NCBI RefSeq assembly: GCF_014217805.1
Contig: NZ_CP055156.1
Span: 5,400,585-5,464,584 of the forward strand
Direction: 5' to 3'
Length of the DNA: 64,000 nucleotides
From: Adhaeribacter swui
GTDB lineage: Bacteria > Bacteroidota > Bacteroidia > Cytophagales > Hymenobacteraceae
In this document: positions 1-64,000 of the stretch, piece after piece
Layout: each line of letters starts with the position of its first letter
How positions within the stretch are numbered: the first letter of the stretch is position 1
Translations under genes and position numbers: made by a program
The notes under the pieces: generated by a model
Seen by the model: the letters and a program-made list of their open reading frames with translations, nothing else
Database searches by the model: none
What the model was told of the DNA's origin: nothing

Positions 1-636
1 CTCTTCCAGGGGAGCTTCGGTGGCGCAATTGCCTTTCCCTAAAAAACCCAGGTTCATGGGAAAAGCTTCGGCGGCTTCAAGCATTTTTTGAATAAACCAT
101 TTACCGGGCGTTACAGTCGTGGCATTCGTGCCATCGGCTGGTCCGGTGCCGCCGCCAATCATGGTAGTAACGCCACTGTACAGGGCGTGTTCTATTTGCT
201 GCGGACAAATAAAATGAATGTGCGAATCAATGCCACCAGCCGTTAAAATTAAATCGGCGCCCCCGTGCACTTCCGTGGAGGCGCCAATAATCAGATCGGG
301 GTGCACGCCATCCATAATATCCGGATTGCCAGCCTTACCTACTCCTACAATTTTGCCGTCTTTAATGCCAACATCTCCTTTCACAATGCCCCAATGGTCC
401 AGCACAATTACGCTGGTTATTACCATATCCAACACGCCTTCCGAGCGCATAGCCGTGCTGGATTGCCCCATACCGTCGCGAATGGTTTTACCGCCGCCAA
501 ACTTACTTTCGTCGCCGTAAACCGTATAATCTTTTTCAATTTCAATAATTAAATTGGTATCGGCTAGCCGCAGTTTATCCCCGGTGGTGGGGCCGTACAT
601 GTTGGCGTACTTAATTTTGTTTATCTTCAGGCTCAT
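1..636 (-). CDS. ureC: Urease alpha subunit UreC (N-terminal 212 residues, cut by window edge)
   Basis: Catalytic subunit of urease, which hydrolyses urea to ammonia and carbamate at a di-nickel centre in the cytoplasm. Seen in translation of the minus strand: the N-terminal block [15 protein letters not shown] (residues 13-27), the HxH nickel-ligand pair H139/H141 in GGIDSHIHF, and the block [14 protein letters not shown]. The ATG at 636 overlaps the ureB stop (ATGA), implying translational coupling. The carbamylated lysine, the other His ligands and the mobile flap lie beyond the left edge, so intactness cannot be judged. The accessory genes ureDEFG are not in the window and may follow to the left. 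Confidence 0.97.
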
Positions 637-1007
637 AAACCATTCATCTTAAATTGAGCGGCAGCGGCTTTCAGTAAGCTTTGCTTTTTAACTTCGGGGT
701 TGGTGGTATCGCCGTTTACCAGTTGGTTCATACCATAAGCTTTTTTGTGTCCACCTAATTCTACTAGCATCACGGTTTTTTCTTCGCCGGGTTCGAAGCG
801 CACGGCGGTGCCAGCCGGGATGTTTAAACGCATGCCAAAAGCTTGCTCCCGGTTAAAAGCTAACGCGGGGTTTATTTCAAAAAAATGACAGTGCGACCCT
901 ATTTGCACCGGCCGGTCACCGGTATTTACTACCACCAGCGATTCGGTTCGGCGGCCAATATTGGCTTCTATATCGCCTTTCGGAATAAAATACTCTCCTG
1001 GAATCAT
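633..1007 (-). CDS. ureB: Urease beta subunit UreB
   Basis: Structural beta subunit of urease, 124 residues, typical for the separate-chain bacterial form. Seen: the opening MIPGEYF, the segment [24 protein letters not shown] split by the usual family pattern (around residues 26-50), and [15 protein letters not shown]. It lies between ureA (17-bp gap) and ureC (4-bp overlap) in the standard A-B-C order. No accessory or regulatory signal was seen inside the gene. Confidence 0.97.
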
Positions 1008-1024
1008 GTACTTATAATTCTAAT

Positions 1025-1327
1025 TTAGCGAATAGGATGATGCACGGTAACGAGTTTGGTACCATCAGGGAAGGTGGCCTCTACTTGTATTTCTTCAATC
1101 ATTTCCGGAATACCTTCCATCACGTCTTCCCGGGTTAAAATAGTAGCCCCAAAATGCATTAACTCTGCCACGGTTTTACCATCACGAGCCGCTTCTTGCA
1201 CCTGGCTGCTTATTAAAGCAATGGCTTCGGGATAATTTAGTTTTAAGCCCCGTGCCCGCCTTTTTTCAGCTAATTCACCGGCCAAATACAACAATAGTTT
1301 TTCCGTTTCGCGTGGGGTTAAATGCAT
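1025..1327 (-). CDS. ureA: Urease gamma subunit UreA
   Basis: Small structural gamma subunit of urease, 100 residues, the normal length. Seen: the start [20 protein letters not shown], the family block [10 protein letters not shown], and the C-terminal TLVTVHHPI-type end (here [10 protein letters not shown]). It is the first gene of ureABC, so the promoter should lie in the AT-rich stretch to its right (1328-1775). The separate ureA and ureB genes distinguish this from the fused form found in Helicobacter. Confidence 0.97.
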
Positions 1328-1775
1328 GGAAATAAGTAGTTCTTATTATAAAGTTGAAATAACTCTAAATTTTTAAAAATTTTTATATTCTATAAAACAA
1401 GCATCAAAATTAAGGTTAATTTTACAAAATATTACATATATTTAAATTTTATACCTTAAATTTGAGGCTACAAACTACATAAATACATTAATTTCTAATT
1501 ATATCATTTAAAACGAAACCTATTTAATATAATACGATATAACAGATTAATTTAAAAGTCAGGTGTTATATCTCCATCAGAGTGTATTAGCGATGAGAAG
1601 AAAACGGTTCAGGAATAAAATTTAAAAAATGAGGAGGTTCTACTTAAATGCCCTCCTATTAATAATAAAATTCAAACAAGATTTTAATAAAAGATTAAGT
1701 CCGGGGTTTGCAAGTTAACCTTTATCCAACAGCTAACCGGAACTAGCTTGTAGTATAAACCTAATTAAAAATCAG
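1328..1775. other. Divergent AT-rich intergenic region
   Basis: These 448 bases separate ureA (leftward) from a small hypothetical gene (rightward) and should hold both promoters. The DNA is strongly AT-rich. The only structure seen is GAGGAGG at 1631-1637 facing CCCTCCT about 12 bases later, which could pair as a weak hairpin. No coding frame with a recognisable product was found. Confidence 0.5.
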
Positions 1776-2078
1776 ATGGAAGAAATCACTATCAAGGTAA
1801 TTGAAAAATTGAAAGATGCCGAATCCAAAGATCAAATGTTGGACATTGTAACCCAAAAGTTACAAGTTTTAATTAAGAAGTTTGAAGACCGCATTTTTAC
1901 TACCTACACTCCTTCGCGGGAGTACCAGGCAGATAAATCGGCCAAAGAAGAAATACGATATATTAAAGCGGTATTGGAAGGTAGCTCCGAACCGGAAATT
2001 AAAAACCCGGAGAAGTTTACGATGATTAAGCAACACGTAGAACAGGTAAGCCTGCGGTTTAGAGGCGCTCTAGGTTAA
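1776..2078 (+). CDS. Small hypothetical protein, charged and helical
   Basis: An unrecognised 100-residue protein. It is rich in Lys and Glu and looks mostly alpha-helical (MEEITIKVIEKLKDAESKDQ at the start), with no signal peptide, membrane segment or Cys. The ATG at 1776 follows an AT-rich leader without Shine-Dalgarno, normal for this DNA. A second small gene follows 99 bases downstream in the same direction and the pair ends at the hairpin at 2583-2605, so they may be co-transcribed. Codon use resembles the neighbours, supporting a real gene; the function is unknown. Confidence 0.7.
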   Translation: MEEITIKVIEKLKDAESKDQMLDIVTQKLQVLIKKFEDRIFTTYTPSREYQADKSAKEEIRYIKAVLEGSSEPEIKNPEKFTMIKQHVEQVSLRFRGALG

Positions 2079-2177
2079 TTCCCTGGTTTTAATTTTTATT
2101 AACCTGTATGGAGTTGGTTGAAAAATAACCTAGTTGCTATTGCTGCGTAAAGATAAGTTCACTAAGCAATTACTACG

Positions 2178-2555
2178 ATGGCATTAGCAGAAGAAGATAA
2201 ACAAACAACTCCTAATAAACCTAAATCCGTAAACTCTGATTACCACCAAGACCAAGCAAATGGCAACCAAATGGATCCAAGCGCTTACCGGAACGTGGGA
2301 CCGAATGGAGAAACCGAACGGAACGATCAGAAAGACTCTTTGAGTAACTTACATATTGGCGGAAATGAATCTACCGGCTACGGGGCCAATGATCCGGATA
2401 GTAAAGAATCTATAGCACAAGGCCCCGGCTTTGAATTTGAAGGCAGCTACGACGAAATGGATGGCCATACCAACGGTATCCGGACGAATGATCAACCATT
2501 TGGTAGCAAAGAAACTAAACCGGAAGAATCTGATTCGGATTACAGTCGGATTTAA
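2178..2555 (+). CDS. Hydrophilic, probably disordered small protein
   Basis: An unrecognised 125-residue protein with almost no large hydrophobic residues. It is dominated by Asn, Asp, Gly, Ser, Glu and Gln, with repeated short NGE/NGxR and GxND-like words, and no Cys or Trp. Composition predicts an intrinsically disordered, acidic, soluble protein; a desiccation- or stress-type hydrophilin is one possible reading but is only inference. The stop is followed 27 bases later by a strong terminator hairpin. Confidence 0.7.
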   Translation: MALAEEDKQTTPNKPKSVNSDYHQDQANGNQMDPSAYRNVGPNGETERNDQKDSLSNLHIGGNESTGYGANDPDSKESIAQGPGFEFEGSYDEMDGHTNGIRTNDQPFGSKETKPEESDSDYSRI

Positions 2556-2582
2556 TAATTACAAAATGATTACGAAATGAAA

Positions 2583-2612
2583 AAGGCCGGTATAGTACCG
2601 GCCTTCTTTTTT
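2583..2612. terminator. Bidirectional rho-independent terminator
   Basis: A perfect 10-bp stem, AAGGCCGGTA (2583-2592) with TACCGGCCTT (2596-2605), and a 3-base loop. It is followed on the plus strand by CTTTTTT and preceded by A-rich sequence, so it can end both the plus-strand small genes and the minus-strand radical SAM gene that stops at 2611. Confidence 0.88.
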
Positions 2613-3642
2613 AAAATATATACCGAATGGGGCACCAAGGAATAATTTCCTGCTGTAATTGTTTGAATTCGGCAATGTATTGAGCCTTTAATTGATGTTG
2701 GTACCGGACGTTAATACCGCCAAACTGGCTGCGTTTGGTTTCCTGGTTTCCGGGTGTCCAGATAAGGGCCTCGGCTTTAGGGTTAATTTCTAAGTTGGTT
2801 TGGTGCTGCCAGAAATTGTGCGTTAAGAAAATAACTTCGCAGCTCATTTGCTCTTTTACCTTCGGGTGCACGGCCGCGTTTAGTTGCTCAAAAAGCTCGC
2901 GGTAATCTTGCTGCCAACCGTCATACACAATAACCGGCGAAAAATTAACGTGCACTTCGTAACCAGCCTGGTAAAAGTCGTTAATAGCTAAGATGCGTTT
3001 TTCTACGGAGTCGGTACGGACATCTACCAATTTGCTTACTTTGTGCGGCAGTAAACTAAACCGGACCCGTACTTTACCTTGTGGATCGTAGGTGAGCAGT
3101 TCGGGGTTCACAAATTTAGTGGCAAAAGTAGCAAAAGCTTTGGGGTGCTTCCGGTAAAAATCCACGGCTACCTGCACGTTATCCGATATAGCCGCATCCA
3201 CCGAAATATCCGAATTACAACCAATATCGTAGGTGTAAAACTGCGCGTGGGTTTGATTAGGCACTTTGGGCCAAATTTGTTTTTGCACGTGCTTATCTAC
3301 GGCCGCTAATATTTCTTCGGTGTTGGTAAATAGGGTAATTGGGTTTACGGCTTTGTTCCGGTCTACGTAACAATAAGCACAAGCGCCCATACAGCCGTTG
3401 GCTAAACTCGGCGAAATAAAATCAGAACTCCGGCCACTTTCGCGGCACACCAAGGTCTTTAACCGACCTAAAACCAATACTTCGGATTTTACCTGAAAAT
3501 GATTGCTCTCCAGAGCGGGCAAGCGATTATGCTGCTGAATAGCTTCGTGTTGCGCCGCTGGGTGAGATAGTAAAGCTTTCTGACCACGGTCATTAAGCGC
3601 GTCTAGAGTATAAAAGATAGTAGAAGGCTGAAATGTCTGCAT
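2611..3642 (-). CDS. Spore photoproduct lyase family radical SAM protein
   Basis: A radical SAM enzyme of the SplB superfamily. Seen: the [4Fe-4S]/SAM motif CMGACAYC with C84, C88 and C91 (numbering from the ATG at 3642), followed by YVDRN, a downstream Cys142 in TYDIGCNSD, and the FSLLPHK and VNFSPVIVYDGW blocks typical of SPL-like proteins. The longer frame opens with TTG at 3654; I chose the ATG. At 343 residues it fits the non-spore-former SPL family better than true SplB. It is followed (5' side) by a small ORF and a second SPL-like gene in the same direction. The substrate is unknown; repair of a UV thymine lesion is the family precedent, not shown here. Confidence 0.85.
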   Translation of the reverse strand: MQTFQPSTIFYTLDALNDRGQKALLSHPAAQHEAIQQHNRLPALESNHFQVKSEVLVLGRLKTLVCRESGRSSDFISPSLANGCMGACAYCYVDRNKAVNPITLFTNTEEILAAVDKHVQKQIWPKVPNQTHAQFYTYDIGCNSDISVDAAISDNVQVAVDFYRKHPKAFATFATKFVNPELLTYDPQGKVRVRFSLLPHKVSKLVDVRTDSVEKRILAINDFYQAGYEVHVNFSPVIVYDGWQQDYRELFEQLNAAVHPKVKEQMSCEVIFLTHNFWQHQTNLEINPKAEALIWTPGNQETKRSQFGGINVRYQHQLKAQYIAEFKQLQQEIIPWCPIRYIF

Positions 3643-4026
3643 ACTTAAATACAACAGTCCAGCAATGGCTATGGTTCAGGCGACAAGTTATTAAACGTAC
3701 TGTTAATCAGTAACTTATAATTTATTTAATAAGCCATTTTCCTGTTAGTTTTTGCTAAGTTTCATCTTTGCTTTATTTAATTTAAGCTCTAAGAACGATT
3801 TTTTTTAAAAATTAAAATTTCTACTTTATTCTTATCATCTGAAATCATCAGTAGGTACTGGAAAATACATCTTTGGCAATTAACTTAATGTGCTCCCGGA
3901 TGATTTTAATTTTTCCGGGAAAGTAATTGGGTTTCTCCTGTAGGAAGTAAAGGAAGTGCGATTTCGTATTTTAACCTGAACAATTAGCCTGATTTTAGTT
4001 GTAGTAAAAGCATACCAACACCCACT
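3643..4026. other. Intergenic region upstream of the first SPL-like gene
   Basis: These 384 AT-rich bases lie between the leftward SPL-like gene and the rightward small ORF at 4027, so they should contain divergent promoters. I saw no exact TAnnTTTG element, no long repeat and no additional coding frame. Confidence 0.4.
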
Positions 4027-4203
4027 ATGGAATTAAAAAACTACACCAGTACTAAAGAAGAAAATTACGAAGAATTGGCCCAGCATTTAAATGTTTTAGC
4101 CGAGGCCATAACCCAGGATCCATCGGAAGTAAATTTCCAGGAGGCATTCCAAATAAATCAATTCACGCAGGAAGCGCTGCAATTCTTAAAACAGCTTATT
4201 TAA
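4027..4203 (+). CDS. Small acidic ORF, 58 residues
   Basis: A short open frame from ATG at 4027 to TAA at 4201-4203, encoding 58 residues that begin MELKNYTSTKEENYEELAQH and end LQFLKQLI. It is rich in Glu, Gln and Asn, amphipathic and helical in appearance, without Cys or a membrane segment. Codon use is like the surrounding genes and the frame fills the space between the two SPL-like genes on the opposite strand. I do not recognise it; it may be a real small protein, with moderate confidence. Confidence 0.55.
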   Translation: MELKNYTSTKEENYEELAQHLNVLAEAITQDPSEVNFQEAFQINQFTQEALQFLKQLI

Positions 4204-4278
4204 AAAAGCTGTTGAATAAGGCTTTTTTGTTGTAGTTTATAGTTCGGGAAAGCAAATAATTTAAAAAATTGGGTAACA

Positions 4279-4305
4279 AAAAAGGCAGGGAAAACCTGCC
4301 TTTTT
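4279..4305 (-). terminator. Rho-independent terminator of the second SPL-like gene
   Basis: An 11-bp stem (4279-4289 with 4295-4305, core GGCAGG/CCTGCC) and a 5-base loop, with A-runs on the left side that become a U-tract for minus-strand transcripts. It sits just beyond the stop of the gene ending at 4309 and can also act for the plus-strand small ORF. Confidence 0.85.
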
Positions 4306-4308
4306 GCT

Positions 4309-5391
4309 TTAGGTCCAGTATAAAATGGGAGCCTCCGGAAACCGCCGCTTCAACTCGCTTTGAAAGAAGCTGCGTAACATACCCATGGTAACGGCCGGAT
4401 ACACGAACTTTTTGCCCCCGAACTTATTAAACTTAAAAGTACGGTTAGTTTCGTCGAAATCTACAGATGTATTGGGATACCATTCTTGCAATAAAGCTTT
4501 AGACCCCGGAGTAAAGCGATGGGTGATCAGCTCAAAAGTTACCTCGCACGGAAAGTTTAAAGCTTGTTCTATCCGGTCAAGTAAATGCGTGTATTGTTCT
4601 TCCCAATCGGGTAATGGCATAATGGGAGCCAGTACCACCCCCACCTTATAACCTCCTCCACCCATGGCTTTGGGCATAGCTAATTTCCGGAGAGCTTCAA
4701 TCCGGGCATCCACCGAAGCAGTACCGCCCTCCATCAGGGAAGCCACAAAATTGGTATTCAAGCTAAGCCTTGGATGCGTGTTGCCATTATGCGCTAAACC
4801 TAAAAGATGATCTACCTGGTCGAACTTAGATACCCAGCGTAAGTGCATATTTTCCTGCTCTCCAAAAAAACGTATGGTTTCAGACAGGCTGCCTGTCAGA
4901 TGCTCAATACCCAAAGGATCAGTGTAACAGCTCGCTTCAAAAGTGGTAACCTGACCCGGTTTTTGGTAATTTTTTAAATTTTCCAGAATTGCCGGCAAGT
5001 TCGCGTAGGTCCGGATAACCGGGGGACCTTGTAAACTACCGGCTAAATAACAATACTGGCAATGCGCCGGACAACCCTCGGCCAAATGAAACTGATAATC
5101 GGCTGATGGAGGAATGGGTTGTAATTTAAAAGCGCTCGCGGGAGTCGTTACAATGGCTAAGGTACTTTTGGCTTTCCGGTAAGTTTCCCGTTCATCTTCG
5201 CCGCGTAAATCAGTTAAACGGTTCTGCTTTAACTCTTCTACCGGTAAACCTAACGATTTAACCCGCTCGTACATCTGCTGCCCCCAAGGTTCTTGCAAGG
5301 CAGCCGGTGTAATTAACACCCGCTTAGGCATCCACAATTTAGACTTACGAACTACTGGTTTAGCAACTACTTCTTCCTGAACGGCTATCAT
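4309..5391 (-). CDS. Spore photoproduct lyase homologue (SPL family radical SAM protein)
   Basis: Radical SAM enzyme closely resembling spore photoproduct lyase, which reverts the 5-thyminyl-5,6-dihydrothymine UV lesion. Numbering from the ATG at 5391 (360 residues): SAM cluster motif CPAHCQYC with C107, C111 and C114; FEASCYTDPLGIEHLTGSL, where C155 aligns by eye with the catalytic H-donor Cys141 of Bacillus SPL; KFDQVDHLL; and FELITHRFTPGSKALLQEWY, which match remembered SPL blocks. The open frame extends to a GTG at 5460, but the extra 23 residues resemble no SPL N-terminus. No spore genes were seen, so the role may be repair of the same lesion in dry or UV-exposed vegetative cells (inference). 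Confidence 0.9.
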   Translation of the reverse strand: MIAVQEEVVAKPVVRKSKLWMPKRVLITPAALQEPWGQQMYERVKSLGLPVEELKQNRLTDLRGEDERETYRKAKSTLAIVTTPASAFKLQPIPPSADYQFHLAEGCPAHCQYCYLAGSLQGPPVIRTYANLPAILENLKNYQKPGQVTTFEASCYTDPLGIEHLTGSLSETIRFFGEQENMHLRWVSKFDQVDHLLGLAHNGNTHPRLSLNTNFVASLMEGGTASVDARIEALRKLAMPKAMGGGGYKVGVVLAPIMPLPDWEEQYTHLLDRIEQALNFPCEVTFELITHRFTPGSKALLQEWYPNTSVDFDETNRTFKFNKFGGKKFVYPAVTMGMLRSFFQSELKRRFPEAPILYWT

Positions 5392-5624
5392 ATAATGCGG
5401 TATAGATATGTAAAATGTTTTGATACCAAGGTGATGTAAAAGGCTTTTAAACTTACTCACCTGGCTATTATCTTAACACTTACCCTATCCATATAATTCA
5501 GGATAGCAATGGAATAAACCAAATCAAACCTGTTGATTATCAGTCATTTGTTCAATAAATTTCAAAACTTAAAAGAATTTATTTTTAAAATTTTAAAGTA
5601 GTGAGAATTAAAGTTTAAGCAAGA

Positions 5625-5663
5625 AAAAAGCCCGAAGAAAAACAGGTTTTCTTCGGGCTTTTT
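5625..5663. terminator. Strong bidirectional terminator
   Basis: A perfect 17-bp stem (5625-5641 with 5647-5663, core GCCCGAAG/CTTCGGGC) with a 5-base loop ACAGG and A/T runs on both sides. It ends the minus-strand molybdenum hydroxylase operon, whose last gene stops at 5679. Confidence 0.9.
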
Positions 5664-5678
5664 TAAATTTTTGCTATG

Positions 5679-7820
5679 CTAGATAACTGCTTTAAGCTCT
5701 TGTTGTTCCGCGAATGGTTGATTACGTAAACGTTTTCCGGTGGCTTTAAATATAGCATTGGCTACAGCGCCGCCAGTTGGCGGTAAAGCTGGTTCGCCCA
5801 AACCAGTCGGGTCTATGCCGTTATCTACAAAGTTTACGTCAATTTCCGGAATTTCTTTTAATCGAATTAAACGATAGGTATCAAAGTTCTTTTGCGTAGG
5901 CAAACCATCTTTAAATACCAGGTTGCCGTACATGGCATGGCCAATACCATCCACGATACCGCCACGCATTTGCTGTTCTGCACCGCTTAAATTTACTACA
6001 ATGCCGCAATCAGCGGCTGCGTAAATTTTCTTTAAAACGGGTTTGCCTTTTTGCACCACTACTTCGCCCACCTGTGCCACGTAAGAAGCATGAGAGAAAT
6101 AAACGCTAAAACCTTGGAAAACACCTTTCTTTTTACCCCATTGCGCTTTTTCGGCCGCTAACTTGATAACGCCTTTCATCCGGTCGATGTCGTATTTAAT
6201 ATCGCCTACTGGTTTGGCTTTGGCTTTATCCAGTAAGTCCAAGCGGAATTGAACGGGGTCTTTACCTGCTGCTTGCGCCACTTCGTCGAGGAAAGATTGT
6301 TCGGCAAAGGCCAGGAAGTTGGTAATGGGCGCCCGCCAAGGTCCCGTGGTAATCGGGGATTGGTGTTCTACAGAATCAATTAATAAGTTATCTACCGCGC
6401 CAGATGGGAAATTATGTTCCCGGGTAGAGTTACCGGCATTAATGCTGGCTCCGCGCAACTTATAGCCAATTAAATTTCCTTGCGCATCCAAGGCAGCCTC
6501 AAAGCGGTAACGTACTGCTGGCCTGTAAGATCCGCCGGTCATGTCATCTTCCCGGGTCCAGATTAGTTTTACCGGAGCTTTTACCAGGTTAGACACTTCC
6601 ACGGCTTCTAAAGCATAATCGGCTTTTAACCTCCGACCAAATCCACCGCCTAAACGGGTAATTTCTACGGTAACTTTTTCAGGATCGATGTTTAACAGTT
6701 TAGCCGTTTCGGTACGCGCCAGATCCGGGGTTTGGGTTGGGCCAACTAATTCTACACCGTCTGGACGAACATGCGCAAAAAAGTTCATGGGTTCCATCGG
6801 ACTGTGCGACAAGAACGGACACTGGTACTCACTTTTAACTACTTTAGCGGCATTTTTGAAAGCGGTTTCTACGTCGCCATCTTTGCGGCGCTCGGTAGCG
6901 TCGGGCTTGTTCAGCAACTCTTGCAAAATCCGGTCGTGGTCAGCGGTACTTTCTACGTTGCCATCTTTTTCATATTCAATTTTTAAAGCTTCGCGTGCTT
7001 TTTTAACCTGCCAGGTAGATTTACCAACCACGGCTACACTATTTTTAAACGTAACCACATCCACAATGCCTGGCATGGCTTTCGCAGCAGCCGAATCTAC
7101 AGATTTTAACTTCATCCCAAAAGCGGGTCGTTGCACCATGGCAAACAACATGCCTTCGCGGTAAAAATCCAGCCCGAAAAGAGGTTTACCCGTTACAATG
7201 GCCTGGTGCTCCACGTTTTTAATGGGCTTACCAATTAATTTAAAATCCTTGCGATCTTTAAGCTTAACTTCAGCAGGAACCGGAACTTGCGACGCTTCGG
7301 TAGCCAGTTCGCCGTAAGTTAGTTTACGGTTGCTGCTTTTGTGCCAAACCACACCTTTATCCGTGATTAATTCCGAAACCGGAACTTTCCAGCGTTTGGC
7401 GGCGGCTTCCATTAGCATTTGGCGGGCAGTAGCACCGGCTTTGCGTAAACGTTGCCAGGAGTGCGGCACCGCCCCACTACCACCGGTTAATTGGCGTTCG
7501 TATTTTTTATCTAATTTGGCTTGCTCTACTTTTACTTTACTCCAATCCGCGTCTAGCTCTTCGGCTACAATCATCGGGAAAGAAGTTTTAATATTCTGGC
7601 CGAGTTCGGGATTAGGTGAAAAAATGGTTATAACACCATCAGTAGCTATTTTGAGGTAGCTGTTAAACTCGATACTCCCGGCGGCCAAGGCGGCTTCATC
7701 TAAAACCGAGGTAGTTGCGGCTTCGGTACTAAACCAATTAAAACCCAGGAATAAACCGCCACCGGCCGCAGCGGAAACTTTTAAAAAATTACGCCGGCTA
7801 TTTTGTACTTGCGTTGACAT
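5679..7820 (-). CDS. Molybdopterin-binding large subunit, IorB-type aldehyde/heteroaromatic oxidoreductase
   Basis: Large subunit of a xanthine-oxidase-family molybdenum hydroxylase, 713 residues, of the isoquinoline 1-oxidoreductase beta (IorB) type. Seen: a twin-arginine signal SRRNFLKVSAAAGG (R9, R10), so export with bound cofactor is likely; the molybdopterin block GGGFGRRLKADYALEA; and the C-terminal GLGEPALPPTGGAVANAIF, whose E676 is the expected catalytic glutamate. It is paired with the [2Fe-2S] subunit 2 bp upstream and no FAD subunit is present, as in the IorAB class, which passes electrons to a cytochrome or other periplasmic acceptor. The substrate cannot be read from sequence. 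Confidence 0.9.
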   Translation of the reverse strand: MSTQVQNSRRNFLKVSAAAGGGLFLGFNWFSTEAATTSVLDEAALAAGSIEFNSYLKIATDGVITIFSPNPELGQNIKTSFPMIVAEELDADWSKVKVEQAKLDKKYERQLTGGSGAVPHSWQRLRKAGATARQMLMEAAAKRWKVPVSELITDKGVVWHKSSNRKLTYGELATEASQVPVPAEVKLKDRKDFKLIGKPIKNVEHQAIVTGKPLFGLDFYREGMLFAMVQRPAFGMKLKSVDSAAAKAMPGIVDVVTFKNSVAVVGKSTWQVKKAREALKIEYEKDGNVESTADHDRILQELLNKPDATERRKDGDVETAFKNAAKVVKSEYQCPFLSHSPMEPMNFFAHVRPDGVELVGPTQTPDLARTETAKLLNIDPEKVTVEITRLGGGFGRRLKADYALEAVEVSNLVKAPVKLIWTREDDMTGGSYRPAVRYRFEAALDAQGNLIGYKLRGASINAGNSTREHNFPSGAVDNLLIDSVEHQSPITTGPWRAPITNFLAFAEQSFLDEVAQAAGKDPVQFRLDLLDKAKAKPVGDIKYDIDRMKGVIKLAAEKAQWGKKKGVFQGFSVYFSHASYVAQVGEVVVQKGKPVLKKIYAAADCGIVVNLSGAEQQMRGGIVDGIGHAMYGNLVFKDGLPTQKNFDTYRLIRLKEIPEIDVNFVDNGIDPTGLGEPALPPTGGAVANAIFKATGKRLRNQPFAEQQELKAVI

Positions 7821-7822
7821 AG

Positions 7823-8284
7823 CTATTTGGTTTTAGTGGCGGCTAATTGAACGGCTTCGCGAATGCGGTGGTAAGTACCACAACGACAGATATTACCCGT
7901 CATACCGGCATCGATTTCGGCCGAAGTTGGTTTCGGATTTTTCTTTAGTAAAGCGGCAGCCGTCATAATCTGGCCAGCTTGGCAGTAACCGCACTGCGAC
8001 ACGTCCACTTCGTTCCAGGCCGCTTGTACCGGATGATCTCCTTTGGGCGATAAACCTTCGATGGTAACTACTTTAGATGTACCAACCGCCGAAACCGGGT
8101 AAACGCAGGAACGGGTAGCTTCGCCGTTTACGTGCACGGTGCAGGCACCACATTGCGCAATTCCGCAACCGTACTTGGTACCAACCAATCCCAGGTGGTC
8201 CCGCAAAACCCACAGCAAGGGGGTGTCCGGCTCTACATCGGCCTGATAGCTCCGGCCATTAACTTGTAATTTATACTGGGCCAT
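7823..8284 (-). CDS. [2Fe-2S] small subunit, IorA-type
   Basis: Iron-sulfur subunit of the same enzyme, 153 residues. Two [2Fe-2S] clusters are visible: the plant-type C40, C45, C48, C60 in [21 protein letters not shown]-like spacing, and the second cluster C98, C101, C133, C135 in CGYCQAGQ and NICRCG. It has no signal peptide of its own and would be exported with the Tat-tagged large subunit. It is the first gene of the pair. Confidence 0.93.
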
Positions 8285-8529
8285 AGTGGATAAAAATTAA
8301 GTTTACCGGCTAATTTACTAAACAATACAAATATTCCCACAAATAATTTGCTGTAATTTATAAGAAAGAAAGGGTAAATAGCCTTCCCGAACGCCATTTA
8401 CCCTTCTATCTCATTCCAGAAACTATAATTCTGATAGTAGTCTATTTATATTATTGCTAGCAGTAACAGCCGCCGCCTTATAACTTAAGTATTCAGTAAA
8501 ATTAGCTTAAAGTTGAAATTTTTAAATTT
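8285..8529. other. Intergenic region with a 10-bp inverted repeat
   Basis: This gap lies between the pentose phosphate block (upstream) and the IorAB pair. An inverted repeat AAGGGTAAAT (8370-8379) / ATTTACCCTT (8396-8405) with two further G-C pairs inside is followed on the minus strand by T-rich sequence, so it may terminate the pentose phosphate transcript. Otherwise AT-rich. Confidence 0.5.
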
Positions 8530-9246
8530 TTACAATTTAGAAGCCGCAGCTTCATCCACCAACCAAACCACATCTTTCGTTAAGGGCTCAATCAATTGTG
8601 AGGGATATTTTTGCGGATTTCTGGCCCCCTCCTGCACTTCGTACAAGGCATTGGCTTTTTTCTCGCCGTAGGTTAGAAACATAATTTTTTTCGACCGATT
8701 CAGGCAAGGCGCTGTTAGCGTAATGCGGTGCATGTGTTGCGGTTCTAAGTAATAGGCTTGCACCCAACGGTCTTGCTCCTGCAGCACGGCCGTTCCCGGA
8801 AACAACGAAGCGGTATGTCCATCATCGCCCATGCCCAGCAACATTAAATCAAACAGCAATTCTTCGTCATCAAAATACTTTTTTAATAAATCCTCATAAT
8901 CAGAAGCGAATTGTTCTGGTGCCACATCCGCCCACATTGGGTAAATGTGATTTTTGGGTACTGGTACGTGGCTTAACAATGTTTCAAAAGCCATTTTGGC
9001 GTTGCTACGTTCATCCGTAAGCGGCACCCAGCGCTCGTCGCCCCAGAAAATGTAAGTTTGTTCCCAAGGAACCTGCTCCCGGTATGGGGATTGCGCTAAT
9101 AACCGGTACATACCTTCCGGCGAAGAACCACCGGTTAAGGCCACGGAGAACTTGCCTTTTTCTTTAACGGCTGCCTGGGCTACTTGCACAAAAATCTCGG
9201 CAGCAGCCTGACTTAAGGCCGTGATATTTTTAAAAATTTGAATCAT
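8530..9246 (-). CDS. pgl: 6-phosphogluconolactonase
   Basis: Hydrolyses 6-phosphogluconolactone to 6-phosphogluconate in the oxidative pentose phosphate pathway. The protein has 238 residues, normal for the DevB/SOL type. Seen: [14 protein letters not shown] (around residues 38-50), [10 protein letters not shown] (68-76) and the phosphate-binding [16 protein letters not shown]. Its ATG overlaps the zwf stop by 4 bases (ATGA), so the two are translationally coupled. It is the last gene of the block. Confidence 0.96.
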
Positions 9247-10784
9247 GCTTTCGTTTTTTCTTTTGACTCTTTAGCCTGCCCGTTACGCGAAATGGTTACG
9301 GCCCACGTGTGACCTTCGCGGGCGATTAAAGCCTCGGCATTTTCGGGACCCCACATGCCCGCGGAGTAATTCGGAAATTCTAAGGAAGGCCGGGACTCCC
9401 AGGTTTCCAGTATGGGCGTAATTACCTCCCAAGCGGTTTCTACCTGGTCAGAACGCATAAACAAAGTGGCATCGCCTTGCAAAGCATCCAGCAGCAACGT
9501 TTCGTACGCTTCCGGCGATTGTGTAGAACAATCGTCGTAATCAAAAACCATTTTGGCTGGGGTTAGCTGCATTTCTAAACCGGGTCTTTTGGCCATAAAA
9601 CGCAGCCGGATATCCATTTGTGGCTGTATGTTAATGGTTAAACGGTTTGGTAGCAAGTTTTCCGAAAAAGAGGCCGAAAAAGTGGAATGTGGCACCGGCC
9701 GAAATTGGACCGTAATGGAAGACGTTTTTTCCTGCAAGCGCTTACCGGTTCGTAAATAAAAAGGTACGCCTTGCCAACGCCAGTTATCAATAAAAAATTT
9801 AACGGCCGCGTAGGTTTCGGTATTCGAGTGCGGGTCTACGTTGGGCTCCTCGTGGTAACCGGGCACTTGTTTTCCCTGCATCCAACCAGGTCCGTATTGC
9901 CCTCTAACGGCGTGCAAGTTTACCTGTTCCGGCGTGTACCGGCGCACCGCCCGCAATACATCTACCTTGCGATTCCGGATTTCTTCGGCTTCGAATGAAA
10001 CGGGCGGCTCCATAGCTACCATGCACATAATTTGCAGTAAGTGGTTCTGGATCATGTCGCGCAAAGCACCTACTCCTTCGTAGTACCCACCGCGCTCTTC
10101 CACGCCTACTTGCTCGGCCACCGTAATCTGTACCGAATCGATGTAATTGCGGTTCCAAAGCGGCTCAAATAATGCATTGGCAAACCGGAAAGCCAGAATA
10201 TTCTGCACTGTTTCTTTGCCCAGATAATGATCGATACGGTAGATCTGACTTTCTTTAAAAGTTTGGGTAAGCAGTTGGTTTAACTGACGCGCCGATTCTA
10301 AATCTTTACCAAAGGGTTTTTCCACGATAATCCGGTCACGGGCCACATCGCTGGCCAAACCGGCAGCGTGCACGTTGGTTGTTACGGCCTCAATAAACTG
10401 CGGCGCAATAGACAGGTAAAATAAGCGATTGGCGCGTACTCCCCAGGCTTTATCTAAAGTAGCAATTTTTTCGACTAACTGTGTGTAGGCGGCCGGATCG
10501 TTTATCTCTGATTGATGATATAGGATTTCGGGACTGAAACTTTCCCAGTTTTCGGGGCTTGGCTTACCGCTGCGCGAGAACTCCGTAAGACCATCGAATA
10601 AACGCTGGCGGTACTCTTCGTCGTTTAAAGGCGTGCGGCCTAAGCCAATAATGGCAAACTTTTCGGGCAACCAGCCATCCAGAAATAAATTATAAAATGC
10701 AGGAACCAACTTGCGTTTTGTTAAGTCGCCGGTTCCTCCGAATATAACTACTACAGTTGGTTCTGTTTTTCCGCCTGTTTTCAT
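9243..10784 (-). CDS. zwf: Glucose-6-phosphate 1-dehydrogenase
   Basis: Oxidises glucose 6-phosphate to 6-phosphogluconolactone, the entry step of the oxidative pentose phosphate pathway. The protein has 513 residues. Seen: nucleotide-binding [19 protein letters not shown] (from residue 15), EKPFGKDL (around 155-162) and the substrate motif RIDHYLGKE (183-191). It is separated from gnd by 172 bp but in the same direction, and overlaps pgl by 4 bases. The gap may hold an internal promoter. Confidence 0.97.
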
Positions 10785-10956
10785 AAAAGTATTACTAAAA
10801 AGATTTAATCAGTTGTTAAATGCTGCTGAGCAATAAAGGCAAAGCTTGCTTCCACTAAGACCTCTTTACAACCCGGAACATTTTTATTTTTTAAATTTTG
10901 CTAAAATCAAGCAATCAAGTTGGCTCTGAATAGCGCTAGCTTTGCTGCGGATTAGC

Positions 10957-12375
10957 TTAATTCCACTGCGTGTGGAAAATGCCCGACTGGTCGATTCGTT
11001 CGTAGGTATGGGCGCCAAAATAATCGCGTTGCGCTTGTATTAAATTAGTAGGTAAAATGGCGCTCCGGTAAGCATCAAAATAACTAATCGTGGAGAGCAA
11101 GGCCGGCATGGGTATACCTTTTTCTATAGTCAATTTTACAATCGCGCGCACGTCTGCCTGATGTTGGTGTAAAGCAGCACCAATGTTGGCATCCAGCAAA
11201 AGATTGGGCAAATCCGGGTTAGTCGCAAAAGCTTGCCGGATATCTTCCAGGCAAGCGGCCCGGATAATACAGCCCCCTCGCCAGATTTTAGCTACTTCCT
11301 GCAAATCTAATTCGTAGTTGTAAGCCTTAGAAGCCGTACGCAATTGCACAAACCCTTGCGCGTAAGTCGCGAGCATGGCAAAGTAAAAAGCACTGCGTAA
11401 CTGATTGATCACTTCTTGGTTTCCGGCATCGGCAGCCGCATTAGCAGAAATGCCGCCTAATTGTTGCGCCGCCAGCACGCGTTCGTCTTTGTAAGCCGAT
11501 AAGTCGCGCATAGTTACAGCCATATCTACCGTTGGCAAGGGCACCTGCAAATCCATGGCGTTTTGGGACGTCCATTTACCCGTACCTTTTTGCCGGGCCC
11601 TGTCCGAAATAACATTTACCAAACGTTGGCCGGTAACGTCATCGGATTTTTTTAAAATTTCGCCCGTAATCTCAATTAAAAAAGATTGTACTTCGGTCTG
11701 GTTCCAGTCGCTAAATACTTGTTCTAAAGGGTCGTCGTTTAAACCTAAACCGCGTTTCATGAAATCGTAAATTTCGGCGATAAGCTGCATGATGCCATAC
11801 TCAATGCCGTTGTGCACCATTTTCACGTAGTTGCCCGCCGAGCCATTGCCTAAAAAAGTAACGCAGGGTTCGCCGTTTACTTTGGCCGCCACCGCTTCAA
11901 AAATCGGGCGCAACCGTTCGTAAGCCTGCCGGTCGCCGCCGGGCATCATGCTGGGACCAAAGCGCGCGCCTTTTTCACCACCCGAAATACCCATACCAAA
12001 GAAGTGCAAACCTCTTTCGCCCAATTCCACCACCCGCCGATCCGTGTCGGGGAAATACGAATTACCGCCATCAATCACGATGTCACCGGGTTCCAGGTAC
12101 GGCAACAAACTGGCAATGGCCGCATCTACCGCTTTACCAGCGGGTACCAGCAACATTAAGGCCCGGGGTTTGCGCAACGAATGAATAAATTCTTCGGCGT
12201 TGGTTGTGCCTTTTACCGGCTTTCCTTTATCGGCTTCGTTTTCCAGGGCTAAGGCTTTGTTGGGATCCAGATCCAAGCCCGAAACAGCAAATCCGTGGTC
12301 GGCCATGTTTAATAGTAAATTCCGGCCCATCACCCCTAAACCAACCATGCCAAAATCGAATAATGTATCGCTCAT
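10957..12375 (-). CDS. gnd: 6-phosphogluconate dehydrogenase, decarboxylating
   Basis: Converts 6-phosphogluconate to ribulose 5-phosphate, CO2 and NADPH. At 472 residues it is the long dimeric form. Seen: N-terminal dinucleotide fold GLGVMGRNLLLNMADHGF (12-29), IDGGNSYFPDT, GISGGEKGARFGPSMMPGG, and the C-terminal IWRGGCIIRA block. It lies between the HAD gene (99 bp) and zwf (172 bp). Confidence 0.97.
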   Translation of the reverse strand: MSDTLFDFGMVGLGVMGRNLLLNMADHGFAVSGLDLDPNKALALENEADKGKPVKGTTNAEEFIHSLRKPRALMLLVPAGKAVDAAIASLLPYLEPGDIVIDGGNSYFPDTDRRVVELGERGLHFFGMGISGGEKGARFGPSMMPGGDRQAYERLRPIFEAVAAKVNGEPCVTFLGNGSAGNYVKMVHNGIEYGIMQLIAEIYDFMKRGLGLNDDPLEQVFSDWNQTEVQSFLIEITGEILKKSDDVTGQRLVNVISDRARQKGTGKWTSQNAMDLQVPLPTVDMAVTMRDLSAYKDERVLAAQQLGGISANAAADAGNQEVINQLRSAFYFAMLATYAQGFVQLRTASKAYNYELDLQEVAKIWRGGCIIRAACLEDIRQAFATNPDLPNLLLDANIGAALHQHQADVRAIVKLTIEKGIPMPALLSTISYFDAYRSAILPTNLIQAQRDYFGAHTYERIDQSGIFHTQWN

Positions 12376-12474
12376 AAAAACTTAAGTAATGTTAATGAAA
12401 TTGCGGATTTAAAATTTTTTAAAAATTATTGCGCGTGATCGGGCAAGCTACTTTGGGTGCCGGCAAACCCGGAC

Positions 12475-13092
12475 TTAAACTAAGCCTAAATTAGCCAGCG
12501 CTTGCCTGGTTAAATTATAATCGGTGTGGTGGATGCAGTGCATACCCAAACTACTGGCCACCTGTACAAACATGGCGCGGTCATCTACATAAATTACTTG
12601 ATCCGGGAAAACTTGGGCTATATCTAAAGCCATGCGAAATAAATCGTGATCTGGCTTCCTGAAATGGGCATAGCACGAGGAAACAAACATGTCCATGAAG
12701 TTATTTAACCCGAAATGCTTGATGCGGTACTCATTTAATTCCCGGCCTTCGTTGTTAACCGCCGCAATTTTTAAATTATAGCGTTTTTTTAAATCGGTAA
12801 TCAGGTTGATCATGTCCGGGAAAGGGCTGGTTTGCTCCATAATAAAGCGAGTAAATTCCTGGGTCGAGTATGGGCGCGGTTCGTAGAAAACAATCCGGTC
12901 CAGGTATTCTTCCAGGGTTAACTTACCCGATTCGTAGGTGTCAAAAGTAAGATGGTGCCGTTCGTTCAGTTGTTCGTAATCCAAATCAAATTTCTCGGCC
13001 GCTCGTTTCCGGGCATTTCGGTCCCAACCGTTGGTAAGTAAAACTCCTCCTATGTCCAGAAAAAGAGCTTTAATGGATGTGGTGGAACTCAT
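12475..13092 (-). CDS. HAD-superfamily phosphatase (YihX/epoxide-hydrolase-N-like)
   Basis: A 205-residue haloacid-dehalogenase-fold protein. Motif I is FLDIGGVLL with nucleophile D13; the second Asp of the usual DxD is Gly15, as in YihX-type sugar phosphatases. The third motif RKPDHDLF and fourth motif YVDDRAMF are present. Its ATG overlaps the tal stop by one base (TAATG), so it is tightly coupled to tal and belongs to the pentose phosphate block. A sugar-phosphate or damaged-metabolite phosphatase is a reasonable guess, but the substrate is not known. Confidence 0.85.
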   Translation of the reverse strand: MSSTTSIKALFLDIGGVLLTNGWDRNARKRAAEKFDLDYEQLNERHHLTFDTYESGKLTLEEYLDRIVFYEPRPYSTQEFTRFIMEQTSPFPDMINLITDLKKRYNLKIAAVNNEGRELNEYRIKHFGLNNFMDMFVSSCYAHFRKPDHDLFRMALDIAQVFPDQVIYVDDRAMFVQVASSLGMHCIHHTDYNLTRQALANLGLV

Positions 13093-14219
13093 TATACCGC
13101 GGCAGCTTCTTTGCGTTTATCTTCCAGCACCTGGAGTAAACTGTTAAACGGTTTGATAAATTTTTGAATACCTTCTTCTTCCAACTGTTTGGTAACCGCG
13201 TTTAAATCCACGCCAACTTGCGGTAATTCCGCAATCAAATTACGGGCTTCTTCGGTACCTTCTTCCAAGCGGCCGGCCGGTTCGCCGTGGTCGCGGAAAG
13301 CATTTAGCGTTTCCATAGGCACGGTATTTACCGTATCCGGACCGATTAAGGATTCAATGTACAACACATCGCGGTAAGCCGGGTTTTTGGTACTGGTGCT
13401 GGCCCACAACAAACGCTGGGGTTTGGCTCCTTTTTCGGCTAAAGCTTTAAATCGATCTGAGTTAAAAACTTCTTTATAAATCTGGTAAGCCATTTTGGCG
13501 CTCGCAATAGCGGTTTTACCAATCACTTTTTCCGCCAGTGCGGCTTGATCGCCGCCATTCTGTTTTACTTTTTCCAGCATGGGATCTACCAGGGCATCAA
13601 TCCGGCTCAAAAAGAAACTGGCTACCGATGCGACTTTATCAATGGGTTCACCTTTTTGTGCCCGTTCCTCCAGACCAGCCACGTAGGTTTCGGCCACTTG
13701 CCGGTAGCGCTCCAGGCTAAACAACAAGGTAACGTTAATGTTAATCCCTTCCCTGATGAGCTGCGTAATGGCTGGCAAACCTTCGGGCGTACCAGGTACT
13801 TTAATCATTACATTCTTCCGGGCGAGCGTTTGCCAGGAGGCCTGGGCTTCTTTCACGGTTCCGGCGGTATCTTGCGCCAGAATCGGCGAAACTTCTAAAC
13901 TCACGTAACCGTCCAGTCCATCTGTTTTTTCGTAAACCTCTTTAAAAACGTCGGCGGCGTTTTGCACGTCTTCAATGGCTACGGCCAGAAAAATTTCTTC
14001 GGTGGATTTACCGGTTTTGGATAAAGTTTTGATGGTGTCCCAGTAATCATCGCTGCGGGCAATGGCTTCTTCAAAAATGGCCGGGTTAGAGGTAACTCCC
14101 CGTAGATCGTCTTCGTCGATTAATTTTTTTAACTCACCGGAGGCAATAAACTTGCGGCGGATATAATCTAGCCAGATACTCTGGCCAAAAGATGAAATTT
14201 GAGCAAGAGAACTTTTCAT
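13092..14219 (-). CDS. tal: Transaldolase
   Basis: Transfers a dihydroxyacetone unit between sugar phosphates in the non-oxidative pentose phosphate pathway. It has 375 residues, the long bacterial form also found next to gnd/zwf in other bacteria. Seen: SIWLDYIRR near the N-terminus, GVTSNPAIF (41-49) and the Schiff-base lysine K140 in NVMIKVPGTPEG. The ATG overlaps the rpiB stop by 4 bases, and the stop overlaps the HAD start. Confidence 0.96.
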   Translation of the reverse strand: MKSSLAQISSFGQSIWLDYIRRKFIASGELKKLIDEDDLRGVTSNPAIFEEAIARSDDYWDTIKTLSKTGKSTEEIFLAVAIEDVQNAADVFKEVYEKTDGLDGYVSLEVSPILAQDTAGTVKEAQASWQTLARKNVMIKVPGTPEGLPAITQLIREGININVTLLFSLERYRQVAETYVAGLEERAQKGEPIDKVASVASFFLSRIDALVDPMLEKVKQNGGDQAALAEKVIGKTAIASAKMAYQIYKEVFNSDRFKALAEKGAKPQRLLWASTSTKNPAYRDVLYIESLIGPDTVNTVPMETLNAFRDHGEPAGRLEEGTEEARNLIAELPQVGVDLNAVTKQLEEEGIQKFIKPFNSLLQVLEDKRKEAAAV

Positions 14220-14671
14220 GATTTATTCTTTTTTTCTAAAGCGATAACTTTATCTAAGCGCCGTTGAAAGCGTTCTTCTTTTTGAAATTCAGCGTTCAAA
14301 AAAGCTTGTACTAACTCCCAAATCAGCATGGGGCCAATTACCCGGCCGCCAATACACATTAAATTTAAATCGTCGTGTTCCACACCCTGGTGGGCGGAGT
14401 AACTTTCGGTGATTAAAGCCGCCCGTATGCCCGGAAACTTATTAGCGGCCACCGATACGCCCACTCCACTGCCGCACACGGCAATGCCACGGTCTACTTC
14501 TTGCTTACTCACAGCTTCGGCCAAAGGCACAATAATATCGGGGTAATCATCCTGAGCGTCGTACTGGTGGGCGCCATAATCTTTTACGTCGTGTCCGGCT
14601 TCGCGCAGTTGTTTGATGAGCTGCTGCTTTTGTTCAAAGCCGGCGTGGTCGGCGGCAAGTCCTATTTTCAT
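14216..14671 (-). CDS. rpiB: Ribose 5-phosphate isomerase B
   Basis: Interconverts ribulose 5-phosphate and ribose 5-phosphate. It has 151 residues (RpiB/LacA/LacB family). Seen: MKIGLAADHAGFEQK with the phosphate-binding DH pair (residues 8-9), the catalytic Cys66 in AVCGSGVGVSVAANK, and the GxRAAL block. It follows tkt after 5 bp and overlaps tal by 4 bases. Confidence 0.95.
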   Translation of the reverse strand: MKIGLAADHAGFEQKQQLIKQLREAGHDVKDYGAHQYDAQDDYPDIIVPLAEAVSKQEVDRGIAVCGSGVGVSVAANKFPGIRAALITESYSAHQGVEHDDLNLMCIGGRVIGPMLIWELVQAFLNAEFQKEERFQRRLDKVIALEKKNKS

Positions 14672-14676
14672 GGCGT

Positions 14677-16698
14677 TTATTGTTTTACTAAAGCACGGGC
14701 TTTTTCACACACGTTGGCAACCGTAAATCCAAATTCCTCCAGTACTTTTTCGCCTGGTCCCGATTCACCATACCGATCGATGCCGATTACCTCGCCTTCA
14801 GTGCCTACGTAGCGGTACCAGGCCAGGGTAATACCTGCTTCTACGGCTATCCGCTTCCGGACAGCTGGTGGCAGTACTGCATCGCGGTATGCCTGGTCTT
14901 GCTGATCAAATAACTCCCAGGACGGCATACTTACTACCCGGGCTTTAATGTTTTCTTTGGCAAGTTCGGCTTGGGCGCCTAAAGCTAATTGTACCTCCGA
15001 ACCCGTACCAATAAATATAACATCCGGGGTACCAACGGCGTCGCTGAGAATGTAAGCGCCTTTTTCCAGGTCACGGGCCGGGGCATACTTATTGCGGTCG
15101 AAGGTGGGTAATTTCTGACGGGTAAGAATTAAAGCCACCGGACCTTTCATGCGGGTCATGGCTACCCGCCAAGCTTCTACGGTTTCGTTGGCATCGGCCG
15201 GCCGGATTACGGTTAAATTCGGAATGGTACGGAGAGCGGTCACGTGTTCCACGGGTTGGTGGGTAGGTCCGTCCTCGCCCAACGCAATGCTGTCGTGGGT
15301 AAATACGTAAGTAACCGGCGCTTCGGTAAGAGCCGCCAAACGTATGGCACCGCGCATGTAATCCGAGAAAGTTAAGAAAGTACCGCCGTAAACGCGTACG
15401 CCCCGGTGCGAAGCCATGCCATTTAAAATAGAACCCATGCCGTGTTCGCGCACTCCAAACCAAATATTGCTGTGGTCGTAGCTGCCCGGCTGAAAACTAA
15501 CTTCGCCTTTGGTCGGCATTTCGTTGGAACTAGCTAAATCGGCGGATCCGCCAATTATCCAAGGAACCGTTTTCTTAATGGCTTCCAACGTTTTGCCTGA
15601 GGCTTGCCGGGTGGCCATGGAATCAGCAGGAGTAAATACGGGTAAATCTGCATCCCAACCTTGGGGTAGTTCACCGTTGTAGGTTAAGCGTAACTCTTCA
15701 CCTTCCTGGGTAAATTTTTTAGTGTATTCATCAAACAGCCTTTGCCATTTGGCTTGCAGTTGCGCTCCTTGTTGTCCGGGTTCCAGTAAATGGTCGCGGA
15801 CTTCGTTGGGTACATAAAAGCTTTTGCCAGGATCCCAGCCGAGCGTTTCTTTGGCTTTTTTTAAATTTTCTTCGCCCAGCGGATTGCCGTGTACTTTGCT
15901 GGTGCCCTGCAACGGACTGCCGTAGCCAATGATGGTTTTTACCGAAATCAAAGAAGGCTTTTCGGTTTCGGCCTGGGCCGCCCGAATGGCTTGGTCAATG
16001 GCTTCGATGTCGTTGCCATCGGTTACCCGTTGGGTGTGCCAACCATAAGCTTCGAAACGAGCCAGCACATCTTCAGTGAAGGCTAAACTGGTGGGGCCAT
16101 CCAGCGAAATATCGTTATCGTCGTAGAGAAAAATCAGTTTGCCTAATTTTAAATGGCCGGCTAAAGAAGCAGCCTCCGCGGCTACGCCTTCCATTAAATC
16201 GCCATCGCTTACAATGCCATAGGTATAATGATCGATTAAATTAAAATCTGGGCGGTTGTATTTGGCGGCTAAAAATGCCTCGGCCATTGCCACTCCAACC
16301 CCATTGCCAAAGCCTTGACCTAATGGTCCGGTAGTTACTTCGATACCAGGGGTAAGCATGGATTCGGGGTGGCCCGGGGTTTTAGAACCAATTTGCCGGA
16401 AGTTTTCCAGTTCCGACATAGGCAAATCGTAGCCGTACAAATGCAATAAACTGTATAATAAAGCCGAACCATGTCCTGCCGAAAGAATAAACCGGTCGCG
16501 GTTTTGCCAGTGTGGGTCCTGGGGGTTGAACCGCAAAAAACGCGACCACAATACGTAAGCCATGGGAGCGGCGCCTAAAGGTAAACCCGGATGTCCCGAA
16601 TTGGCTTTCTGCACCATATCGGCCGAAAGAAAACGAATGGTATTAATACTTAGCTCATCGAGCTGGGTTAAAGTTTCGGTAGTATTTTGATTAGCCAT
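14677..16698 (-). CDS. tkt: Transketolase
   Basis: Thiamine-diphosphate enzyme moving two-carbon units between sugar phosphates. It has 673 residues from the ATG at 16698; the open frame starts three codons earlier at a TTG, which I reject. Seen: [15 protein letters not shown] (cofactor region), [20 protein letters not shown] (diphosphate-binding) and the [11 protein letters not shown] pyrimidine-domain motif. It is the promoter-proximal gene of the pentose phosphate block. An inverted repeat lies about 75-100 bases upstream (16772-16799). Confidence 0.97.
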
Positions 16699-16771
16699 AA
16701 GTAACAAGAATTGGTAAACTCCAAGTAAGCTTTAACGCGAAGTAGCGATTTTCTACTGAAAAGTTAATGTT

Positions 16772-16799
16772 AAATTGACGTAAACTAAAAAGTCAATTT
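16772..16799. promoter_or_regulatory. Inverted repeat upstream of tkt
   Basis: AAATTGAC (16772-16779) and GTCAATTT (16792-16799) form an 8-bp inverted repeat with a 12-base spacer in the tkt leader/promoter region. It could be an operator half-site pair or a leader hairpin; the role is inference. Confidence 0.4.
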
Positions 16800-16913
16800 T
16801 TAATAATTTTATTCCTACAGGTTTTTACTCCATTTTAACCACAAACCGGCAAAAAGGTTATGAACTTTTAAGCACCACAGAGTAAAGCAGCTTCCCTAAA
16901 CCGGCAGTAATTA

Positions 16914-17687
16914 TTAATACGGCGAAGGACTAATGGAAGACCAACCGCCATCAATTACAATGGTTTGGCCGGTAATGTGCCGGGCTTTATCGGAAGTTAA
17001 AAACACCGCGGCCTGGGCAATATCTTCCGGCGAAGCTGGCCGCCCCAAGGGAGTAAGCCGGGACCAGGTACTCTCGTAATCTTCTTCCGAAACGGTGCGT
17101 TCGGTAAGGGTAGCTCCGGGAGCAATGGCATTTACCGTTATTTTATACGCGGATAATTCAATAACCAGGTTTTTAGCCAGCATTTCCACGGCGGCTTTGG
17201 TCATGCCGTAAGCGGCTAAATTTTTATGCGCCTGATGCCCCGTAACCGACGACATAAATAAAATACTGCCACCCGTTTGTTGTTCTTTTATTTGCCGGGC
17301 TACGGCTTGCGCCAAAAAGAAAGTTCCGCGCAAGTTTAAATCCATTACTTGCTGAAAAGCTTCCGGGGTATAAGTAAAAAAATCGCCAAACAAAGTGATG
17401 CCGGCATTAGCAATGGCAATGGTAACTTTTCCAAAGTTTTTAACTGCAGTGGCAACTAAGTTATTTATAAACGTAACATCGGCCGCATTACCGGGCACGC
17501 CTAAACAACCTTTGCCAAATTCTTTATTTAGCTGGTCGGCGGCCTGGGTCGTTAATTCGGCATCCAAGTCATTTAAAACAACCGCGGCTCCTTGTTTCAT
17601 TAACTCCCGGCAAATGGCAAAGCCTATGCCTTGCCCGGCGCCCGTTACAATAGCTACTGGTTGTTTTTCATTTTCGGTTAGTAACAT
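16914..17687 (-). CDS. SDR-family oxidoreductase
   Basis: Classical short-chain dehydrogenase/reductase, 257 residues. Seen: the cofactor motif TGAGQGIG (15-22), NAG (94-96), and the catalytic set S147, Y160, K164 in SSVTG and YGMTK, ending in the usual ITGQTIVIDGG tail. The acid after the second strand (LNDLD) suggests preference for NAD(H). The substrate is unknown; sugar or polyol dehydrogenases of this type are common. An 18-bp tandem repeat lies immediately upstream of its ATG. Confidence 0.92.
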   Translation of the reverse strand: MLLTENEKQPVAIVTGAGQGIGFAICRELMKQGAAVVLNDLDAELTTQAADQLNKEFGKGCLGVPGNAADVTFINNLVATAVKNFGKVTIAIANAGITLFGDFFTYTPEAFQQVMDLNLRGTFFLAQAVARQIKEQQTGGSILFMSSVTGHQAHKNLAAYGMTKAAVEMLAKNLVIELSAYKITVNAIAPGATLTERTVSEEDYESTWSRLTPLGRPASPEDIAQAAVFLTSDKARHITGQTIVIDGGWSSISPSPY

Positions 17688-17722
17688 AATCGGTCAGTTT
17701 AAAATAATCGGTCAGTTTAAAA
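17687..17722. repeat. 18-bp tandem repeat (two copies) in the SDR gene leader
   Basis: TAATCGGTCAGTTTAAAA occurs at 17687-17704 and again, identical, at 17705-17722. On the minus strand these copies end on the first base of the SDR start codon, so they form its 5' leader. They could be duplicated operator/translation-control sites or a recent slip duplication. Confidence 0.85.
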
Positions 17723-18301
17723 CCTGATAGTAGGGGTTTATTTTTAAATTTTTAAAATTTTGTATTCACAAAGAAGCGTTAACCAGGTAATTCCGGCCAC
17801 TTTCATTTTAAAAGAAGTACCCTTACGGCGAAAGTAACATAAAAATTTAGTTAGCCGGAAATAAGGATATCTGTGGCATAAAAACAAATAATACAATACA
17901 CGGGGAAAAGCAGCTTCTGCGGTGACTTTAATTCTTCTTTTTTATTTCACCTGATTATGGTATTAAAACCGGAACTACGGCGATTTTTTGTTTCTAGCTT
18001 TATTCCGGATTAAGCAGCCTTTCTCTTTTGTAAGTTAATCAGTCAGGTAAGATTTTAATTTTTGCCTTAGCTCTTTGGCTTCCGTGTTTTTTTATTTTGC
18101 TGTAATTTATTGCGCGCACTGGGGTAGTTGTGTTTTTAACCAAGAATATTCTTGTACTATTCCGGCCAATTTCTCAATAATAAGCTTTGGATTACCTTGG
18201 AAATATTTTAATAAACAAAACCATATATATTTACTAAAACAACACCAAAAGCATAATACCCATAAATTAATCTTATAATCTGCTAAAAACCAACCGACCC
18301 C
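17723..18301. other. AT-rich intergenic region
   Basis: These 579 bases lie between divergent genes. They contain one copy of the recurring 20-mer TTTTTAAATTTTTAAAATTT at 17741-17760. No product-bearing frame was found: the open frames on either strand here have no family features and one runs into the start of the next gene. Confidence 0.5.
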
Positions 18302-18925
18302 ATGAGTACCAACGATAGCACTATTATGGAAACAACCAACTGTATTCAAACGCTGGAAATAGGAAATGCTTTGCTTACCGTAGAAGCCGATCGTTCCTTT
18401 GTTCAGTTAAGCTGGCAGCAATCCCCTACCGCCGAAGATTTAGCGTTAAGTGCGTCGGTAGTTAGTGAGTTTATCAAAGAAAATAACATAATTTACTTTC
18501 TGCACGATGTCCGGAATGTAATTTACACCGATATAAATTTACAAAGAACCTTTACTTCGGTTTTCTGCCCCCGGATTTTAACGGCTGGCGTGATTCGGTT
18601 TGTGCACCTGGCTAATTATGAACTACCCGAGTTATTGATTCTGGACGAAATTACCGCTTATATGCAACGTAAAGTTATAACCAATAAAGCCGTAAAAATG
18701 GAAATTTGTACTACGCCCGAAGGAGCCGCAGAATGGCTGAATAACTCTGGCGCAAAAAACACGATAGCACTAGCTCCGAAAAAGGTAAAAGAAGCTGCCG
18801 TAGAACAAGTGAGTTTCGAGTGGGCCGCCGCCGCGCAGGTAAGCTCCTCCTTAAAGCAATACAAAGACAAAGCCGCCATGGTGTTCCGGATTTTAGTAAA
18901 AGGCAAATCGTACTCTGAACTATAA
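18302..18925 (+). CDS. Hypothetical protein, possibly STAS-like fold
   Basis: An unrecognised 207-residue soluble protein. The first ~130 residues alternate predicted strands and helices with ILDE, VRFVHLANY and YFLHDVRNV segments, faintly recalling SpoIIAA/STAS-like domains found in Bacteroidota two-component contexts; this is only an impression. The C-terminal 75 residues are Ala/Lys-rich and helical. It has no signal peptide. It stands alone between a divergent SDR gene and a very strong terminator. Confidence 0.75.
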   Translation: MSTNDSTIMETTNCIQTLEIGNALLTVEADRSFVQLSWQQSPTAEDLALSASVVSEFIKENNIIYFLHDVRNVIYTDINLQRTFTSVFCPRILTAGVIRFVHLANYELPELLILDEITAYMQRKVITNKAVKMEICTTPEGAAEWLNNSGAKNTIALAPKKVKEAAVEQVSFEWAAAAQVSSSLKQYKDKAAMVFRILVKGKSYSEL

Positions 18926-18938
18926 AATCTTTAAATTT

Positions 18939-18995
18939 CATTAATAAAACAAAAAGAGAAAACCGATATGGTTTTCTCTTTTTGTTTTATTAATG
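18939..18995 (+). terminator. Terminator with a perfect 26-bp stem
   Basis: Positions 18939-18964 are exactly complementary to 18970-18995, with a 5-base loop GATAT. The core is AAAAGAGAAAACC / GGTTTTCTCTTTT. The stem is much longer than usual for a terminator. It begins 13 bases after the stop at 18925. Confidence 0.85.
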
Positions 18996-19326
18996 TTTAA
19001 CTCCCCCTCCTAATCGCGTTACTTAGCCAAAATCTAATTCCAAACTGCTCCACGAGTCGCCTAATTTTTAAATTTTTAAAATTATCTTCATTTAAATAAT
19101 AACCAACTTTCATCAGACTTAATAGAGTTGTTCTTATTGACCTAGCTATTCTAAATTTAAAAATTCTGATTTTAGCTCAATAAAAAAACCGAAATAAAGC
19201 ACTCTATAATTTTAACTAAAGCAGCCCGAAACAGTATACTCTATATTTTCGGTAAGTTTTCGATTGGTTTCGTAGTTGCAGCAAACCAGAATCCGGGAAC
19301 TTGCTTTATTGTTTAGATTCTAGGTT
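18996..19326. other. AT-rich intergenic region upstream of the MFS exporter
   Basis: It contains the recurring AT word at 19065-19083 (19 of 20 bases) and should hold the promoter of the MFS/aldo-keto pair. No exact -7 TAnnTTTG element and no additional gene were seen. Confidence 0.45.
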
Positions 19327-20583
19327 ATGAGCCCCAAAAAACGTTTCGGGATTATCTTTATTTTGGGCGCATTAGCTACGATTAGTCCGTTTTCTATTGA
19401 CATGTATTTACCGGGCTTTCCAGCTATTGCCCGCGATTTAAATACCTCCATCGATCAGATTCAATTATCTTTAACCAGCTACTTAATTGGTATTGCGCTG
19501 GGGCAATTACTTTATGGCCCCTTACTCGACCGGTTTGGCCGTAAAAATCCGTTGTATGTGGGCTTAGTTGTTTACGTACTAGCGACTATTGCCTGCGCAT
19601 TTACGCAAACAGCAAATACGTTAATAGCCATGCGATTTATTCAGGCTATTGGAGGTTGCGCCGGGATGGTAGCGGCTTTGGCTTTGGTGCGCGATCTTTT
19701 TCCGGTAAACGAAATTGCAAAGGTTCTTTCGCTACAAACTTTAGTGATTAGTGTGTCGCCCATGATTGCCCCTACCGTAGGAGGCTACGTAACGGCCGCT
19801 TTTGGCTGGCAATTTATTTTTATTGTGTTAGCGGGTATTGTAGCGGTAGTGTTAATAGGCATTTATTTTGCCTTACCCGCCGGACACCCACCCGATAAAA
19901 CCATATCGCTTTTGCCGCAACCTGTATTGCAAAACTTTTATACTGTTTTAAAAAATCCTCAATTTTTAACGTATATGCTGGCCGGCGGTATTGGAGCAGC
20001 GGCACCTTTCGCCTATATATCGGGCTCGCCAGATGTGTTTATGAATATTTACCAGGTTAGCGAACAAGAATACGGGTGGATATTTGCCCTGTTGGCCGCC
20101 GCCATGATCGGTTCTACCCAACTAAATACGCCATTGCTCAAGTGGTTTAGCAGCGAACAGCTTCTTACGTTTGCTTTAACTTTACAAACATTGGTGGGTG
20201 CCATTCTGGTTGTAGGCGCCTGGGCCAACTGGTACGATAAATACGCCCTGATATTTTTAATTTTTATATTTTTAGCTGGTCAGGGGTTAAATGTACCTAA
20301 TTCGTCGGCGTTATCTTTAACCCCTTTTGCCCGGCAGGCAGGTAGCGCTTCGGCTTTACTGGGCTGCATGCGCATGGGTGCAGGGGCCTTGGCCTCGGCG
20401 GCGGTAAGCGTGTTGCATAACCAAACGGTGTTGCCTATGGTAAGTGTTATGTTTTTTTGTGCAGTTTTGGGTTTTGTTATCTTACAAATTGGTAAAAAGC
20501 AAATTAAAACTAATGCACCCAGCCCTGGAGAAGTAAACGCGCATATTTCCGAAACCGAAACGCCTTTATCCGTAAAAGAATAA
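19327..20583 (+). CDS. Bcr/CflA-family multidrug efflux MFS transporter
   Basis: Proton-driven drug exporter of the major facilitator superfamily, 418 residues with twelve predicted membrane segments. Seen: the Bcr/CflA opening ISPFSIDMYLPGFPAIARDL, the loop motif GPLLDRFGRKNPL between helices 2 and 3, and FIQAIGGCAGMVAALALVRD split across helix 4. The C-terminus is a polar tail of about 30 residues. The aldo/keto reductase follows after 15 bp and is probably co-transcribed. The exported compound is unknown. Confidence 0.92.
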   Translation: MSPKKRFGIIFILGALATISPFSIDMYLPGFPAIARDLNTSIDQIQLSLTSYLIGIALGQLLYGPLLDRFGRKNPLYVGLVVYVLATIACAFTQTANTLIAMRFIQAIGGCAGMVAALALVRDLFPVNEIAKVLSLQTLVISVSPMIAPTVGGYVTAAFGWQFIFIVLAGIVAVVLIGIYFALPAGHPPDKTISLLPQPVLQNFYTVLKNPQFLTYMLAGGIGAAAPFAYISGSPDVFMNIYQVSEQEYGWIFALLAAAMIGSTQLNTPLLKWFSSEQLLTFALTLQTLVGAILVVGAWANWYDKYALIFLIFIFLAGQGLNVPNSSALSLTPFARQAGSASALLGCMRMGAGALASAAVSVLHNQTVLPMVSVMFFCAVLGFVILQIGKKQIKTNAPSPGEVNAHISETETPLSVKE

Positions 20584-20598
20584 TTTTAAAATTTGTTT

Positions 20599-21498
20599 AT
20601 GCATTATACCACCTTAGGCTCCTCCGATTTAAAAATCAGTTCTACTGGCTTTGGCTGCATGTCACTGTCCGTGACTAACCCAAACGAAAGTACGCGGTTG
20701 TTACACGAAGCTTTAAACCAAGGTGTTAATTATTTTGATACCGCCGATTTATACGATAAAGGGGAAAACGAAAAACTGGTAGGTAAAGCTTTTAAAGAAA
20801 ACCGGCAGCAGGTAATTCTGGCTACCAAAGTAGGTAACCAATGGCGGCCCGACGGCAGCGGCTGGGATTGGAACCCCACCAAAAAATATATTTTACAAGC
20901 TGTAGAAGGCAGTTTACAACGTTTACAAACCGACTACCTGGATTTATATCAACTCCACGGAGGCACCCTCGACGATCCCATCGACGAAACCATTGAAGCT
21001 TTCGAGATTTTAAAACAACAAGGTAAAATCCGGCATTACGGCATTTCTTCCATCCGGCCAAACGTTATCCGGATATATGTGCAACGCTCCAACATAGTAA
21101 GTGTAATGATGCAATATAGCTTATTGGACCGGCGGCCCGAAGAAGAAGTCTTGGACTTATTGGCCCAACATCAGATTGGCGTTTTAACCCGGGGCAGTTT
21201 GGCTCAGGGTTTACTGGTCGGTAAGCCCGCTAAAACTTATTTAAACTATCCGGAAGATGAAGTTAAAAAAGCGGCAGATGTAATAAAAAGCCTAAGCACG
21301 CCAGAGCGCAGTCCCGTAGAAATTGCCATCCAATATGTGCGTCATCAAGCAGCGGTAGCTTCTGCTGTTTTAGGAATCCGGACGGAGGCGCAACTCCAGG
21401 ATGCATTATCGATTTCTTTAAGTCGGGCTTTAACGGAACAAGAACTAAAATTTTTAAAAAATGCAATTCCTGCAAACACCTACGAACAACACCGCTAA
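20599..21498 (+). CDS. Aldo/keto reductase
   Basis: NAD(P)H-dependent oxidoreductase with a TIM-barrel fold, 299 residues from the ATG at 20599 (the longer frame opens with TTG at 20593). Seen: LGSSDLKISSTGFGCMSL at the start, the catalytic Asp/Tyr in FDTADLYDKGENE, a lysine in ILATKVG, and the His in LYQLHGG; the C-terminal NADPH-binding segment is also conserved in type. The substrate is unknown. It follows the MFS exporter closely. Confidence 0.93.
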   Translation: MHYTTLGSSDLKISSTGFGCMSLSVTNPNESTRLLHEALNQGVNYFDTADLYDKGENEKLVGKAFKENRQQVILATKVGNQWRPDGSGWDWNPTKKYILQAVEGSLQRLQTDYLDLYQLHGGTLDDPIDETIEAFEILKQQGKIRHYGISSIRPNVIRIYVQRSNIVSVMMQYSLLDRRPEEEVLDLLAQHQIGVLTRGSLAQGLLVGKPAKTYLNYPEDEVKKAADVIKSLSTPERSPVEIAIQYVRHQAAVASAVLGIRTEAQLQDALSISLSRALTEQELKFLKNAIPANTYEQHR

Positions 21499-22170
21499 AC
21501 TCAGCTTTACCAACCAGAATTTGAAATAAGGTGTTTTTTTAAATTACCCGTTAGCTGAAAAATCGCGCACATGCCGTTTTTTACCAGCCAGCATCAGCTT
21601 ACCATAACTTTTTCAGATACCCTCCTAAAGCTGTAAATTATTAATCCATTTTACTTTCAGAGTGCCCCGAGTGCAGATGAAATTTCTAAGCGATGCACCA
21701 CCAAAAAGATTTTAATACTAAAATTAATTACAGCCCGCAACTCCGATACAAATTTTTGAAATATTTAAATATATCAACTTTATTTTGGGAACAATACAAG
21801 ACAGAATCCTTTCCTAAGTTTTTCTCGATTTGAGTTAGTTCAAAGTTTAATGCTTATAATATTATTTACTTATTTACAGCTAAATTATCACTAAAGCAAC
21901 AATCAACCTCTTAAATAGAAATAATTAAAGAATTTTATTAAAAATAATAGGTTAAAATATTTGTATATTAAGTTTTTACAATCTATAATCGCGTAAATAA
22001 TCTAGTTTATAATTATTAGGCTAATCCGGTAAACATTATTTTGAATCATCAGCTCACAACTTATTGAATTATACTTTTACTTTCTAAAGATTATGGTATG
22101 CGCACGTTTCCGTTAATTTTAATTCCGCCTTAAAGTAGTATCCTTACATTTTACTTCGACTTTAGCATCG

Positions 22171-22195
22171 CATGACCGAATAGATTTCGGTCATG
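22171..22195. repeat. Orphan perfect hairpin
   Basis: CATGACCGAA (22171-22180) and TTCGGTCATG (22186-22195) form a perfect 10-bp stem with a 5-base loop, followed by TTTGATTTTAG. It lies more than 600 bases from any intact gene and could be the terminator of a lost gene. Confidence 0.6.
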
Positions 22196-22324
22196 TTTGA
22201 TTTTAGGGGTACCCAATCTGCTGCCAGGTAAATGAGTTTTTAAATTTTTGCTTTTAGTAAATGTTTAAAAATAAAAAGTTACTACCAAAACCTTAATAGT
22301 AACTTCCCGGTGAAATTTAAAAAA

Positions 22325-22457
22325 TTATATTTTTATCCCCAGCTTTTTGGCAATATCATTAAACAAATGCTCCAGGGCACGGACGTAAGCTACTACGTGT
22401 AAACCGCCGCCCACCAATAAAAAAACCGATCATTTCGCGGGCTGTTGGGTCGGAAAC
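22325..22457 (-). pseudogene. Remnant of a manganese-catalase-like gene
   Basis: Minus-strand translation gives SDPTAREMIGF up to a 7-base A-run (plus strand 22419-22425), then in the +1 frame GGGLHVVAYVRALEHL, ending in a stop at 22325-22327. Removing one base from the run joins both parts into one sequence resembling the helix-4 region of manganese catalases (AREMIGFLLVRGG-H-AYAKALE type, from memory). An in-frame TAA lies three codons before the fragment, so both ends are lost. Only about 44 codons remain. Not functional as catalase; family assignment is by recollection of the motif. Confidence 0.55.
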
Positions 22458-22831
22458 TCTTAATTATACGCGCATTTTATTAGCGCAGACTATACAATCT
22501 AAAAAGAAATTATGCAATAAATCTAACCGTAAGTTACCGCGTTGCGGCGCAAACAGTCCAGAAATAACGCTTAATAATATCCTTTCTATCGGCTTAGTTG
22601 TTTCTGATTTTTGAAAATTTAAATTTTTGAAAATTTTTTGATTTTGCGGATGATTAAAACGCTATTTATAATTATCTCAACCTAACTGTTAATTATCTTA
22701 ACCCGATAAATTGCCTGGTTCAGGCTTTTGAAACTAGGCAACAAAAAATTAATCAGGCATAAAAGATTAATTAAAAACAAAGGCTCTTATCTTGGCCGGA
22801 CTTTTTGCTGGTAAACTTTTACACGTTTTAT

Positions 22832-22838
22832 AAGGAGG
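22832..22838 (+). promoter_or_regulatory. Strong Shine-Dalgarno sequence
   Basis: AAGGAGG ends 6 bases before the ATG at 22845. It is the strongest ribosome-binding site I noticed in the window; most genes here have AT-rich leaders with none, so it fixes the start of the following gene and may mean unusual translation control or foreign origin. Confidence 0.75.
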
Positions 22839-22844
22839 CGCTCT

Positions 22845-24644
22845 ATGCTTTTACATGCCGGGCCGGTACAGGCACTCTACGATCGCGGTTTTTTGCGGTA
22901 CATGCAATCTGCCGACCACGAAATAGTACGAATGATTTACTTTGCCATTCGCGACCAGGATTGGCAAACCATGACGGGCTCTATTACTCATGAGCGCATC
23001 CAAACTACTCTCAATTCCTTTTCGATTAGTTATACGTACCACGTAAATGAGGATAATATCCGCATGGAGTGGCAAGTAAGTATAGTGGGTGAGCCCGATG
23101 GCACGATAACTTTTGATATTGATGGCGTGGCGCAAAGTAATTTTTTAAAAAACCGGGCAGGTTTCTGCGTACTACATCCGCTTACGGGTGTTTTGGGGCA
23201 AGCTTGCCGGATTGAACACCCCGATGGCAGTTTTAGTTACGGTACTTTCCCTACGTATATTAGTCCGCATCAACCGTTTTTAAACGTAAAAGCCATGGAA
23301 TGGCCGGTGGGCGGACAAGGTTTGGCAAGGTTAGAATTTAGCGGCGATATTTTTGAAACCGAAGATCAACGGAACTGGTCGGATGCGAGTTTTAAAACGT
23401 ATTGCACGCCGCAAAGCATTCCGTTTCCGGCCCAAGTAAACCAAGGCGACCAGATTAAACAGCAAGTTATTTTCCGGTTAGTTAAACCCATAGCTCCCGT
23501 CGTTAAAACAGCGCAACCAACAAACCAAATTACGGTGCAAAAGCAACTTGTACCTTTCCCGGCTATTGGCATTGGCCTGAATTTACAGGAAACGGAATTA
23601 GCCCCAGAGGAGCTTACATTTTTGCGCTCCGTAGGTTTTCAACACGCCAGAGCCGATATTTTCCTTAATCAGCAGAACGCACCGGAAGTATTGCAGCAAG
23701 CCATCGAGCAAAGCCACGACTTGCAACTGCCACTGGAATTAGCTTTGTATTTTGGCGAAGCGCCAGCCACCGAAGTTGGTAATCTGGTGCGTTTGCTACA
23801 ACAACACGCCATTAAGTTAGCGCGAATTTTATTGTTTAATGCTGATAGCCGGTACACGACCGATGTTTTGCTGCAAACTACCTTACCCGTTCTCCGGACG
23901 GCTTTTCCGGGTGTAGCCCTTGGCGGTGGTAGCGATGCGAATTTTACCGAGTTAAACCGGAATCCGTACAATTTCTCGGCTACTGATTTTGTTTCGTTTG
24001 CCCTTAATCCGCAGGTTCATGCTACCGATGATTTAACCTTAGTTGACAATGTTGCTGCCCAAGCCGATGCCGTTAAAAGCGCCCGGCATTTAGTTAATAA
24101 AATACCCGTTCTGGTTTCGCCGGTTACTTTAAAAGCCCGCTTTAATGAAGCAACTTCTGGTGAGTGGCCGCAACCTGCCCCCGCCGACCCGCGCCAACCT
24201 ACCGATTTTATTGCTACCTGGACCTTGGCCAGCCTCAAATACTTAGCCGAAGCAGGTGCCACCGCTATTACTTATTTTGAAACGCACGGAGCCAGCGGCA
24301 TTATTCAAAATAATACACCTTTTGCGGTAGCTCATTTATTTAAATTTATTTTGCACTACCAACCCAAACAAGTTATACCTACTTGTTATGCCAAACCCCT
24401 GGAAGTAAGTTCGCTGCTTTTAATAAAAGAAAACGCCGCCTGTTTTATTCTTGCTAATCATACGGCAGCACCGCAATCAGTTAGTATACCCGAAAATTTT
24501 ACCGTAGAGTCACACACCATTATAGGTTCGGCGGTAGGCCAATCCAGTTTTTTAAATTATTTGCCCGGTCAGCACCTTACACTTGCGGCGCATCAAATTA
24601 TTGCCCTAGATGGCACATGGCCCGTTGATTTTTTAAAAAAATAA
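22845..24644 (+). CDS. D-apionate lactonase-like protein
   Basis: A 599-residue protein whose middle part recalls D-apionate lactonase ApnL, which opens D-apionolactone in D-apiose catabolism. Seen: DQRNWSDASFKTYCTPQSIP (around residues 177-196), AVDNVAAQADAV-like helical stretches and a C-terminal all-beta region. No signal peptide, so it should be cytoplasmic. None of the other apiose genes (apnK, apnO, apsD) are adjacent, which weakens the pathway call. The ATG follows a strong AAGGAGG. If not ApnL, it is an uncharacterised glycoside-hydrolase-like lactonase. Confidence 0.6.
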   Translation: MLLHAGPVQALYDRGFLRYMQSADHEIVRMIYFAIRDQDWQTMTGSITHERIQTTLNSFSISYTYHVNEDNIRMEWQVSIVGEPDGTITFDIDGVAQSNFLKNRAGFCVLHPLTGVLGQACRIEHPDGSFSYGTFPTYISPHQPFLNVKAMEWPVGGQGLARLEFSGDIFETEDQRNWSDASFKTYCTPQSIPFPAQVNQGDQIKQQVIFRLVKPIAPVVKTAQPTNQITVQKQLVPFPAIGIGLNLQETELAPEELTFLRSVGFQHARADIFLNQQNAPEVLQQAIEQSHDLQLPLELALYFGEAPATEVGNLVRLLQQHAIKLARILLFNADSRYTTDVLLQTTLPVLRTAFPGVALGGGSDANFTELNRNPYNFSATDFVSFALNPQVHATDDLTLVDNVAAQADAVKSARHLVNKIPVLVSPVTLKARFNEATSGEWPQPAPADPRQPTDFIATWTLASLKYLAEAGATAITYFETHGASGIIQNNTPFAVAHLFKFILHYQPKQVIPTCYAKPLEVSSLLLIKENAACFILANHTAAPQSVSIPENFTVESHTIIGSAVGQSSFLNYLPGQHLTLAAHQIIALDGTWPVDFLKK

Positions 24645-24785
24645 ATTTTCAGGAATATAGAAATATGTGATTTAGATACCAGATACCCGGCCATTGTTTA
24701 CAAAATTAACCTGCATTCGAGGTAAGCAATTAACCCGAAAAGGTGCCTTTTACCTATTTATAACGCGTCTTTAATTATAATAGCT

Positions 24786-24793
24786 TATATTTG
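24786..24793 (+). promoter_or_regulatory. Candidate promoter -7 element (TAnnTTTG)
   Basis: TATATTTG at 24786-24793 exactly matches the Bacteroidota -7 consensus TAnnTTTG, 20 bases before the ATG at 24814. A good TTTG at the -33 spacing was not found, so the call rests on the -7 part. Confidence 0.5.
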
Positions 24794-24813
24794 GTTTTAA
24801 GCTTTATTGCCGC

Positions 24814-25449
24814 ATGCCTACTCCTAACTTAAAACCCGACGAACGTGAAGTAATTCGGTTAACGAATCATTTCGGCAAGCAAGCCAACCGGTTGATTAAA
24901 ACAGGAAAACTAAGTCCGGAGCACCAGCAGGTAATTGCCTCTTGCAACAAGCTAGCCACGCAAATTCAGGCGCATGCTGCCCACCGCCAGGCTGTGCTGG
25001 AAAAACGGGAAAAGCTGCGCAAACTCGTGCAGGACCAAGCGGCGTGCCCCCAATGCCATAAAAATTCGCAATTGAAATTAACCGGAACAGCTCGCCACGA
25101 AAAAGGCTGGCAATCTAATAAATACCGGTGCCGGCGCTGTAATATTCAATTTACCTGGAACCGCCCCAATAACTCCTGGGACATGGTTCGGTTTATGGAA
25201 GATTACCTGATGGAGCTAGAATTAAATGTTGTTAACGAAGCCTTACCTCTTGAAGTAAAACAACAGTCGCAAGCAGTAATGGGGCAAATAAAGCAAAATA
25301 TAAACCAGCTACAACCGGTGTTAGCGCAATCCGATGCGGAATTTGCCGAAATGAACCAGCAAGACGCCGAAATGGCCCGCCTGCTGCACAACATGAAAGC
25401 TTATCTACAAATCGAGAAAATAAAGTTAAACCTGGAGCAAATAGATTAG
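24814..25449 (+). CDS. Zinc-ribbon protein between coiled coils
   Basis: An unrecognised 211-residue soluble protein. Residues 78-109 form a zinc ribbon with C78/C81 (CPQC) and C106/C109 (CRRC), spaced as in transposase-type or transcription-factor-type ribbons. Both flanks are strongly helical, rich in Gln, Glu and Lys, and probably coiled coils. The ribbon ends with FTWNRP, like the zinc-ribbon of IS1-type and archaeal proteins, but no transposase catalytic domain follows. A nucleic-acid-binding or scaffolding role is inference. Confidence 0.75.
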   Translation: MPTPNLKPDEREVIRLTNHFGKQANRLIKTGKLSPEHQQVIASCNKLATQIQAHAAHRQAVLEKREKLRKLVQDQAACPQCHKNSQLKLTGTARHEKGWQSNKYRCRRCNIQFTWNRPNNSWDMVRFMEDYLMELELNVVNEALPLEVKQQSQAVMGQIKQNINQLQPVLAQSDAEFAEMNQQDAEMARLLHNMKAYLQIEKIKLNLEQID

Positions 25450-25471
25450 TTATTCTTTCGTATTATATAGT

Positions 25472-25505
25472 AAGCCTCTGGTATAAAACGGAGGCTTTTC
25501 TTTTA
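25472..25505 (+). terminator. Rho-independent terminator
   Basis: AAGCCTC (25472-25478) pairs with GAGGCTT (25491-25497), with an additional G-U pair inside and a 10-base loop, followed by TTCTTTTAG. It separates the zinc-ribbon gene from the heme oxygenase. Confidence 0.75.
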
Positions 25506-25529
25506 GTTTTTTGAAGCACTTTATTTTTT

Positions 25530-26108
25530 ATGATTTTAGAAGCATTAAAGACACAAACTGCCGCTCAGCACCAGCAAGTAGAAGCCAGTTTGTTAATGCA
25601 GCCCATTGCCAACCGCACCTTAACTCCCGAAAACTATACGCGGATCTTGCGGAAATTTTACGGCTTTTTTCATCCTTTAGAAAATGCTATTCACCATTTA
25701 CCTGGTTTAGATAATTATTTGCCCGATATTATGGCTCGCCGCAAATCCGGCAGCATTTTGCAAGATTTACGCGCCATTCACCACGAGAGCATCACGCTTA
25801 CTACCCTACCGCTTTGCCCCGATGTGCCGCAAATTACCCAAATCAGCGAGGGCTTCGGCGCTTTATACGTAATGGAAGGCTCTACCCTGGGAGGCAAAAT
25901 TATCTCTAAAATTGTGTACGAAACCTTGGGCTATACCCCCGAACACGGCACTTCTTTTTTTAACGGCTATGGTTCGCAAACCGGCCCGAAATGGAAAGCC
26001 TTTCAGGAAGCGCTAACCCGGTTTGCGGTTACGCCGGCCCAGGAAAATGCCGTAGTACAAACCGCCATTCAAACATTTAAAAAATTAGAAAATTGGTTTA
26101 ATAGCTAG
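25530..26108 (+). CDS. bphO: Biliverdin-producing heme oxygenase
   Basis: Opens heme to biliverdin, CO and iron; biliverdin is the chromophore of bacteriophytochromes. It has 192 residues. Seen: the proximal heme ligand region TAAQHQQVE with H14, and the distal-helix block GFGALYVMEGSTLGGKI with the expected Gly-rich bend. It precedes the bacteriophytochrome gene by 13 bp, the usual bphO-bphP pairing, so the two are almost certainly co-transcribed and matched in function. Confidence 0.93.
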   Translation: MILEALKTQTAAQHQQVEASLLMQPIANRTLTPENYTRILRKFYGFFHPLENAIHHLPGLDNYLPDIMARRKSGSILQDLRAIHHESITLTTLPLCPDVPQITQISEGFGALYVMEGSTLGGKIISKIVYETLGYTPEHGTSFFNGYGSQTGPKWKAFQEALTRFAVTPAQENAVVQTAIQTFKKLENWFNS

Positions 26109-26121
26109 AAACAAGCGCCCC

Positions 26122-27660
26122 ATGAACATACCCACTTCCAAAAACTACGACTCTGACTTTTGCGGCAGTTTGCCTTTAAACTTTATTAACCTGGTACAAC
26201 CGCACGGTTTTATTTTGGTTCTTCAAAAAGAAACCCTCCTAATCCGGCAGCTAAGCGAGAACGTAGGTGATTTTTTAAAAATTGGGGCCAGCGAGTTGCT
26301 TCATCAGGAATTAGGTAAGTATGTATTGCCGGAACAAATAGAAATTATCCGGCATAAAACTCAGCAATGGAACATCGACGACCGGATTCCGGAAGAAATT
26401 ACTTTTAAAATAAACGATGTGGAAACAAAGTTTAGCGCGGTTATTCATTCCAAAGAAAATTACATTTTGCTGGAGCTGGAGCCCAGTTTGCCTTTAGCTG
26501 CCGGCGACCTCGACTTTGTGCATATTTACCAGGAGATTATGTTTATTCTGGCGGCTTTTAAAAAAGCCGATACCATTGAGAAGTTATGCCAGATTGCCGT
26601 TTCCGAAATTAAAAAATTATCGGGTTTCGACCGGGTTATGATTTACCAGTTTGATAAAAACTGGAACGGCACTGTTATAGCCGAAGCCATGGAAGAAGAT
26701 TTGCAATCTTACCTGAATTTATGTTTTCCGGCTTCGGATGTGCCCCGGAATGCCCGAGATTTATATTTAAAAAATCCGTTCCGGTTAATTCCAAACCGGG
26801 AGTATACTCCGGCCCGGCTCGTACCGGTTTTAAATCCTATTTCGTCTAATTTCACCGATTTATCAGATTGTAATTTGCGCAGTGTGGCTAACGTGCATTT
26901 GCAATATTTAAAAAATATGGGTGTACAGGCGTCAATGTCAACGCCTATTATTAAAGATAATGCACTTTGGGGCTTAATTTCCTGCCATCATAAATCGCCT
27001 AAATTTTTATCTTTCGAGATGCGCTCGGCCTTTGTGTTATTATCATCAATCATTTCGTCGCAGGTAGTAGCCAAAGAAAATGAACACAGTTTAGGGCGGG
27101 TTAACGAGTTAAACGAAGTTTTCACCAAGCTGCTTGCCCAAATGTACAACCAACTCGATTTCCGGCAGGGTTTGGTACAAGGCCAGTACACGCTCACCGA
27201 TTTATTTAACAGCTCCGGCGCTGCAATTGTACTGGACGGGGAAATTAAAAAAGTAGGCAACACCCCTAAAACCGATGAAATAAAAACCATTGTGCAGTGG
27301 CTGCAGCGCACCCGGGTTAATAAAATTCATACCACCGAAAACCTTCCGCAACATTTAGAACCGGCTAATACCTTTAAAGATTCGGCCAGCGGTTTAATTG
27401 CTTTGCCTATTGCCCTGGAAAGAGGCGATTATATATTGGGGTTCCGGAAAGAACTGGTACAAACCATTAAATGGGGCGGCGACCCGAACGAAGCCATTAC
27501 AATGGAACCCGATGGTAAAACTTACCACCCGCGCAACTCTTTTGCTGTTTGGCAAGAGCAAGTAAAAAACACGTCGTTACCGTGGTCAGAACAGGATATT
27601 TACATTGCCGAGCAGCTACGGATTGCAGTTTTAGAACGCCTGGTGAAAGATACCCATTAA
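26122..27660 (+). CDS. bphP: Bacteriophytochrome photosensory module (PAS-GAF-PHY) without output domain
   Basis: Red/far-red photoreceptor. The chromophore-binding Cys14 lies in DFCGSLPLN near the N-terminus, as in biliverdin-binding phytochromes. The GAF signature PASDVP is at 203-208, with conserved His259 in NVHLQYLKNMG and CHH at 288-290. The PHY tongue PRxSF motif is PRNSF at 470-474. The protein stops at 512, right at the end of the PHY helix, with no histidine kinase, GGDEF or other output. A full-length phytochrome of this type would continue into a kinase, so signalling must go through a partner; the large kinase downstream is the obvious candidate. Confidence 0.93.
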   Translation: MNIPTSKNYDSDFCGSLPLNFINLVQPHGFILVLQKETLLIRQLSENVGDFLKIGASELLHQELGKYVLPEQIEIIRHKTQQWNIDDRIPEEITFKINDVETKFSAVIHSKENYILLELEPSLPLAAGDLDFVHIYQEIMFILAAFKKADTIEKLCQIAVSEIKKLSGFDRVMIYQFDKNWNGTVIAEAMEEDLQSYLNLCFPASDVPRNARDLYLKNPFRLIPNREYTPARLVPVLNPISSNFTDLSDCNLRSVANVHLQYLKNMGVQASMSTPIIKDNALWGLISCHHKSPKFLSFEMRSAFVLLSSIISSQVVAKENEHSLGRVNELNEVFTKLLAQMYNQLDFRQGLVQGQYTLTDLFNSSGAAIVLDGEIKKVGNTPKTDEIKTIVQWLQRTRVNKIHTTENLPQHLEPANTFKDSASGLIALPIALERGDYILGFRKELVQTIKWGGDPNEAITMEPDGKTYHPRNSFAVWQEQVKNTSLPWSEQDIYIAEQLRIAVLERLVKDTH

Positions 27661-27941
27661 AGCAAATTGACCAATAAAACTTGCTTGCCTGTTTCCAAAC
27701 ATAAATCCGGTTTAATTGGTTATAATAATTATTTTATAACGATATATTTGCTTTATGTAAGGCTTAGTTACTGCGCCACCAGCATGGTAAATAAGCCTTA
27801 TTTTTAAAAATTCGATTAAAATCAGCTTTAATTTTAAAGAATGTATCCGTTGCACGCCGCTATTTTAAAATAAAGTGCTCCGGACTGTTACTCTGCTTAA
27901 GTTGATTCATGATTTAAGTTTTGAGGCTACGGCATATTAAA
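27661..27941. other. Intergenic gap between phytochrome and hybrid kinase
   Basis: About 280 AT-rich bases, so the kinase may have its own promoter or be reached by readthrough. No terminator hairpin was seen after the phytochrome stop, which keeps co-transcription possible. Confidence 0.4.
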
Positions 27942-30900
27942 ATGGATCCAAAATCAACTGCGCCTGATAATTTTTCTGAGTTCTCGTACCAGCCTTTTTC
28001 ATCCGATAAACGGCGATCTGATTCGGATTTTTTTGTAGTAGCTATTGGGGCTTCGGCGGGGGGCTTAGAGGCAATTAATGAGTTTTTCGATCATTTACCC
28101 GCCACTACCGATGCAGCCTTTGTTATTATACAGCATCTTTCGCCTACGCACAAAAGTTTAATGCCGGAATTGCTGGCCAAGCATACCACCATGAGTATTA
28201 GCGAAGCCAAAGATGGTTTAACCCTGCAACCAAACAGTATTTACCTGATTCCGAACAAAGCCATTTTAACAATCCAAAAAGGCAGATTAAGGCTTTCGGA
28301 AAAAATTCAGGCGCAGGTGCCCAATATGGCCATAGATACTTTTATGCAATCGTTGGCTAACGATAAAAAAGAAAAAAGTATTGGGGTAATTTTGTCAGGT
28401 ACTGGCAGCGATGGCACCCGTGGTTTAGAAGCCATTAAAGCCGTAGGGGGGCAAATAGTGGTACAAGACCCCACCACCGCCCATTTTGATGGTATGCCTA
28501 ACAGCGCCATTGCCACTGGTTTTGCCGATGCGGTATTGGCGCCCAAGCAAATGTCGACTTACCTGATTAAATACATTAACAACCACTTACTATTAAATAA
28601 TACGAATCTGGACGAAATGCAGGCCGGCAACAATGCCATAGTGGAAGAAATCCTAGAATTTGCCAAAGAAGCCTGTGATTTAGATTTTACCAACTACAAA
28701 CGGCCAACACTTTTCCGGCGGGTAGCCAAGCGCATGCTGGAAACCAACCACGATAGTTACGAAAAATACTTTACTTATTTAAAACAAAACAAAGAGGAAA
28801 TTCAACACCTCTGCGGCGAATTTTTAATTAACGTAACCCGGTTTTTTCGCGATGAGCGGGCCTTTGCCATCCTGGAAGAAAAAGTAATCCCGGAAATTGT
28901 CCGTTCTAAAAAAGCCGATGATTCCATAAAAATATGGGTAGCTGGCTGTAGCACCGGCGAAGAACCTTACTCGCTGGCGATGCTCCTGGACACGTATTTA
29001 GCTAAAATCCGGAGCCATGTGCCTGTTAAAATATTTGCTACCGATGTAGATAAACAAGCGCTGCACCTGGCTTCCCGGGGAGCTTATCCGGATGCCATTA
29101 CGCAGGTGCTCCCGCCGGCAATGCTGGCCAAGTATTTTGTGCGCCGCACCGATGATTATGTGGTTTGCGAGCACATCCGCAAGATGATTATTTTTGCGCA
29201 CCACGATGTTACCAAAGATGCCCCTTTTAGTAAAGTAGATTTAGTAAGCTGCCGGAACATGCTTATTTACATGGATGGCCCTTTGCAGCACAAAGTGTTA
29301 AATGCATTTCATTTTGCATTAACTGTTGGTGGATTTTTATTTTTAGGTCCTAGCGAAAACTTGGGAGTTATTAAACAATACTTTTCAGAAATAAGCCGTA
29401 AATGGAAAATTTACCGCAACCTGGAAGCTTCCCGGAGATCCGTACCCCAAAACATTACTGTACGTAAGCTACAGATAGACTCCCGCCCACCGGATACCGT
29501 GCGGGCAAAAAGTCCGAAACCTACTTTAATGCAACAGATCGGTGATATTTTTAATGCAGCATTGGTAGAGGAATTTAACTTCGCCGGCGTTTGCATCGAC
29601 GAAAATTACCGCCTGCTGCACGCTATAGGTAATTACAAAATGTATCTGGATTTGCCCGATTGGCAGCTAAATTTTAGCTTAACTAAAATGGTACCGGATG
29701 ATATTGCCGTGGCTATTGGAGCTTCGGTGCGCAAAGTGGCGAAAACCAAGCAAAAGTCTACGCTACGTAATCTTGAACTAACCATTAACGGCACTACCCG
29801 GTTAATCGATATTGTAATAAAACCTTATTTATCCGGCGAATTCAGCGAACGCTTTTTGTTTATTTTATTCAGCGAATCTATCCGGTCTAAAAATTATAAA
29901 GAAGCAAATGTAAGTACTTCTTATAACCAGCAAGATCAGATAAATGCGTTAGAACAAGAGTTAAACGAAACCAAAGAAAACCTATATACCACTTTCGAAG
30001 AGTTGGAAGTTTCGAACGAAGAACTGCAATCGAACAACGAAGAATTGCTGTCGGCGAACGAAGAGCTGCAAAGCACCAACGAAGAACTGCAATCGCTCAA
30101 CGAAGAATTGCATACGGTTAATACCGAGCATCAGCAAAAAATAAAAGAGTTAATAGAGCTGAACGAAGATATGGATAACTATTTTCGGAACGCCGATATT
30201 GGACAGATGTTCGTGGACCAACAACTAACCATTCGGAAGTTTACGCCCGCCATTATAAATCAGATTAATTTAATTCCGAATGACATTGGCCGGCCTTTAG
30301 CGCATTTTTCTAATAACCTGAAGTACGATCGATTAATTGACGATATTAAAGAAGTAATTGACACCGGCGCCCGCATAGAAAAAGAAATTCAGCTACGCAC
30401 CGGCAGTTACTTTCTGATGCGCCTGGTACCTTATCTGAAACAAAATAATAAAATTGATGGGGTAGTTATTACGTTTGTGGATGTAACCCTGTTAAAAAAC
30501 CTGAATAATACCTTAGAAGGTATTTTAAACAGTTCCATTAACGGCATTATTGCGCTTAAATCTGTCCGTAACCAAAACAATCAAATCGTTGATTTTGAAT
30601 GGTCGATGGCGAACGAAGCCACCGGCCACATGTTTAAAAAAGATCCGGGAAGTTTGATTGGAAATAGTTTACTGGAAGAATTACCCGGCATGAAAAAAAG
30701 CCGCTTGTTTAACCGGTTTGTTCAGGTAGTGGCCACCGGCGAATTATTAAACCTGGAACATTACTATAACTATGATGGTATTGAAACCTGGTTTCAGACG
30801 GTAGCGGCTAAAGTAGAGGATGGCTTAACGGTTACCTTTGCCGATATTACCGAAAAAAAACTGGCCAGCCAAAACTTACTAACTGCTTACCAGGAGTTAC

Positions 30901-32066
30901 AGGCGGCAGAAGAAAATTTAAAAAAATTAAATAATCAGCTAGAAGAACGTATTATTGATCGTACGCGCGAGTTATCGTCGAGCGAAGAACGCTTCCGGCT
31001 GATTTCGTTGGCTACCAACGATGCCATCTGGGACTGGACTTTGATTGATAATAAGCTGTGGTGGAACGAAGGCTTTAAAATTATGTTTGCCTACACCACC
31101 GAAGAAATTGAACCCGGGGTAGAGTCATGGTTCCAGCGCATCCATCCCGAAGATAAAGAACGAATTATTGCCAGCGTAAACGAAGCCATAAACCAAAGTC
31201 AGGAACAATGGTCGGCGGAGTACCGCTTCCGGAAAGCCGACGATACCTATGCTTATGTGTTTAACCGGGCTTTTATTATTCTGAACGAAAATGGGGTGGC
31301 TTATCGCATGTTGGGCTCTTTGCTGGATTTAACAAATTTAAAATTAGCCCAGGAAGAACTGCGCAAAACCAACGCCGATTTAATCCGGATAAATAACGAC
31401 CTGGATAACTTTGTTTACACGGCTTCCCACGATTTAAAATCGCCAATCTCTAACATCGAAGGTTTATTGTATCACCTGGAAGTAGAATTAGCCGATGCCG
31501 ACGAAAATGTACTCGAAATTTTAAACCATATTAAAAAATCAGTGGACAGGTTTAAGGTAACGATAAAAGATCTTACTGAAATTTCGAAGGTAGATAAAAT
31601 TCAGTACGACGACGTAACCGAAATTAACGTGGAAGAACTGCTCGATGATATTAAACTCAGCATTAATAACTTAATCGAAGATTCTCACGCTAAAATTGAG
31701 GCGCATTGCGAAACTTGCCCAACCATTAAATTTTCCCGCCGCAACCTGCGCAGCATTTTATATAATTTACTCAGCAACTCTATAAAATACCGCGATTTTC
31801 ACCGGCCGGTTAAAATAAAAGTTACTACCCAAAAAACCCCGGAGTATTCTGTTTTAATTGTAGAAGATAATGGCTTAGGCATAGACGAAGCTTACCAGAC
31901 TAAGTTATTTAGCATGTTTAAGCGTTTTCATAACCATGTAGATGGCTCTGGCATTGGTTTGTATATCGTGAATAAAATTGTAGAAAACGCAGGCGGTAAA
32001 ATAGAAGTAGAAAGCAAAGTAGATAAAGGCACTACGTTTAAGATTTTTTTAAAAAATACCGATTAA
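27942..32066 (+). CDS. CheB-CheR-PAS sensor histidine kinase
   Basis: A 1374-residue multidomain signalling protein, numbered from the ATG at 27942 (the longer frame opens with TTG). Order: CheB methylesterase domain with S38 (GASAGG), H65 (QHLS) and D157 (GSDGTRGL); CheR methyltransferase with SAM motif GCSTGEE (335-341); a long coiled coil of NEELQS repeats (about 668-740); three PAS regions (about 745-1140); HisKA with phospho-acceptor H1163 in [12 protein letters not shown]; and HATPase with EDNGLGI and GSGIGLYIV. No receiver domain and no membrane segment. It is the typical free-standing kinase that could serve the output-less phytochrome. Confidence 0.95.
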
Positions 32067-32073
32067 TCTATTT

Positions 32074-32118
32074 CAAAAAAAAGAAAGGCCGCTCTACCGA
32101 GTGGCCTTTCTTTTTTTG
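32074..32118. terminator. Bidirectional terminator
   Basis: AAAAGAAAGGCC (ending 32090) pairs with GGCCTTTCTTTT (from 32103), with further pairs CTC/GAG inside and a 4-base loop. A-rich on the left and T-rich on the right, between converging genes ending at 32066 and 32135. Confidence 0.85.
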
Positions 32119-32134
32119 AAAAATTAAAAAATTT

Positions 32135-32383
32135 CTATTCCGTAATTTCCCGTTCTTCTAAATAAGCCCACATCGCATCTTCGTTGGCACCGATAATTAA
32201 GCCGTACACCAACATAACCGTATAAACCCCCACCAGCAAAATACTTAACGGAATGTTAAACAAAAACGATAATGCCGTTGTGGCAACTGCATTTAGTTTG
32301 TTTTCCATTTTGGTAGAGGCGTACATAAAAAACAATAAATTAAAACCGATGGAGAATGCTACAAAATTAATTAAATCCAACAT
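32135..32383 (-). CDS. Small membrane protein, two or more TM segments
   Basis: An unrecognised 82-residue protein. Two hydrophobic stretches are visible, about residues 5-24 (FVAFSIGFNLLFFMYA) and 38-66 (ALSFLFNIPLSILLVGVYTV and beyond), with an acidic cytoplasmic-looking tail NEDAMWAYLEEREITE. No known family was recognised. It converges on the hybrid kinase gene. Confidence 0.65.
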   Translation of the reverse strand: MLDLINFVAFSIGFNLLFFMYASTKMENKLNAVATTALSFLFNIPLSILLVGVYTVMLVYGLIIGANEDAMWAYLEEREITE

Positions 32384-32693
32384 AAGTGAATCCGGATTGA
32401 TGAAGGTGGGCGAATGATTTAAATGTATTTACAACTATAAGTTTAAATAAGATAATGATAAATTAAGTAAATAGCTACCTAATTATATAACTATAAAAGA
32501 TTTATTTCGTATAAACTCCGTTCTGCATTAAAAAATTCCTTCTGTTTTTCTGTTCCTTATCTGCAAATCTAAATTTAGCTTCCTCCTTCCCTTTTAATTT
32601 TTAAAAACTAAACCTGCTGGCTAGTTTCTTACTTCAAGCTTAAAAAATTTTAAGAACTTATTTTTACTAACTTTTTTAGCCAAACTACAGTAT
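32384..32693. other. AT-rich divergent intergenic region
   Basis: Separates the small membrane gene (leftward) from the radical SAM gene (rightward). No gene was seen. Just to its right lies the 30-bp palindrome at 32694-32723. Confidence 0.4.
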
Positions 32694-32723
32694 ATTTTGC
32701 TAATATAATTATATTAGCAAAAT
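32694..32723. promoter_or_regulatory. Perfect 30-bp palindrome overlapping a start codon
   Basis: ATTTTGCTAATATAA (32694-32708) is exactly repeated in inverse at 32709-32723, with no spacer; the last two bases are the AT of the ATG at 32722. The left arm contains TATATTTT, one base from the TAnnTTTG -7 element. It could be a repressor operator covering promoter and start, or an mRNA hairpin hiding the start codon. Confidence 0.75.
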
Positions 32724-33783
32724 GGAAGAACAAACGTATTTTAAGGGCCGGGGCGCTCAGTTGAACCCCAGCAACCGGTTCCGACAAAATGAATATGTAA
32801 CCGACCATGTAGAAGGCCTGGATGGACCTTTATTGCAAAATTCTAAAACAGAATACTACACCGAAAATCCAAAAAAGATCATTAACAAAGTGACCAGTCC
32901 GGATTTAGGCCTTTCGTATTCTATGAACCCTTACCAAGGCTGTGAACATGGCTGCATCTACTGTTATGCCCGCAACACGCACGAGTATTGGGGTTATAGC
33001 GCCGGCTTAGATTTTGAAAGAAAAATAATTATTAAAGAAAACGCGCCCGAAACCTTAGCTGCTCAGCTAGAGAACCCGAACTGGAAGGTTATGCCTTTGA
33101 TGCTGTCTGGCAATACCGATTGTTACCAACCCATTGAGCAAAAAATGCAACTTACCCGGCGCATGCTGCAGGTGCTCCTGCAATACCGGCATCCGGTAAG
33201 TATTATTACTAAAAACGCCTTAATCTTACGCGATTTAGATATTCTGCGCCAACTCGACCAACTTAACCTGCTGCACGTAAATATTTCACTCACTACCCTT
33301 AACGAAGAGCTTAGAAGCAAATTAGAGCCGCGCACCGCCTCCGCGGCAAAACGCTTAGCAGTTATTCAAAAATTAAGCGAAGCAGGCATTTCGGTAAACG
33401 TGATGGTGGCCCCCATTATTCCGGGCTTAAACGATCACGAAATTCCGAAACTGCTGCAACAGGCCGCGGCTCACGGGGCCTCGTCGGCAGCCTATACCAT
33501 TGTGCGGTTAAATGGCTCGATAGGGGAAATTTTTAGAAATTGGGTGCACCAAAACTATCCGGACCGGGCCGATAAAGTGCTAAACCAAATTGCCGCCTGC
33601 CATGGAGGCCAGATTAACGATAGTACTTACGGCCGGCGAATGACCGGTGAGGGCGAATGGGCGACCACCATTAGTAATTTGTTTCGGGTAACCAAAGCAA
33701 AATACCTACAGGGCCGCCAAATGAAACCTTACAATTATAGTTTATTTTGTACCAAGGCCGGCAAACAACTCCGTTTATTCTGA
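32722..33783 (+). CDS. PA0069-family radical SAM protein (SplB superfamily)
   Basis: Radical SAM protein, 353 residues. The cluster motif CEHGCIYC (C74, C78, C81) is followed by YARNTHEYWGY, the signature of the PA0069 family, a branch of the SplB/COG1533 superfamily. Also seen: SGNTDCYQPIE, VNVMVAPIIPGLND and TYGRRMTGEGEWA. The function of this family is unknown; DNA lesion repair has been suggested by its relation to SPL. It is a single gene whose start lies inside a perfect palindrome. Confidence 0.9.
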   Translation: MEEQTYFKGRGAQLNPSNRFRQNEYVTDHVEGLDGPLLQNSKTEYYTENPKKIINKVTSPDLGLSYSMNPYQGCEHGCIYCYARNTHEYWGYSAGLDFERKIIIKENAPETLAAQLENPNWKVMPLMLSGNTDCYQPIEQKMQLTRRMLQVLLQYRHPVSIITKNALILRDLDILRQLDQLNLLHVNISLTTLNEELRSKLEPRTASAAKRLAVIQKLSEAGISVNVMVAPIIPGLNDHEIPKLLQQAAAHGASSAAYTIVRLNGSIGEIFRNWVHQNYPDRADKVLNQIAACHGGQINDSTYGRRMTGEGEWATTISNLFRVTKAKYLQGRQMKPYNYSLFCTKAGKQLRLF

Positions 33784-33825
33784 GTAATTCTATAAGCAGC
33801 TTTCCTGGTTTTTAAACCGTAATGC

Positions 33826-33845
33826 TTTTTAAATTTTTAAAATTT
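33826..33845. repeat. Recurring AT word TTTTTAAATTTTTAAAATTT
   Basis: Exact copy of the 20-mer also found at 17741-17760, with 19 bases of it at 19065-19083. Near-copies occur in many other gaps. Probably an abundant interspersed intergenic sequence of this genome. Confidence 0.7.
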
Positions 33846-33963
33846 ACATTCTAAATCACGCTTGGAATAAAATTACTGGTAATGGATATAATCTCTTTTT
33901 AACCGGTAAATTAAACCTTTTAGGCTAGCCGTACTCTAAAGAATAAATTAAAGTTAAATTAAT

Positions 33964-34377
33964 ATGAAAAGTACCTTTTTTGCCCTTGCATTCGGAATTA
34001 TGGCAGTATCTACGGGTTTTGCTCAGATTCAAAATAACAATACGGCGCCAACCCAGGAAAACAGAACCCGGGCCACCCCAGAAGAACGGGCTAACCGCCA
34101 AACCGCCATGATGACGGAAACCTTAGGTTTATCAGCAGATCAGGAAGCGAAAGTAAAAGCCCTGAATTTAAAACGGCTAACGCAAATAGATGCGATGCGC
34201 GAAAACCGGGAAGCCAACGAAAAAGTAAACCGGAACCAAGCCAAGAATATTCGCGAAAACTTTAATACCGAATTAAAATCTATTCTTACCCCAGAGCAGT
34301 TTACCAAATTTGAAGCAGAACAAGGCAACATGCGCGGGAAACGCGGTAAGTTTAACGGTGCCCGGAAGCGCTCGTAG
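33964..34377 (+). CDS. Secreted DUF4890/Spy-like small protein
   Basis: A 137-residue exported protein with signal peptide MKSTFFALAFGIMAVSTGFAQ. The mature part is basic and helical: TPEERANRQTAMMTETLGL then a long helix with LSADQEAKVKAL and SILTPEQFTKFEAE, the pattern of DUF4890/Spy-like periplasmic proteins in Bacteroidota. The end is Arg/Lys-rich (GKRGKFNGARKRS). The role is unknown; Spy relatives act as envelope chaperones. A related gene is at 37778. Confidence 0.8.
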   Translation: MKSTFFALAFGIMAVSTGFAQIQNNNTAPTQENRTRATPEERANRQTAMMTETLGLSADQEAKVKALNLKRLTQIDAMRENREANEKVNRNQAKNIRENFNTELKSILTPEQFTKFEAEQGNMRGKRGKFNGARKRS

Positions 34378-34392
34378 TAGCTCCCTATAAAT

Positions 34393-34457
34393 AAATCATA
34401 AAAGTCCGTAAAAAATGCCAGTTTGTAGCTGGCATTTTTTATGGACTTTTATGATTT
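34393..34457. terminator. Long terminator hairpin with REP-like core
   Basis: A 28-bp stem (34393-34420 with 34430-34457) interrupted only by one G-T pair, with a 9-base loop. The core ATGCCAGTTTGTAGCTGGCAT shares TGCCAGTTTGTAGC exactly with the inverted repeat at 56976-57051. It separates converging genes and can stop both. Confidence 0.85.
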
Positions 34458-34495
34458 TCCCACTTTTATCATAGCGGAAGCAATTTTTTAAAATT

Positions 34496-36532
34496 TTACT
34501 CTTTTAGCAAACCATTTCGCTTAAGCAAGGCTTTGGGTGATGGCTCTTTGCCCCGGAAACGTTTATACAAAATCATGGGAGGCTCACTGCCGCCCGCTGA
34601 AAGAATGTGTTGCCGGAACAATGTTGCGGTTTGCTTATTAAAAACCCCTTTTTCCTGAAAAAACTCAAAGGCATCGGCATCTAATACTTCGGCCCATTTA
34701 TAACTATAATAACCCGAAGAATAGCCTCCCTGAAAAATGTGCGAAAAAGAACAACTGGTGTTGGTACCCGGCACTAAAGGCAATATTTCAGTTTCGGCTA
34801 ATGCTTTTTGCTCAAAAGTAAATACGTCGGCGATTTGCTCTGCCGGGATAGTATGCCAAGCTAAATCTAACCGGGCCAAACCTATTTGCCGGAGCGTAGC
34901 ATAGCCCGCCATAAAATTGGTGCTTTGCTTAAGCCGCTGAATTAATTCATCCGGAATGGGTTCGTTGGTTTGATAGTGGCGGGCAAATAAATCCAAGCTT
35001 TCTTTTTCGGTGGTCCAATTTTCAAAAACCTGCGACGGCAATTCCACAAAATCCCAATACACGTGCGTACCCGATAAACTGGCGTAAGTGCCATTGGCCA
35101 GCAAACCATGCAGGGCATGGCCAAACTCATGAAATAAAGTACGCACTTCGTTAAACGTAAGCAAGGCCGGTTTAGAGGCAGTAGGCTTGGTAAAGTTGCA
35201 CACAATAGCCACGTGTGGCCGTTGGTCTTGCCCGTTTTCTTTTTTCTGAGACCGGTACGAAGTCATCCAGGCACCGTTGCGTTTACCGGGCCTAGGAAAA
35301 AAATCGCAGTAAAAAATACCAATGTGTTTGCCATCCTCATCTTCTACCTCATACACTTTTACATCCGGATGATATGTTTGGATTTCGGTACTCTCTTTAT
35401 ACACCAACCCGTATAGCTTGTTAGAAACGGCAAATACGCCCGCAATAACTTGCTCTAAGGGAAAGTAAGGCTTCAAGATTTCGTCGTCGATGGCATATTT
35501 TTCTTTTTTTAATTTTTCGGAGTAATACGATAAATCCCAACGTTGCAAGGCACCTGGCCCGCCAATCTGGCTGGCGTAATTAGTTAAATTTTGCCATTCA
35601 GTTTCTGCTACGGGTTTGGCGTATACCAGCAAATCCTGCAAAAAATCTTGCACCTTGCCGGGGCTTTCGGCCATTCGCTCCTGCAATACAAAATCCGCGT
35701 GAGTTTTAAAACCTAACAATTGAGCCCGCTCCTGCCGCAGTTTCACGATATTTATTACTACTGCTTCGTTATTGTGGTCGTTTTGCTGGCACCCCCGGGA
35801 CGCGTAAGCCCGGTACAACTCCTGGCGGAGGCCCCGGTTCTCGGCATAGGTCATGAATGGAATATAACTGGGCAAATGTAGGGTAAACAACCAGGTATTT
35901 TCTTTACCGGCTTCTTTGGCGGCTTGGGCGGCTGCCTCCACCAAAGACTCCGGCAAACCGGCTAAATCGGCTGCATCCGTTATTTCGAGCGCGTAGTTGT
36001 TGGTTTCGTGCAACACGTTTTCGCCAAACGTGAGCGATAGCTGCGATAGCTGGTTATCAATTTCGCGCAACCGGCTTTTACTAGCCTCGTTTAAATTGGC
36101 GCCGTTCCGTACAAAGCTTTTGTAGGTTTTTTCCAGCAGGGTGGCATCTTCAACGGTTAAAATTAACTCGGCGCGGTTTTGGTAAACTTGCTCAATGCGC
36201 TTAAACAAAGTTTCATCCAACATAATATCGTTGGCATAACTGGTTAACAGCGGCGAAATTTCTTTTGCCAGGTGCTGCATTTCCAGGTCGGTTTCAGCGG
36301 CGTTTAAGTTAAAAAAGATGCTGGAAATTTGATCCAGTAACTGGCCGCTTTGCTCCAAAGCCAAAATGGTATTTTCGAAAGTAGGCGCCGCAGAATTGCT
36401 GGTTATGGCGTTAATTTCAGTTTGGCCCCTTTTTATGGCCTCCTGCATGGCAGGCAAATAATGTTGGTGCTGGATTAAGGTAAAAGGCGCGGTTTGGAAT
36501 GGCGTATCAAAATCTTCTAAAAGCGGATTCAT
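34496..36532 (-). CDS. M3 family metallopeptidase (peptidyl-dipeptidase Dcp/oligopeptidase A type)
   Basis: Zinc peptidase of family M3 that cleaves short peptides, 678 residues, normal length for Dcp and OpdA. The zinc motif HEFGH is at 468-472 in TLFHEFGHALHGLLANGTY, followed by the third ligand region with WDFVELPSQVFENW. The N-terminal helical half and FYCDFFPRPGKRNGAWM block are typical. No signal peptide, so cytoplasmic. Dcp versus oligopeptidase A cannot be settled by eye. Confidence 0.93.
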   Translation of the reverse strand: MNPLLEDFDTPFQTAPFTLIQHQHYLPAMQEAIKRGQTEINAITSNSAAPTFENTILALEQSGQLLDQISSIFFNLNAAETDLEMQHLAKEISPLLTSYANDIMLDETLFKRIEQVYQNRAELILTVEDATLLEKTYKSFVRNGANLNEASKSRLREIDNQLSQLSLTFGENVLHETNNYALEITDAADLAGLPESLVEAAAQAAKEAGKENTWLFTLHLPSYIPFMTYAENRGLRQELYRAYASRGCQQNDHNNEAVVINIVKLRQERAQLLGFKTHADFVLQERMAESPGKVQDFLQDLLVYAKPVAETEWQNLTNYASQIGGPGALQRWDLSYYSEKLKKEKYAIDDEILKPYFPLEQVIAGVFAVSNKLYGLVYKESTEIQTYHPDVKVYEVEDEDGKHIGIFYCDFFPRPGKRNGAWMTSYRSQKKENGQDQRPHVAIVCNFTKPTASKPALLTFNEVRTLFHEFGHALHGLLANGTYASLSGTHVYWDFVELPSQVFENWTTEKESLDLFARHYQTNEPIPDELIQRLKQSTNFMAGYATLRQIGLARLDLAWHTIPAEQIADVFTFEQKALAETEILPLVPGTNTSCSFSHIFQGGYSSGYYSYKWAEVLDADAFEFFQEKGVFNKQTATLFRQHILSAGGSEPPMILYKRFRGKEPSPKALLKRNGLLKE

Positions 36533-36756
36533 GCGCAGGTAATTACATTATTTAATTTAAGTTTGATTAGAAAGGATAGAAACCCGTTTAACAGGTTTGT
36601 GCGGTAAATACTTTAAAAACGCTATCCTTTTAAAAGCTGCTTAAATTAATTATATAATTCCGAGTTGTCACTTTTTTTTAAAAAAATTCTAAAAAAGGCT
36701 CCTATTTCAAGCTAAAATCCAGATTAAATCTCATTTATTGAAAAGAAAAATCCTGT

Positions 36757-37008
36757 TTATTCAAAAAGTACGGGTACCTCTAAGCTATGTAAGTAAGGGT
36801 CCAGGCAAGCAGATTTGGTAAAAGTCCGGATTAAGCCTACATCTTTTAAGTTATACAGAAACCACACTTCGGCGTAAAAACTACCCAACCAATAAATATT
36901 TATTTTACACCAACCTTTAATCCGGTAATGTAAATAATGCCCTTCCTGTCGTATAAATTGCATCTTTTCTGATAAAGACAGCAATTCGAAATCTTTAACC
37001 CCTAACAT
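36757..37008 (-). CDS. Small hypothetical protein
   Basis: An unrecognised 83-residue protein, unusually rich in Tyr, Trp and Phe, without signal peptide or Cys cluster. It has VEVWFLYNL-type beta segments and may be a small soluble beta protein. The flanking DNA is AT-rich with no clear signals. Real coding is likely from composition but not proved. Confidence 0.55.
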   Translation of the reverse strand: MLGVKDFELLSLSEKMQFIRQEGHYLHYRIKGWCKINIYWLGSFYAEVWFLYNLKDVGLIRTFTKSACLDPYLHSLEVPVLFE

Positions 37009-37161
37009 GAATTATAAGCCAATTTTTTAATCATGAATCAATAGTGTATTACTGTGTAAAGCTACAAACAAAACACATTTAGCCTCTAACGATAAAAACT
37101 TAATTTTTGCTGCTTTTGGCGCGTATTTATTCCTAAACTAAAAATGCTTAGAAAAATTGGC

Positions 37162-37347
37162 CTAAAGCTGAAAAATAAAATACATGGCTAGAATTCCTAT
37201 AAAGGTAGTTATGATGCCCGCAATATATTCTGGTTTACTTTTAGGCAGTGCGCATAAGTCGCAGGCTTGTTGGTGGCGGCTATAATGGTGGCCGCATTTG
37301 GCGCAAATTTTAAATTCAGGATTGTAGAGTAAAGGTTCTGTTTTCAT
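37162..37347 (-). CDS. Small membrane protein with a Cys4 zinc motif
   Basis: A 61-residue protein with ICAKCGHHYS (C15, C18) and ACDLC (C29, C32), which with H21/H22 could form a rubredoxin-like zinc ribbon, followed by one C-terminal TM segment IAGIITTFIGILAMYFIFQL. Zinc-ribbon-plus-one-helix proteins are common and poorly characterised. No neighbour suggests its role. Confidence 0.65.
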   Translation of the reverse strand: MKTEPLLYNPEFKICAKCGHHYSRHQQACDLCALPKSKPEYIAGIITTFIGILAMYFIFQL

Positions 37348-37777
37348 AGCGTTTGTTTTCGATTTATAAACATTTTTACAAGCACTATAAATATACCTAT
37401 AATCTTTTAAGAATCAATATTTTAAATAATAATTTTTTCTAAAGAAACCAAGATACCTCCCTACTGCTTTAAACACCTGAAATTAAATTAATAAGCAAAA
37501 GTTAAGATTAAAATGAATGAACGTTAGCGTCTTGGTTATACTCCTCCGAAATGATGCAGTAAGATATGATTACACCTATCAAAATACATGCTTTTCTCCA
37601 TCTTAATTTAAGTTAAGTAGTTGTTTTATAACTACCTACAACAAATCCTGTTTTTATCAGAATAAATTATTTACAACAAATTTTCTATTTTAACGTTAAA
37701 TATTTATATTGCACAATATAACAATACAACTATTCATTAAAATATTTTAATTCTTTTGATTTTAGCAGGTTAACCAT
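37348..37777. other. AT-rich intergenic region
   Basis: Holds the divergent promoters of the zinc-motif membrane gene and the DUF4890-like gene. TATATTGC at 37706-37713 is a weak relative of the -7 element but lies far from the start. No gene was seen. Confidence 0.4.
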
Positions 37778-38194
37778 ATGAAAAAACTGTATCTAAGTTT
37801 GTTTGTAGCGGCATTTTTTAGTCTGGCTGCTCAGGCACAAGATATCTCCTCGTCCGCAGATAAACGTATTAATTTACTTACCCGGGTAATGGCTACCGAA
37901 CTGCAGTTGAACGAGGCAGAATTTATTAAACTGCGGTCGTTGAACCGGGAAAGAATTTTAAAATCGGACGAAATTGCTACTTTATACAGCGCCGATGCCA
38001 CTGTTATGGCAGCTAAGATGAAAGAAGTAGAAGATAATTTTGACAAACAGTTTACGGCCATTTTAAACCCAGTGCAGTTAGCAGCTTACACCAATTACAA
38101 GCACGCCAACGAAGACGCTAATCTTACTGCCGCCCAGACAGAAAAGCCCGAGAAGGCCAAACCCGTAGCTACCAACGAAAAGAAAATTAAATAA
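37778..38194 (+). CDS. Secreted DUF4890/Spy-like small protein
   Basis: A 138-residue exported protein with signal peptide MKKLYLSLFVAAFFSLAAQA. The mature helix contains MATELQLNEAEFIKLRSLN and ILNPVQLAAYTNYKHAN, the same pattern as the protein at 33964 although sequence identity looks low. The C-terminus is Lys-rich. Function unknown; probably periplasmic. Confidence 0.8.
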   Translation: MKKLYLSLFVAAFFSLAAQAQDISSSADKRINLLTRVMATELQLNEAEFIKLRSLNRERILKSDEIATLYSADATVMAAKMKEVEDNFDKQFTAILNPVQLAAYTNYKHANEDANLTAAQTEKPEKAKPVATNEKKIK

Positions 38195-38216
38195 ACTTTA
38201 AGCTTTTCCTGTATTT

Positions 38217-38245
38217 AGGCCGCTGCTAACCACAGCGGCCTTTTT
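38217..38245 (+). terminator. Rho-independent terminator
   Basis: AGGCCGCTG (38217-38225) pairs exactly with CAGCGGCCT (38233-38241), 7-base loop, followed by TTTTG. Ends the gene stopping at 38194. Confidence 0.88.
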
Positions 38246-38476
38246 GTTTTGCTTAAAAAAAGCGTTTTGTCTATTTAATTGTTGTAGCAATAAGGTAACC
38301 AACCATGCATTAAAGTTTACTCCTAATTGTTACATTAGATGTAAATAACCAAATACCATTTCTAAAGCTTAAAATTGCCCATAAAAAAACACTTACGTAT
38401 ACTCTAAAAATAAATAGTCTTTTACCGGCAACCAGACCATAAAACTGGATACGTAAATAAGCATAAAATTTAAAAA

Positions 38477-38707
38477 ATGAAAACAAGCAAATTATATAAT
38501 TTTAAAGAAATGAATTCCTACCAGTTTATTGCGGTGGTAGGTTTGGTAATGACTTTAGTAGCCCACGCTATTTTGGAGATTGCCAATAAACATATTGCCA
38601 GTTTTAATGCTTTATATGCTTGTTGGCTGGGCGTTTTTATTATTGGGGCCATTATAAATTTTAATACCAAACCCGACGATCACGGCCATCACCATCACCA
38701 CCATTAA
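38477..38707 (+). CDS. Small membrane protein with natural C-terminal His tail
   Basis: A 76-residue protein with two predicted TM segments (about 17-36 and 44-63), ending DDHGHHHHHH. The run is encoded by mixed CAT/CAC codons in continuous chromosomal context, so it is natural. Such a tail should bind Ni, Co, Cu or Zn. A NapH-like polyferredoxin gene follows 29 bp downstream, so the two are likely co-expressed and may work together in redox-metal handling. An in-frame ATG lies at codon 12. Not recognised as a family. Confidence 0.75.
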   Translation: MKTSKLYNFKEMNSYQFIAVVGLVMTLVAHAILEIANKHIASFNALYACWLGVFIIGAIINFNTKPDDHGHHHHHH

Positions 38708-38736
38708 TTTTAAGGCGGTTTATTTTTAATCAACCC

Positions 38737-40086
38737 ATGACTTCATCTGAATTAAACTCTGCGGCTAACTTACATTTTCCGGATAAAACCGACTGGCTAC
38801 AAAAATTGGCTTTGAGCAGCTTAGGCTTAGGCTTGCTTTTAATTTTTATCAGCGGTTTTCAGGCAAAAGGCGAGGTAAATTTTATGGTTACTGGTATTGC
38901 GCTGGCCTTAGTTGCTTTACTTACCTATTTTTTCCGGACTTATTTAAAAACCCAACCGGGTGTCCGGATTAACGGTATCTGGCTGCGTAGCTCCACCAGC
39001 AGGGGTTTAATTGCCTGGGTAACCGGCGTATTTTTAACGGGTTTTTACGTGGTGCTTTACTGGTGGCCCGGTTTAATGACGGGTTTAATCAGGAGTATCG
39101 ATCCTTTGAGTTATTTTATACGCGGGATCGAAGCTGACCGGTGGTTTTTATACGGCACTTTTTACACCTTAGCGGTAGTAATTATGGGCGTGCGTGCCTT
39201 ATTTAAATACCGCCACAGTACGTACCACATTATCCGCACATTGTCGGTTATGTTTTTTCAGTTGGTGCTGGCTTATCTTATTCCTTACTTTTTAATTTTA
39301 TTTAATCAACCCGAATTTTATCCTTCTTACTTCTGGCCCCTTAAATACGATTATTTGTTTCCGGGCACCGTGGATTATTTAATTAAAACACCAGGAGCGT
39401 TGGGGGTATTTTTTGTTTTCTGGACGGCGGTAATTTCTTTAATTGGCGTGCCCGTGCTTACTTATTTTTTTGGCAAGCGGTGGTATTGCAGTTGGGTATG
39501 CGGCTGCGGCGGCTTAGCCGAGACTGCCGGTGACCCATACCGACATTTATCGGATAAATCTCGGAAGGCCTGGCAATGGGAGGTAGCCATTATTTATCCA
39601 GTATTGGGTTTTATTATACTTACTACCTTGCTGCTTTGGGTAAACTCGGTTACCGGAGGTGGAATTCTGGGAGGTTTATCGAACGGTTTTTCGCAAACCT
39701 ACGGGTTCTTTATCGGCTCAATTTTTTCCGGAGTTATTGGGGTAGGTTTTTATCCCATCATGGGTTCGCGGGTTTGGTGTCGGTTTGGTTGCCCCATGGC
39801 GGCGTATCTAGGTATTCTGCAAAAGCATTTTTCCCGGTTCAGGATAACCACGAACGGCGGCCAATGCATTTCCTGTGGCAATTGTTCTAATTACTGCGAG
39901 ATGGGAATCGATGTAAGATGGTATGCCCAACAAGGCCAACCCATTATCCGGTCGTCGTGCGTGGGTTGCGGCATGTGCGCCACCGTTTGCCCACGCGGTG
40001 TTTTAAACCTGGAAAACGGCCCGCGCCAAGACCGGTTCCAGCCCACCGCTTTTATTTCTTCAGAAAATGTTAGAATTTTAAAATAA
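38737..40086 (+). CDS. NapH/CcoG-like membrane 4Fe-4S protein (polyferredoxin)
   Basis: A 449-residue membrane protein with about six TM segments and three Cys clusters. C251, C255 and C257 (CSWVCGC) and WCRFGCP form the NapH/NosR-type motifs, and the C-terminal domain carries two [4Fe-4S] clusters: C377/C380/C383/C387 and C408/C411/C414/C418. The family passes electrons from the quinone pool to periplasmic reductases or assists oxidase copper centres. The neighbouring His-tail protein fits a metal-related role, but no nap, nos or cco genes are adjacent. Confidence 0.9.
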   Translation: MTSSELNSAANLHFPDKTDWLQKLALSSLGLGLLLIFISGFQAKGEVNFMVTGIALALVALLTYFFRTYLKTQPGVRINGIWLRSSTSRGLIAWVTGVFLTGFYVVLYWWPGLMTGLIRSIDPLSYFIRGIEADRWFLYGTFYTLAVVIMGVRALFKYRHSTYHIIRTLSVMFFQLVLAYLIPYFLILFNQPEFYPSYFWPLKYDYLFPGTVDYLIKTPGALGVFFVFWTAVISLIGVPVLTYFFGKRWYCSWVCGCGGLAETAGDPYRHLSDKSRKAWQWEVAIIYPVLGFIILTTLLLWVNSVTGGGILGGLSNGFSQTYGFFIGSIFSGVIGVGFYPIMGSRVWCRFGCPMAAYLGILQKHFSRFRITTNGGQCISCGNCSNYCEMGIDVRWYAQQGQPIIRSSCVGCGMCATVCPRGVLNLENGPRQDRFQPTAFISSENVRILK

Positions 40087-40087
40087 G

Positions 40088-41101
40088 CTATTTTATAAAA
40101 CTAATTAAGGCTTTATGAAAAGCTTCGGGAGTTTGCAGATGCGGAATGTGACCTACACCGGGTAAGCCCACCAGTTTACTCGACCTGATTTGATTAACTG
40201 CCTTACGGCCCAAATTAGGGTAATTACCAGCCCGTGCCAATACGGCTTTGTCTTTTATAAGTGCTTTGCCCACTACCGTACGATCGGCTTGCCCAATAAT
40301 TAACAAAGTCGGCATTTGCAACAGTTCTAATTCGTAAACAATAGGTTGCTGGTAAATCATATCATAGGTTTGGGCCGAGGCCAGCGCTACCGCAGCGTAA
40401 TCTTTACTGCGGGTTTGGGCGGCCGGTACTTTCACCCACTCGTCGTACTCGAGTAACCATTCCGGGAAATACGTTTTAAAATAAGTACTAATAGATTCTT
40501 CGGTAGTTTTTAGTTCGCGCTGGTAGGCTGCTTCCAGGGTAGAATAAGGCACCAAAGTGCGGTAATCTTCCAGGCCAATCGGGTTTTCCAGTATCAATTT
40601 GGTTACTACTTCGGGGTACATTAAAGCAAAGCGGGTTGCCAACATACCACCCATCGAATGCCCTATTACCACGGCTTTGTTTACACCCAGCGTATCTAAT
40701 AATTGCCGGGTATTGGTGGCTAACTGATGAAAACTGTAGTGCAAAGAAGGCTTAGACGATTTACCAAAACCAACCTGGTCCGGAACAATTACCCGATACC
40801 CCTGACCCGAAAGGTATTTTATCGTTTGGCGCCAATAAGCTCCCATAAAATTTTTACCGTGCAACAATACAATGGCCGGCCGGGTAGCATTGTTTTGTTT
40901 GGGTAAAACATCCATGTAAGCCATCTTACAGGCGGTATTTTCAATTTGTAACTGGATGTAGTGCACCGGGTAAGGATAAGTATATTCTGAAATTTCGGCG
41001 TCTAAAACCTCGGGCACTTCCGGCGTTTGAGCCTGGCCATAACGCGGCGCAAAAAAGAACAGAAAAGAGATAAACAATACCAGTATCCGGTAACAAATCA
41101 T
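40088..41101 (-). CDS. Alpha/beta hydrolase, exported
   Basis: A 337-residue hydrolase with a signal peptide (ILVLFISFLFFFAPRYGQA). Seen: oxyanion block LLHGKNFMGAYW, nucleophile S149 in GHSMGGMLATRFAL, and the C-terminal His in GVGHIPHLQTPEAFH. It is of the proline iminopeptidase/haloalkane-dehalogenase-like group. The substrate is unknown. Its stop lies 1 bp past the stop of the converging NapH-like gene, with no room for a terminator. Confidence 0.9.
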   Translation of the reverse strand: MICYRILVLFISFLFFFAPRYGQAQTPEVPEVLDAEISEYTYPYPVHYIQLQIENTACKMAYMDVLPKQNNATRPAIVLLHGKNFMGAYWRQTIKYLSGQGYRVIVPDQVGFGKSSKPSLHYSFHQLATNTRQLLDTLGVNKAVVIGHSMGGMLATRFALMYPEVVTKLILENPIGLEDYRTLVPYSTLEAAYQRELKTTEESISTYFKTYFPEWLLEYDEWVKVPAAQTRSKDYAAVALASAQTYDMIYQQPIVYELELLQMPTLLIIGQADRTVVGKALIKDKAVLARAGNYPNLGRKAVNQIRSSKLVGLPGVGHIPHLQTPEAFHKALISFIK

Positions 41102-41430
41102 AGAAGGTTTAGATAAGTTTAGTGGTTAGCGTTAGAAATTACAAGTCGTAAATAAACCGACTAAATTATTTAAACTTGTTGGCTTATTTACTTCTGCCTG
41201 AATAATTTTTTATAGCAGTTAAAAATAGAAAAATTTAAAAATTCTCTTTTTGATTACCGGCTTATCATGCAATTGTTTAGCATAATAGAATGTAGCTGAA
41301 CTATCGCCGGTTTGGCATCTTCGCCAAGCTGCTATGTCTACTAACCGGGCTACTTGTCGGTAAAAACCCAAAAAGAACAACTTAAATCTTTATTCTAAAA
41401 TTTTAAATTATTTGATTTTTCCGTTGCTTG
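41102..41430. other. Intergenic region
   Basis: AT-rich apart from a GC-richer patch near 41310-41350 with a short inverted repeat TTGGC/GCCAA. No gene found. Confidence 0.4.
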
Positions 41431-41892
41431 CTATTGTTGCTGGGCTAGTTCCTGCAAAATTTTAATGGCATTTTGTACGTGTTCCAAGGGCTTTAGCTGA
41501 GAGTTAAACGCATACCGCACCATGCCTTTTTTATCGATTACGTAAGTAGCCCGACCCGGTATAAGGCCCAGTGTTTTGGGCACATCGTACAATTTACGCA
41601 CCTGACCTTGGGGGTCGCTGAGCAAAACAAAGGGCAGTTGGTATTTGGTCGCAAAGCTCTGGTGCGAGTCTGTGCCGTCAGACGATACGCCAACTACTTC
41701 GGCGCCTTGCTCCTGAAAAACTTCGTACTGGTCCCGGAAAGAACACGCCTCGGCGGTACAACCCCGGGTATCGTCTTTGGGGTAAAAATACAATACTATA
41801 CTTTTTTTATCGCGCAAATCGCTTAGACGAAAAGTTTGGTTTTGGGCATTTTGCAAAGCAAAGTCAGGGGCAGGTGTTCCGGGTTTTAACAT
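41431..41892 (-). CDS. bcp: Thioredoxin-dependent peroxiredoxin, Bcp/PrxQ type
   Basis: Reduces peroxides with electrons from thioredoxin. It has 153 residues. Seen: the peroxidatic Cys45 and resolving Cys50 in the DTRGCTAEACSFRDQY block, five residues apart as in the alpha-2-linked Bcp class, and the PGRATYVIDKKG block. It is a single gene diverging from the glycosyltransferase operon. Confidence 0.95.
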   Translation of the reverse strand: MLKPGTPAPDFALQNAQNQTFRLSDLRDKKSIVLYFYPKDDTRGCTAEACSFRDQYEVFQEQGAEVVGVSSDGTDSHQSFATKYQLPFVLLSDPQGQVRKLYDVPKTLGLIPGRATYVIDKKGMVRYAFNSQLKPLEHVQNAIKILQELAQQQ

Positions 41893-42014
41893 TTTTAAAA
41901 ATTTAAGATAAAAGTAACTTCAAGAAACAGTTAGTTTGGCTTTAGCAGATATGTAACCTAAAATACTACTTTGGGTTTCAGCGATCCGCTTATTTATTCT
42001 TCTGCACATTATCT

Positions 42015-42022
42015 TACCTTTG
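42015..42022 (+). promoter_or_regulatory. Promoter -7 element; leaderless start likely
   Basis: TACCTTTG at 42015-42022 matches TAnnTTTG exactly, with TTTA at 41993-41996 near the -33 spacing (18 bases between). The ATG begins at 42027, only four bases past the element, so transcription should start at or within a base or two of the start codon, making the mRNA leaderless. Confidence 0.55.
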
Positions 42023-42026
42023 TGGC

Positions 42027-42719
42027 ATGCCGCGCATCCACGTTATTATTCCTGCTTACAACGAAGAAAAATCCATTAAACAAGTAATTGCCGCTATTCC
42101 GCAGGAATTAGTAACCGAAATAATTGTGGTAAACAATAATTCTACTGACCAAACCGCTCAAGTAGCTCAAACAGCCGGAGCCACCGTTTTGTTTGCCGCG
42201 GAGGCTGGTTACGGCAACGCTTGTTTAACCGGTATTGCTTATTGTTTAAATAAACCTGCCCCCGAAAAACCCCAGATTATCGTGTTTGTGGATGGCGATT
42301 TTTCGGATTACCCCAACGAAATGCCTTTGTTGGTGCAACCCATTCTGGAAAACCGGGCTGATTTAGTGATTGGCTCCCGGGCTTTAGGTAACCGGGAAAA
42401 AGGGGCCATGCTGCCCCAGCAAATTTTTGGCAACTGGCTGGCTACTACTTTACTTAAACTTTTTTATAACGCTAATTTCACTGATTTAGGCCCCTTTCGC
42501 GCCATCCGTACCGAAACTTTAGTGCAGCTAAACATGCAAGACCGAACCTACGGCTGGACCGTAGAAATGCAACTAAAGTCTGCCAAGCAAAAAATCAGGT
42601 ACACCGAAGTACCGGTAACTTATCGCAAAAGAATTGGGTTTTCTAAAATATCGGGTACGCTGAAAGGTACGGTATTGGCCGGCTACAAAATAATTACCAC
42701 CATTTTCCGATATTTGTAG
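42027..42719 (+). CDS. Family 2 glycosyltransferase (polyprenyl-phosphate mannose synthase-like)
   Basis: A 230-residue cytoplasmic family-2 glycosyltransferase. Seen: VIIPAYNEEKSIKQVI, the nucleotide-sugar DxD-type motif in VDGDFSDYP, and FTDLGPFRAIR, typical of the DPM1-like subgroup. It is the first gene of a three-gene operon (2-bp and 5-bp gaps) and probably makes a lipid-linked sugar donor for the following enzymes; the exact sugar is not shown. Confidence 0.88.
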   Translation: MPRIHVIIPAYNEEKSIKQVIAAIPQELVTEIIVVNNNSTDQTAQVAQTAGATVLFAAEAGYGNACLTGIAYCLNKPAPEKPQIIVFVDGDFSDYPNEMPLLVQPILENRADLVIGSRALGNREKGAMLPQQIFGNWLATTLLKLFYNANFTDLGPFRAIRTETLVQLNMQDRTYGWTVEMQLKSAKQKIRYTEVPVTYRKRIGFSKISGTLKGTVLAGYKIITTIFRYL

Positions 42720-42721
42720 GA

Positions 42722-44203
42722 ATGGGTACTCTGGCGTTGCTTTTAATTGTGCTATATGGCTTGGGCTTGGCTTTTATCTTTTGTTACAGCCTGATTCAAC
42801 TACATTTAACCTTTTTGTACTGGCGATGCCGGAAACAAAATTCTGCTTTAGGCACGGCTACTCCCCTGCAGCCCCTTAATTTACCCCTGGTTACAGTACA
42901 GTTACCCGTGTACAACGAAAAATTTGTAGTAGAAAGATTAATAGATGCTATTGTGGCTTTGGATTATCCCAATGATAAACTGCAAATCCAAGTACTGGAC
43001 GACTCAGAGGATGAAACCAAAACCCTGGTGGCCAGGAAGGTAGCTTTTTACCAGCAGCAAGGGTATAACATAACGCAGGTACTCCGGCCCGGGCGGCAGG
43101 GTTACAAAGCAGGAGCATTACAATACGCGCTTCCCTTAGCTACCGGCGAATTTATTGCCATTTTTGACGCCGACTTTTTGCCATCTCCGGATTTTTTAAT
43201 TAAAACGGTAGTAGAATTTAAAAATCCAACAGTAGGTGTAGTACAAACCCGGTGGGGGCACCTTAACGAAAATTATTCCTTATTAACCCAACTTCAGGCT
43301 TTTGGACTGAATGCGCATTTTACCGTGGAGCAAACGGGCCGCAGTTGCGGCGGGCATTTTTTAAATTTTAACGGTACTGGTGGCATCTGGCGCAAAGCCT
43401 GCATCGAGGATGCCGGTGGCTGGCAAGCCGATACGCTCACCGAGGATTTAGACTTAAGTTACCGGGCCCAATTACGCCACTGGCAGTTCCGCTATTTAGA
43501 ATTTTTAGAAGCGCCCGCGGAGTTGCCCGTAACCATGCCCGCCATTAAATCGCAGCAATTTCGTTGGACGAAGGGCGCTGCCGAAAATGCCCGCAAAAAT
43601 TTGGGAAAGGTATTCCGGTCGGACAAGCCCTGGTTAACTAAAATGCATGCTTTGTTTCATTTGGGCAACAGCAGTGTTTTTGTAGGAGTTTTACTAACGG
43701 GTTTGCTTAGTTTGCCGGTACTGTTTATTCAGGAGTTTTATCCGCAGTGGCAAGCTTACTATTTATCCCGGGCGCTATTCTTAATCAGCCTGGCCGGATT
43801 AGTTGCTTTTTACTACACTGCTTACCGCCAAAGCAACCAAGGGGCACGTTCCGGTTCCAGGCTATTATTTTTACCGCGATTTTTCTGGTTTTTAACTTTT
43901 TCGATGGGTTTATCCTTGCATAATGCCTTGGCCGTAATGGAGGGGTATACCGGTAAAAAAACACCATTTATTCGCACGCCCAAATTTAACATCCGCAGCA
44001 ACCACGATAGCTGGCAACAGAATCCGTACCGCACGGCATCCATTAATTTGCTTACGGTACTGGAAGGTATACTGGCTATGTACTTTTTAATCGGGGTTTT
44101 TGCGGGTTTTTACCTGCATCGTTACGGGTTGCTCCCCTTCCATATCATGCTTACATTGGGTTTAGGGGGCGTATTTTTCTTAACTTTAAAACATAGCCGC
44201 TAA
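42722..44203 (+). CDS. Membrane family 2 glycosyltransferase, cellulose-synthase-like
   Basis: A 493-residue processive-type GT2. Seen: one N-terminal TM, LPVYNEKFVVERLIDAIVAL, DDSEDETK, the catalytic DADFLPSP, TGGIWRKACIEDAGGW, and the QQFRW motif (Q/RXXRW class), then about four C-terminal TM helices. It resembles ceramide glucosyltransferase/cellulose-synthase-like enzymes that add sugars to lipids or make surface polysaccharide. Middle gene of the operon. Confidence 0.9.
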   Translation: MGTLALLLIVLYGLGLAFIFCYSLIQLHLTFLYWRCRKQNSALGTATPLQPLNLPLVTVQLPVYNEKFVVERLIDAIVALDYPNDKLQIQVLDDSEDETKTLVARKVAFYQQQGYNITQVLRPGRQGYKAGALQYALPLATGEFIAIFDADFLPSPDFLIKTVVEFKNPTVGVVQTRWGHLNENYSLLTQLQAFGLNAHFTVEQTGRSCGGHFLNFNGTGGIWRKACIEDAGGWQADTLTEDLDLSYRAQLRHWQFRYLEFLEAPAELPVTMPAIKSQQFRWTKGAAENARKNLGKVFRSDKPWLTKMHALFHLGNSSVFVGVLLTGLLSLPVLFIQEFYPQWQAYYLSRALFLISLAGLVAFYYTAYRQSNQGARSGSRLLFLPRFFWFLTFSMGLSLHNALAVMEGYTGKKTPFIRTPKFNIRSNHDSWQQNPYRTASINLLTVLEGILAMYFLIGVFAGFYLHRYGLLPFHIMLTLGLGGVFFLTLKHSR

Positions 44204-44208
44204 CGAAC

Positions 44209-45582
44209 ATGGAGCGGAAAACCGGAATTTCTTTTTATTTATGGGCATTTCTAGCCGTAGTGGCCTACCTGGGCTTGGGTTATTTAACGCAACGCACGCA
44301 GTTTTGGCAGGTTGCGGGCTGGTTTGCCCTAGCCTTTGTGGCTTATTACAAATTATGTAGGGGTAGCTATTCTGTAAAAATTTTGCTTTTAACCGCGGTA
44401 ATCTGCCGCTTGCTGTTTTTGTTTGCCTGGCCAGCTTTATCCGACGATTATTTCCGGTTTATCTGGGATGGCCGCTTGGGTTTAGCCGGCATCAATCCGT
44501 TTGAGCAGCTTCCCTCCTATTACGTAAGCGCGCCCACCAAAATAACCGGCATTACGCCGGCCTTGTTTCACCGCCTGAACTCCCCGGAATACTTTTCGGT
44601 TTACCCGCCGGTTTGTCAGTTTATCTTCACCGCGGCAGCCTGGCTTTTTCCCAGCAAGGGCGGCATGGTCGTATTTATGCGGTTTGTTATTCTGTTGGCT
44701 GAACTGGGCAACATGTGGCTACTCATTAAATTATTGCAAAAATTTAAAAAATCAGGCAATAATGTTATTTGGTACGCTTTAAACCCCTTGGTAATAGTAG
44801 AACTAACAGGCAACTTACATTTCGAAGCGCTGGTGTTGTTTTTTCTGCTAAGCAGCTTGTACTTACTCACGCAGCAAAAAATGATAGGTGCAGGAGTATT
44901 GTTTAGTTTAGCGATTGGGGTAAAATTATTGCCTTTGCTGGTGATGCCCGTTTTGCTGGCCCGGCTGGGCTGGCGTAAGTTTCTAGTATTTGGCACCGTG
45001 GTAAGTTTAACTTTAGTTTTGTTGTTTTTACCTTATGCATCAGAGCAATTATTCCGGAACCTGGGCGAAAGCTTAAACTTATATTTTCAGAAATTTGAGT
45101 TTAATGCCAGTATGTATTACCTGCTCCGGTGGCTGGGTTTTCAGTTGGTGGGCTATAACTCCATTGCCATTATAGGGCCTTTCCTGTCGCTGTTAACCTG
45201 TATTTTAGTCGTTATTCTGGCTTACAAAAGCCGCAAATTATCTAAGGGTCAGATTCCTATAATTTTACTGCTGGCCTTTAGCGTGTACTTTTTTCTGGCT
45301 ACTACGGTGCACCCTTGGTATTTAACTACTTTAGTAGCTTTAGCGGTTCTAACCAACTACCGCTTTCCTGTAGTTTGGTCGGGATTGGCCGTTTTATCCT
45401 ACGCGACGTACCAAACGAGCGCTTACCACGAGAACTTGGTTTTAGTGGCGATAGAGTATTGTTTGGTTTTTGGTTTCTTGCTGTTTGAACTTCAGAAACA
45501 CAAATTTTTAAAAAAATATATAATTTTCATTCTAAGCAATAACTTATTCTTCCGTACTGACTTCCAGCATGGGCCGGATTAA
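44209..45582 (+). CDS. Polytopic GT-C-type glycosyltransferase
   Basis: A 457-residue membrane protein with about 11 TM segments. The SDDYFRFIWDGRLGLAGINPF block (about residues 78-98) is the acidic first-loop motif of GT-C/GT87 and mannosyltransferase proteins that use polyprenyl-phosphate sugar donors, which fits the DPM1-like first gene. Its C-terminal 13 codons overlap the converging DUF2461 gene. Confidence 0.82.
   Translation: MERKTGISFYLWAFLAVVAYLGLGYLTQRTQFWQVAGWFALAFVAYYKLCRGSYSVKILLLTAVICRLLFLFAWPALSDDYFRFIWDGRLGLAGINPFEQLPSYYVSAPTKITGITPALFHRLNSPEYFSVYPPVCQFIFTAAAWLFPSKGGMVVFMRFVILLAELGNMWLLIKLLQKFKKSGNNVIWYALNPLVIVELTGNLHFEALVLFFLLSSLYLLTQQKMIGAGVLFSLAIGVKLLPLLVMPVLLARLGWRKFLVFGTVVSLTLVLLFLPYASEQLFRNLGESLNLYFQKFEFNASMYYLLRWLGFQLVGYNSIAIIGPFLSLLTCILVVILAYKSRKLSKGQIPIILLLAFSVYFFLATTVHPWYLTTLVALAVLTNYRFPVVWSGLAVLSYATYQTSAYHENLVLVAIEYCLVFGFLLFELQKHKFLKKYIIFILSNNLFFRTDFQHGPD
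45544..45582. other. 39-bp tail-to-tail overlap of two coding regions
   Basis: The C-terminal 13 codons of the plus-strand glycosyltransferase and the minus-strand DUF2461 gene share the same DNA in opposite directions, with no space for a terminator between them. Confidence 0.8.
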
Positions 45583-46233
45583 AAAGTCGTTCAGGGGTTT
45601 TAGGGTTTCGGCTATTTGCAAGCTTTTTTGCAGCAAGTCGGTTTGCCCGAGTTGCTGATCCGGAATGGCGTGCATGGCTACCCAGCTTTTATGTTTTAGG
45701 TAAGTAATCGCCGGATTGTCGCCATCGTATCCTTTGGGGTTGGTTTTTAATTTTTCGCCGGCCAGCTCCGTTCCAAAGTATTCTATAAAGCCAGGATTTT
45801 GCACAATGCCCGTAAACTCCGGTAAATTGTAATCAATTTCCTGGCGCACGGCTTTTAAATGGTTAGCTGGCGGCATCCACAAACCACCTCCCATAAACGA
45901 TTGGTTATTCGTACTTAAATGAAAGTAATACCCGGGATACACTGATTTACGTCCGCCCGGCGCCAAATATGCACCAAAATGATCTTTATAAGGTCGTTTA
46001 TCGTTCGAGAAACGCACATCGCGGTAAATCCGGAATACAATATCTTTTGCGTTTTGGTCGGCTACACTTTCGTCGAAGGCGCTAATGCCTTTTATCCAGG
46101 CACTAATAAACTCCAAAAAATCGGCTCGGGCCGCATCATAACGGCTTTTATTTTCCTGAAACCAGTTCCGGTCGTTATTCTTTTTTAAATCCGAAATAAA
46201 CCGCAGCGTATCCGGCGCAAAGTGAGTATTCAT
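45544..46233 (-). CDS. DUF2461 family protein
   Basis: A 229-residue soluble protein of unknown function in family DUF2461. Seen: LRFISDLKKNNDRNWFQENK near the start, KDIVFRIYRDVRFSNDKRPYKDHFGAYLAPGG and FHLSTNNQSFMGGGLWMPP. No catalytic role is established. The stop lies inside the upstream-converging glycosyltransferase gene (39-bp overlap). Confidence 0.88.
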   Translation of the reverse strand: MNTHFAPDTLRFISDLKKNNDRNWFQENKSRYDAARADFLEFISAWIKGISAFDESVADQNAKDIVFRIYRDVRFSNDKRPYKDHFGAYLAPGGRKSVYPGYYFHLSTNNQSFMGGGLWMPPANHLKAVRQEIDYNLPEFTGIVQNPGFIEYFGTELAGEKLKTNPKGYDGDNPAITYLKHKSWVAMHAIPDQQLGQTDLLQKSLQIAETLKPLNDFLIRPMLEVSTEE

Positions 46234-46235
46234 GC

Positions 46236-46372
46236 TTTAAAAGTTACAAGTTGCAGGTTGCAAGTTACAGGTTATTTTGGTTACAGGCTGCAGATTACTG
46301 GTTGGAGGTTGGAGGTTATAAGTTCTAAGTTGTAAGTTTTAAGTTTTAGGTTGTAGATTGTAGATTGTCAGA
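46236..46372. repeat. Degenerate GTTGCAAGTT repeat field, left arm
   Basis: About a dozen imperfect copies of a 7-10 bp unit such as GTTACAAGTTGCAGGTT, GGTTGGAGGTT and AAGTTGTAAGTTTTAAG. The complementary version, AACCTGCAACC-type, appears at 46461-46515, making a large imperfect inverted repeat around an AT-rich centre. Confidence 0.85.
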
Positions 46373-46460
46373 TTAAAGTGGACCCATAATTTTATTTTTT
46401 TAAAATTAGTGGTAATTTCTAAATTGTAAAATCTACAGTTAGAACATAAATCTCTCATTT

Positions 46461-46515
46461 TTTACAACCTTCTACCTACAACCTAAACTTACAACTTAAT
46501 TTGCAACCTGCAACC
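46461..46515. repeat. Degenerate repeat field, right arm (inverted)
   Basis: Contains ACAACCTTCTACC, ACAACCTAAACTTACAACTT and TTTGCAACCTGCAACCCT, the reverse complements of units in the left arm. Confidence 0.8.
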
Positions 46516-47412
46516 CTAATGCTGCCAGTAGGCGTAGCGGCGGATGGATTTTAAGTTCAGGGTACGGCCATCATAGGATTGCTGCCGTAACAAGGCGTGA
46601 GGATATTTATCACTAAACCAATACTTGCTTTCTTTGTCCGGGATAAACTGCACGCGCACCAGCCAGGCTCCCGGAGTTACCGCCGGATCGGTACTGCGGC
46701 TAACAATGAATTTAGCTTGAAAAAGCTGCGGCCGGGTAGCTTTGGAGGTTTGCTGCAACTCGTACACGGGAGCATTAAAAGTTAAATTCTCGGCAAAAGC
46801 CATACTGCGCAACGTATAGGGCAATTGATCTTCAAACAAGGCTAATTCTTTTAATTTCATTTCGCCGGTGCCCTGGTTATCCCAGTACGAATTATACTGG
46901 TAAATAAAACTGCTTCCGGCCTTAGTAATAGCCTTAAACGTATTGCCGCACCATTCCTGCGACGAGCCGGTAAGTTTGTGCAGCACCACTGGGTTTTCTC
47001 TTTTAAAAAACAAGGAAGTTAAAAAATGATACGGGTAATTATCCGTAGGAATGCGGGCAAACTCATTTACTTTAATCACTGGAAACAAATCTTTCCGCTG
47101 GTAATCGTCGGTTTTAACGTTAAATTCTTTATTAAAATCTTCTTTTACAGTAATTAAGGTGTATTCAAAGCGGCGGGGTTTGTTATAAATATTGCGCTGC
47201 GCATCGTAAATAGCTACTTCGGCTAAACCATCGTCCCACAACTTATCTTGGGCCCAGTTTTTTTTAAAATATTGGGCATAATCCGGATTACCATAACGGT
47301 CTGTGCCATTGGAACAAGCCAAAACACCCAGCATGATAGCCCCAAGCGTTGCCGCAAACGACAAAAAGATTTTTGGTTTTAAAAACAAGGCCATTAAATA
47401 AGTACGGAACAT
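46516..47412 (-). CDS. Lipoprotein of unknown function
   Basis: A 298-residue protein with a signal peptide ending in a lipobox: C33 in LGVLACSNG, so it should be lipid-anchored. The rest is rich in Tyr and Lys and may be mostly beta (YPYHFLTSLFFKREN, KYWFSDKYPHALLRQQSYDG). Some databases give proteins of this sort the name septum inhibitor Maf, but no Maf motifs are visible. It is the last gene of the sigma/anti-sigma operon (49-bp gap). Confidence 0.75.
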   Translation of the reverse strand: MFRTYLMALFLKPKIFLSFAATLGAIMLGVLACSNGTDRYGNPDYAQYFKKNWAQDKLWDDGLAEVAIYDAQRNIYNKPRRFEYTLITVKEDFNKEFNVKTDDYQRKDLFPVIKVNEFARIPTDNYPYHFLTSLFFKRENPVVLHKLTGSSQEWCGNTFKAITKAGSSFIYQYNSYWDNQGTGEMKLKELALFEDQLPYTLRSMAFAENLTFNAPVYELQQTSKATRPQLFQAKFIVSRSTDPAVTPGAWLVRVQFIPDKESKYWFSDKYPHALLRQQSYDGRTLNLKSIRRYAYWQH

Positions 47413-47461
47413 GCCTTAAATATAGTAACCGGTTAACAAGCTACCATTACCTATACTGGAT

Positions 47462-48307
47462 TTAAATCTGACCCATCACGTACATTTCTTCCATGGTGGG
47501 GTTTTGGCTACCGCCTTTGGGTTCCAGGGTGATGGCAAAAGCCTGCGCCTGGTGCACGGCTTTCATGTGCTGCACCGCCTCAGAATCGGGCTCTAACTGA
47601 ACCATACCGGCGTTTACCGGTTTGCCGTTCTCTAAAGCCCAGAGTTGGTATTGCCGGTTGGCGGGTGGCTTGGGTAAATCGGCAATTTTCACGAATACAT
47701 CTTTGGTGTTGGTGTTCCAGTAAACTACCGCCGAAGAGGCTGGCGATTTGCGGACGCCTTTTAAATTTACTTTTTGCGTTTGGCTGTGCGTAATAACGGC
47801 TAATTCGGCAGCCGTTAACTCGTATTTATGGTTTACCTGCCGCACTTGCTGAGCGTATTGGTTTTGAGTAGCTAAAGCAACCTGGTATTGCTTTCTGGTG
47901 GTTTGCCAGTTACTATAAAAATAAAAGTTTAAGCCAGCGCTGATTAAAAGCAAAATGGTAGCCGCTATTGCCCACCAACTTGTATTATCCCGCGAATCTG
48001 CGTATGTAGCGGCACTACGTCCATCCGGAGAAAAAGCAATATTTTTAAAATTTGTTTGATTTACGTTAGCGGCTGCCTGGCTGCTATTCTCAATTTTATT
48101 TAAAATTTTTGCTTTCAAGTCGGCCGGTGGTTCTAGGGCGTGTAGTTGGGCGTAGGTATCCAGGGTATCCGAAATAGCAGCTAACTCCGCCTTAACTTCC
48201 GGGTAAAGCTCCGCCATACGCTCCACTTCCACCTTTTCGGGGGGCGTAAGGAGTCCGGTGGCGTATAACTCTAATACTCCGGAGGCTATGTATTCCTGAA
48301 TATTCAA
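47462..48307 (-). CDS. Anti-sigma factor, RskA-like
   Basis: A 281-residue membrane anti-sigma factor. The N-terminus NIQEYIASGVLELYATGLLT is the usual opening of Bacteroidota RskA-type proteins, which supports the TTG at 48307 as start because no in-frame ATG lies near. One TM segment at about 111-132, then an extracytoplasmic RskA-type domain (KVNLKGVRKSPASSAVVYWN, NRQYQLWALENGKPV). No Cys, so no zinc-binding HxxxCxxC. It lies 17 bp downstream of the sigma gene. Confidence 0.88.
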   Translation of the reverse strand: MNIQEYIASGVLELYATGLLTPPEKVEVERMAELYPEVKAELAAISDTLDTYAQLHALEPPADLKAKILNKIENSSQAAANVNQTNFKNIAFSPDGRSAATYADSRDNTSWWAIAATILLLISAGLNFYFYSNWQTTRKQYQVALATQNQYAQQVRQVNHKYELTAAELAVITHSQTQKVNLKGVRKSPASSAVVYWNTNTKDVFVKIADLPKPPANRQYQLWALENGKPVNAGMVQLEPDSEAVQHMKAVHQAQAFAITLEPKGGSQNPTMEEMYVMGQI

Positions 48308-48324
48308 TTTATTTATGGGTGTAC

Positions 48325-48873
48325 TTATTTTAAAAATTTACCTAAGGCTTTAATTGCAGCCCGGGCCCGGGTTTTAACCGTACCCAACGGAATGTTTAGT
48401 TCTTCGGCTACCTCACTCTGCGTAAAACCATCAAAATACATCATATCAATTACTTTTTTTTGATCCGGATTCAGTTTGGCGGTTAACTCTTTTAAACCAA
48501 TGTATTCCGGCCGAAAACTATTTACATCGGCGGTATACTGTACCTGGCTTTTTTCTAATCCCTGGGTTTTTGAACTTACGCGGTATTGCCGAGACCGGAT
48601 TTTATCAATGGCTAAATTTCGGGCAATATTAATCAGCCAGGTAAAAAGCTTGCCCTTTGTAGAATCGTAAGAAGTAATGGACGACCAAATTTTTACAAAA
48701 CACTCCTGCAGCACGTCTTCGGCTAGTTCATTGTCTTTTACAATGCGCAGGATTACGCCAAACAAAGCCGCCGAATACATATCGTATAGTTGCGTAACGG
48801 CCGCGTTGTCTTGTAAGCGCAGTCGTGCTACTAGTTCTTCCTCCACTATGGCTATCGGCTGATTTGGTGACAA
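48325..48873 (-). CDS. ECF-type RNA polymerase sigma factor
   Basis: A 182-residue sigma-70 family (ECF) factor. Region 2 includes LAEDVLQECFVKIWSSI and FTWLINIARNLAIDKIRSR; region 4 ends with MMYFDGFTQSEVAEELNIPLGTVKTRARAA. The frame starts with TTG at 48873; a GTG at 48846 is the alternative, and no ATG is near. It is the first gene of sigma, anti-sigma, lipoprotein. Confidence 0.92.
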   Translation of the reverse strand: MSPNQPIAIVEEELVARLRLQDNAAVTQLYDMYSAALFGVILRIVKDNELAEDVLQECFVKIWSSITSYDSTKGKLFTWLINIARNLAIDKIRSRQYRVSSKTQGLEKSQVQYTADVNSFRPEYIGLKELTAKLNPDQKKVIDMMYFDGFTQSEVAEELNIPLGTVKTRARAAIKALGKFLK

Positions 48874-49254
48874 TTTTAAAAATTTAGTAGTTGGATTTAC
48901 TGTAGAATAGGTAAAACTGTTTAAACTTTATTAAATAATCTTAAACTGTTTTTACAAACTCATATTTCCATTTTTTGTTTTACAATTCTACTTCTGTTTT
49001 TAATAATTTTCCTTGTTTTTGCTCTAATTAATCTAAAAACCGATTTAAATTTACAAAAAGAATACTTCCTAAGCGATTAGTCAGCTATTTTAACTGCAAA
49101 GCACCAGCTTAATTTTATAAAAGTTTATACTACCGCTTTCCGGATGCGTTTTATTAGCGGGGTCAATCATTCTAAAACTACCTAGCCAACCAAATCTGCG
49201 AAACAGTAAATTGATTTAACGGGTATTTATACCAAACAGTAAACATAGCAGGTT
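48874..49254. other. Divergent intergenic region
   Basis: AT-rich, should hold the sigma-operon and PhyH promoters. No exact -7 element, repeat or extra gene was seen. Confidence 0.4.
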
Positions 49255-50100
49255 ATGGTGGAAGAAAATTTTAAAAAAACTGCCGCGGCTACCTACGACA
49301 TAGCCAAAATTATGGGTGGTTTGTACGGCGATGGTTTTATTGCCCTAAAAGGCGCTTTTAGCCGGGAGTGGGTACAGCAACTCGACGAAGATATTTGGCT
49401 CTTGTACCAGGATGCCTTAAAACGCCCCGGCGGAGCGGTGGGCCGCGGTCCCAAGCGGCACTACGTCGAGATTCATCCGGAAGATATCCGGGGCTTTGTG
49501 GACTTAGCTACGCACCCCTGGGTAACAGCCGTTTGTGAAGCGGTGCTGGGCCCGGATTACAAAATTGTAGAAATTGGCTTTGACATACCTAACCCAGGAG
49601 CCGTAGATCAACCCTGGCACCGCGATTTTCCGGATCCCGAAGATACTATTGTGGGCCGCCGGTTAAATTCGCTGGCATTTAACTTAACTACGGTGGATGT
49701 GGCCGAGGATATGGGTCCGTTTGAAATTGCCCCCGGCACGCAGTGGGACTTACCCGACAACTTTGAGCACGGTATGTTTCCCGCGAAAGATAGTTACCCC
49801 CGTTACCAGGCTCTAGCCCAACGCAAAATGCCCAAAATGGGCGACATTTCCACACGATCCGCGTTAACCATTCACCGGGGCACCGCCAATTACTCCGATA
49901 AACCCCGTCCGGCGCTGGTCTTGGGCGTAGATGCCCCCACCGCCAACAACGCCGAGCGCCACGATTTGCAGATTACCCGGGCTTACTTCGAAACTTTACC
50001 TGAATATTTAAAGCAACACCTGACTTACCGCTTAGTAGATAAACTGGAACCTATTTACCAGGCCCATACCATTGAGGGTTTAATGATGGGGGAAGCTTAA
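49255..50100 (+). CDS. Phytanoyl-CoA dioxygenase (PhyH) family protein
   Basis: Fe(II)/2-oxoglutarate oxygenase, 281 residues. The iron-binding HxD is H121/D123 in PWHRDFPDPED, the distal His is H206 in LTIHRGTANYSD, and the 2-oxoglutarate Arg is R217 in KPRPAL. Substrates in bacteria are diverse; none can be assigned. It is a single gene that ends at a strong terminator. Confidence 0.9.
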   Translation: MVEENFKKTAAATYDIAKIMGGLYGDGFIALKGAFSREWVQQLDEDIWLLYQDALKRPGGAVGRGPKRHYVEIHPEDIRGFVDLATHPWVTAVCEAVLGPDYKIVEIGFDIPNPGAVDQPWHRDFPDPEDTIVGRRLNSLAFNLTTVDVAEDMGPFEIAPGTQWDLPDNFEHGMFPAKDSYPRYQALAQRKMPKMGDISTRSALTIHRGTANYSDKPRPALVLGVDAPTANNAERHDLQITRAYFETLPEYLKQHLTYRLVDKLEPIYQAHTIEGLMMGEA

Positions 50101-50114
50101 AATTAAAAATTTTT

Positions 50115-50155
50115 AAAAATCAGGCAAACCGGCTTACCAGGTTTGCCTGATTTTT
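50115..50155. terminator. Bidirectional terminator
   Basis: A 16-bp stem (50115-50130 with 50140-50155, core CAGGCAAACC/GGTTTGCCTG) with a 9-base loop and A/T runs on both sides. Serves the PhyH gene and the converging GH43-like gene. Confidence 0.9.
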
Positions 50156-50187
50156 TAAACTATCGCCATAAATATTTTCCTATACAC

Positions 50188-51666
50188 TTAATCCAGCATA
50201 ACCATGTCTGGCGTAAATGTTACATGCGCGGCCAAAATGGCCCGAAACTGCTTGTAACCTGCCTGCTCCGGAAAGTAAGCGTGCAAAATTAAAACTGGTT
50301 TACCATCGGGGTCGGTAGTAACCGATGGATGGCCGGGAGCCCACCACTCGGTGGTAGATTGCAGAAACGGGGTTTCCATTTTCCGGAACGGCCCCAAAGG
50401 CGAATCCGCAATAGCTACCCCAATCCCATACTGATCTGTAGAAAAATCGTTTCCTGCGTAAAATAGATAATATTTGTCTTGTTGCCGGGTAACCCAAATG
50501 CCTTCTACCAGGTGCGCCTCCCAAGCCAAATCGTTTTGAATAATTTTTACTTTTTCACCTATTAAACCGGAGCCGTCAGGGCTTAATTGCTGGGCATACA
50601 CGGGCGTTTTCATAAAATGCAGTACTTTCTGCAATTGTTCCTGAACATCCGCCGTTTGCTGCTGACCCAGTTTTTTTAAATCTTCGTAAAAAGTTAAATA
50701 ACGGACAATAATAGATTCAATAAATACCTGCGTAATTAAAAACCGCTCCATTGGTTCGCGGGTTTGTAACCAGGGCCAAAGTGTTACCATAAAAGTGGCC
50801 GTAATCTGGTCTTCGCGGTTTGGGAACAATGCGGTAATTAATTTTGGATGTTGATACAGCAAAGCAATCAGCTCGCTTGGCCAAACAGCGTTATTGTCTT
50901 CTTTCCAGTACAAATAAGCGGTTTCGGCGTCTTGCACGTACACATGCGGGTCGATAACGTTGCCCCGCAGAATAGGTTCGGGATCGGGTACGAAAGGGCC
51001 GTCGGGCCGCGGCGAATGCGCTTTACCAATGCAGAGTTCGTGGGTATGTTTATCGCGGGCTACAAAGTAAATCCGGAACTCCTCGCCGAACTGGTGCATT
51101 TCCGGAGCCCAGTAATCGCTAATTAAGGCGCCATTGGCCGCCCAGGCCGGTTTTTGGCCTTCCGGAAAAACAAAATTTACAAACTCCCAATCCCATAAAT
51201 TATTCGAACGGATGATAGGAAAAGCGTGCGGCGCATCGTTGGAAGTGGCTACCAAATAATATTTCGGTTGCCCTTCGTCTTGCTCATCTTTTACCTGAAT
51301 TACCGCCGGATCGCCGTAGCCATACAAAATGTCCGGGTTTAAATTTTTGCTCAACACTTCTTGCAAAGAAGCTTGAAAACTGGGCTTCGAAAATGTTTCC
51401 GGTTTATTCTGCGGCAGCCGTAAGCCAAAATCACGGGCTAATTTTTCAAAAAAATACAGGTAAGCCTGGTGGTCTTTACCGGGTAAATAATATTGCTCGG
51501 TTTTAGTTTTGCCCGTTTCCGGCTCCGAACCAGAAATAATAAATTCATATCCTTCCGGAGTTGTGGCCGGATTTTCCGACAATTGGATAGTAAAATTAAT
51601 AGGCGTTTGAGTAGGCGAAGTTAAGTGGTATTCCGGGGTATTTGCAACGGTTTGGTTTTCTTCCAT
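50188..51666 (-). CDS. GH43-like glycoside hydrolase with helical insertion
   Basis: A 492-residue protein with five-blade beta-propeller features. Seen: YGDPAVIQV with candidate general base D119, the SNDAPHAFPIIRSNNLWDWE blade, YWAPEMHQF, and VIDPHVYVQ. About residues 265-360 form an unusual helical, partly hydrophobic insertion (LIALLYQHPKLITALF, LITQVFIESIIVRYLTFYED), after which the propeller resumes with GIWVTRQQDKYYLFYAGND. No signal peptide, so cytoplasmic. GH43 arabinosidase/xylosidase is the family precedent; activity is not assigned. Confidence 0.7.
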   Translation of the reverse strand: MEENQTVANTPEYHLTSPTQTPINFTIQLSENPATTPEGYEFIISGSEPETGKTKTEQYYLPGKDHQAYLYFFEKLARDFGLRLPQNKPETFSKPSFQASLQEVLSKNLNPDILYGYGDPAVIQVKDEQDEGQPKYYLVATSNDAPHAFPIIRSNNLWDWEFVNFVFPEGQKPAWAANGALISDYWAPEMHQFGEEFRIYFVARDKHTHELCIGKAHSPRPDGPFVPDPEPILRGNVIDPHVYVQDAETAYLYWKEDNNAVWPSELIALLYQHPKLITALFPNREDQITATFMVTLWPWLQTREPMERFLITQVFIESIIVRYLTFYEDLKKLGQQQTADVQEQLQKVLHFMKTPVYAQQLSPDGSGLIGEKVKIIQNDLAWEAHLVEGIWVTRQQDKYYLFYAGNDFSTDQYGIGVAIADSPLGPFRKMETPFLQSTTEWWAPGHPSVTTDPDGKPVLILHAYFPEQAGYKQFRAILAAHVTFTPDMVMLD

Positions 51667-51891
51667 GGTTATGGTTCAGAATCCTTTATCATTCATTTTC
51701 TCAGAAATCTCAGTACGCCCGAATGCAACAGCCAGTTGCTTCTGCTAAATTTATTTTGCACCCAGTAACATTTTGTGCAGTACTCCCCCTGCCTGCTAGC
51801 CCGAATTAAGTAAAAATAAATTGGCTTGTAGGGCAATATTTTTAAACCAATTAGAACAAACCAGGTATTAGGCTATATAAATTTTAAAAAT

Positions 51892-52851
51892 ATGCTGATT
51901 TACCGCAACTTAAAATGGAGTGTTATCTTCTTCTACACCTGGCGAAGCATGCTCTATTATCTTATTCTGGGCATTGCTGTTTTCCTGATTCACGATTACT
52001 TTAACCTGCTGGAGTTACACATTCCGTTTACTGCTATTTCGGCGCTTAGTACAGCCCTGGCCATTTTTTTGGGTTTTAAAACCAGTAATGCCTACGAACG
52101 CTGGTGGGAAGCGCGGCAAATTTGGGGCTCGCTGGTTAACTACAGCCGGGCCTGGGCACGCCAGGTAATTACCATGATTCTGTCGGAAAATCCGGAACAA
52201 GCCGCTGCCGTGGAGGAATTACAACACCGCATGATTTACCGGCACATGGGTTTTGTGCACGCGCTACGGGTATTTTTACGAAAAAAATACCAATACAACG
52301 AACAAGAACAAGAAGAAATTTACGAAGAACCAAATGAGTATTCCGACACTAAAGCTTTTTTACAACCCGCCGAATTTCAGCAATTTAATCTAAAAAACAA
52401 TCCGCCTAACTATTTACTCGAACTGCAAGGCGAAGATTTAAAAAGGGCATTTTTAAACGGCTGGATTTCGGATTACCGCTTTACCAAATTAGAAGAAACC
52501 TTAGTAGAATTTAACAATGTGCAAGGCCGGAGCGAACGTATTAAAAATACGCCATTCCCAAGGCAGTACAGTTTTTTTTCCCGGGTGTTTGTGTTTATTC
52601 ATGCGTCGTTGCTGCCCTTTGTTTTTGTGGAAGAATTAGGTTGGGTCAGTATTCCGCTATCGGTCATTATTTCTTTCGTGTTTCTCTGCCTCGATTTAAT
52701 TGGCGAACGTTCCGAAGATCCGTTTGAAAACCGCCTGGAAGATGTGCCTTTAACCGCCATTAGCTTAACCATAGAAACTAACTTAAAAGAGCAATGGGGC
52801 GACCCGAACTTCCCGGTTAAAAAAGACGCTTCCAATGGTATTGTTCTGTAA
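51892..52851 (+). CDS. Bestrophin family anion channel
   Basis: A 319-residue protein of the bestrophin/UPF0187 family. The N-terminal RNLKWSVIFFYTWRSMLYYL and the FLGFKTSNAYERWWEARQIWG block (about 57-78), with a wide acidic middle and two further TM segments, are characteristic. Bacterial members form pentameric chloride/anion or cation channels. Single gene ending at a strong terminator. Confidence 0.9.
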   Translation: MLIYRNLKWSVIFFYTWRSMLYYLILGIAVFLIHDYFNLLELHIPFTAISALSTALAIFLGFKTSNAYERWWEARQIWGSLVNYSRAWARQVITMILSENPEQAAAVEELQHRMIYRHMGFVHALRVFLRKKYQYNEQEQEEIYEEPNEYSDTKAFLQPAEFQQFNLKNNPPNYLLELQGEDLKRAFLNGWISDYRFTKLEETLVEFNNVQGRSERIKNTPFPRQYSFFSRVFVFIHASLLPFVFVEELGWVSIPLSVIISFVFLCLDLIGERSEDPFENRLEDVPLTAISLTIETNLKEQWGDPNFPVKKDASNGIVL

Positions 52852-52876
52852 CAGATTTACAAGTAGCATTAACTTT

Positions 52877-52919
52877 AAAAAAGCTCTACCCTGGTACATA
52901 TTCGGGGTAGAGCTTTTTT
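52877..52919 (+). terminator. Rho-independent terminator
   Basis: AAAAAAGCTCTACCC (52877-52891) pairs exactly with GGGTAGAGCTTTTTT (52905-52919), 13-base loop. Follows the bestrophin stop at 52851. Confidence 0.9.
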
Positions 52920-53194
52920 TTAAATTTTTGAATTTACAACAAAGTATAACGAAGAACCCTACTATTCCATATTGTCCTATCCGGAGTAATTGCCAACTCT
53001 ATTATCCAGGCTTGCGTATTGGCAAGAACAGCTAAAAAATGGGAAAGCTGCAAAGGGGTAAATCCGGGCACCGCCAAGTTCTTTAAATATAAAAGCAGGT
53101 ACAGCTGCCCAGAGTTCTTCCCGCAGATTTACTTACCAAAGTAGAGCAGCATTACTTGTTGCCAAAACAGTAAAAAAAAACTAAATACCGTACT
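52920..53194. other. Intergenic region upstream of the PaoABC-type operon
   Basis: AT-rich; contains a near copy of the recurring AT word next to the bestrophin terminator and should hold the operon promoter, but no exact -7 element was seen. Confidence 0.4.
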
Positions 53195-53734
53195 ATGGAA
53201 ATCAGAACCGCCCCGGAAACCCTGGCCCAGTCGCCCCCTACTTTACCGCCCAGGCAGGCAATTACCCTAAAGATAAACGGAGTAGAAAAAAAATTAGAAG
53301 TAGCCACCTGGACTACCCTACTCGACTTGCTTCGGCACGAACTGGATTTAACCGGCACTAAAAAAGGATGCGACCACGGGCAATGCGGAGCTTGTACCAT
53401 ATTGGTAAACAACAAGCGCGTAAACTCTTGCCTAACGCTGGCTGTGATGAAAGACGGGGCCGAAATTACCACCATTGAAGGTTTAGCCAACGGTACGGAA
53501 CTACACCCCATGCAGCAGTCCTTTATCGACCACGACGCTTTCCAGTGTGGTTACTGTACTCCGGGTCAGATTTGTTCGGCAATAGGTCTAATTAACGAAG
53601 GCCAGTTTCAATCTAACGATGATATCCGGGATTTAATGAGTGGTAATATTTGCCGTTGCGGGGCTTACCCCAATATTTTAAAAGCCATTGAACAAGCCAG
53701 AAGCCAAATGACTGAAAGGAGCCAGAACGGATGA
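53195..53734 (+). CDS. [2Fe-2S] subunit of xanthine-oxidase-family enzyme (PaoA-like)
   Basis: A 179-residue iron-sulfur subunit with both [2Fe-2S] clusters: C59, C64, C67, C79 (GCDHGQCGACTI) and C118, C121, C153, C155 (CGYCTPGQ, CRCG). Unlike E. coli PaoA it has no twin-arginine signal; it begins with a Pro/Thr-rich 20-residue lead. First gene of a three-gene operon, overlapping the next by 4 bases. Confidence 0.92.
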   Translation: MEIRTAPETLAQSPPTLPPRQAITLKINGVEKKLEVATWTTLLDLLRHELDLTGTKKGCDHGQCGACTILVNNKRVNSCLTLAVMKDGAEITTIEGLANGTELHPMQQSFIDHDAFQCGYCTPGQICSAIGLINEGQFQSNDDIRDLMSGNICRCGAYPNILKAIEQARSQMTERSQNG

Positions 53735-54726
53735 ATCCATTTACTTTATCTAAAGTGGCCAATGTTGCTTCTGCCGTAAACGAAATTGCCAATCACCCCA
53801 AAGCTAAATTTATTGCCGGCGGCACCAATTTGCTGGATTTAATGAAGGTGAACGTAATGCGACCCCCGCATTTAGTAGATATTACGTCCTTAGCTTTAAA
53901 TACCATTGAAGAAAACTCCGAAGGCGGTTTACGTTTAGGCGCTTTAGTTACCAACGCCGATACGGCCTATCATCCGGAAGTAAAAAAACGGTACCCTTTG
54001 CTTTCACAAGCGATTCTGGCGGGCGCTTCGGCGCAATTGCGCAACATGGCTACCAACGGCGGCAACCCGCTGCAACGTACCCGCTGTTATTATTTTTACG
54101 ATACGGCCACGCCCTGCAACAAACGCGAGCCCGGCAGTGGTTGCTCGGCCATCCATGGTATTAACCGCATTCATGCTATACTGGGTACCAGCGAACATTG
54201 CATTGCTACGCACCCCTCGGATATGGCAGTAGCTTTAGCAGCTCTGGAAGCCAAAGTGTTGATTTCGGGTAACAATGGGGAACGAATTTTAAATTTTTCA
54301 GATTTGCACCGTTTGCCGGGCAATACGCCTGAACGCGATACCAACTTGGAACCCTACGAAATAATTACCGGCTACGATTTGCCCGCCCAAGGCTTCCATC
54401 AAAATTATACTTATTTAAAAATCCGTGACCGCGAATCCTACGCTTTTGCCTTAGTATCGGTAGCGGTTGGTTTGGAGCTGGATGGAGATGTAATTAAAAC
54501 TGCCCGGATTGCTTTAGGTGGCGTAGCCCACAAACCCTGGCGTAATCCGGAAGCGGAAAATTTGCTCCAGCAGCAACCGGTTAACCGCGAAAATTTTAAA
54601 AAATTGGCCGAGGCTTATCTGCAAGGAGCGCAAGGTTACGGACATAATAATTTTAAAATTGAACTGGCTAAACGGGCCATTGTCCGGGCGCTGGAACAAG
54701 CCACACAAACCCAAGCAAACGCATGA
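53731..54726 (+). CDS. FAD-binding subunit (PaoB-like) with four-Cys insertion
   Basis: A 331-residue FAD subunit of the same enzyme. Seen: FIAGGTNLLDLMK (27-39) and MATNGGNPLQRTRCYY. It carries C119, C129, C138 and C157, the positions expected for the extra [4Fe-4S] cluster found in PaoB-like subunits. Overlaps both neighbours by 4 bases. Confidence 0.9.
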   Translation: MNPFTLSKVANVASAVNEIANHPKAKFIAGGTNLLDLMKVNVMRPPHLVDITSLALNTIEENSEGGLRLGALVTNADTAYHPEVKKRYPLLSQAILAGASAQLRNMATNGGNPLQRTRCYYFYDTATPCNKREPGSGCSAIHGINRIHAILGTSEHCIATHPSDMAVALAALEAKVLISGNNGERILNFSDLHRLPGNTPERDTNLEPYEIITGYDLPAQGFHQNYTYLKIRDRESYAFALVSVAVGLELDGDVIKTARIALGGVAHKPWRNPEAENLLQQQPVNRENFKKLAEAYLQGAQGYGHNNFKIELAKRAIVRALEQATQTQANA

Positions 54727-56939
54727 TGACAGATTATATAGGAAAGCCGGCTAACCGGGTGGATGGTGCGGCAAAAGTTACCGGTGCAGCCAAATACGCT
54801 GCCGAGTTCACTGCGCCCGATTTAGTTTACGGCGTGGTAGTTTCCAGCGCCATTGCCAAAGGTAAAATTACCCGCCTTGATACCAGCACCGCTTTGGCCC
54901 TGGAGGGCGTTTTACAGATATTTACCCACGAAAACCGGCCTAATCTGGCTTGGTTCGATAAGAATTACCAGGACGAGGATGCTCCGCCGGGCGCACCATT
55001 CCGGCCGCTCTACGACGAAAAGATTTTGTTTAGCATGCAGCCCATTGCCCTGGTAGTGGCCGAAACTCTTGAAATAGCCCGGTATGCTGCCTCGCTGGTG
55101 CAAGTAGAATACGAAACCGAAACGCCCACTACCAATCTGGAAGCTAACCGCGCCCAAGCCTACATACCTAAAAAATACAAAGCCGCGGAGCCTAGCCCCC
55201 GGGGCAACGCCAAAGAGGCTATTGTTCAGGCACCGGTAAAAACTGATGCCACGTATTTCCACACGAGCGAGCACCACAACCCCATGGAAATGCACGCTTC
55301 AACGGTAATTTACCAACCCGATGGCACCCTACTGATTTACGACAAGACCCAGGGTACGCAAAACAGCCAGAAGTATATTTCTAAAATTTTTAATTTATCG
55401 CCGGCCGAGGCGCACGTAGTTTCGCCTTACGTGGGTGGGGCTTTTGGTTCGGGTTTGCGGCCGCAATACCAATTATTTTTAACGGTTTTGGCAGCCCAGG
55501 AACTTAAGCGTTCGGTGCGGGTAATGCTTACCCGGCAACAAATGTTTTCGTTTGGTCATCGCCCGGCTACTTTACAACAAGTGCAACTCGGCGCCGCCCC
55601 CGACGGCGCTTTACAAGCTATTATTCACGAGAATTTTTCTGAAACTTCGCAATTTGAAGATTACACCGAGAACCAAGTCAACTGGTCAGCGATGCTTTAT
55701 AATTGTTCAGATGTGCACCTGGAACATAAATTAGTTGCGCTGGATGTGTATACGCCTTTGGATATGCGGGCGCCCGGCGGAGTTACCGGCATGTATGCCC
55801 TGGAGAGCGCCATGGACGAACTTGCCTACGAATTAAAAATGGACCCGCTGGAACTGCGCTTAAAAAACTATACTGATATTGATTTAAGTAAGGATAATCC
55901 TTTTTCGAGTAAAGAACTGCGGGCTTGTTACCAGCAAGGCGCCGAACGATTTGGCTGGTCTAAACGGAATCCTACACCCCGCTCGATGCGCGAGGGGAAA
56001 AATTTAGTGGGTTGGGGATTAGCCACCGGTGCCTGGGAAGTGAAACAACAACAAGCCAGCGCCAAAGCCATTTTATCTATTGGGGGTAAACTTACCGTGA
56101 GTAGCGCTACTTCCGATATTGGTACTGGCACCTACACCATCATGACCCAGATTGCCGCCGACACGCTGGGCCTGCCCCTGGAAAATGTAACCTTTTTACT
56201 CGGCGATTCTTCTTTACCGGAAGCGCCGTTGCAAGGCGGCTCCTGGACGGCCGCTTCGGTAGGTACGGCGGTGCAAATGGTATGCGCCCAAATTGGCGAA
56301 AAATTATTTTCGCAGGCCCGCAGTATACCTAACTCGCCTTTTGCCAAGGCCAAGTTTACCGATATAATTTTTGCCAACGGACAAATGCAGCTAAAAACCG
56401 ACCCAATGCAAGCGCTTTCTATTTTGGAAATTATGCGGCAAAGTGGTCTGAGCAGCGTGGCCGGCGAAGCAACGGCAAAACCAGAGGCTAAACAAAAAAA
56501 GTATTCCATGTTCACCCACTCGGCGGTATTTGCCGAAGTTAAAGTAGACGAAGATTTTGGCACGGTACACGTTACCCGGGTAATAAGCGCCATTGCTGGT
56601 GGCCGGGTACTTAACCCCAAAACGGCGCGCAGCCAAATCATAGGCGGTATTGTTTGGGGTATTGGTATGGCGCTGGAAGAAGAATCCATGCTGGATCATC
56701 AGTTTGGCCGCTTTATGAACCACGACTTAGCCGAGTACCACGTGCCGGTAAATGCCGACATTCACGACCTGGACGTAATTTTTGTGGAAGAGCACGACGA
56801 TATCGTAAACCCCATTGGCGTGAAAGGCATGGGCGAAATCGGGATTGTGGGTACGGCAGCGGCCATTGCCAACGCTATTTACCACGCCACCGGTAAACGC
56901 GTCCGTGAACTACCAATTACCCTGGATAAGCTGTTGTAA
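54723..56939 (+). CDS. Molybdenum-binding subunit (PaoC-like)
   Basis: A 738-residue large subunit. Seen: GKPANRVDGAAKVTGAAKYA at the start, VGGAFGSGLRPQ and the C-terminal GVKGMGEIGIVGTAAAIANA, with E705 as expected catalytic Glu. Together with the PaoA- and PaoB-like subunits it makes a three-subunit aldehyde oxidoreductase, in a different class from the IorAB pair at 5679-8284. No signal peptide; likely cytoplasmic, in contrast to E. coli PaoABC. Confidence 0.92.
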   Translation: MMTDYIGKPANRVDGAAKVTGAAKYAAEFTAPDLVYGVVVSSAIAKGKITRLDTSTALALEGVLQIFTHENRPNLAWFDKNYQDEDAPPGAPFRPLYDEKILFSMQPIALVVAETLEIARYAASLVQVEYETETPTTNLEANRAQAYIPKKYKAAEPSPRGNAKEAIVQAPVKTDATYFHTSEHHNPMEMHASTVIYQPDGTLLIYDKTQGTQNSQKYISKIFNLSPAEAHVVSPYVGGAFGSGLRPQYQLFLTVLAAQELKRSVRVMLTRQQMFSFGHRPATLQQVQLGAAPDGALQAIIHENFSETSQFEDYTENQVNWSAMLYNCSDVHLEHKLVALDVYTPLDMRAPGGVTGMYALESAMDELAYELKMDPLELRLKNYTDIDLSKDNPFSSKELRACYQQGAERFGWSKRNPTPRSMREGKNLVGWGLATGAWEVKQQQASAKAILSIGGKLTVSSATSDIGTGTYTIMTQIAADTLGLPLENVTFLLGDSSLPEAPLQGGSWTAASVGTAVQMVCAQIGEKLFSQARSIPNSPFAKAKFTDIIFANGQMQLKTDPMQALSILEIMRQSGLSSVAGEATAKPEAKQKKYSMFTHSAVFAEVKVDEDFGTVHVTRVISAIAGGRVLNPKTARSQIIGGIVWGIGMALEEESMLDHQFGRFMNHDLAEYHVPVNADIHDLDVIFVEEHDDIVNPIGVKGMGEIGIVGTAAAIANAIYHATGKRVRELPITLDKLL

Positions 56940-56975
56940 AAAAGCTAAAAATTTAAAAATTCTATTCTGATTCTT

Positions 56976-57051
56976 CCCGCTAGTGCCAGTTTGTAGCCTA
57001 TTTTTATTATTTCCTAAATAAAAGTAAGAACTACAAGCTGGCACCAGCGGG
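56976..57051. repeat. REP-like inverted repeat between converging genes
   Basis: The 21-base arm 56976-56996 (CCCGCTAGTGCCAGTTTGTAG) matches the inverse of 57031-57051 at 19 of 21 bases, with a 34-base T-rich loop. It shares TGCCAGTTTGTAGC with 34416-34429. May act as a terminator as well. Confidence 0.75.
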
Positions 57052-57061
57052 TAACAATAAC

Positions 57062-58015
57062 TTATTTTTTATTGACTAATAAATGTATTTGCTCCTGCAA
57101 TTCGGAAGCTTTTTGTTCTGCTTCGGGCAAAGGTAAGCCCCCGGGCAAGCCAGGCCGCTGGTGTTTGGTAGCCATAAGCCAGGCATCGCGCAATAAGTTC
57201 TGACGTTCGGTAATCAATTTATAATATTGTTCGGCATCCGGAACCTGCTTTAAACTTTCTACAATACCGGGTTGGCGCGCTGCTTCTTTATAACCCAGAT
57301 ATTTTAAAATTTCGCGGGCCATAATCCAGTGGCCAGTTTCGCCGGGATGTACGCCATCGGGGGCTAAAGCAAAACCATCTATCCCGAAAGTAGCATCTAC
57401 CTGGCGGTGAGCTTGCAGGTATTCTTGCATGGGGTAATGTATATCTATAACTTCCCAATTAGCGCTTTTTTTCTGGATTAGTAACCAATTGGCGTATTTA
57501 TCCAGCACGGTGGCGTAGCCTTTTTGCTTGCCTTTGAGCTCGTCGTAGTCAGGCGGAGTCAGGTGAATAAGGCGGGCGCCGGTTTTAGTTACTTGCTCGT
57601 GCAGCCAGTTCATGCCATTTTTAAATTTATTAAACCGGGCTTCGTTTAAAGGCAAATAAATGCCATCGTTCATGCCGTAGCAGGCAAATACCAAGTCGGG
57701 TTTGGTTTGGGCGAGTACGCGGGCTAAGCGTTCGTGCAAGTGAGGGCGCGGAAAACTGCCGCCGGCGTGCCCTTCTTCCGACAATCCCGAAACGGTTTCG
57801 CTGGGTAAGCCCACGTTAATAAATTCTATTTGGCGGTTGGGATTTTGCGCCATAAGGTAAGCAGTTACCTGGTTCACGTAATTACCGGCGTACGTAATGC
57901 TGTTTCCCAAAAACACTACCCGCTTTACATTGGCCCCCAGGGGTTGCGCCTGCAAAACTGGTGTAGCCAACCAAACCAGCACAAAACATAAAAGTAAACC
58001 GAAGAATCTATTCAT
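57062..58015 (-). CDS. SGNH/GDSL hydrolase, exported
   Basis: A 317-residue secreted esterase-type protein with signal peptide (LLLCFVLVWLATPVLQAQ). Block I VVFLGNSITYAG with catalytic Ser, the NxxND-like CYGMNDG and the catalytic DGVHPGETGHW block are present. Substrate unknown; sugar-ester deacetylation is common. It diverges from the FecR-SusCD locus and could be part of the same uptake system. Confidence 0.9.
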   Translation of the reverse strand: MNRFFGLLLCFVLVWLATPVLQAQPLGANVKRVVFLGNSITYAGNYVNQVTAYLMAQNPNRQIEFINVGLPSETVSGLSEEGHAGGSFPRPHLHERLARVLAQTKPDLVFACYGMNDGIYLPLNEARFNKFKNGMNWLHEQVTKTGARLIHLTPPDYDELKGKQKGYATVLDKYANWLLIQKKSANWEVIDIHYPMQEYLQAHRQVDATFGIDGFALAPDGVHPGETGHWIMAREILKYLGYKEAARQPGIVESLKQVPDAEQYYKLITERQNLLRDAWLMATKHQRPGLPGGLPLPEAEQKASELQEQIHLLVNKK

Positions 58016-58311
58016 TTTACAAGATTAAAGCCGTTCGCCTGAAATTATACATTTAAATTTATTATTCCCGAACAACCAGTCTTCTTCAACAGCCACCGCC
58101 ATTTTTACCAACCTGGTTTAATCGTTCCGGGTAAAATTTTTAAAATTCACGAATAATCTACATCTGTAGCGGCTTTTCAAACGGCTCCTGCCCTTGTTTT
58201 AGCAAAAAATTTAAAAATATAGGCGGTTGATTTTCCTAAAATTTAAAAAATAATCAACCCTGCTTCACCCGGTAAGCAGCCCGGCGTGTCTTTACCCACA
58301 GATAACGAGTT
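58016..58311. other. Divergent intergenic region
   Basis: AT-rich, with a GGTTGATT (58225-58232) / AATCAACC (58252-58259) 8-bp inverted repeat upstream of fecR. No gene seen. Confidence 0.4.
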
Positions 58312-59520
58312 ATGGAAAATAAGGAACGTCCCCAGGATCAGTCGTATTTTAATCAAGCTGATTTGATCTTGCGCTACTACCGCGGTGAATTAAGTGCCTC
58401 TGAGAGCGAGAAAGTAGAACAGTGGTTAGCCGAAGACGAGGCAAATAAACAGTTTGCCGCCAGTTTACAAGATGAGGTTTATCTGCAGGGCCAATTAGAT
58501 TTTTTTTCGTCTGTTGACACCGATGCCGCCTGGCAAAAAGTAGCGGGGCAAATGAACCAACCCCAACCCAAAAGTAATACCTGGTTAAATTTTAAATACG
58601 CGGCCGTTTTTCTGGTGCTGTGTGTAACGGGGGCATTAGTATATAAATACCAGCGCAGCCCAAAAGTACCAACGCAAACAATTGTCAAAATTGAAAAATT
58701 TAAAAAAATAGAGAAACCGATCACGCCATCCGCTAGCAAGCTGGCGCAGCTTACTTTGGCCAACGGCACCGTTATTCCGCTAAAGCTTAAAGCCAACGGT
58801 ACGCTCTATAATAAAAACGGATTGGAAGTTACCCAGCACGCCGAAGAGTTACATTTTTCTTTTAAGCCGGGCAGCCAACAACATTTAGCCGGCAACAACA
58901 CCCTTACCACACCGGTGGGCGGCCAATATAAAATTACTTTACCCGATGGCAGCGAGGTATGGCTTAATGCTTCGTCCGAGTTAACTTTTTCAGATGCTTT
59001 TGGCAAAAAAAGCCGCGAGGTTACTCTTACCGGAGAAGGTTATTTTGAAGTAGCCAAAGATAAAACCAAGCCCTTCCGGGTAACGGCCAACCACACTACC
59101 GTGGAAGTACTAGGCACGCATTTTAACGTAATGGCTTACCCCGAAGAGCAATCCATTAACACCACTTTGCTGGAAGGATCAGTAAAGGTGCATAACCAAA
59201 ATCGCCACACCATTATTAAACCGGGATATCAGGCTAAATCCGGCACAACCCTGGCGGTAGAGAAAGTAGATGTAGATGCCGCCGTAGCCTGGAAAAATGG
59301 CTTATTCCAATTTCAGAACACCGAACTAGGCACCATTATGCGCCAACTTGAAAGGTGGTACGGGGTACAATTCCTAAACACTGGCCAGGTACAAGACCAG
59401 CACTTTACCGGTATTATTTCGCGGCAAACCGAACTAGCAAAAATTTTAAAAATGCTGGAATTATCGGGCGATATAAAATTTAAAACCAATGGCCAGAAAA
59501 TAATTATTCTGGCTGATTAA
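58312..59520 (+). CDS. FecR-family anti-sigma factor
   Basis: A 402-residue membrane protein that passes the signal from a TonB-dependent receptor to an ECF sigma factor. Seen: the cytoplasmic N-terminus RGELSASESEKVEQWLAEDE, one TM segment at about 94-113, the FecR domain (TPVGGQYKITLPDGSEVWLN, GEGYFEVAKDKTKPFRV) and the C-terminal DUF4974. No sigma gene lies next to it; the nearest in the window is the one with an RskA-type anti-sigma at 48325. Confidence 0.92.
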   Translation: MENKERPQDQSYFNQADLILRYYRGELSASESEKVEQWLAEDEANKQFAASLQDEVYLQGQLDFFSSVDTDAAWQKVAGQMNQPQPKSNTWLNFKYAAVFLVLCVTGALVYKYQRSPKVPTQTIVKIEKFKKIEKPITPSASKLAQLTLANGTVIPLKLKANGTLYNKNGLEVTQHAEELHFSFKPGSQQHLAGNNTLTTPVGGQYKITLPDGSEVWLNASSELTFSDAFGKKSREVTLTGEGYFEVAKDKTKPFRVTANHTTVEVLGTHFNVMAYPEEQSINTTLLEGSVKVHNQNRHTIIKPGYQAKSGTTLAVEKVDVDAAVAWKNGLFQFQNTELGTIMRQLERWYGVQFLNTGQVQDQHFTGIISRQTELAKILKMLELSGDIKFKTNGQKIIILAD

Positions 59521-59554
59521 ATAGATTAACTAATAAAGGGTTGGTCCAGAAAAA

Positions 59555-59582
59555 CACCAGCAGCGCGCCAACGCTACTGGTG
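59555..59582 (+). promoter_or_regulatory. Hairpin between fecR and susC
   Basis: CACCAGCAGCG (59555-59565) and CGCTACTGGTG (59572-59582) pair with a single mismatch and a 6-base loop, and flanking GTCC/GGAC extend it. No U-tract. It could tune expression of the downstream susC relative to fecR. Confidence 0.5.
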
Positions 59583-59651
59583 CCAAAAGGACTAATCTGA
59601 TAGACTTAATATTTTTCCGAGTACTAAATCTTTTAATCCAATTGCAAATTT

Positions 59652-62600
59652 ATGAAAGTAAATCTACGCGGCAAGTGCGGCCAAATTCCTTTCGCGCATT
59701 CTTTTAAAAAGCTCTTTATTATGAAGTTGCTCGTAATGCTGCTTACCGTAACCTTTTTGCAGGTAAGCGCCAAAGCCACCTCTCAAGGCATATCAATTAC
59801 CGAAAAAAACGCCTCTCTCGAAACCGTTTTTGAAATTATTCATAAGCAAAGCGGCTACTTATTTATTTACAACAACGAACTTATCAAAACGGCCAGACCG
59901 GTAACTCTTAACTTAAAAGCTGTTTCGCTGGAACAAGCATTAAGCTCTATTTTGGCCGGTCAACCACTGACTTATACTTTACTTGATAAAACCATTATTA
60001 TTAAGCCTAAAACCGCGCCGCAAAAAGCAACTTTATTTAACATTGACATAAAGGGTAAAGTGCAGGACGAAAAAGGCGAAAGTTTACCCGGAGTAAGTAT
60101 CCAGATTAGCGGCACCACCCAAGGTACTGTTACGGACGCAAACGGTAGCTTTAGCCTGAATGCGCCGGAAAATGCCAGTTTAATTTTTTCGTACATCGGT
60201 TATCAAAACCAAACCGTAGCAGTTAATGGCCGCGCCGAATTAACGGTTACCCTGGTGGCTGACCAAAAAGTTTTAAACGAAGTGGTAGTAACGGCTTTGG
60301 GTATTTCCCGCGAAAAGAAAGCCCTTGCCTACTCGGTGTCGGAAGTAAAAGGCGATGAATTTACCCAGGCCCGCGAAAACAACGTGGCCAACTCTTTAAC
60401 CGGTAAAATTGCCGGGGTAAATGCTACCGGCTTATCTACGGGTCCGGGTGGTTCCAGCCGGGTAATTATCCGGGGTAATGGTTCGTTGGCGGGTTCCAAT
60501 ACACCTTTGTATGTTATCAATGGTATGCCCCTGGATAATACTACGCCCGGGGGTAGCGCCACCACCAACGGCGGCGGCACCAACGTTGACCGCGGCGACG
60601 GCATTGCCGGCATTAACCCCGACGATATCGAAAGTATTTCGGTGTTAAAAGGCGGTACGGCGGCAGCTTTGTACGGTTCCCGGGCCGCCAACGGGGTGAT
60701 CTTAATTACCACCAAATCAGGTAAAGCGCAAAAAGGCATTGGCGTGCAATATAACTCTACCTACACCCTCGAAGACGTTGCAGTAGTACCAGATTGGCAA
60801 TACGAGTACGGCCAAGGTCTGGAAGGCCGCAAGCCGGCCGATGCTTCGCAGGCGGTACAAACCGGTCGCTGGTCCTGGGGTGCTAAAATTGACGGTTCTG
60901 ATTTTATTGCCGCTGACGGAAAAACCCACCCTTACGTAGCCCAAAAGAATAATATTAAAAATTTCTACCAAACAGGGCACACCTTTACCAACACTCTAGC
61001 TTTTAACGGCGGATCCGAAGCGTTAAACTTCCGTTTTTCTTTATCGGATTTAGACAGCAAGGCCATTCTTAAAAATTCTACTTACGACCGTAAAAACGCT
61101 ACTTTAAGCCTGAACAGCAAAATCGGCAAAAGAATCAGCATCGAAGGTTTAGCGCAGTACAACAACGAACAAGCCCACAATCGCCCGAGTGCCGGCGATG
61201 CCACCGGTAACCCCAACTGGACACCCTACATGATTGCCAATTCCGTAGATATGCGGTGGTTAAGCCCCGGCTACGATGCTAATGGCATGGAAACGCCCTG
61301 GAACGATGCCGGGGTAGCTACCAACGCTTACTTTGTGGTGAACAAATTTCAAAATAATGATACCAAAAACCGCTTCATCGGTCAGGCCAGCATCCAGTTT
61401 AACTTACTCGATAACTTATACTTGAAAGGCCAGGTGGCCAAAGATTTCAATAATTACAACTTTGAATCGATTATCCCGACCGGAACTATTTATACCACCG
61501 GCAGCAAAGGCGAAATGAGCCAGTTCACGAACGAATCCAGCGAAACCAACGCTATGCTGACGGCGAATTACAGCACAAACCTGAACGAAAACTTTGGTCT
61601 GAATGTGCTGGCGGGTGGTAACCGGCGCAACAATTACATCCGCACCTATAATTTAGCGGGTAACCAGTTTATTATTCCGTTTTTTTATACTTTCTCGAAC
61701 CTAACCAACACGACGCAATCACAAAGTTATTCCGAAACCGCCACTAACTCGTTGTTTGGTTCCGTGGATTTAGATTATAAAGGTTTTGCTTACTTAACTT
61801 TTACCGGCCGCAACGACTGGTTTTCTACTTTAAGCCCAAAAAATAACAGCATCTTTTATCCATCCGTAGGTGGTAGCTTTATTTTGTCGCAAGCCATTCA
61901 ATTACCCAAAGCAATAAGCTTAGCTAAATTCCGGGCTTCTTGGGCGCAAGTTGGTGGCGGCGGACCTAACCCGTACCAGATTAACTTATCGTACAGCATG
62001 GTTCCCAGCAGCACCGTGCCTTTGCAAGACGTAACCAGCACTACCATTTCTAACCCGGAGTTAGGACCGTTAACTTCCACTACTACCGAGGTTGGCATGG
62101 ATTTACAATTCTTTAACCGCCGTTTAGGTTTAGATTTAACGCTTTATAACCGCACTACCACCAACGATATTGTATCTACCGCCATCACCCCAACTTCCGG
62201 TTTCGAGAATATTATTTTGAACGTGGGCGAAATGTACAACAAGGGCATAGAGACCATGATAACTGGTACACCTATTCAAACAGATAAATTTACCTGGAAT
62301 ACCAGCTATAACTTTGCCTATAACAAAAACCGGGTAGTAAGCTTGGCCGAAGGTTTAAATACCATCCAGATGGCGACTACGGTAAATAACTACGCCAACG
62401 TAAACAGCACAGTAGGCCAGCCTTATGGAGTTATTACCGGTTATACCATGGCAAAAGACGCCAACGGCAATGTTATCTACGATCCAAAATCAGGTTTCCC
62501 GGTGCGGTCGCCGCTGCAACAATTAGGCAATGGCGTTGCTCCGCTTACCATGGGCTTAACCAACGAGTTTTCCTATAAAAACTTCTCTTTAAACGTATTG

Positions 62601-63059
62601 CTCGACGGCAAATTCGGGAATAAAGTATTTTCTATGATGGAGGTTTACGGCATCCGGATGGGATTATTGAAAAACACTTTGCCGGGCCGAGAAAATGGCT
62701 TAGAAGTAAGCGGTGTAACACCGGAAGGCGCTCCTTATTCGCGCACGGTACCGGTTAAAGATTTGCGGGTGTGGTACGACAATTACAAAAACTACTCCGA
62801 TGTATTTTTACACGACGGCAGCTTTGTAAAACTGCGCCAGGTTATTTTCACCTATAACATTCCGGCCAACAAAATTCCAGTAATTAAACTACAAGGCGCT
62901 TCTATTTCTTTTGTAGCGCGTAACCTGGCCATCCTGTACCGCAAAACCGACAACTTCGATCCGGAGTCCAGCTTTACTAACGGCAACGCGCAAGGTTTCG
63001 AATCGTTTGGCTTGCCCCGCACCCGCACCATGGGCCTTAACTTAATGGTTAAATTTTAA
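59652..63059 (+). CDS. SusC/RagA-family TonB-linked outer membrane protein
   Basis: An outer membrane TonB-dependent transporter, 1135 residues. After a signal peptide come an STN domain (about 47-105, SITEKNASLETVFEIIHKQS), which marks a receptor that signals to FecR, a carboxypeptidase-like domain (about 128-215, GKVQDEKGESLPGVSIQISG), the plug (GTAAALYGSRAANGVILITT) and a long beta-barrel ending in F. It pairs with the SusD protein. Substrate not shown. Confidence 0.94.
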   Translation: MKVNLRGKCGQIPFAHSFKKLFIMKLLVMLLTVTFLQVSAKATSQGISITEKNASLETVFEIIHKQSGYLFIYNNELIKTARPVTLNLKAVSLEQALSSILAGQPLTYTLLDKTIIIKPKTAPQKATLFNIDIKGKVQDEKGESLPGVSIQISGTTQGTVTDANGSFSLNAPENASLIFSYIGYQNQTVAVNGRAELTVTLVADQKVLNEVVVTALGISREKKALAYSVSEVKGDEFTQARENNVANSLTGKIAGVNATGLSTGPGGSSRVIIRGNGSLAGSNTPLYVINGMPLDNTTPGGSATTNGGGTNVDRGDGIAGINPDDIESISVLKGGTAAALYGSRAANGVILITTKSGKAQKGIGVQYNSTYTLEDVAVVPDWQYEYGQGLEGRKPADASQAVQTGRWSWGAKIDGSDFIAADGKTHPYVAQKNNIKNFYQTGHTFTNTLAFNGGSEALNFRFSLSDLDSKAILKNSTYDRKNATLSLNSKIGKRISIEGLAQYNNEQAHNRPSAGDATGNPNWTPYMIANSVDMRWLSPGYDANGMETPWNDAGVATNAYFVVNKFQNNDTKNRFIGQASIQFNLLDNLYLKGQVAKDFNNYNFESIIPTGTIYTTGSKGEMSQFTNESSETNAMLTANYSTNLNENFGLNVLAGGNRRNNYIRTYNLAGNQFIIPFFYTFSNLTNTTQSQSYSETATNSLFGSVDLDYKGFAYLTFTGRNDWFSTLSPKNNSIFYPSVGGSFILSQAIQLPKAISLAKFRASWAQVGGGGPNPYQINLSYSMVPSSTVPLQDVTSTTISNPELGPLTSTTTEVGMDLQFFNRRLGLDLTLYNRTTTNDIVSTAITPTSGFENIILNVGEMYNKGIETMITGTPIQTDKFTWNTSYNFAYNKNRVVSLAEGLNTIQMATTVNNYANVNSTVGQPYGVITGYTMAKDANGNVIYDPKSGFPVRSPLQQLGNGVAPLTMGLTNEFSYKNFSLNVLLDGKFGNKVFSMMEVYGIRMGLLKNTLPGRENGLEVSGVTPEGAPYSRTVPVKDLRVWYDNYKNYSDVFLHDGSFVKLRQVIFTYNIPANKIPVIKLQGASISFVARNLAILYRKTDNFDPESSFTNGNAQGFESFGLPRTRTMGLNLMVKF

Positions 63060-63073
63060 TCCCGCACCCAATC

Positions 63074-64000
63074 ATGAAAACAAATAATAAATATTTTAAA
63101 ATTTTATCAGGTTTAGGTCTTGTTTCCGCGCTCCTGCTCACTACAGCCTGCGACGATGGCTTTGAGCAGATGAACGTAAACCCCAACGCTTACGAAAAAG
63201 TAGTACCGGAATTTATGTTTAGTAAGGCTTTATACGATGGCGCCCGCAACCGCTTAGGCGGCGCCGACGGAGCCATGCAATACACCACCAGTTTTAACGA
63301 AGTAGCCGGTTTTGGTTCAAAATACATTTTCCTTCAAGGCTCCGCTCCTTACGGGGTATTTACCAGCGCCTACACCAACGAAATTCAGGAAATTACAGAC
63401 GTAATTTTGAGCGTTAAAGACGATCCGAATAACGTAAACAAACTTGCCGCAGCGCGCATTTGGCGGGCGTATTGCTTTCATCGGGTGACGGATTTGTACG
63501 GCGATATTCCGTACAGCCAAGCTGGTTTAGGTTACCGCGAAGGCATTTTAAAACCGCAGTACGACACCCAGGAAGCCATCTACAAAGATATGCTGAAAGA
63601 ACTGGAAGAAGCTACTGCCCAGTTTGACGCCGCTAAACCAACTTTTGGCAACGCCGACGTGATTTACGGTGGCAACGTAGATAAATGGAAAAAATTTGCT
63701 TATTCCCTGATGCTGCGCTTAGGCATGCGCCTGACCAAAGTAGATGCCACTTTAGCAGAAACCTGGGTAAAAAAAGCCATTGCTGGTGGTGTAATTACCA
63801 GCGACGCGGATATAGCCCAAATCATGTTCGTGGCCGGTGGTCAGGCAATCAACCAGAATCCTTTGGCTAACTCCTACCTTTCCAGCGATTATTCCTCGGC
63901 TAATGGTAGTACCAACCGCGAAGGTGGCAAATACGCCAATACGTTTATTGATTTTTTAAAAAACAACAACGACCCGCGCCTAGGTGTGCTTTCGGTGGTG
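63074..64000 (+). CDS. SusD/RagB-family lipoprotein (partial)
   Basis: The first 309 codons of a SusD-type surface lipoprotein. Signal peptide with lipobox C26 in LLTTACDD. Residues about 85-135 carry the TPR-like helices typical of the SusD-like type 2 family (YTNEIQEITDVILSV, AARIWRAYCFHRVTDLYGDIPYSQA). It binds ligand for the SusC transporter. The 3' end lies beyond the window. ATG is 14 bases after the SusC stop. Confidence 0.93.
   Translation, partial: MKTNNKYFKILSGLGLVSALLLTTACDDGFEQMNVNPNAYEKVVPEFMFSKALYDGARNRLGGADGAMQYTTSFNEVAGFGSKYIFLQGSAPYGVFTSAYTNEIQEITDVILSVKDDPNNVNKLAAARIWRAYCFHRVTDLYGDIPYSQAGLGYREGILKPQYDTQEAIYKDMLKELEEATAQFDAAKPTFGNADVIYGGNVDKWKKFAYSLMLRLGMRLTKVDATLAETWVKKAIAGGVITSDADIAQIMFVAGGQAINQNPLANSYLSSDYSSANGSTNREGGKYANTFIDFLKNNNDPRLGVLSVV

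Follow-up and report, generated by a model that had tools for sequence, protein, structure and literature searches.

The window, a stretch of 64,000 nucleotides from the Adhaeribacter swui genome (contig NZ_CP055156.1), contains three genes on its plus strand that may together form a light-signalling system. The first, bphO (25530-26108), encodes a heme oxygenase for biliverdin synthesis (PF01126, 69 bits). It is followed, after the 13 nt that were also given in a preliminary description of this DNA, by bphP (26122-27660), which encodes a phytochrome without an output domain. The third gene encodes a large kinase and ends at 32066. Its open reading frame starts with a TTG at 27921, but the ATG at 27942 is the more likely start, since the Met8 column is invariant in a 12-row alignment and the three nearest relatives have this ATG as well.

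BphP is 512 amino acids long and consists only of PAS_2 (26173-26484), GAF (26575-27024), and PHY (27121-27645), all three above the Pfam cut-offs; the C-terminus lies four residues past the PHY match. The predicted model of the protein (pLDDT 82.8) matches PAS-GAF-PHY structures. Cys14 (codon 26161-26163) and the tested residues of the sequences PASDVP and PRNSF, which correspond to the phytochrome motifs PASDVP and PRxSF, are invariant in all 41 sequences. When compared to the NCBIfam equivalog for BphP histidine kinases (NF041576) the protein scores 279 bits, the cut-off being 1040, and having no output domain it falls outside this family. A second, ordinary phytochrome kinase is encoded in the same genome.

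According to Pfam the third gene encodes a CheB methylesterase domain (28038-28562; PF01339, 188 bits), a CheR methyltransferase (28644-29408; CheR_N and CheR, PF03705 and PF01739), a PAS region (30171-31316) made up of PAS_10 (30171-30488), PAS_4 (30594-30860), and PAS_3 (31056-31316), and finally HisKA (31404-31595) and HATPase_c (31740-32057). As all of these are found in one protein it can be classified as a CheB-CheR-PAS histidine kinase, with a HisKA match slightly below the cut-off (26.3 vs. 26.9 bits). H1170, N1286, D1316, and G1344 of the HisKA and HATPase_c domains are invariant in 41 of 41 sequences. In a model predicted for residues 34-870 (mean pLDDT 70, pTM 0.33) we interpret the secondary structure as a fourth PAS-like domain without a Pfam match (residues 536-652; 29526-29876) and one helix of 88 residues (670-757; 29928-30191). 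The preliminary description had thus recognized the cysteine, the two motifs and the end after PHY of BphP, the kinase as the next gene in the same direction with its CheB, CheR, and PAS regions, and a long coiled coil, to which the predicted helix would correspond; to its three PAS regions the model adds the probable fourth.

The CheB triad (S45, H72, and D164) and seven of the nine CheR positions tested (F308, E347, E348, D375, R445, N446, and Y450) are invariant in the same 41 sequences, while the two other CheR positions vary, R307 being an arginine in 18 of the 41 and G342 a glycine in four. This variation, and the lack of any known substrate of the CheB and CheR domains, would be compatible with domains that are no longer enzymes and have an assembly role only, in which case the pair would be a plain split two-component system. 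Such a loss of activity is nevertheless quite improbable given the ten invariant positions and an overall conservation of CheB (58%) and CheR (50%) that is about equal to that of the kinase domains.

Terminator-like hairpins are found on the plus strand both 5' of bphO (25472-25497; -14.7 kcal/mol, z -3.6), where it was detected by a simple scan, and 3' of the kinase gene (32076-32117; -28.6 kcal/mol, z -7.9). A third one, located between bphP and the kinase gene, was missed by the scan because its loop exceeds the loop limit used. This hairpin (27757-27801) is followed by a T run, and the whole stretch (27757-27806) folds at -19.2 kcal/mol (z -4.1); the stretch was chosen by eye and then folded, and none of 200 shuffles was as stable. 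It is not kept in the three nearest relatives, one of which has a different hairpin and the other two none that is convincing. No Rfam match above the gathering score was obtained. The earlier statement that no terminator separates bphP from the kinase gene was therefore wrong, and since a terminator-like hairpin lies between the genes the transcription argument for a bphP-kinase unit fails in this genome. In most relatives the gaps between the two genes are short.

Conservation of the pair in relatives had been named beforehand as a test by which the proposal could be refuted, and the pair passed it. Among the best matches listed, the output-less phytochrome and an orthologous kinase occur in the identical 66 of 150 genomes from the family, and neither occurs in the other 84. 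In each of the 66 genomes the two genes adjoin and point in the same direction, and in 58 the gap is at most 150 nt. The kinase is the next gene in all 40 family loci fetched, while the outer neighbours vary. Outside the family the pair is found in 12 of 12 short close homologues from the order sample and in both further strong short matches from the phylum sample. It is also found in 22 of 22 named loci, from Pontibacter, Mucilaginibacter, Pedobacter, Sphingobacterium, Flavisolibacter, and Flavipsychrobacter, which are the best 22 of the matches listed and thus no measure of abundance. Six of 80 loci in which the gene caller gave no BphP reading frame were left out, and one scan scored at most three candidates per genome and may have missed some. 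The gene order is reversed in one genus. In quick trees with SH-aLRT support only, the phytochromes of the pairs form one clade, and so do the kinases. Three distant output-less phytochromes belong to another lineage (about 30% identity) and are not flanked by a kinase of this type. Fused BphP-CheB-CheR proteins were looked for by BLAST among long phytochrome frames in the order sample; the four frames fetched gave kinase-like matches and contain no CheB/CheR stretch. The pair counts are not independent, since the genomes are related; the conservation places the arrangement far beyond chance.

This genomic linkage, which extends from the 66 family genomes to other families and orders and to the reversed gene order, strongly supports the core of the earlier suggestion, a phytochrome without output that works together with this kinase in trans. 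Judged from the sequences, the genes probably encode a split phytochrome two-component system in which BphP would control a dedicated kinase in trans, with a separate receiver and possible adaptation by CheR and CheB. Adjacency is evidence of functional linkage and not of contact, and the two proteins might be co-inherited members of one pathway that never meet, BphP acting on another protein while the kinase responds to a different signal via its own three PAS domains. The hairpin between the genes in the window would fit such an arrangement. However, none of the surrounding genes is constant, the widest neighbour groups beyond it covering 16 of 60 loci (receivers, mixed) and 15 of 60 (bphO), and for a BphP without an output domain the kinase is the sole partner always present. 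We therefore regard a pathway without contact as unlikely.

In the split two-component system BphP would be a bilin-binding red/far-red sensor, with a C-terminal helix that stops where other phytochromes continue into the kinase. Its target in trans would be one dedicated cytoplasmic kinase, of which the PAS and coil region is the most likely docking site, and the docking would set either the kinase or the phosphatase activity. As the kinase lacks a receiver, the phosphate would have to pass to a separate one, presumably that encoded nearby in some relatives. A single-domain receiver is found within 1 kb of the pair in 12 of 53 loci and in three of the 22 named loci, and 41 of the 53 have no receiver nearby. 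The same is true for this genome, where no receiver-like gene is found between positions 18001 and 40000 of the window, as had been noted earlier. The bphO gene is found no more than two genes away from bphP in 11 of 53 loci and in two of the 22 named loci, and is thus outside the conserved core of the system.

Most genomes with the pair have no heme oxygenase and instead encode a small ABM-type protein, often adjoining a phytochrome gene; two weak ABM matches (E 2e-4 and 4e-4) were left out of the counts. This protein is less likely to be a full IsdG-type enzyme, since the alignment has a serine where IsdG has an asparagine.

CheR would probably methylate glutamates that CheB demethylates again, the heptad coil of the kinase itself being their most likely location, and such methylation could give adaptation to background light. 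The predicted 88-residue helix, with its invariant NEE heptads (NEELQS), is the candidate methylation coil. Its Glu pairs 700/701, 707/708, 714/715, 721/722, and 728/729 are heptad-spaced and invariant in 12 sequences, and they may resemble the consensus of MCP methylation sites, E-E-x-x-A/S-S/T. The NEELQS coil is accompanied by both CheB and CheR in all 21 strong matches examined and in none of eight weaker ones (one of 30 loci gave no reading frame and was left out, and three strong places had no locus). It is not specific for light signalling, since it is also present in CheB-CheR proteins not linked to phytochromes.

The preliminary description had let the two domains act on another partner. 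The 28 pair genomes tested all have exactly one MCPsignal match, located elsewhere in the genome. Here it is a poly-HAMP protein of 1737 amino acids with 13 HAMP stretches, encoded next to genes for CheW, CheA, and CheC, and a scan of four proteins from this cluster revealed neither CheB nor CheR. The CheB and CheR domains of the kinase might accordingly act on the chemoreceptor of the cell and not on their own coil, so that light tunes the chemosensory array. However, the genome encodes two other CheB proteins, the heptad coil is part of the kinase itself and occurs together with CheB and CheR, and no linkage of the pair to the MCP cluster was observed. An external partner is thus possible, with the kinase's own coil at least as good a candidate, and we find the chemoreceptor a rather unlikely target. 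Returning to methylation of the coil, it is a tentative and somewhat doubtful extension that the two proteins form a soluble red-light receptor complex that adapts by itself. The methyltransferase, the methylesterase, and the methyl-accepting coil would all be supplied by the kinase, so that the complex could reset its own sensitivity to background light, and in many members the bilin would come from the small ABM-type protein and not from a BphO-type heme oxygenase.

Since an output-less phytochrome adjoins one particular kinase in many Bacteroidota, the pair appears to be a two-protein red-light sensor, possibly adapting to background light. If this is true, it is a widespread light-signalling system of the Bacteroidota with a sensor and a kinase that occur naturally as two proteins, and signal transfer from phytochrome to kinase can therefore be tested using two soluble proteins, which might also be a possible optogenetic pair. 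It would further give a function to the CheB-CheR-PAS kinases, for which the literature searched describes no role, and suggest that chemotaxis-style methylation takes place outside chemoreceptors. No description of a phytochrome paired with such a kinase was found in the open literature, which does not cover the majority of subscription journals and preprints, and an earlier report is possible. As far as the excerpts of one phytochrome phylogeny show, only proteins with a kinase were selected for it (PMC4422448).

The bacteriophytochrome histidine kinases (BphP or Cph1 with a separate receiver) share with the pair the PAS-GAF-PHY sensor, the HisKA-type kinase, a bphO beside bphP in some members, and a receiver nearby in some loci. 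Here, however, sensor and kinase are separate proteins, and the kinase adds CheB, CheR, and PAS. CheB-CheR-PAS kinases not linked to phytochromes agree with the kinase of the pair in the order of CheB, CheR, the NEELQS coil, and PAS and are found in the same genomes, but they occupy separate branches of the tree; among the best matches listed, full-length matches of the phytochrome-linked type score above 2000 bits vs. 1298 for the next. Ppr of Rhodocista centenaria (Rhodospirillum centenum) also ties a phytochrome-type photosensor to chemotaxis proteins, as its kinase domain binds CheW according to the excerpts of the paper describing it (PMC2993699). It is, however, one fused PYP-phytochrome-kinase protein, and these excerpts describe no CheB/CheR domain in it. 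In the sensory rhodopsin-Htr systems, photoreceptor and output protein are likewise separate and work as a pair, and for Htr it has been suggested that CheB and CheR take part in a light 'memory' (PMC6798134, PMC5812497). These systems differ in using retinal and membrane proteins, and Htr is an MCP, with the CheA kinase as a further protein and CheB and CheR separate. Short LOV photoreceptors, which have no attached effector and are presumed to signal in trans (PMC6798134), resemble BphP in this respect, but they sense blue light using flavin, while for BphP the conserved linkage identifies the kinase as partner.

The heme oxygenase gene bphO (25530-26108), the phytochrome gene bphP (26122-27660) and the kinase gene (27942, or 27921, to 32066) are all found on the forward strand. 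Pfam assigns heme oxygenase to BphO, PAS_2-GAF-PHY to BphP, and CheB, CheR_N, CheR, PAS_10, PAS_4, PAS_3, HisKA and HATPase domains to the kinase. The predicted model of BphP (pLDDT 82.8) matches PAS-GAF-PHY structures, among them those of Cph1, Agp1 and the Deinococcus BphP, and its C-terminal end is a helix (residues 490-511). Neither Pfam nor the model displays a domain beyond PHY, confirming the preliminary description on this point. The same description found no terminator between bphP and the kinase gene; this has to be corrected, as a terminator-like hairpin is predicted at 27757-27806 (-19.2 kcal/mol, z -4.1). It is not kept in the three nearest relatives compared. Folding also indicates one such hairpin upstream of bphO and one downstream of the kinase gene. 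As for the surroundings, 22845-24644 encodes a protein of 599 aa similar to D-apionate lactonase (298 bits, under the cut-off of 750), and 32722-33783 a member of the PA0069 radical SAM family (498 bits, above its cut-off). Judged by length and position, the radical SAM gene also follows the pair in the three nearest relatives.

A light-signalling unit of bphP and the kinase, as proposed earlier, would be expected to recur in relatives, and the gene pair does so: the same 66 of 150 family genomes hold both genes, adjacent and co-directional. With BphP as query, a phytochrome is found in 129 of these genomes; among the best matches listed, that of 66 genomes is short (lowest score 501.8 bits), and the next phytochrome match scores 333 bits and lies within a 768-aa frame. 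The kinase profile matches all 150 genomes, exceeding 2000 bits in 66 only (lowest linked kinase 2069 bits, next match listed 1298). The two sets of 66 are identical, and the absence is common to both genes in the other 84. In all 66, both genes are on one contig and strand with the kinase downstream, their aligned ends 47-434 nt apart (at most 150 nt in 58). The kinase is the next gene in all 40 loci examined, out of 65 besides that of the window, and the outer neighbours vary among those 40. As the genomes are related, these counts are non-independent; yet absences are scattered within otherwise pair-bearing genera (G029 and G034, the latter 78% complete, in the window's genus; G032 in group g6; G008 and G033 in g3).

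Outside the family, all 12 short homologues with at least 40% identity in 291 genomes of the order are paired; so are both additional strong short matches from the 395 genomes sampled across the phylum. The kinase is split over several ORFs in locus L077 and both genes are split in L086, which the automatic pairing test therefore scored as "none". L079-L081 and L086, which belong to a single genus, have the opposite gene order: the kinase first, then bphP, bphO and a receiver. Among the matches listed in a scan of named genomes, the best 22 loci (L095-L116; Pontibacter, Mucilaginibacter, Pedobacter, Sphingobacterium, Flavisolibacter and Flavipsychrobacter) all encode an output-less phytochrome and then a CheB-CheR protein, the sequence of L101 stopping before its kinase domain. 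The named and sample sets overlap, as at least L095, L096 and L100 come from the contigs of L052, L059 and L069. Lower down among the matches listed, which come mainly from cyanobacteria and alphaproteobacteria, ordinary phytochrome kinases predominate, and many of them adjoin a receiver gene; L173 from Chitinophaga sedimenti also ranks there and again has the pair, with broken frames.

Other phytochrome arrangements are also found. The order sample contains a second lineage of output-less phytochromes, about 30% identical and seen in three loci (L090:2551-5572, L091 and L092:5103-8843), with bphO nearby and no CheB-CheR neighbour. Those of L090 and L092 have small neighbour proteins, the one in L092 scoring 24.4 bits to SpoIIAA-like, slightly under the cut-off of 25; L092 also encodes a 376-aa protein in which a heme oxygenase is fused to some 145 other residues. 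By eye, a 207-aa protein at 18302-18925 of the window, which has no Pfam match, looks similar to the small SpoIIAA-like proteins next to the L090-L092 phytochromes. The second phytochrome of the window genome (L002:1474-3711, 745 aa) has an ordinary PAS-GAF-PHY and kinase end and is 30% identical to BphP. L085 encodes 2431 aa, where a phytochrome module is directly followed by a kinase-like stretch, with about 1700 residues besides.

When 54 phytochromes are placed in a tree, the 34 with a partner kinase group together (SH-aLRT 81, or 100 once L087, a fused BphP kinase, is counted in). A second tree, of 53 CheB-CheR proteins, likewise unites the 33 linked to a phytochrome, apart from 20 unlinked (SH-aLRT 88). 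The subgroups of both trees mostly agree, L075-L076 being placed differently. The simplest history is a single origin, in which a phytochrome lost its own kinase and became tied to this CheB-CheR kinase, followed by joint inheritance and sometimes joint loss.

Across 41 loci (the window and 40 others) the phytochrome Cys14 and the tested PASDVP and PRxSF residues are invariant, as are CheB S45/H72/D164, CheR F308, E347, E348, D375, R445, N446 and Y450, HisKA H1170 and the ATP-site residues N1286, D1316 and G1344. Variable positions are R307 and G342 of CheR and H290 of the phytochrome (N in four). The linked kinases of the sample and named loci showed no receiver domain, and no receiver was found near the window's own pair. 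In 12 of 53 sample loci and 3 of 22 named ones a single-domain receiver is encoded within 1 kb of the pair, to either side and on either strand; this suggests that a CheY-like protein may be the partner.

Residues 670-757 of the kinase are predicted to form one 88-residue helix, a coil of NEELQS heptads with invariant glutamate pairs at 700/701, 707/708, 714/715, 721/722 and 728/729. Its EELQST motif resembles the consensus of the glutamate-pair methylation site in chemoreceptors. A coil search over 14 genomes yielded 49 places, of which 30 had loci and 29 could be examined; all 21 matches with E at most 1e-10 are in frames with CheB and CheR, and none of the eight weaker ones. The coil thus goes with CheB-CheR, which fits a putative methylation substrate inside the same molecule; it is general to such proteins, the linked type included. 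The rival candidate substrate is the sole chemoreceptor (MCP) match of the window genome, a protein of 1737 aa containing 13 HAMP stretches (L175:339-9077; C3, around 4.34 Mb), whose gene is followed by CheW, CheA and CheC genes; exactly one MCP match is found in each of the 28 pair genomes examined. Apart from these, L176:4427-13812 encodes a 348-aa CheB protein and, after it, a CheB-CheR protein of 2705 aa that also carries numerous PAS and GAF domains and HisKA_3-HATPase.

When it comes to chromophore supply, bphO is inconstant around the pair. Among the 150 family genomes, 47 have heme oxygenase (PF01126) and 70 the small ABM protein (PF03992), for instance at L038:4350-4649 and L067:13027-13323; no genome has both. 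In the 66 pair genomes, heme oxygenase accounts for four and the ABM protein for the other 62. The figures for the 63 other phytochrome genomes are 43 and 6, with neither in 14, although many of these PF01126 matches are near the threshold and divergent enzymes may be missed; for the 21 phytochrome-less genomes they are 0 and 2. Among the places listed, 20 genomes have the ABM gene no more than 3 kb from the pair, and a further 13 have it equally close to an ordinary phytochrome. PDB matches of the ABM protein include heme-degrading monooxygenases, and its best NCBIfam match is HmuQ, under the cut-off. The IsdG triad consists of Asn, Trp and His (PMC6018153); the ABM protein keeps Trp and His, but has Ser at the Asn position in all 11 sequences aligned. 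It is a candidate alternative bilin source, and the switch between heme oxygenase and ABM may rest on few evolutionary events.

The linkage between bphP and the kinase is solid. We infer that the pair would act as a split phytochrome two-component system, in which sensor and kinase are separate proteins and CheB and CheR are integral domains of the kinase. In function, its nearest analogue is a sensory rhodopsin and its transducer.
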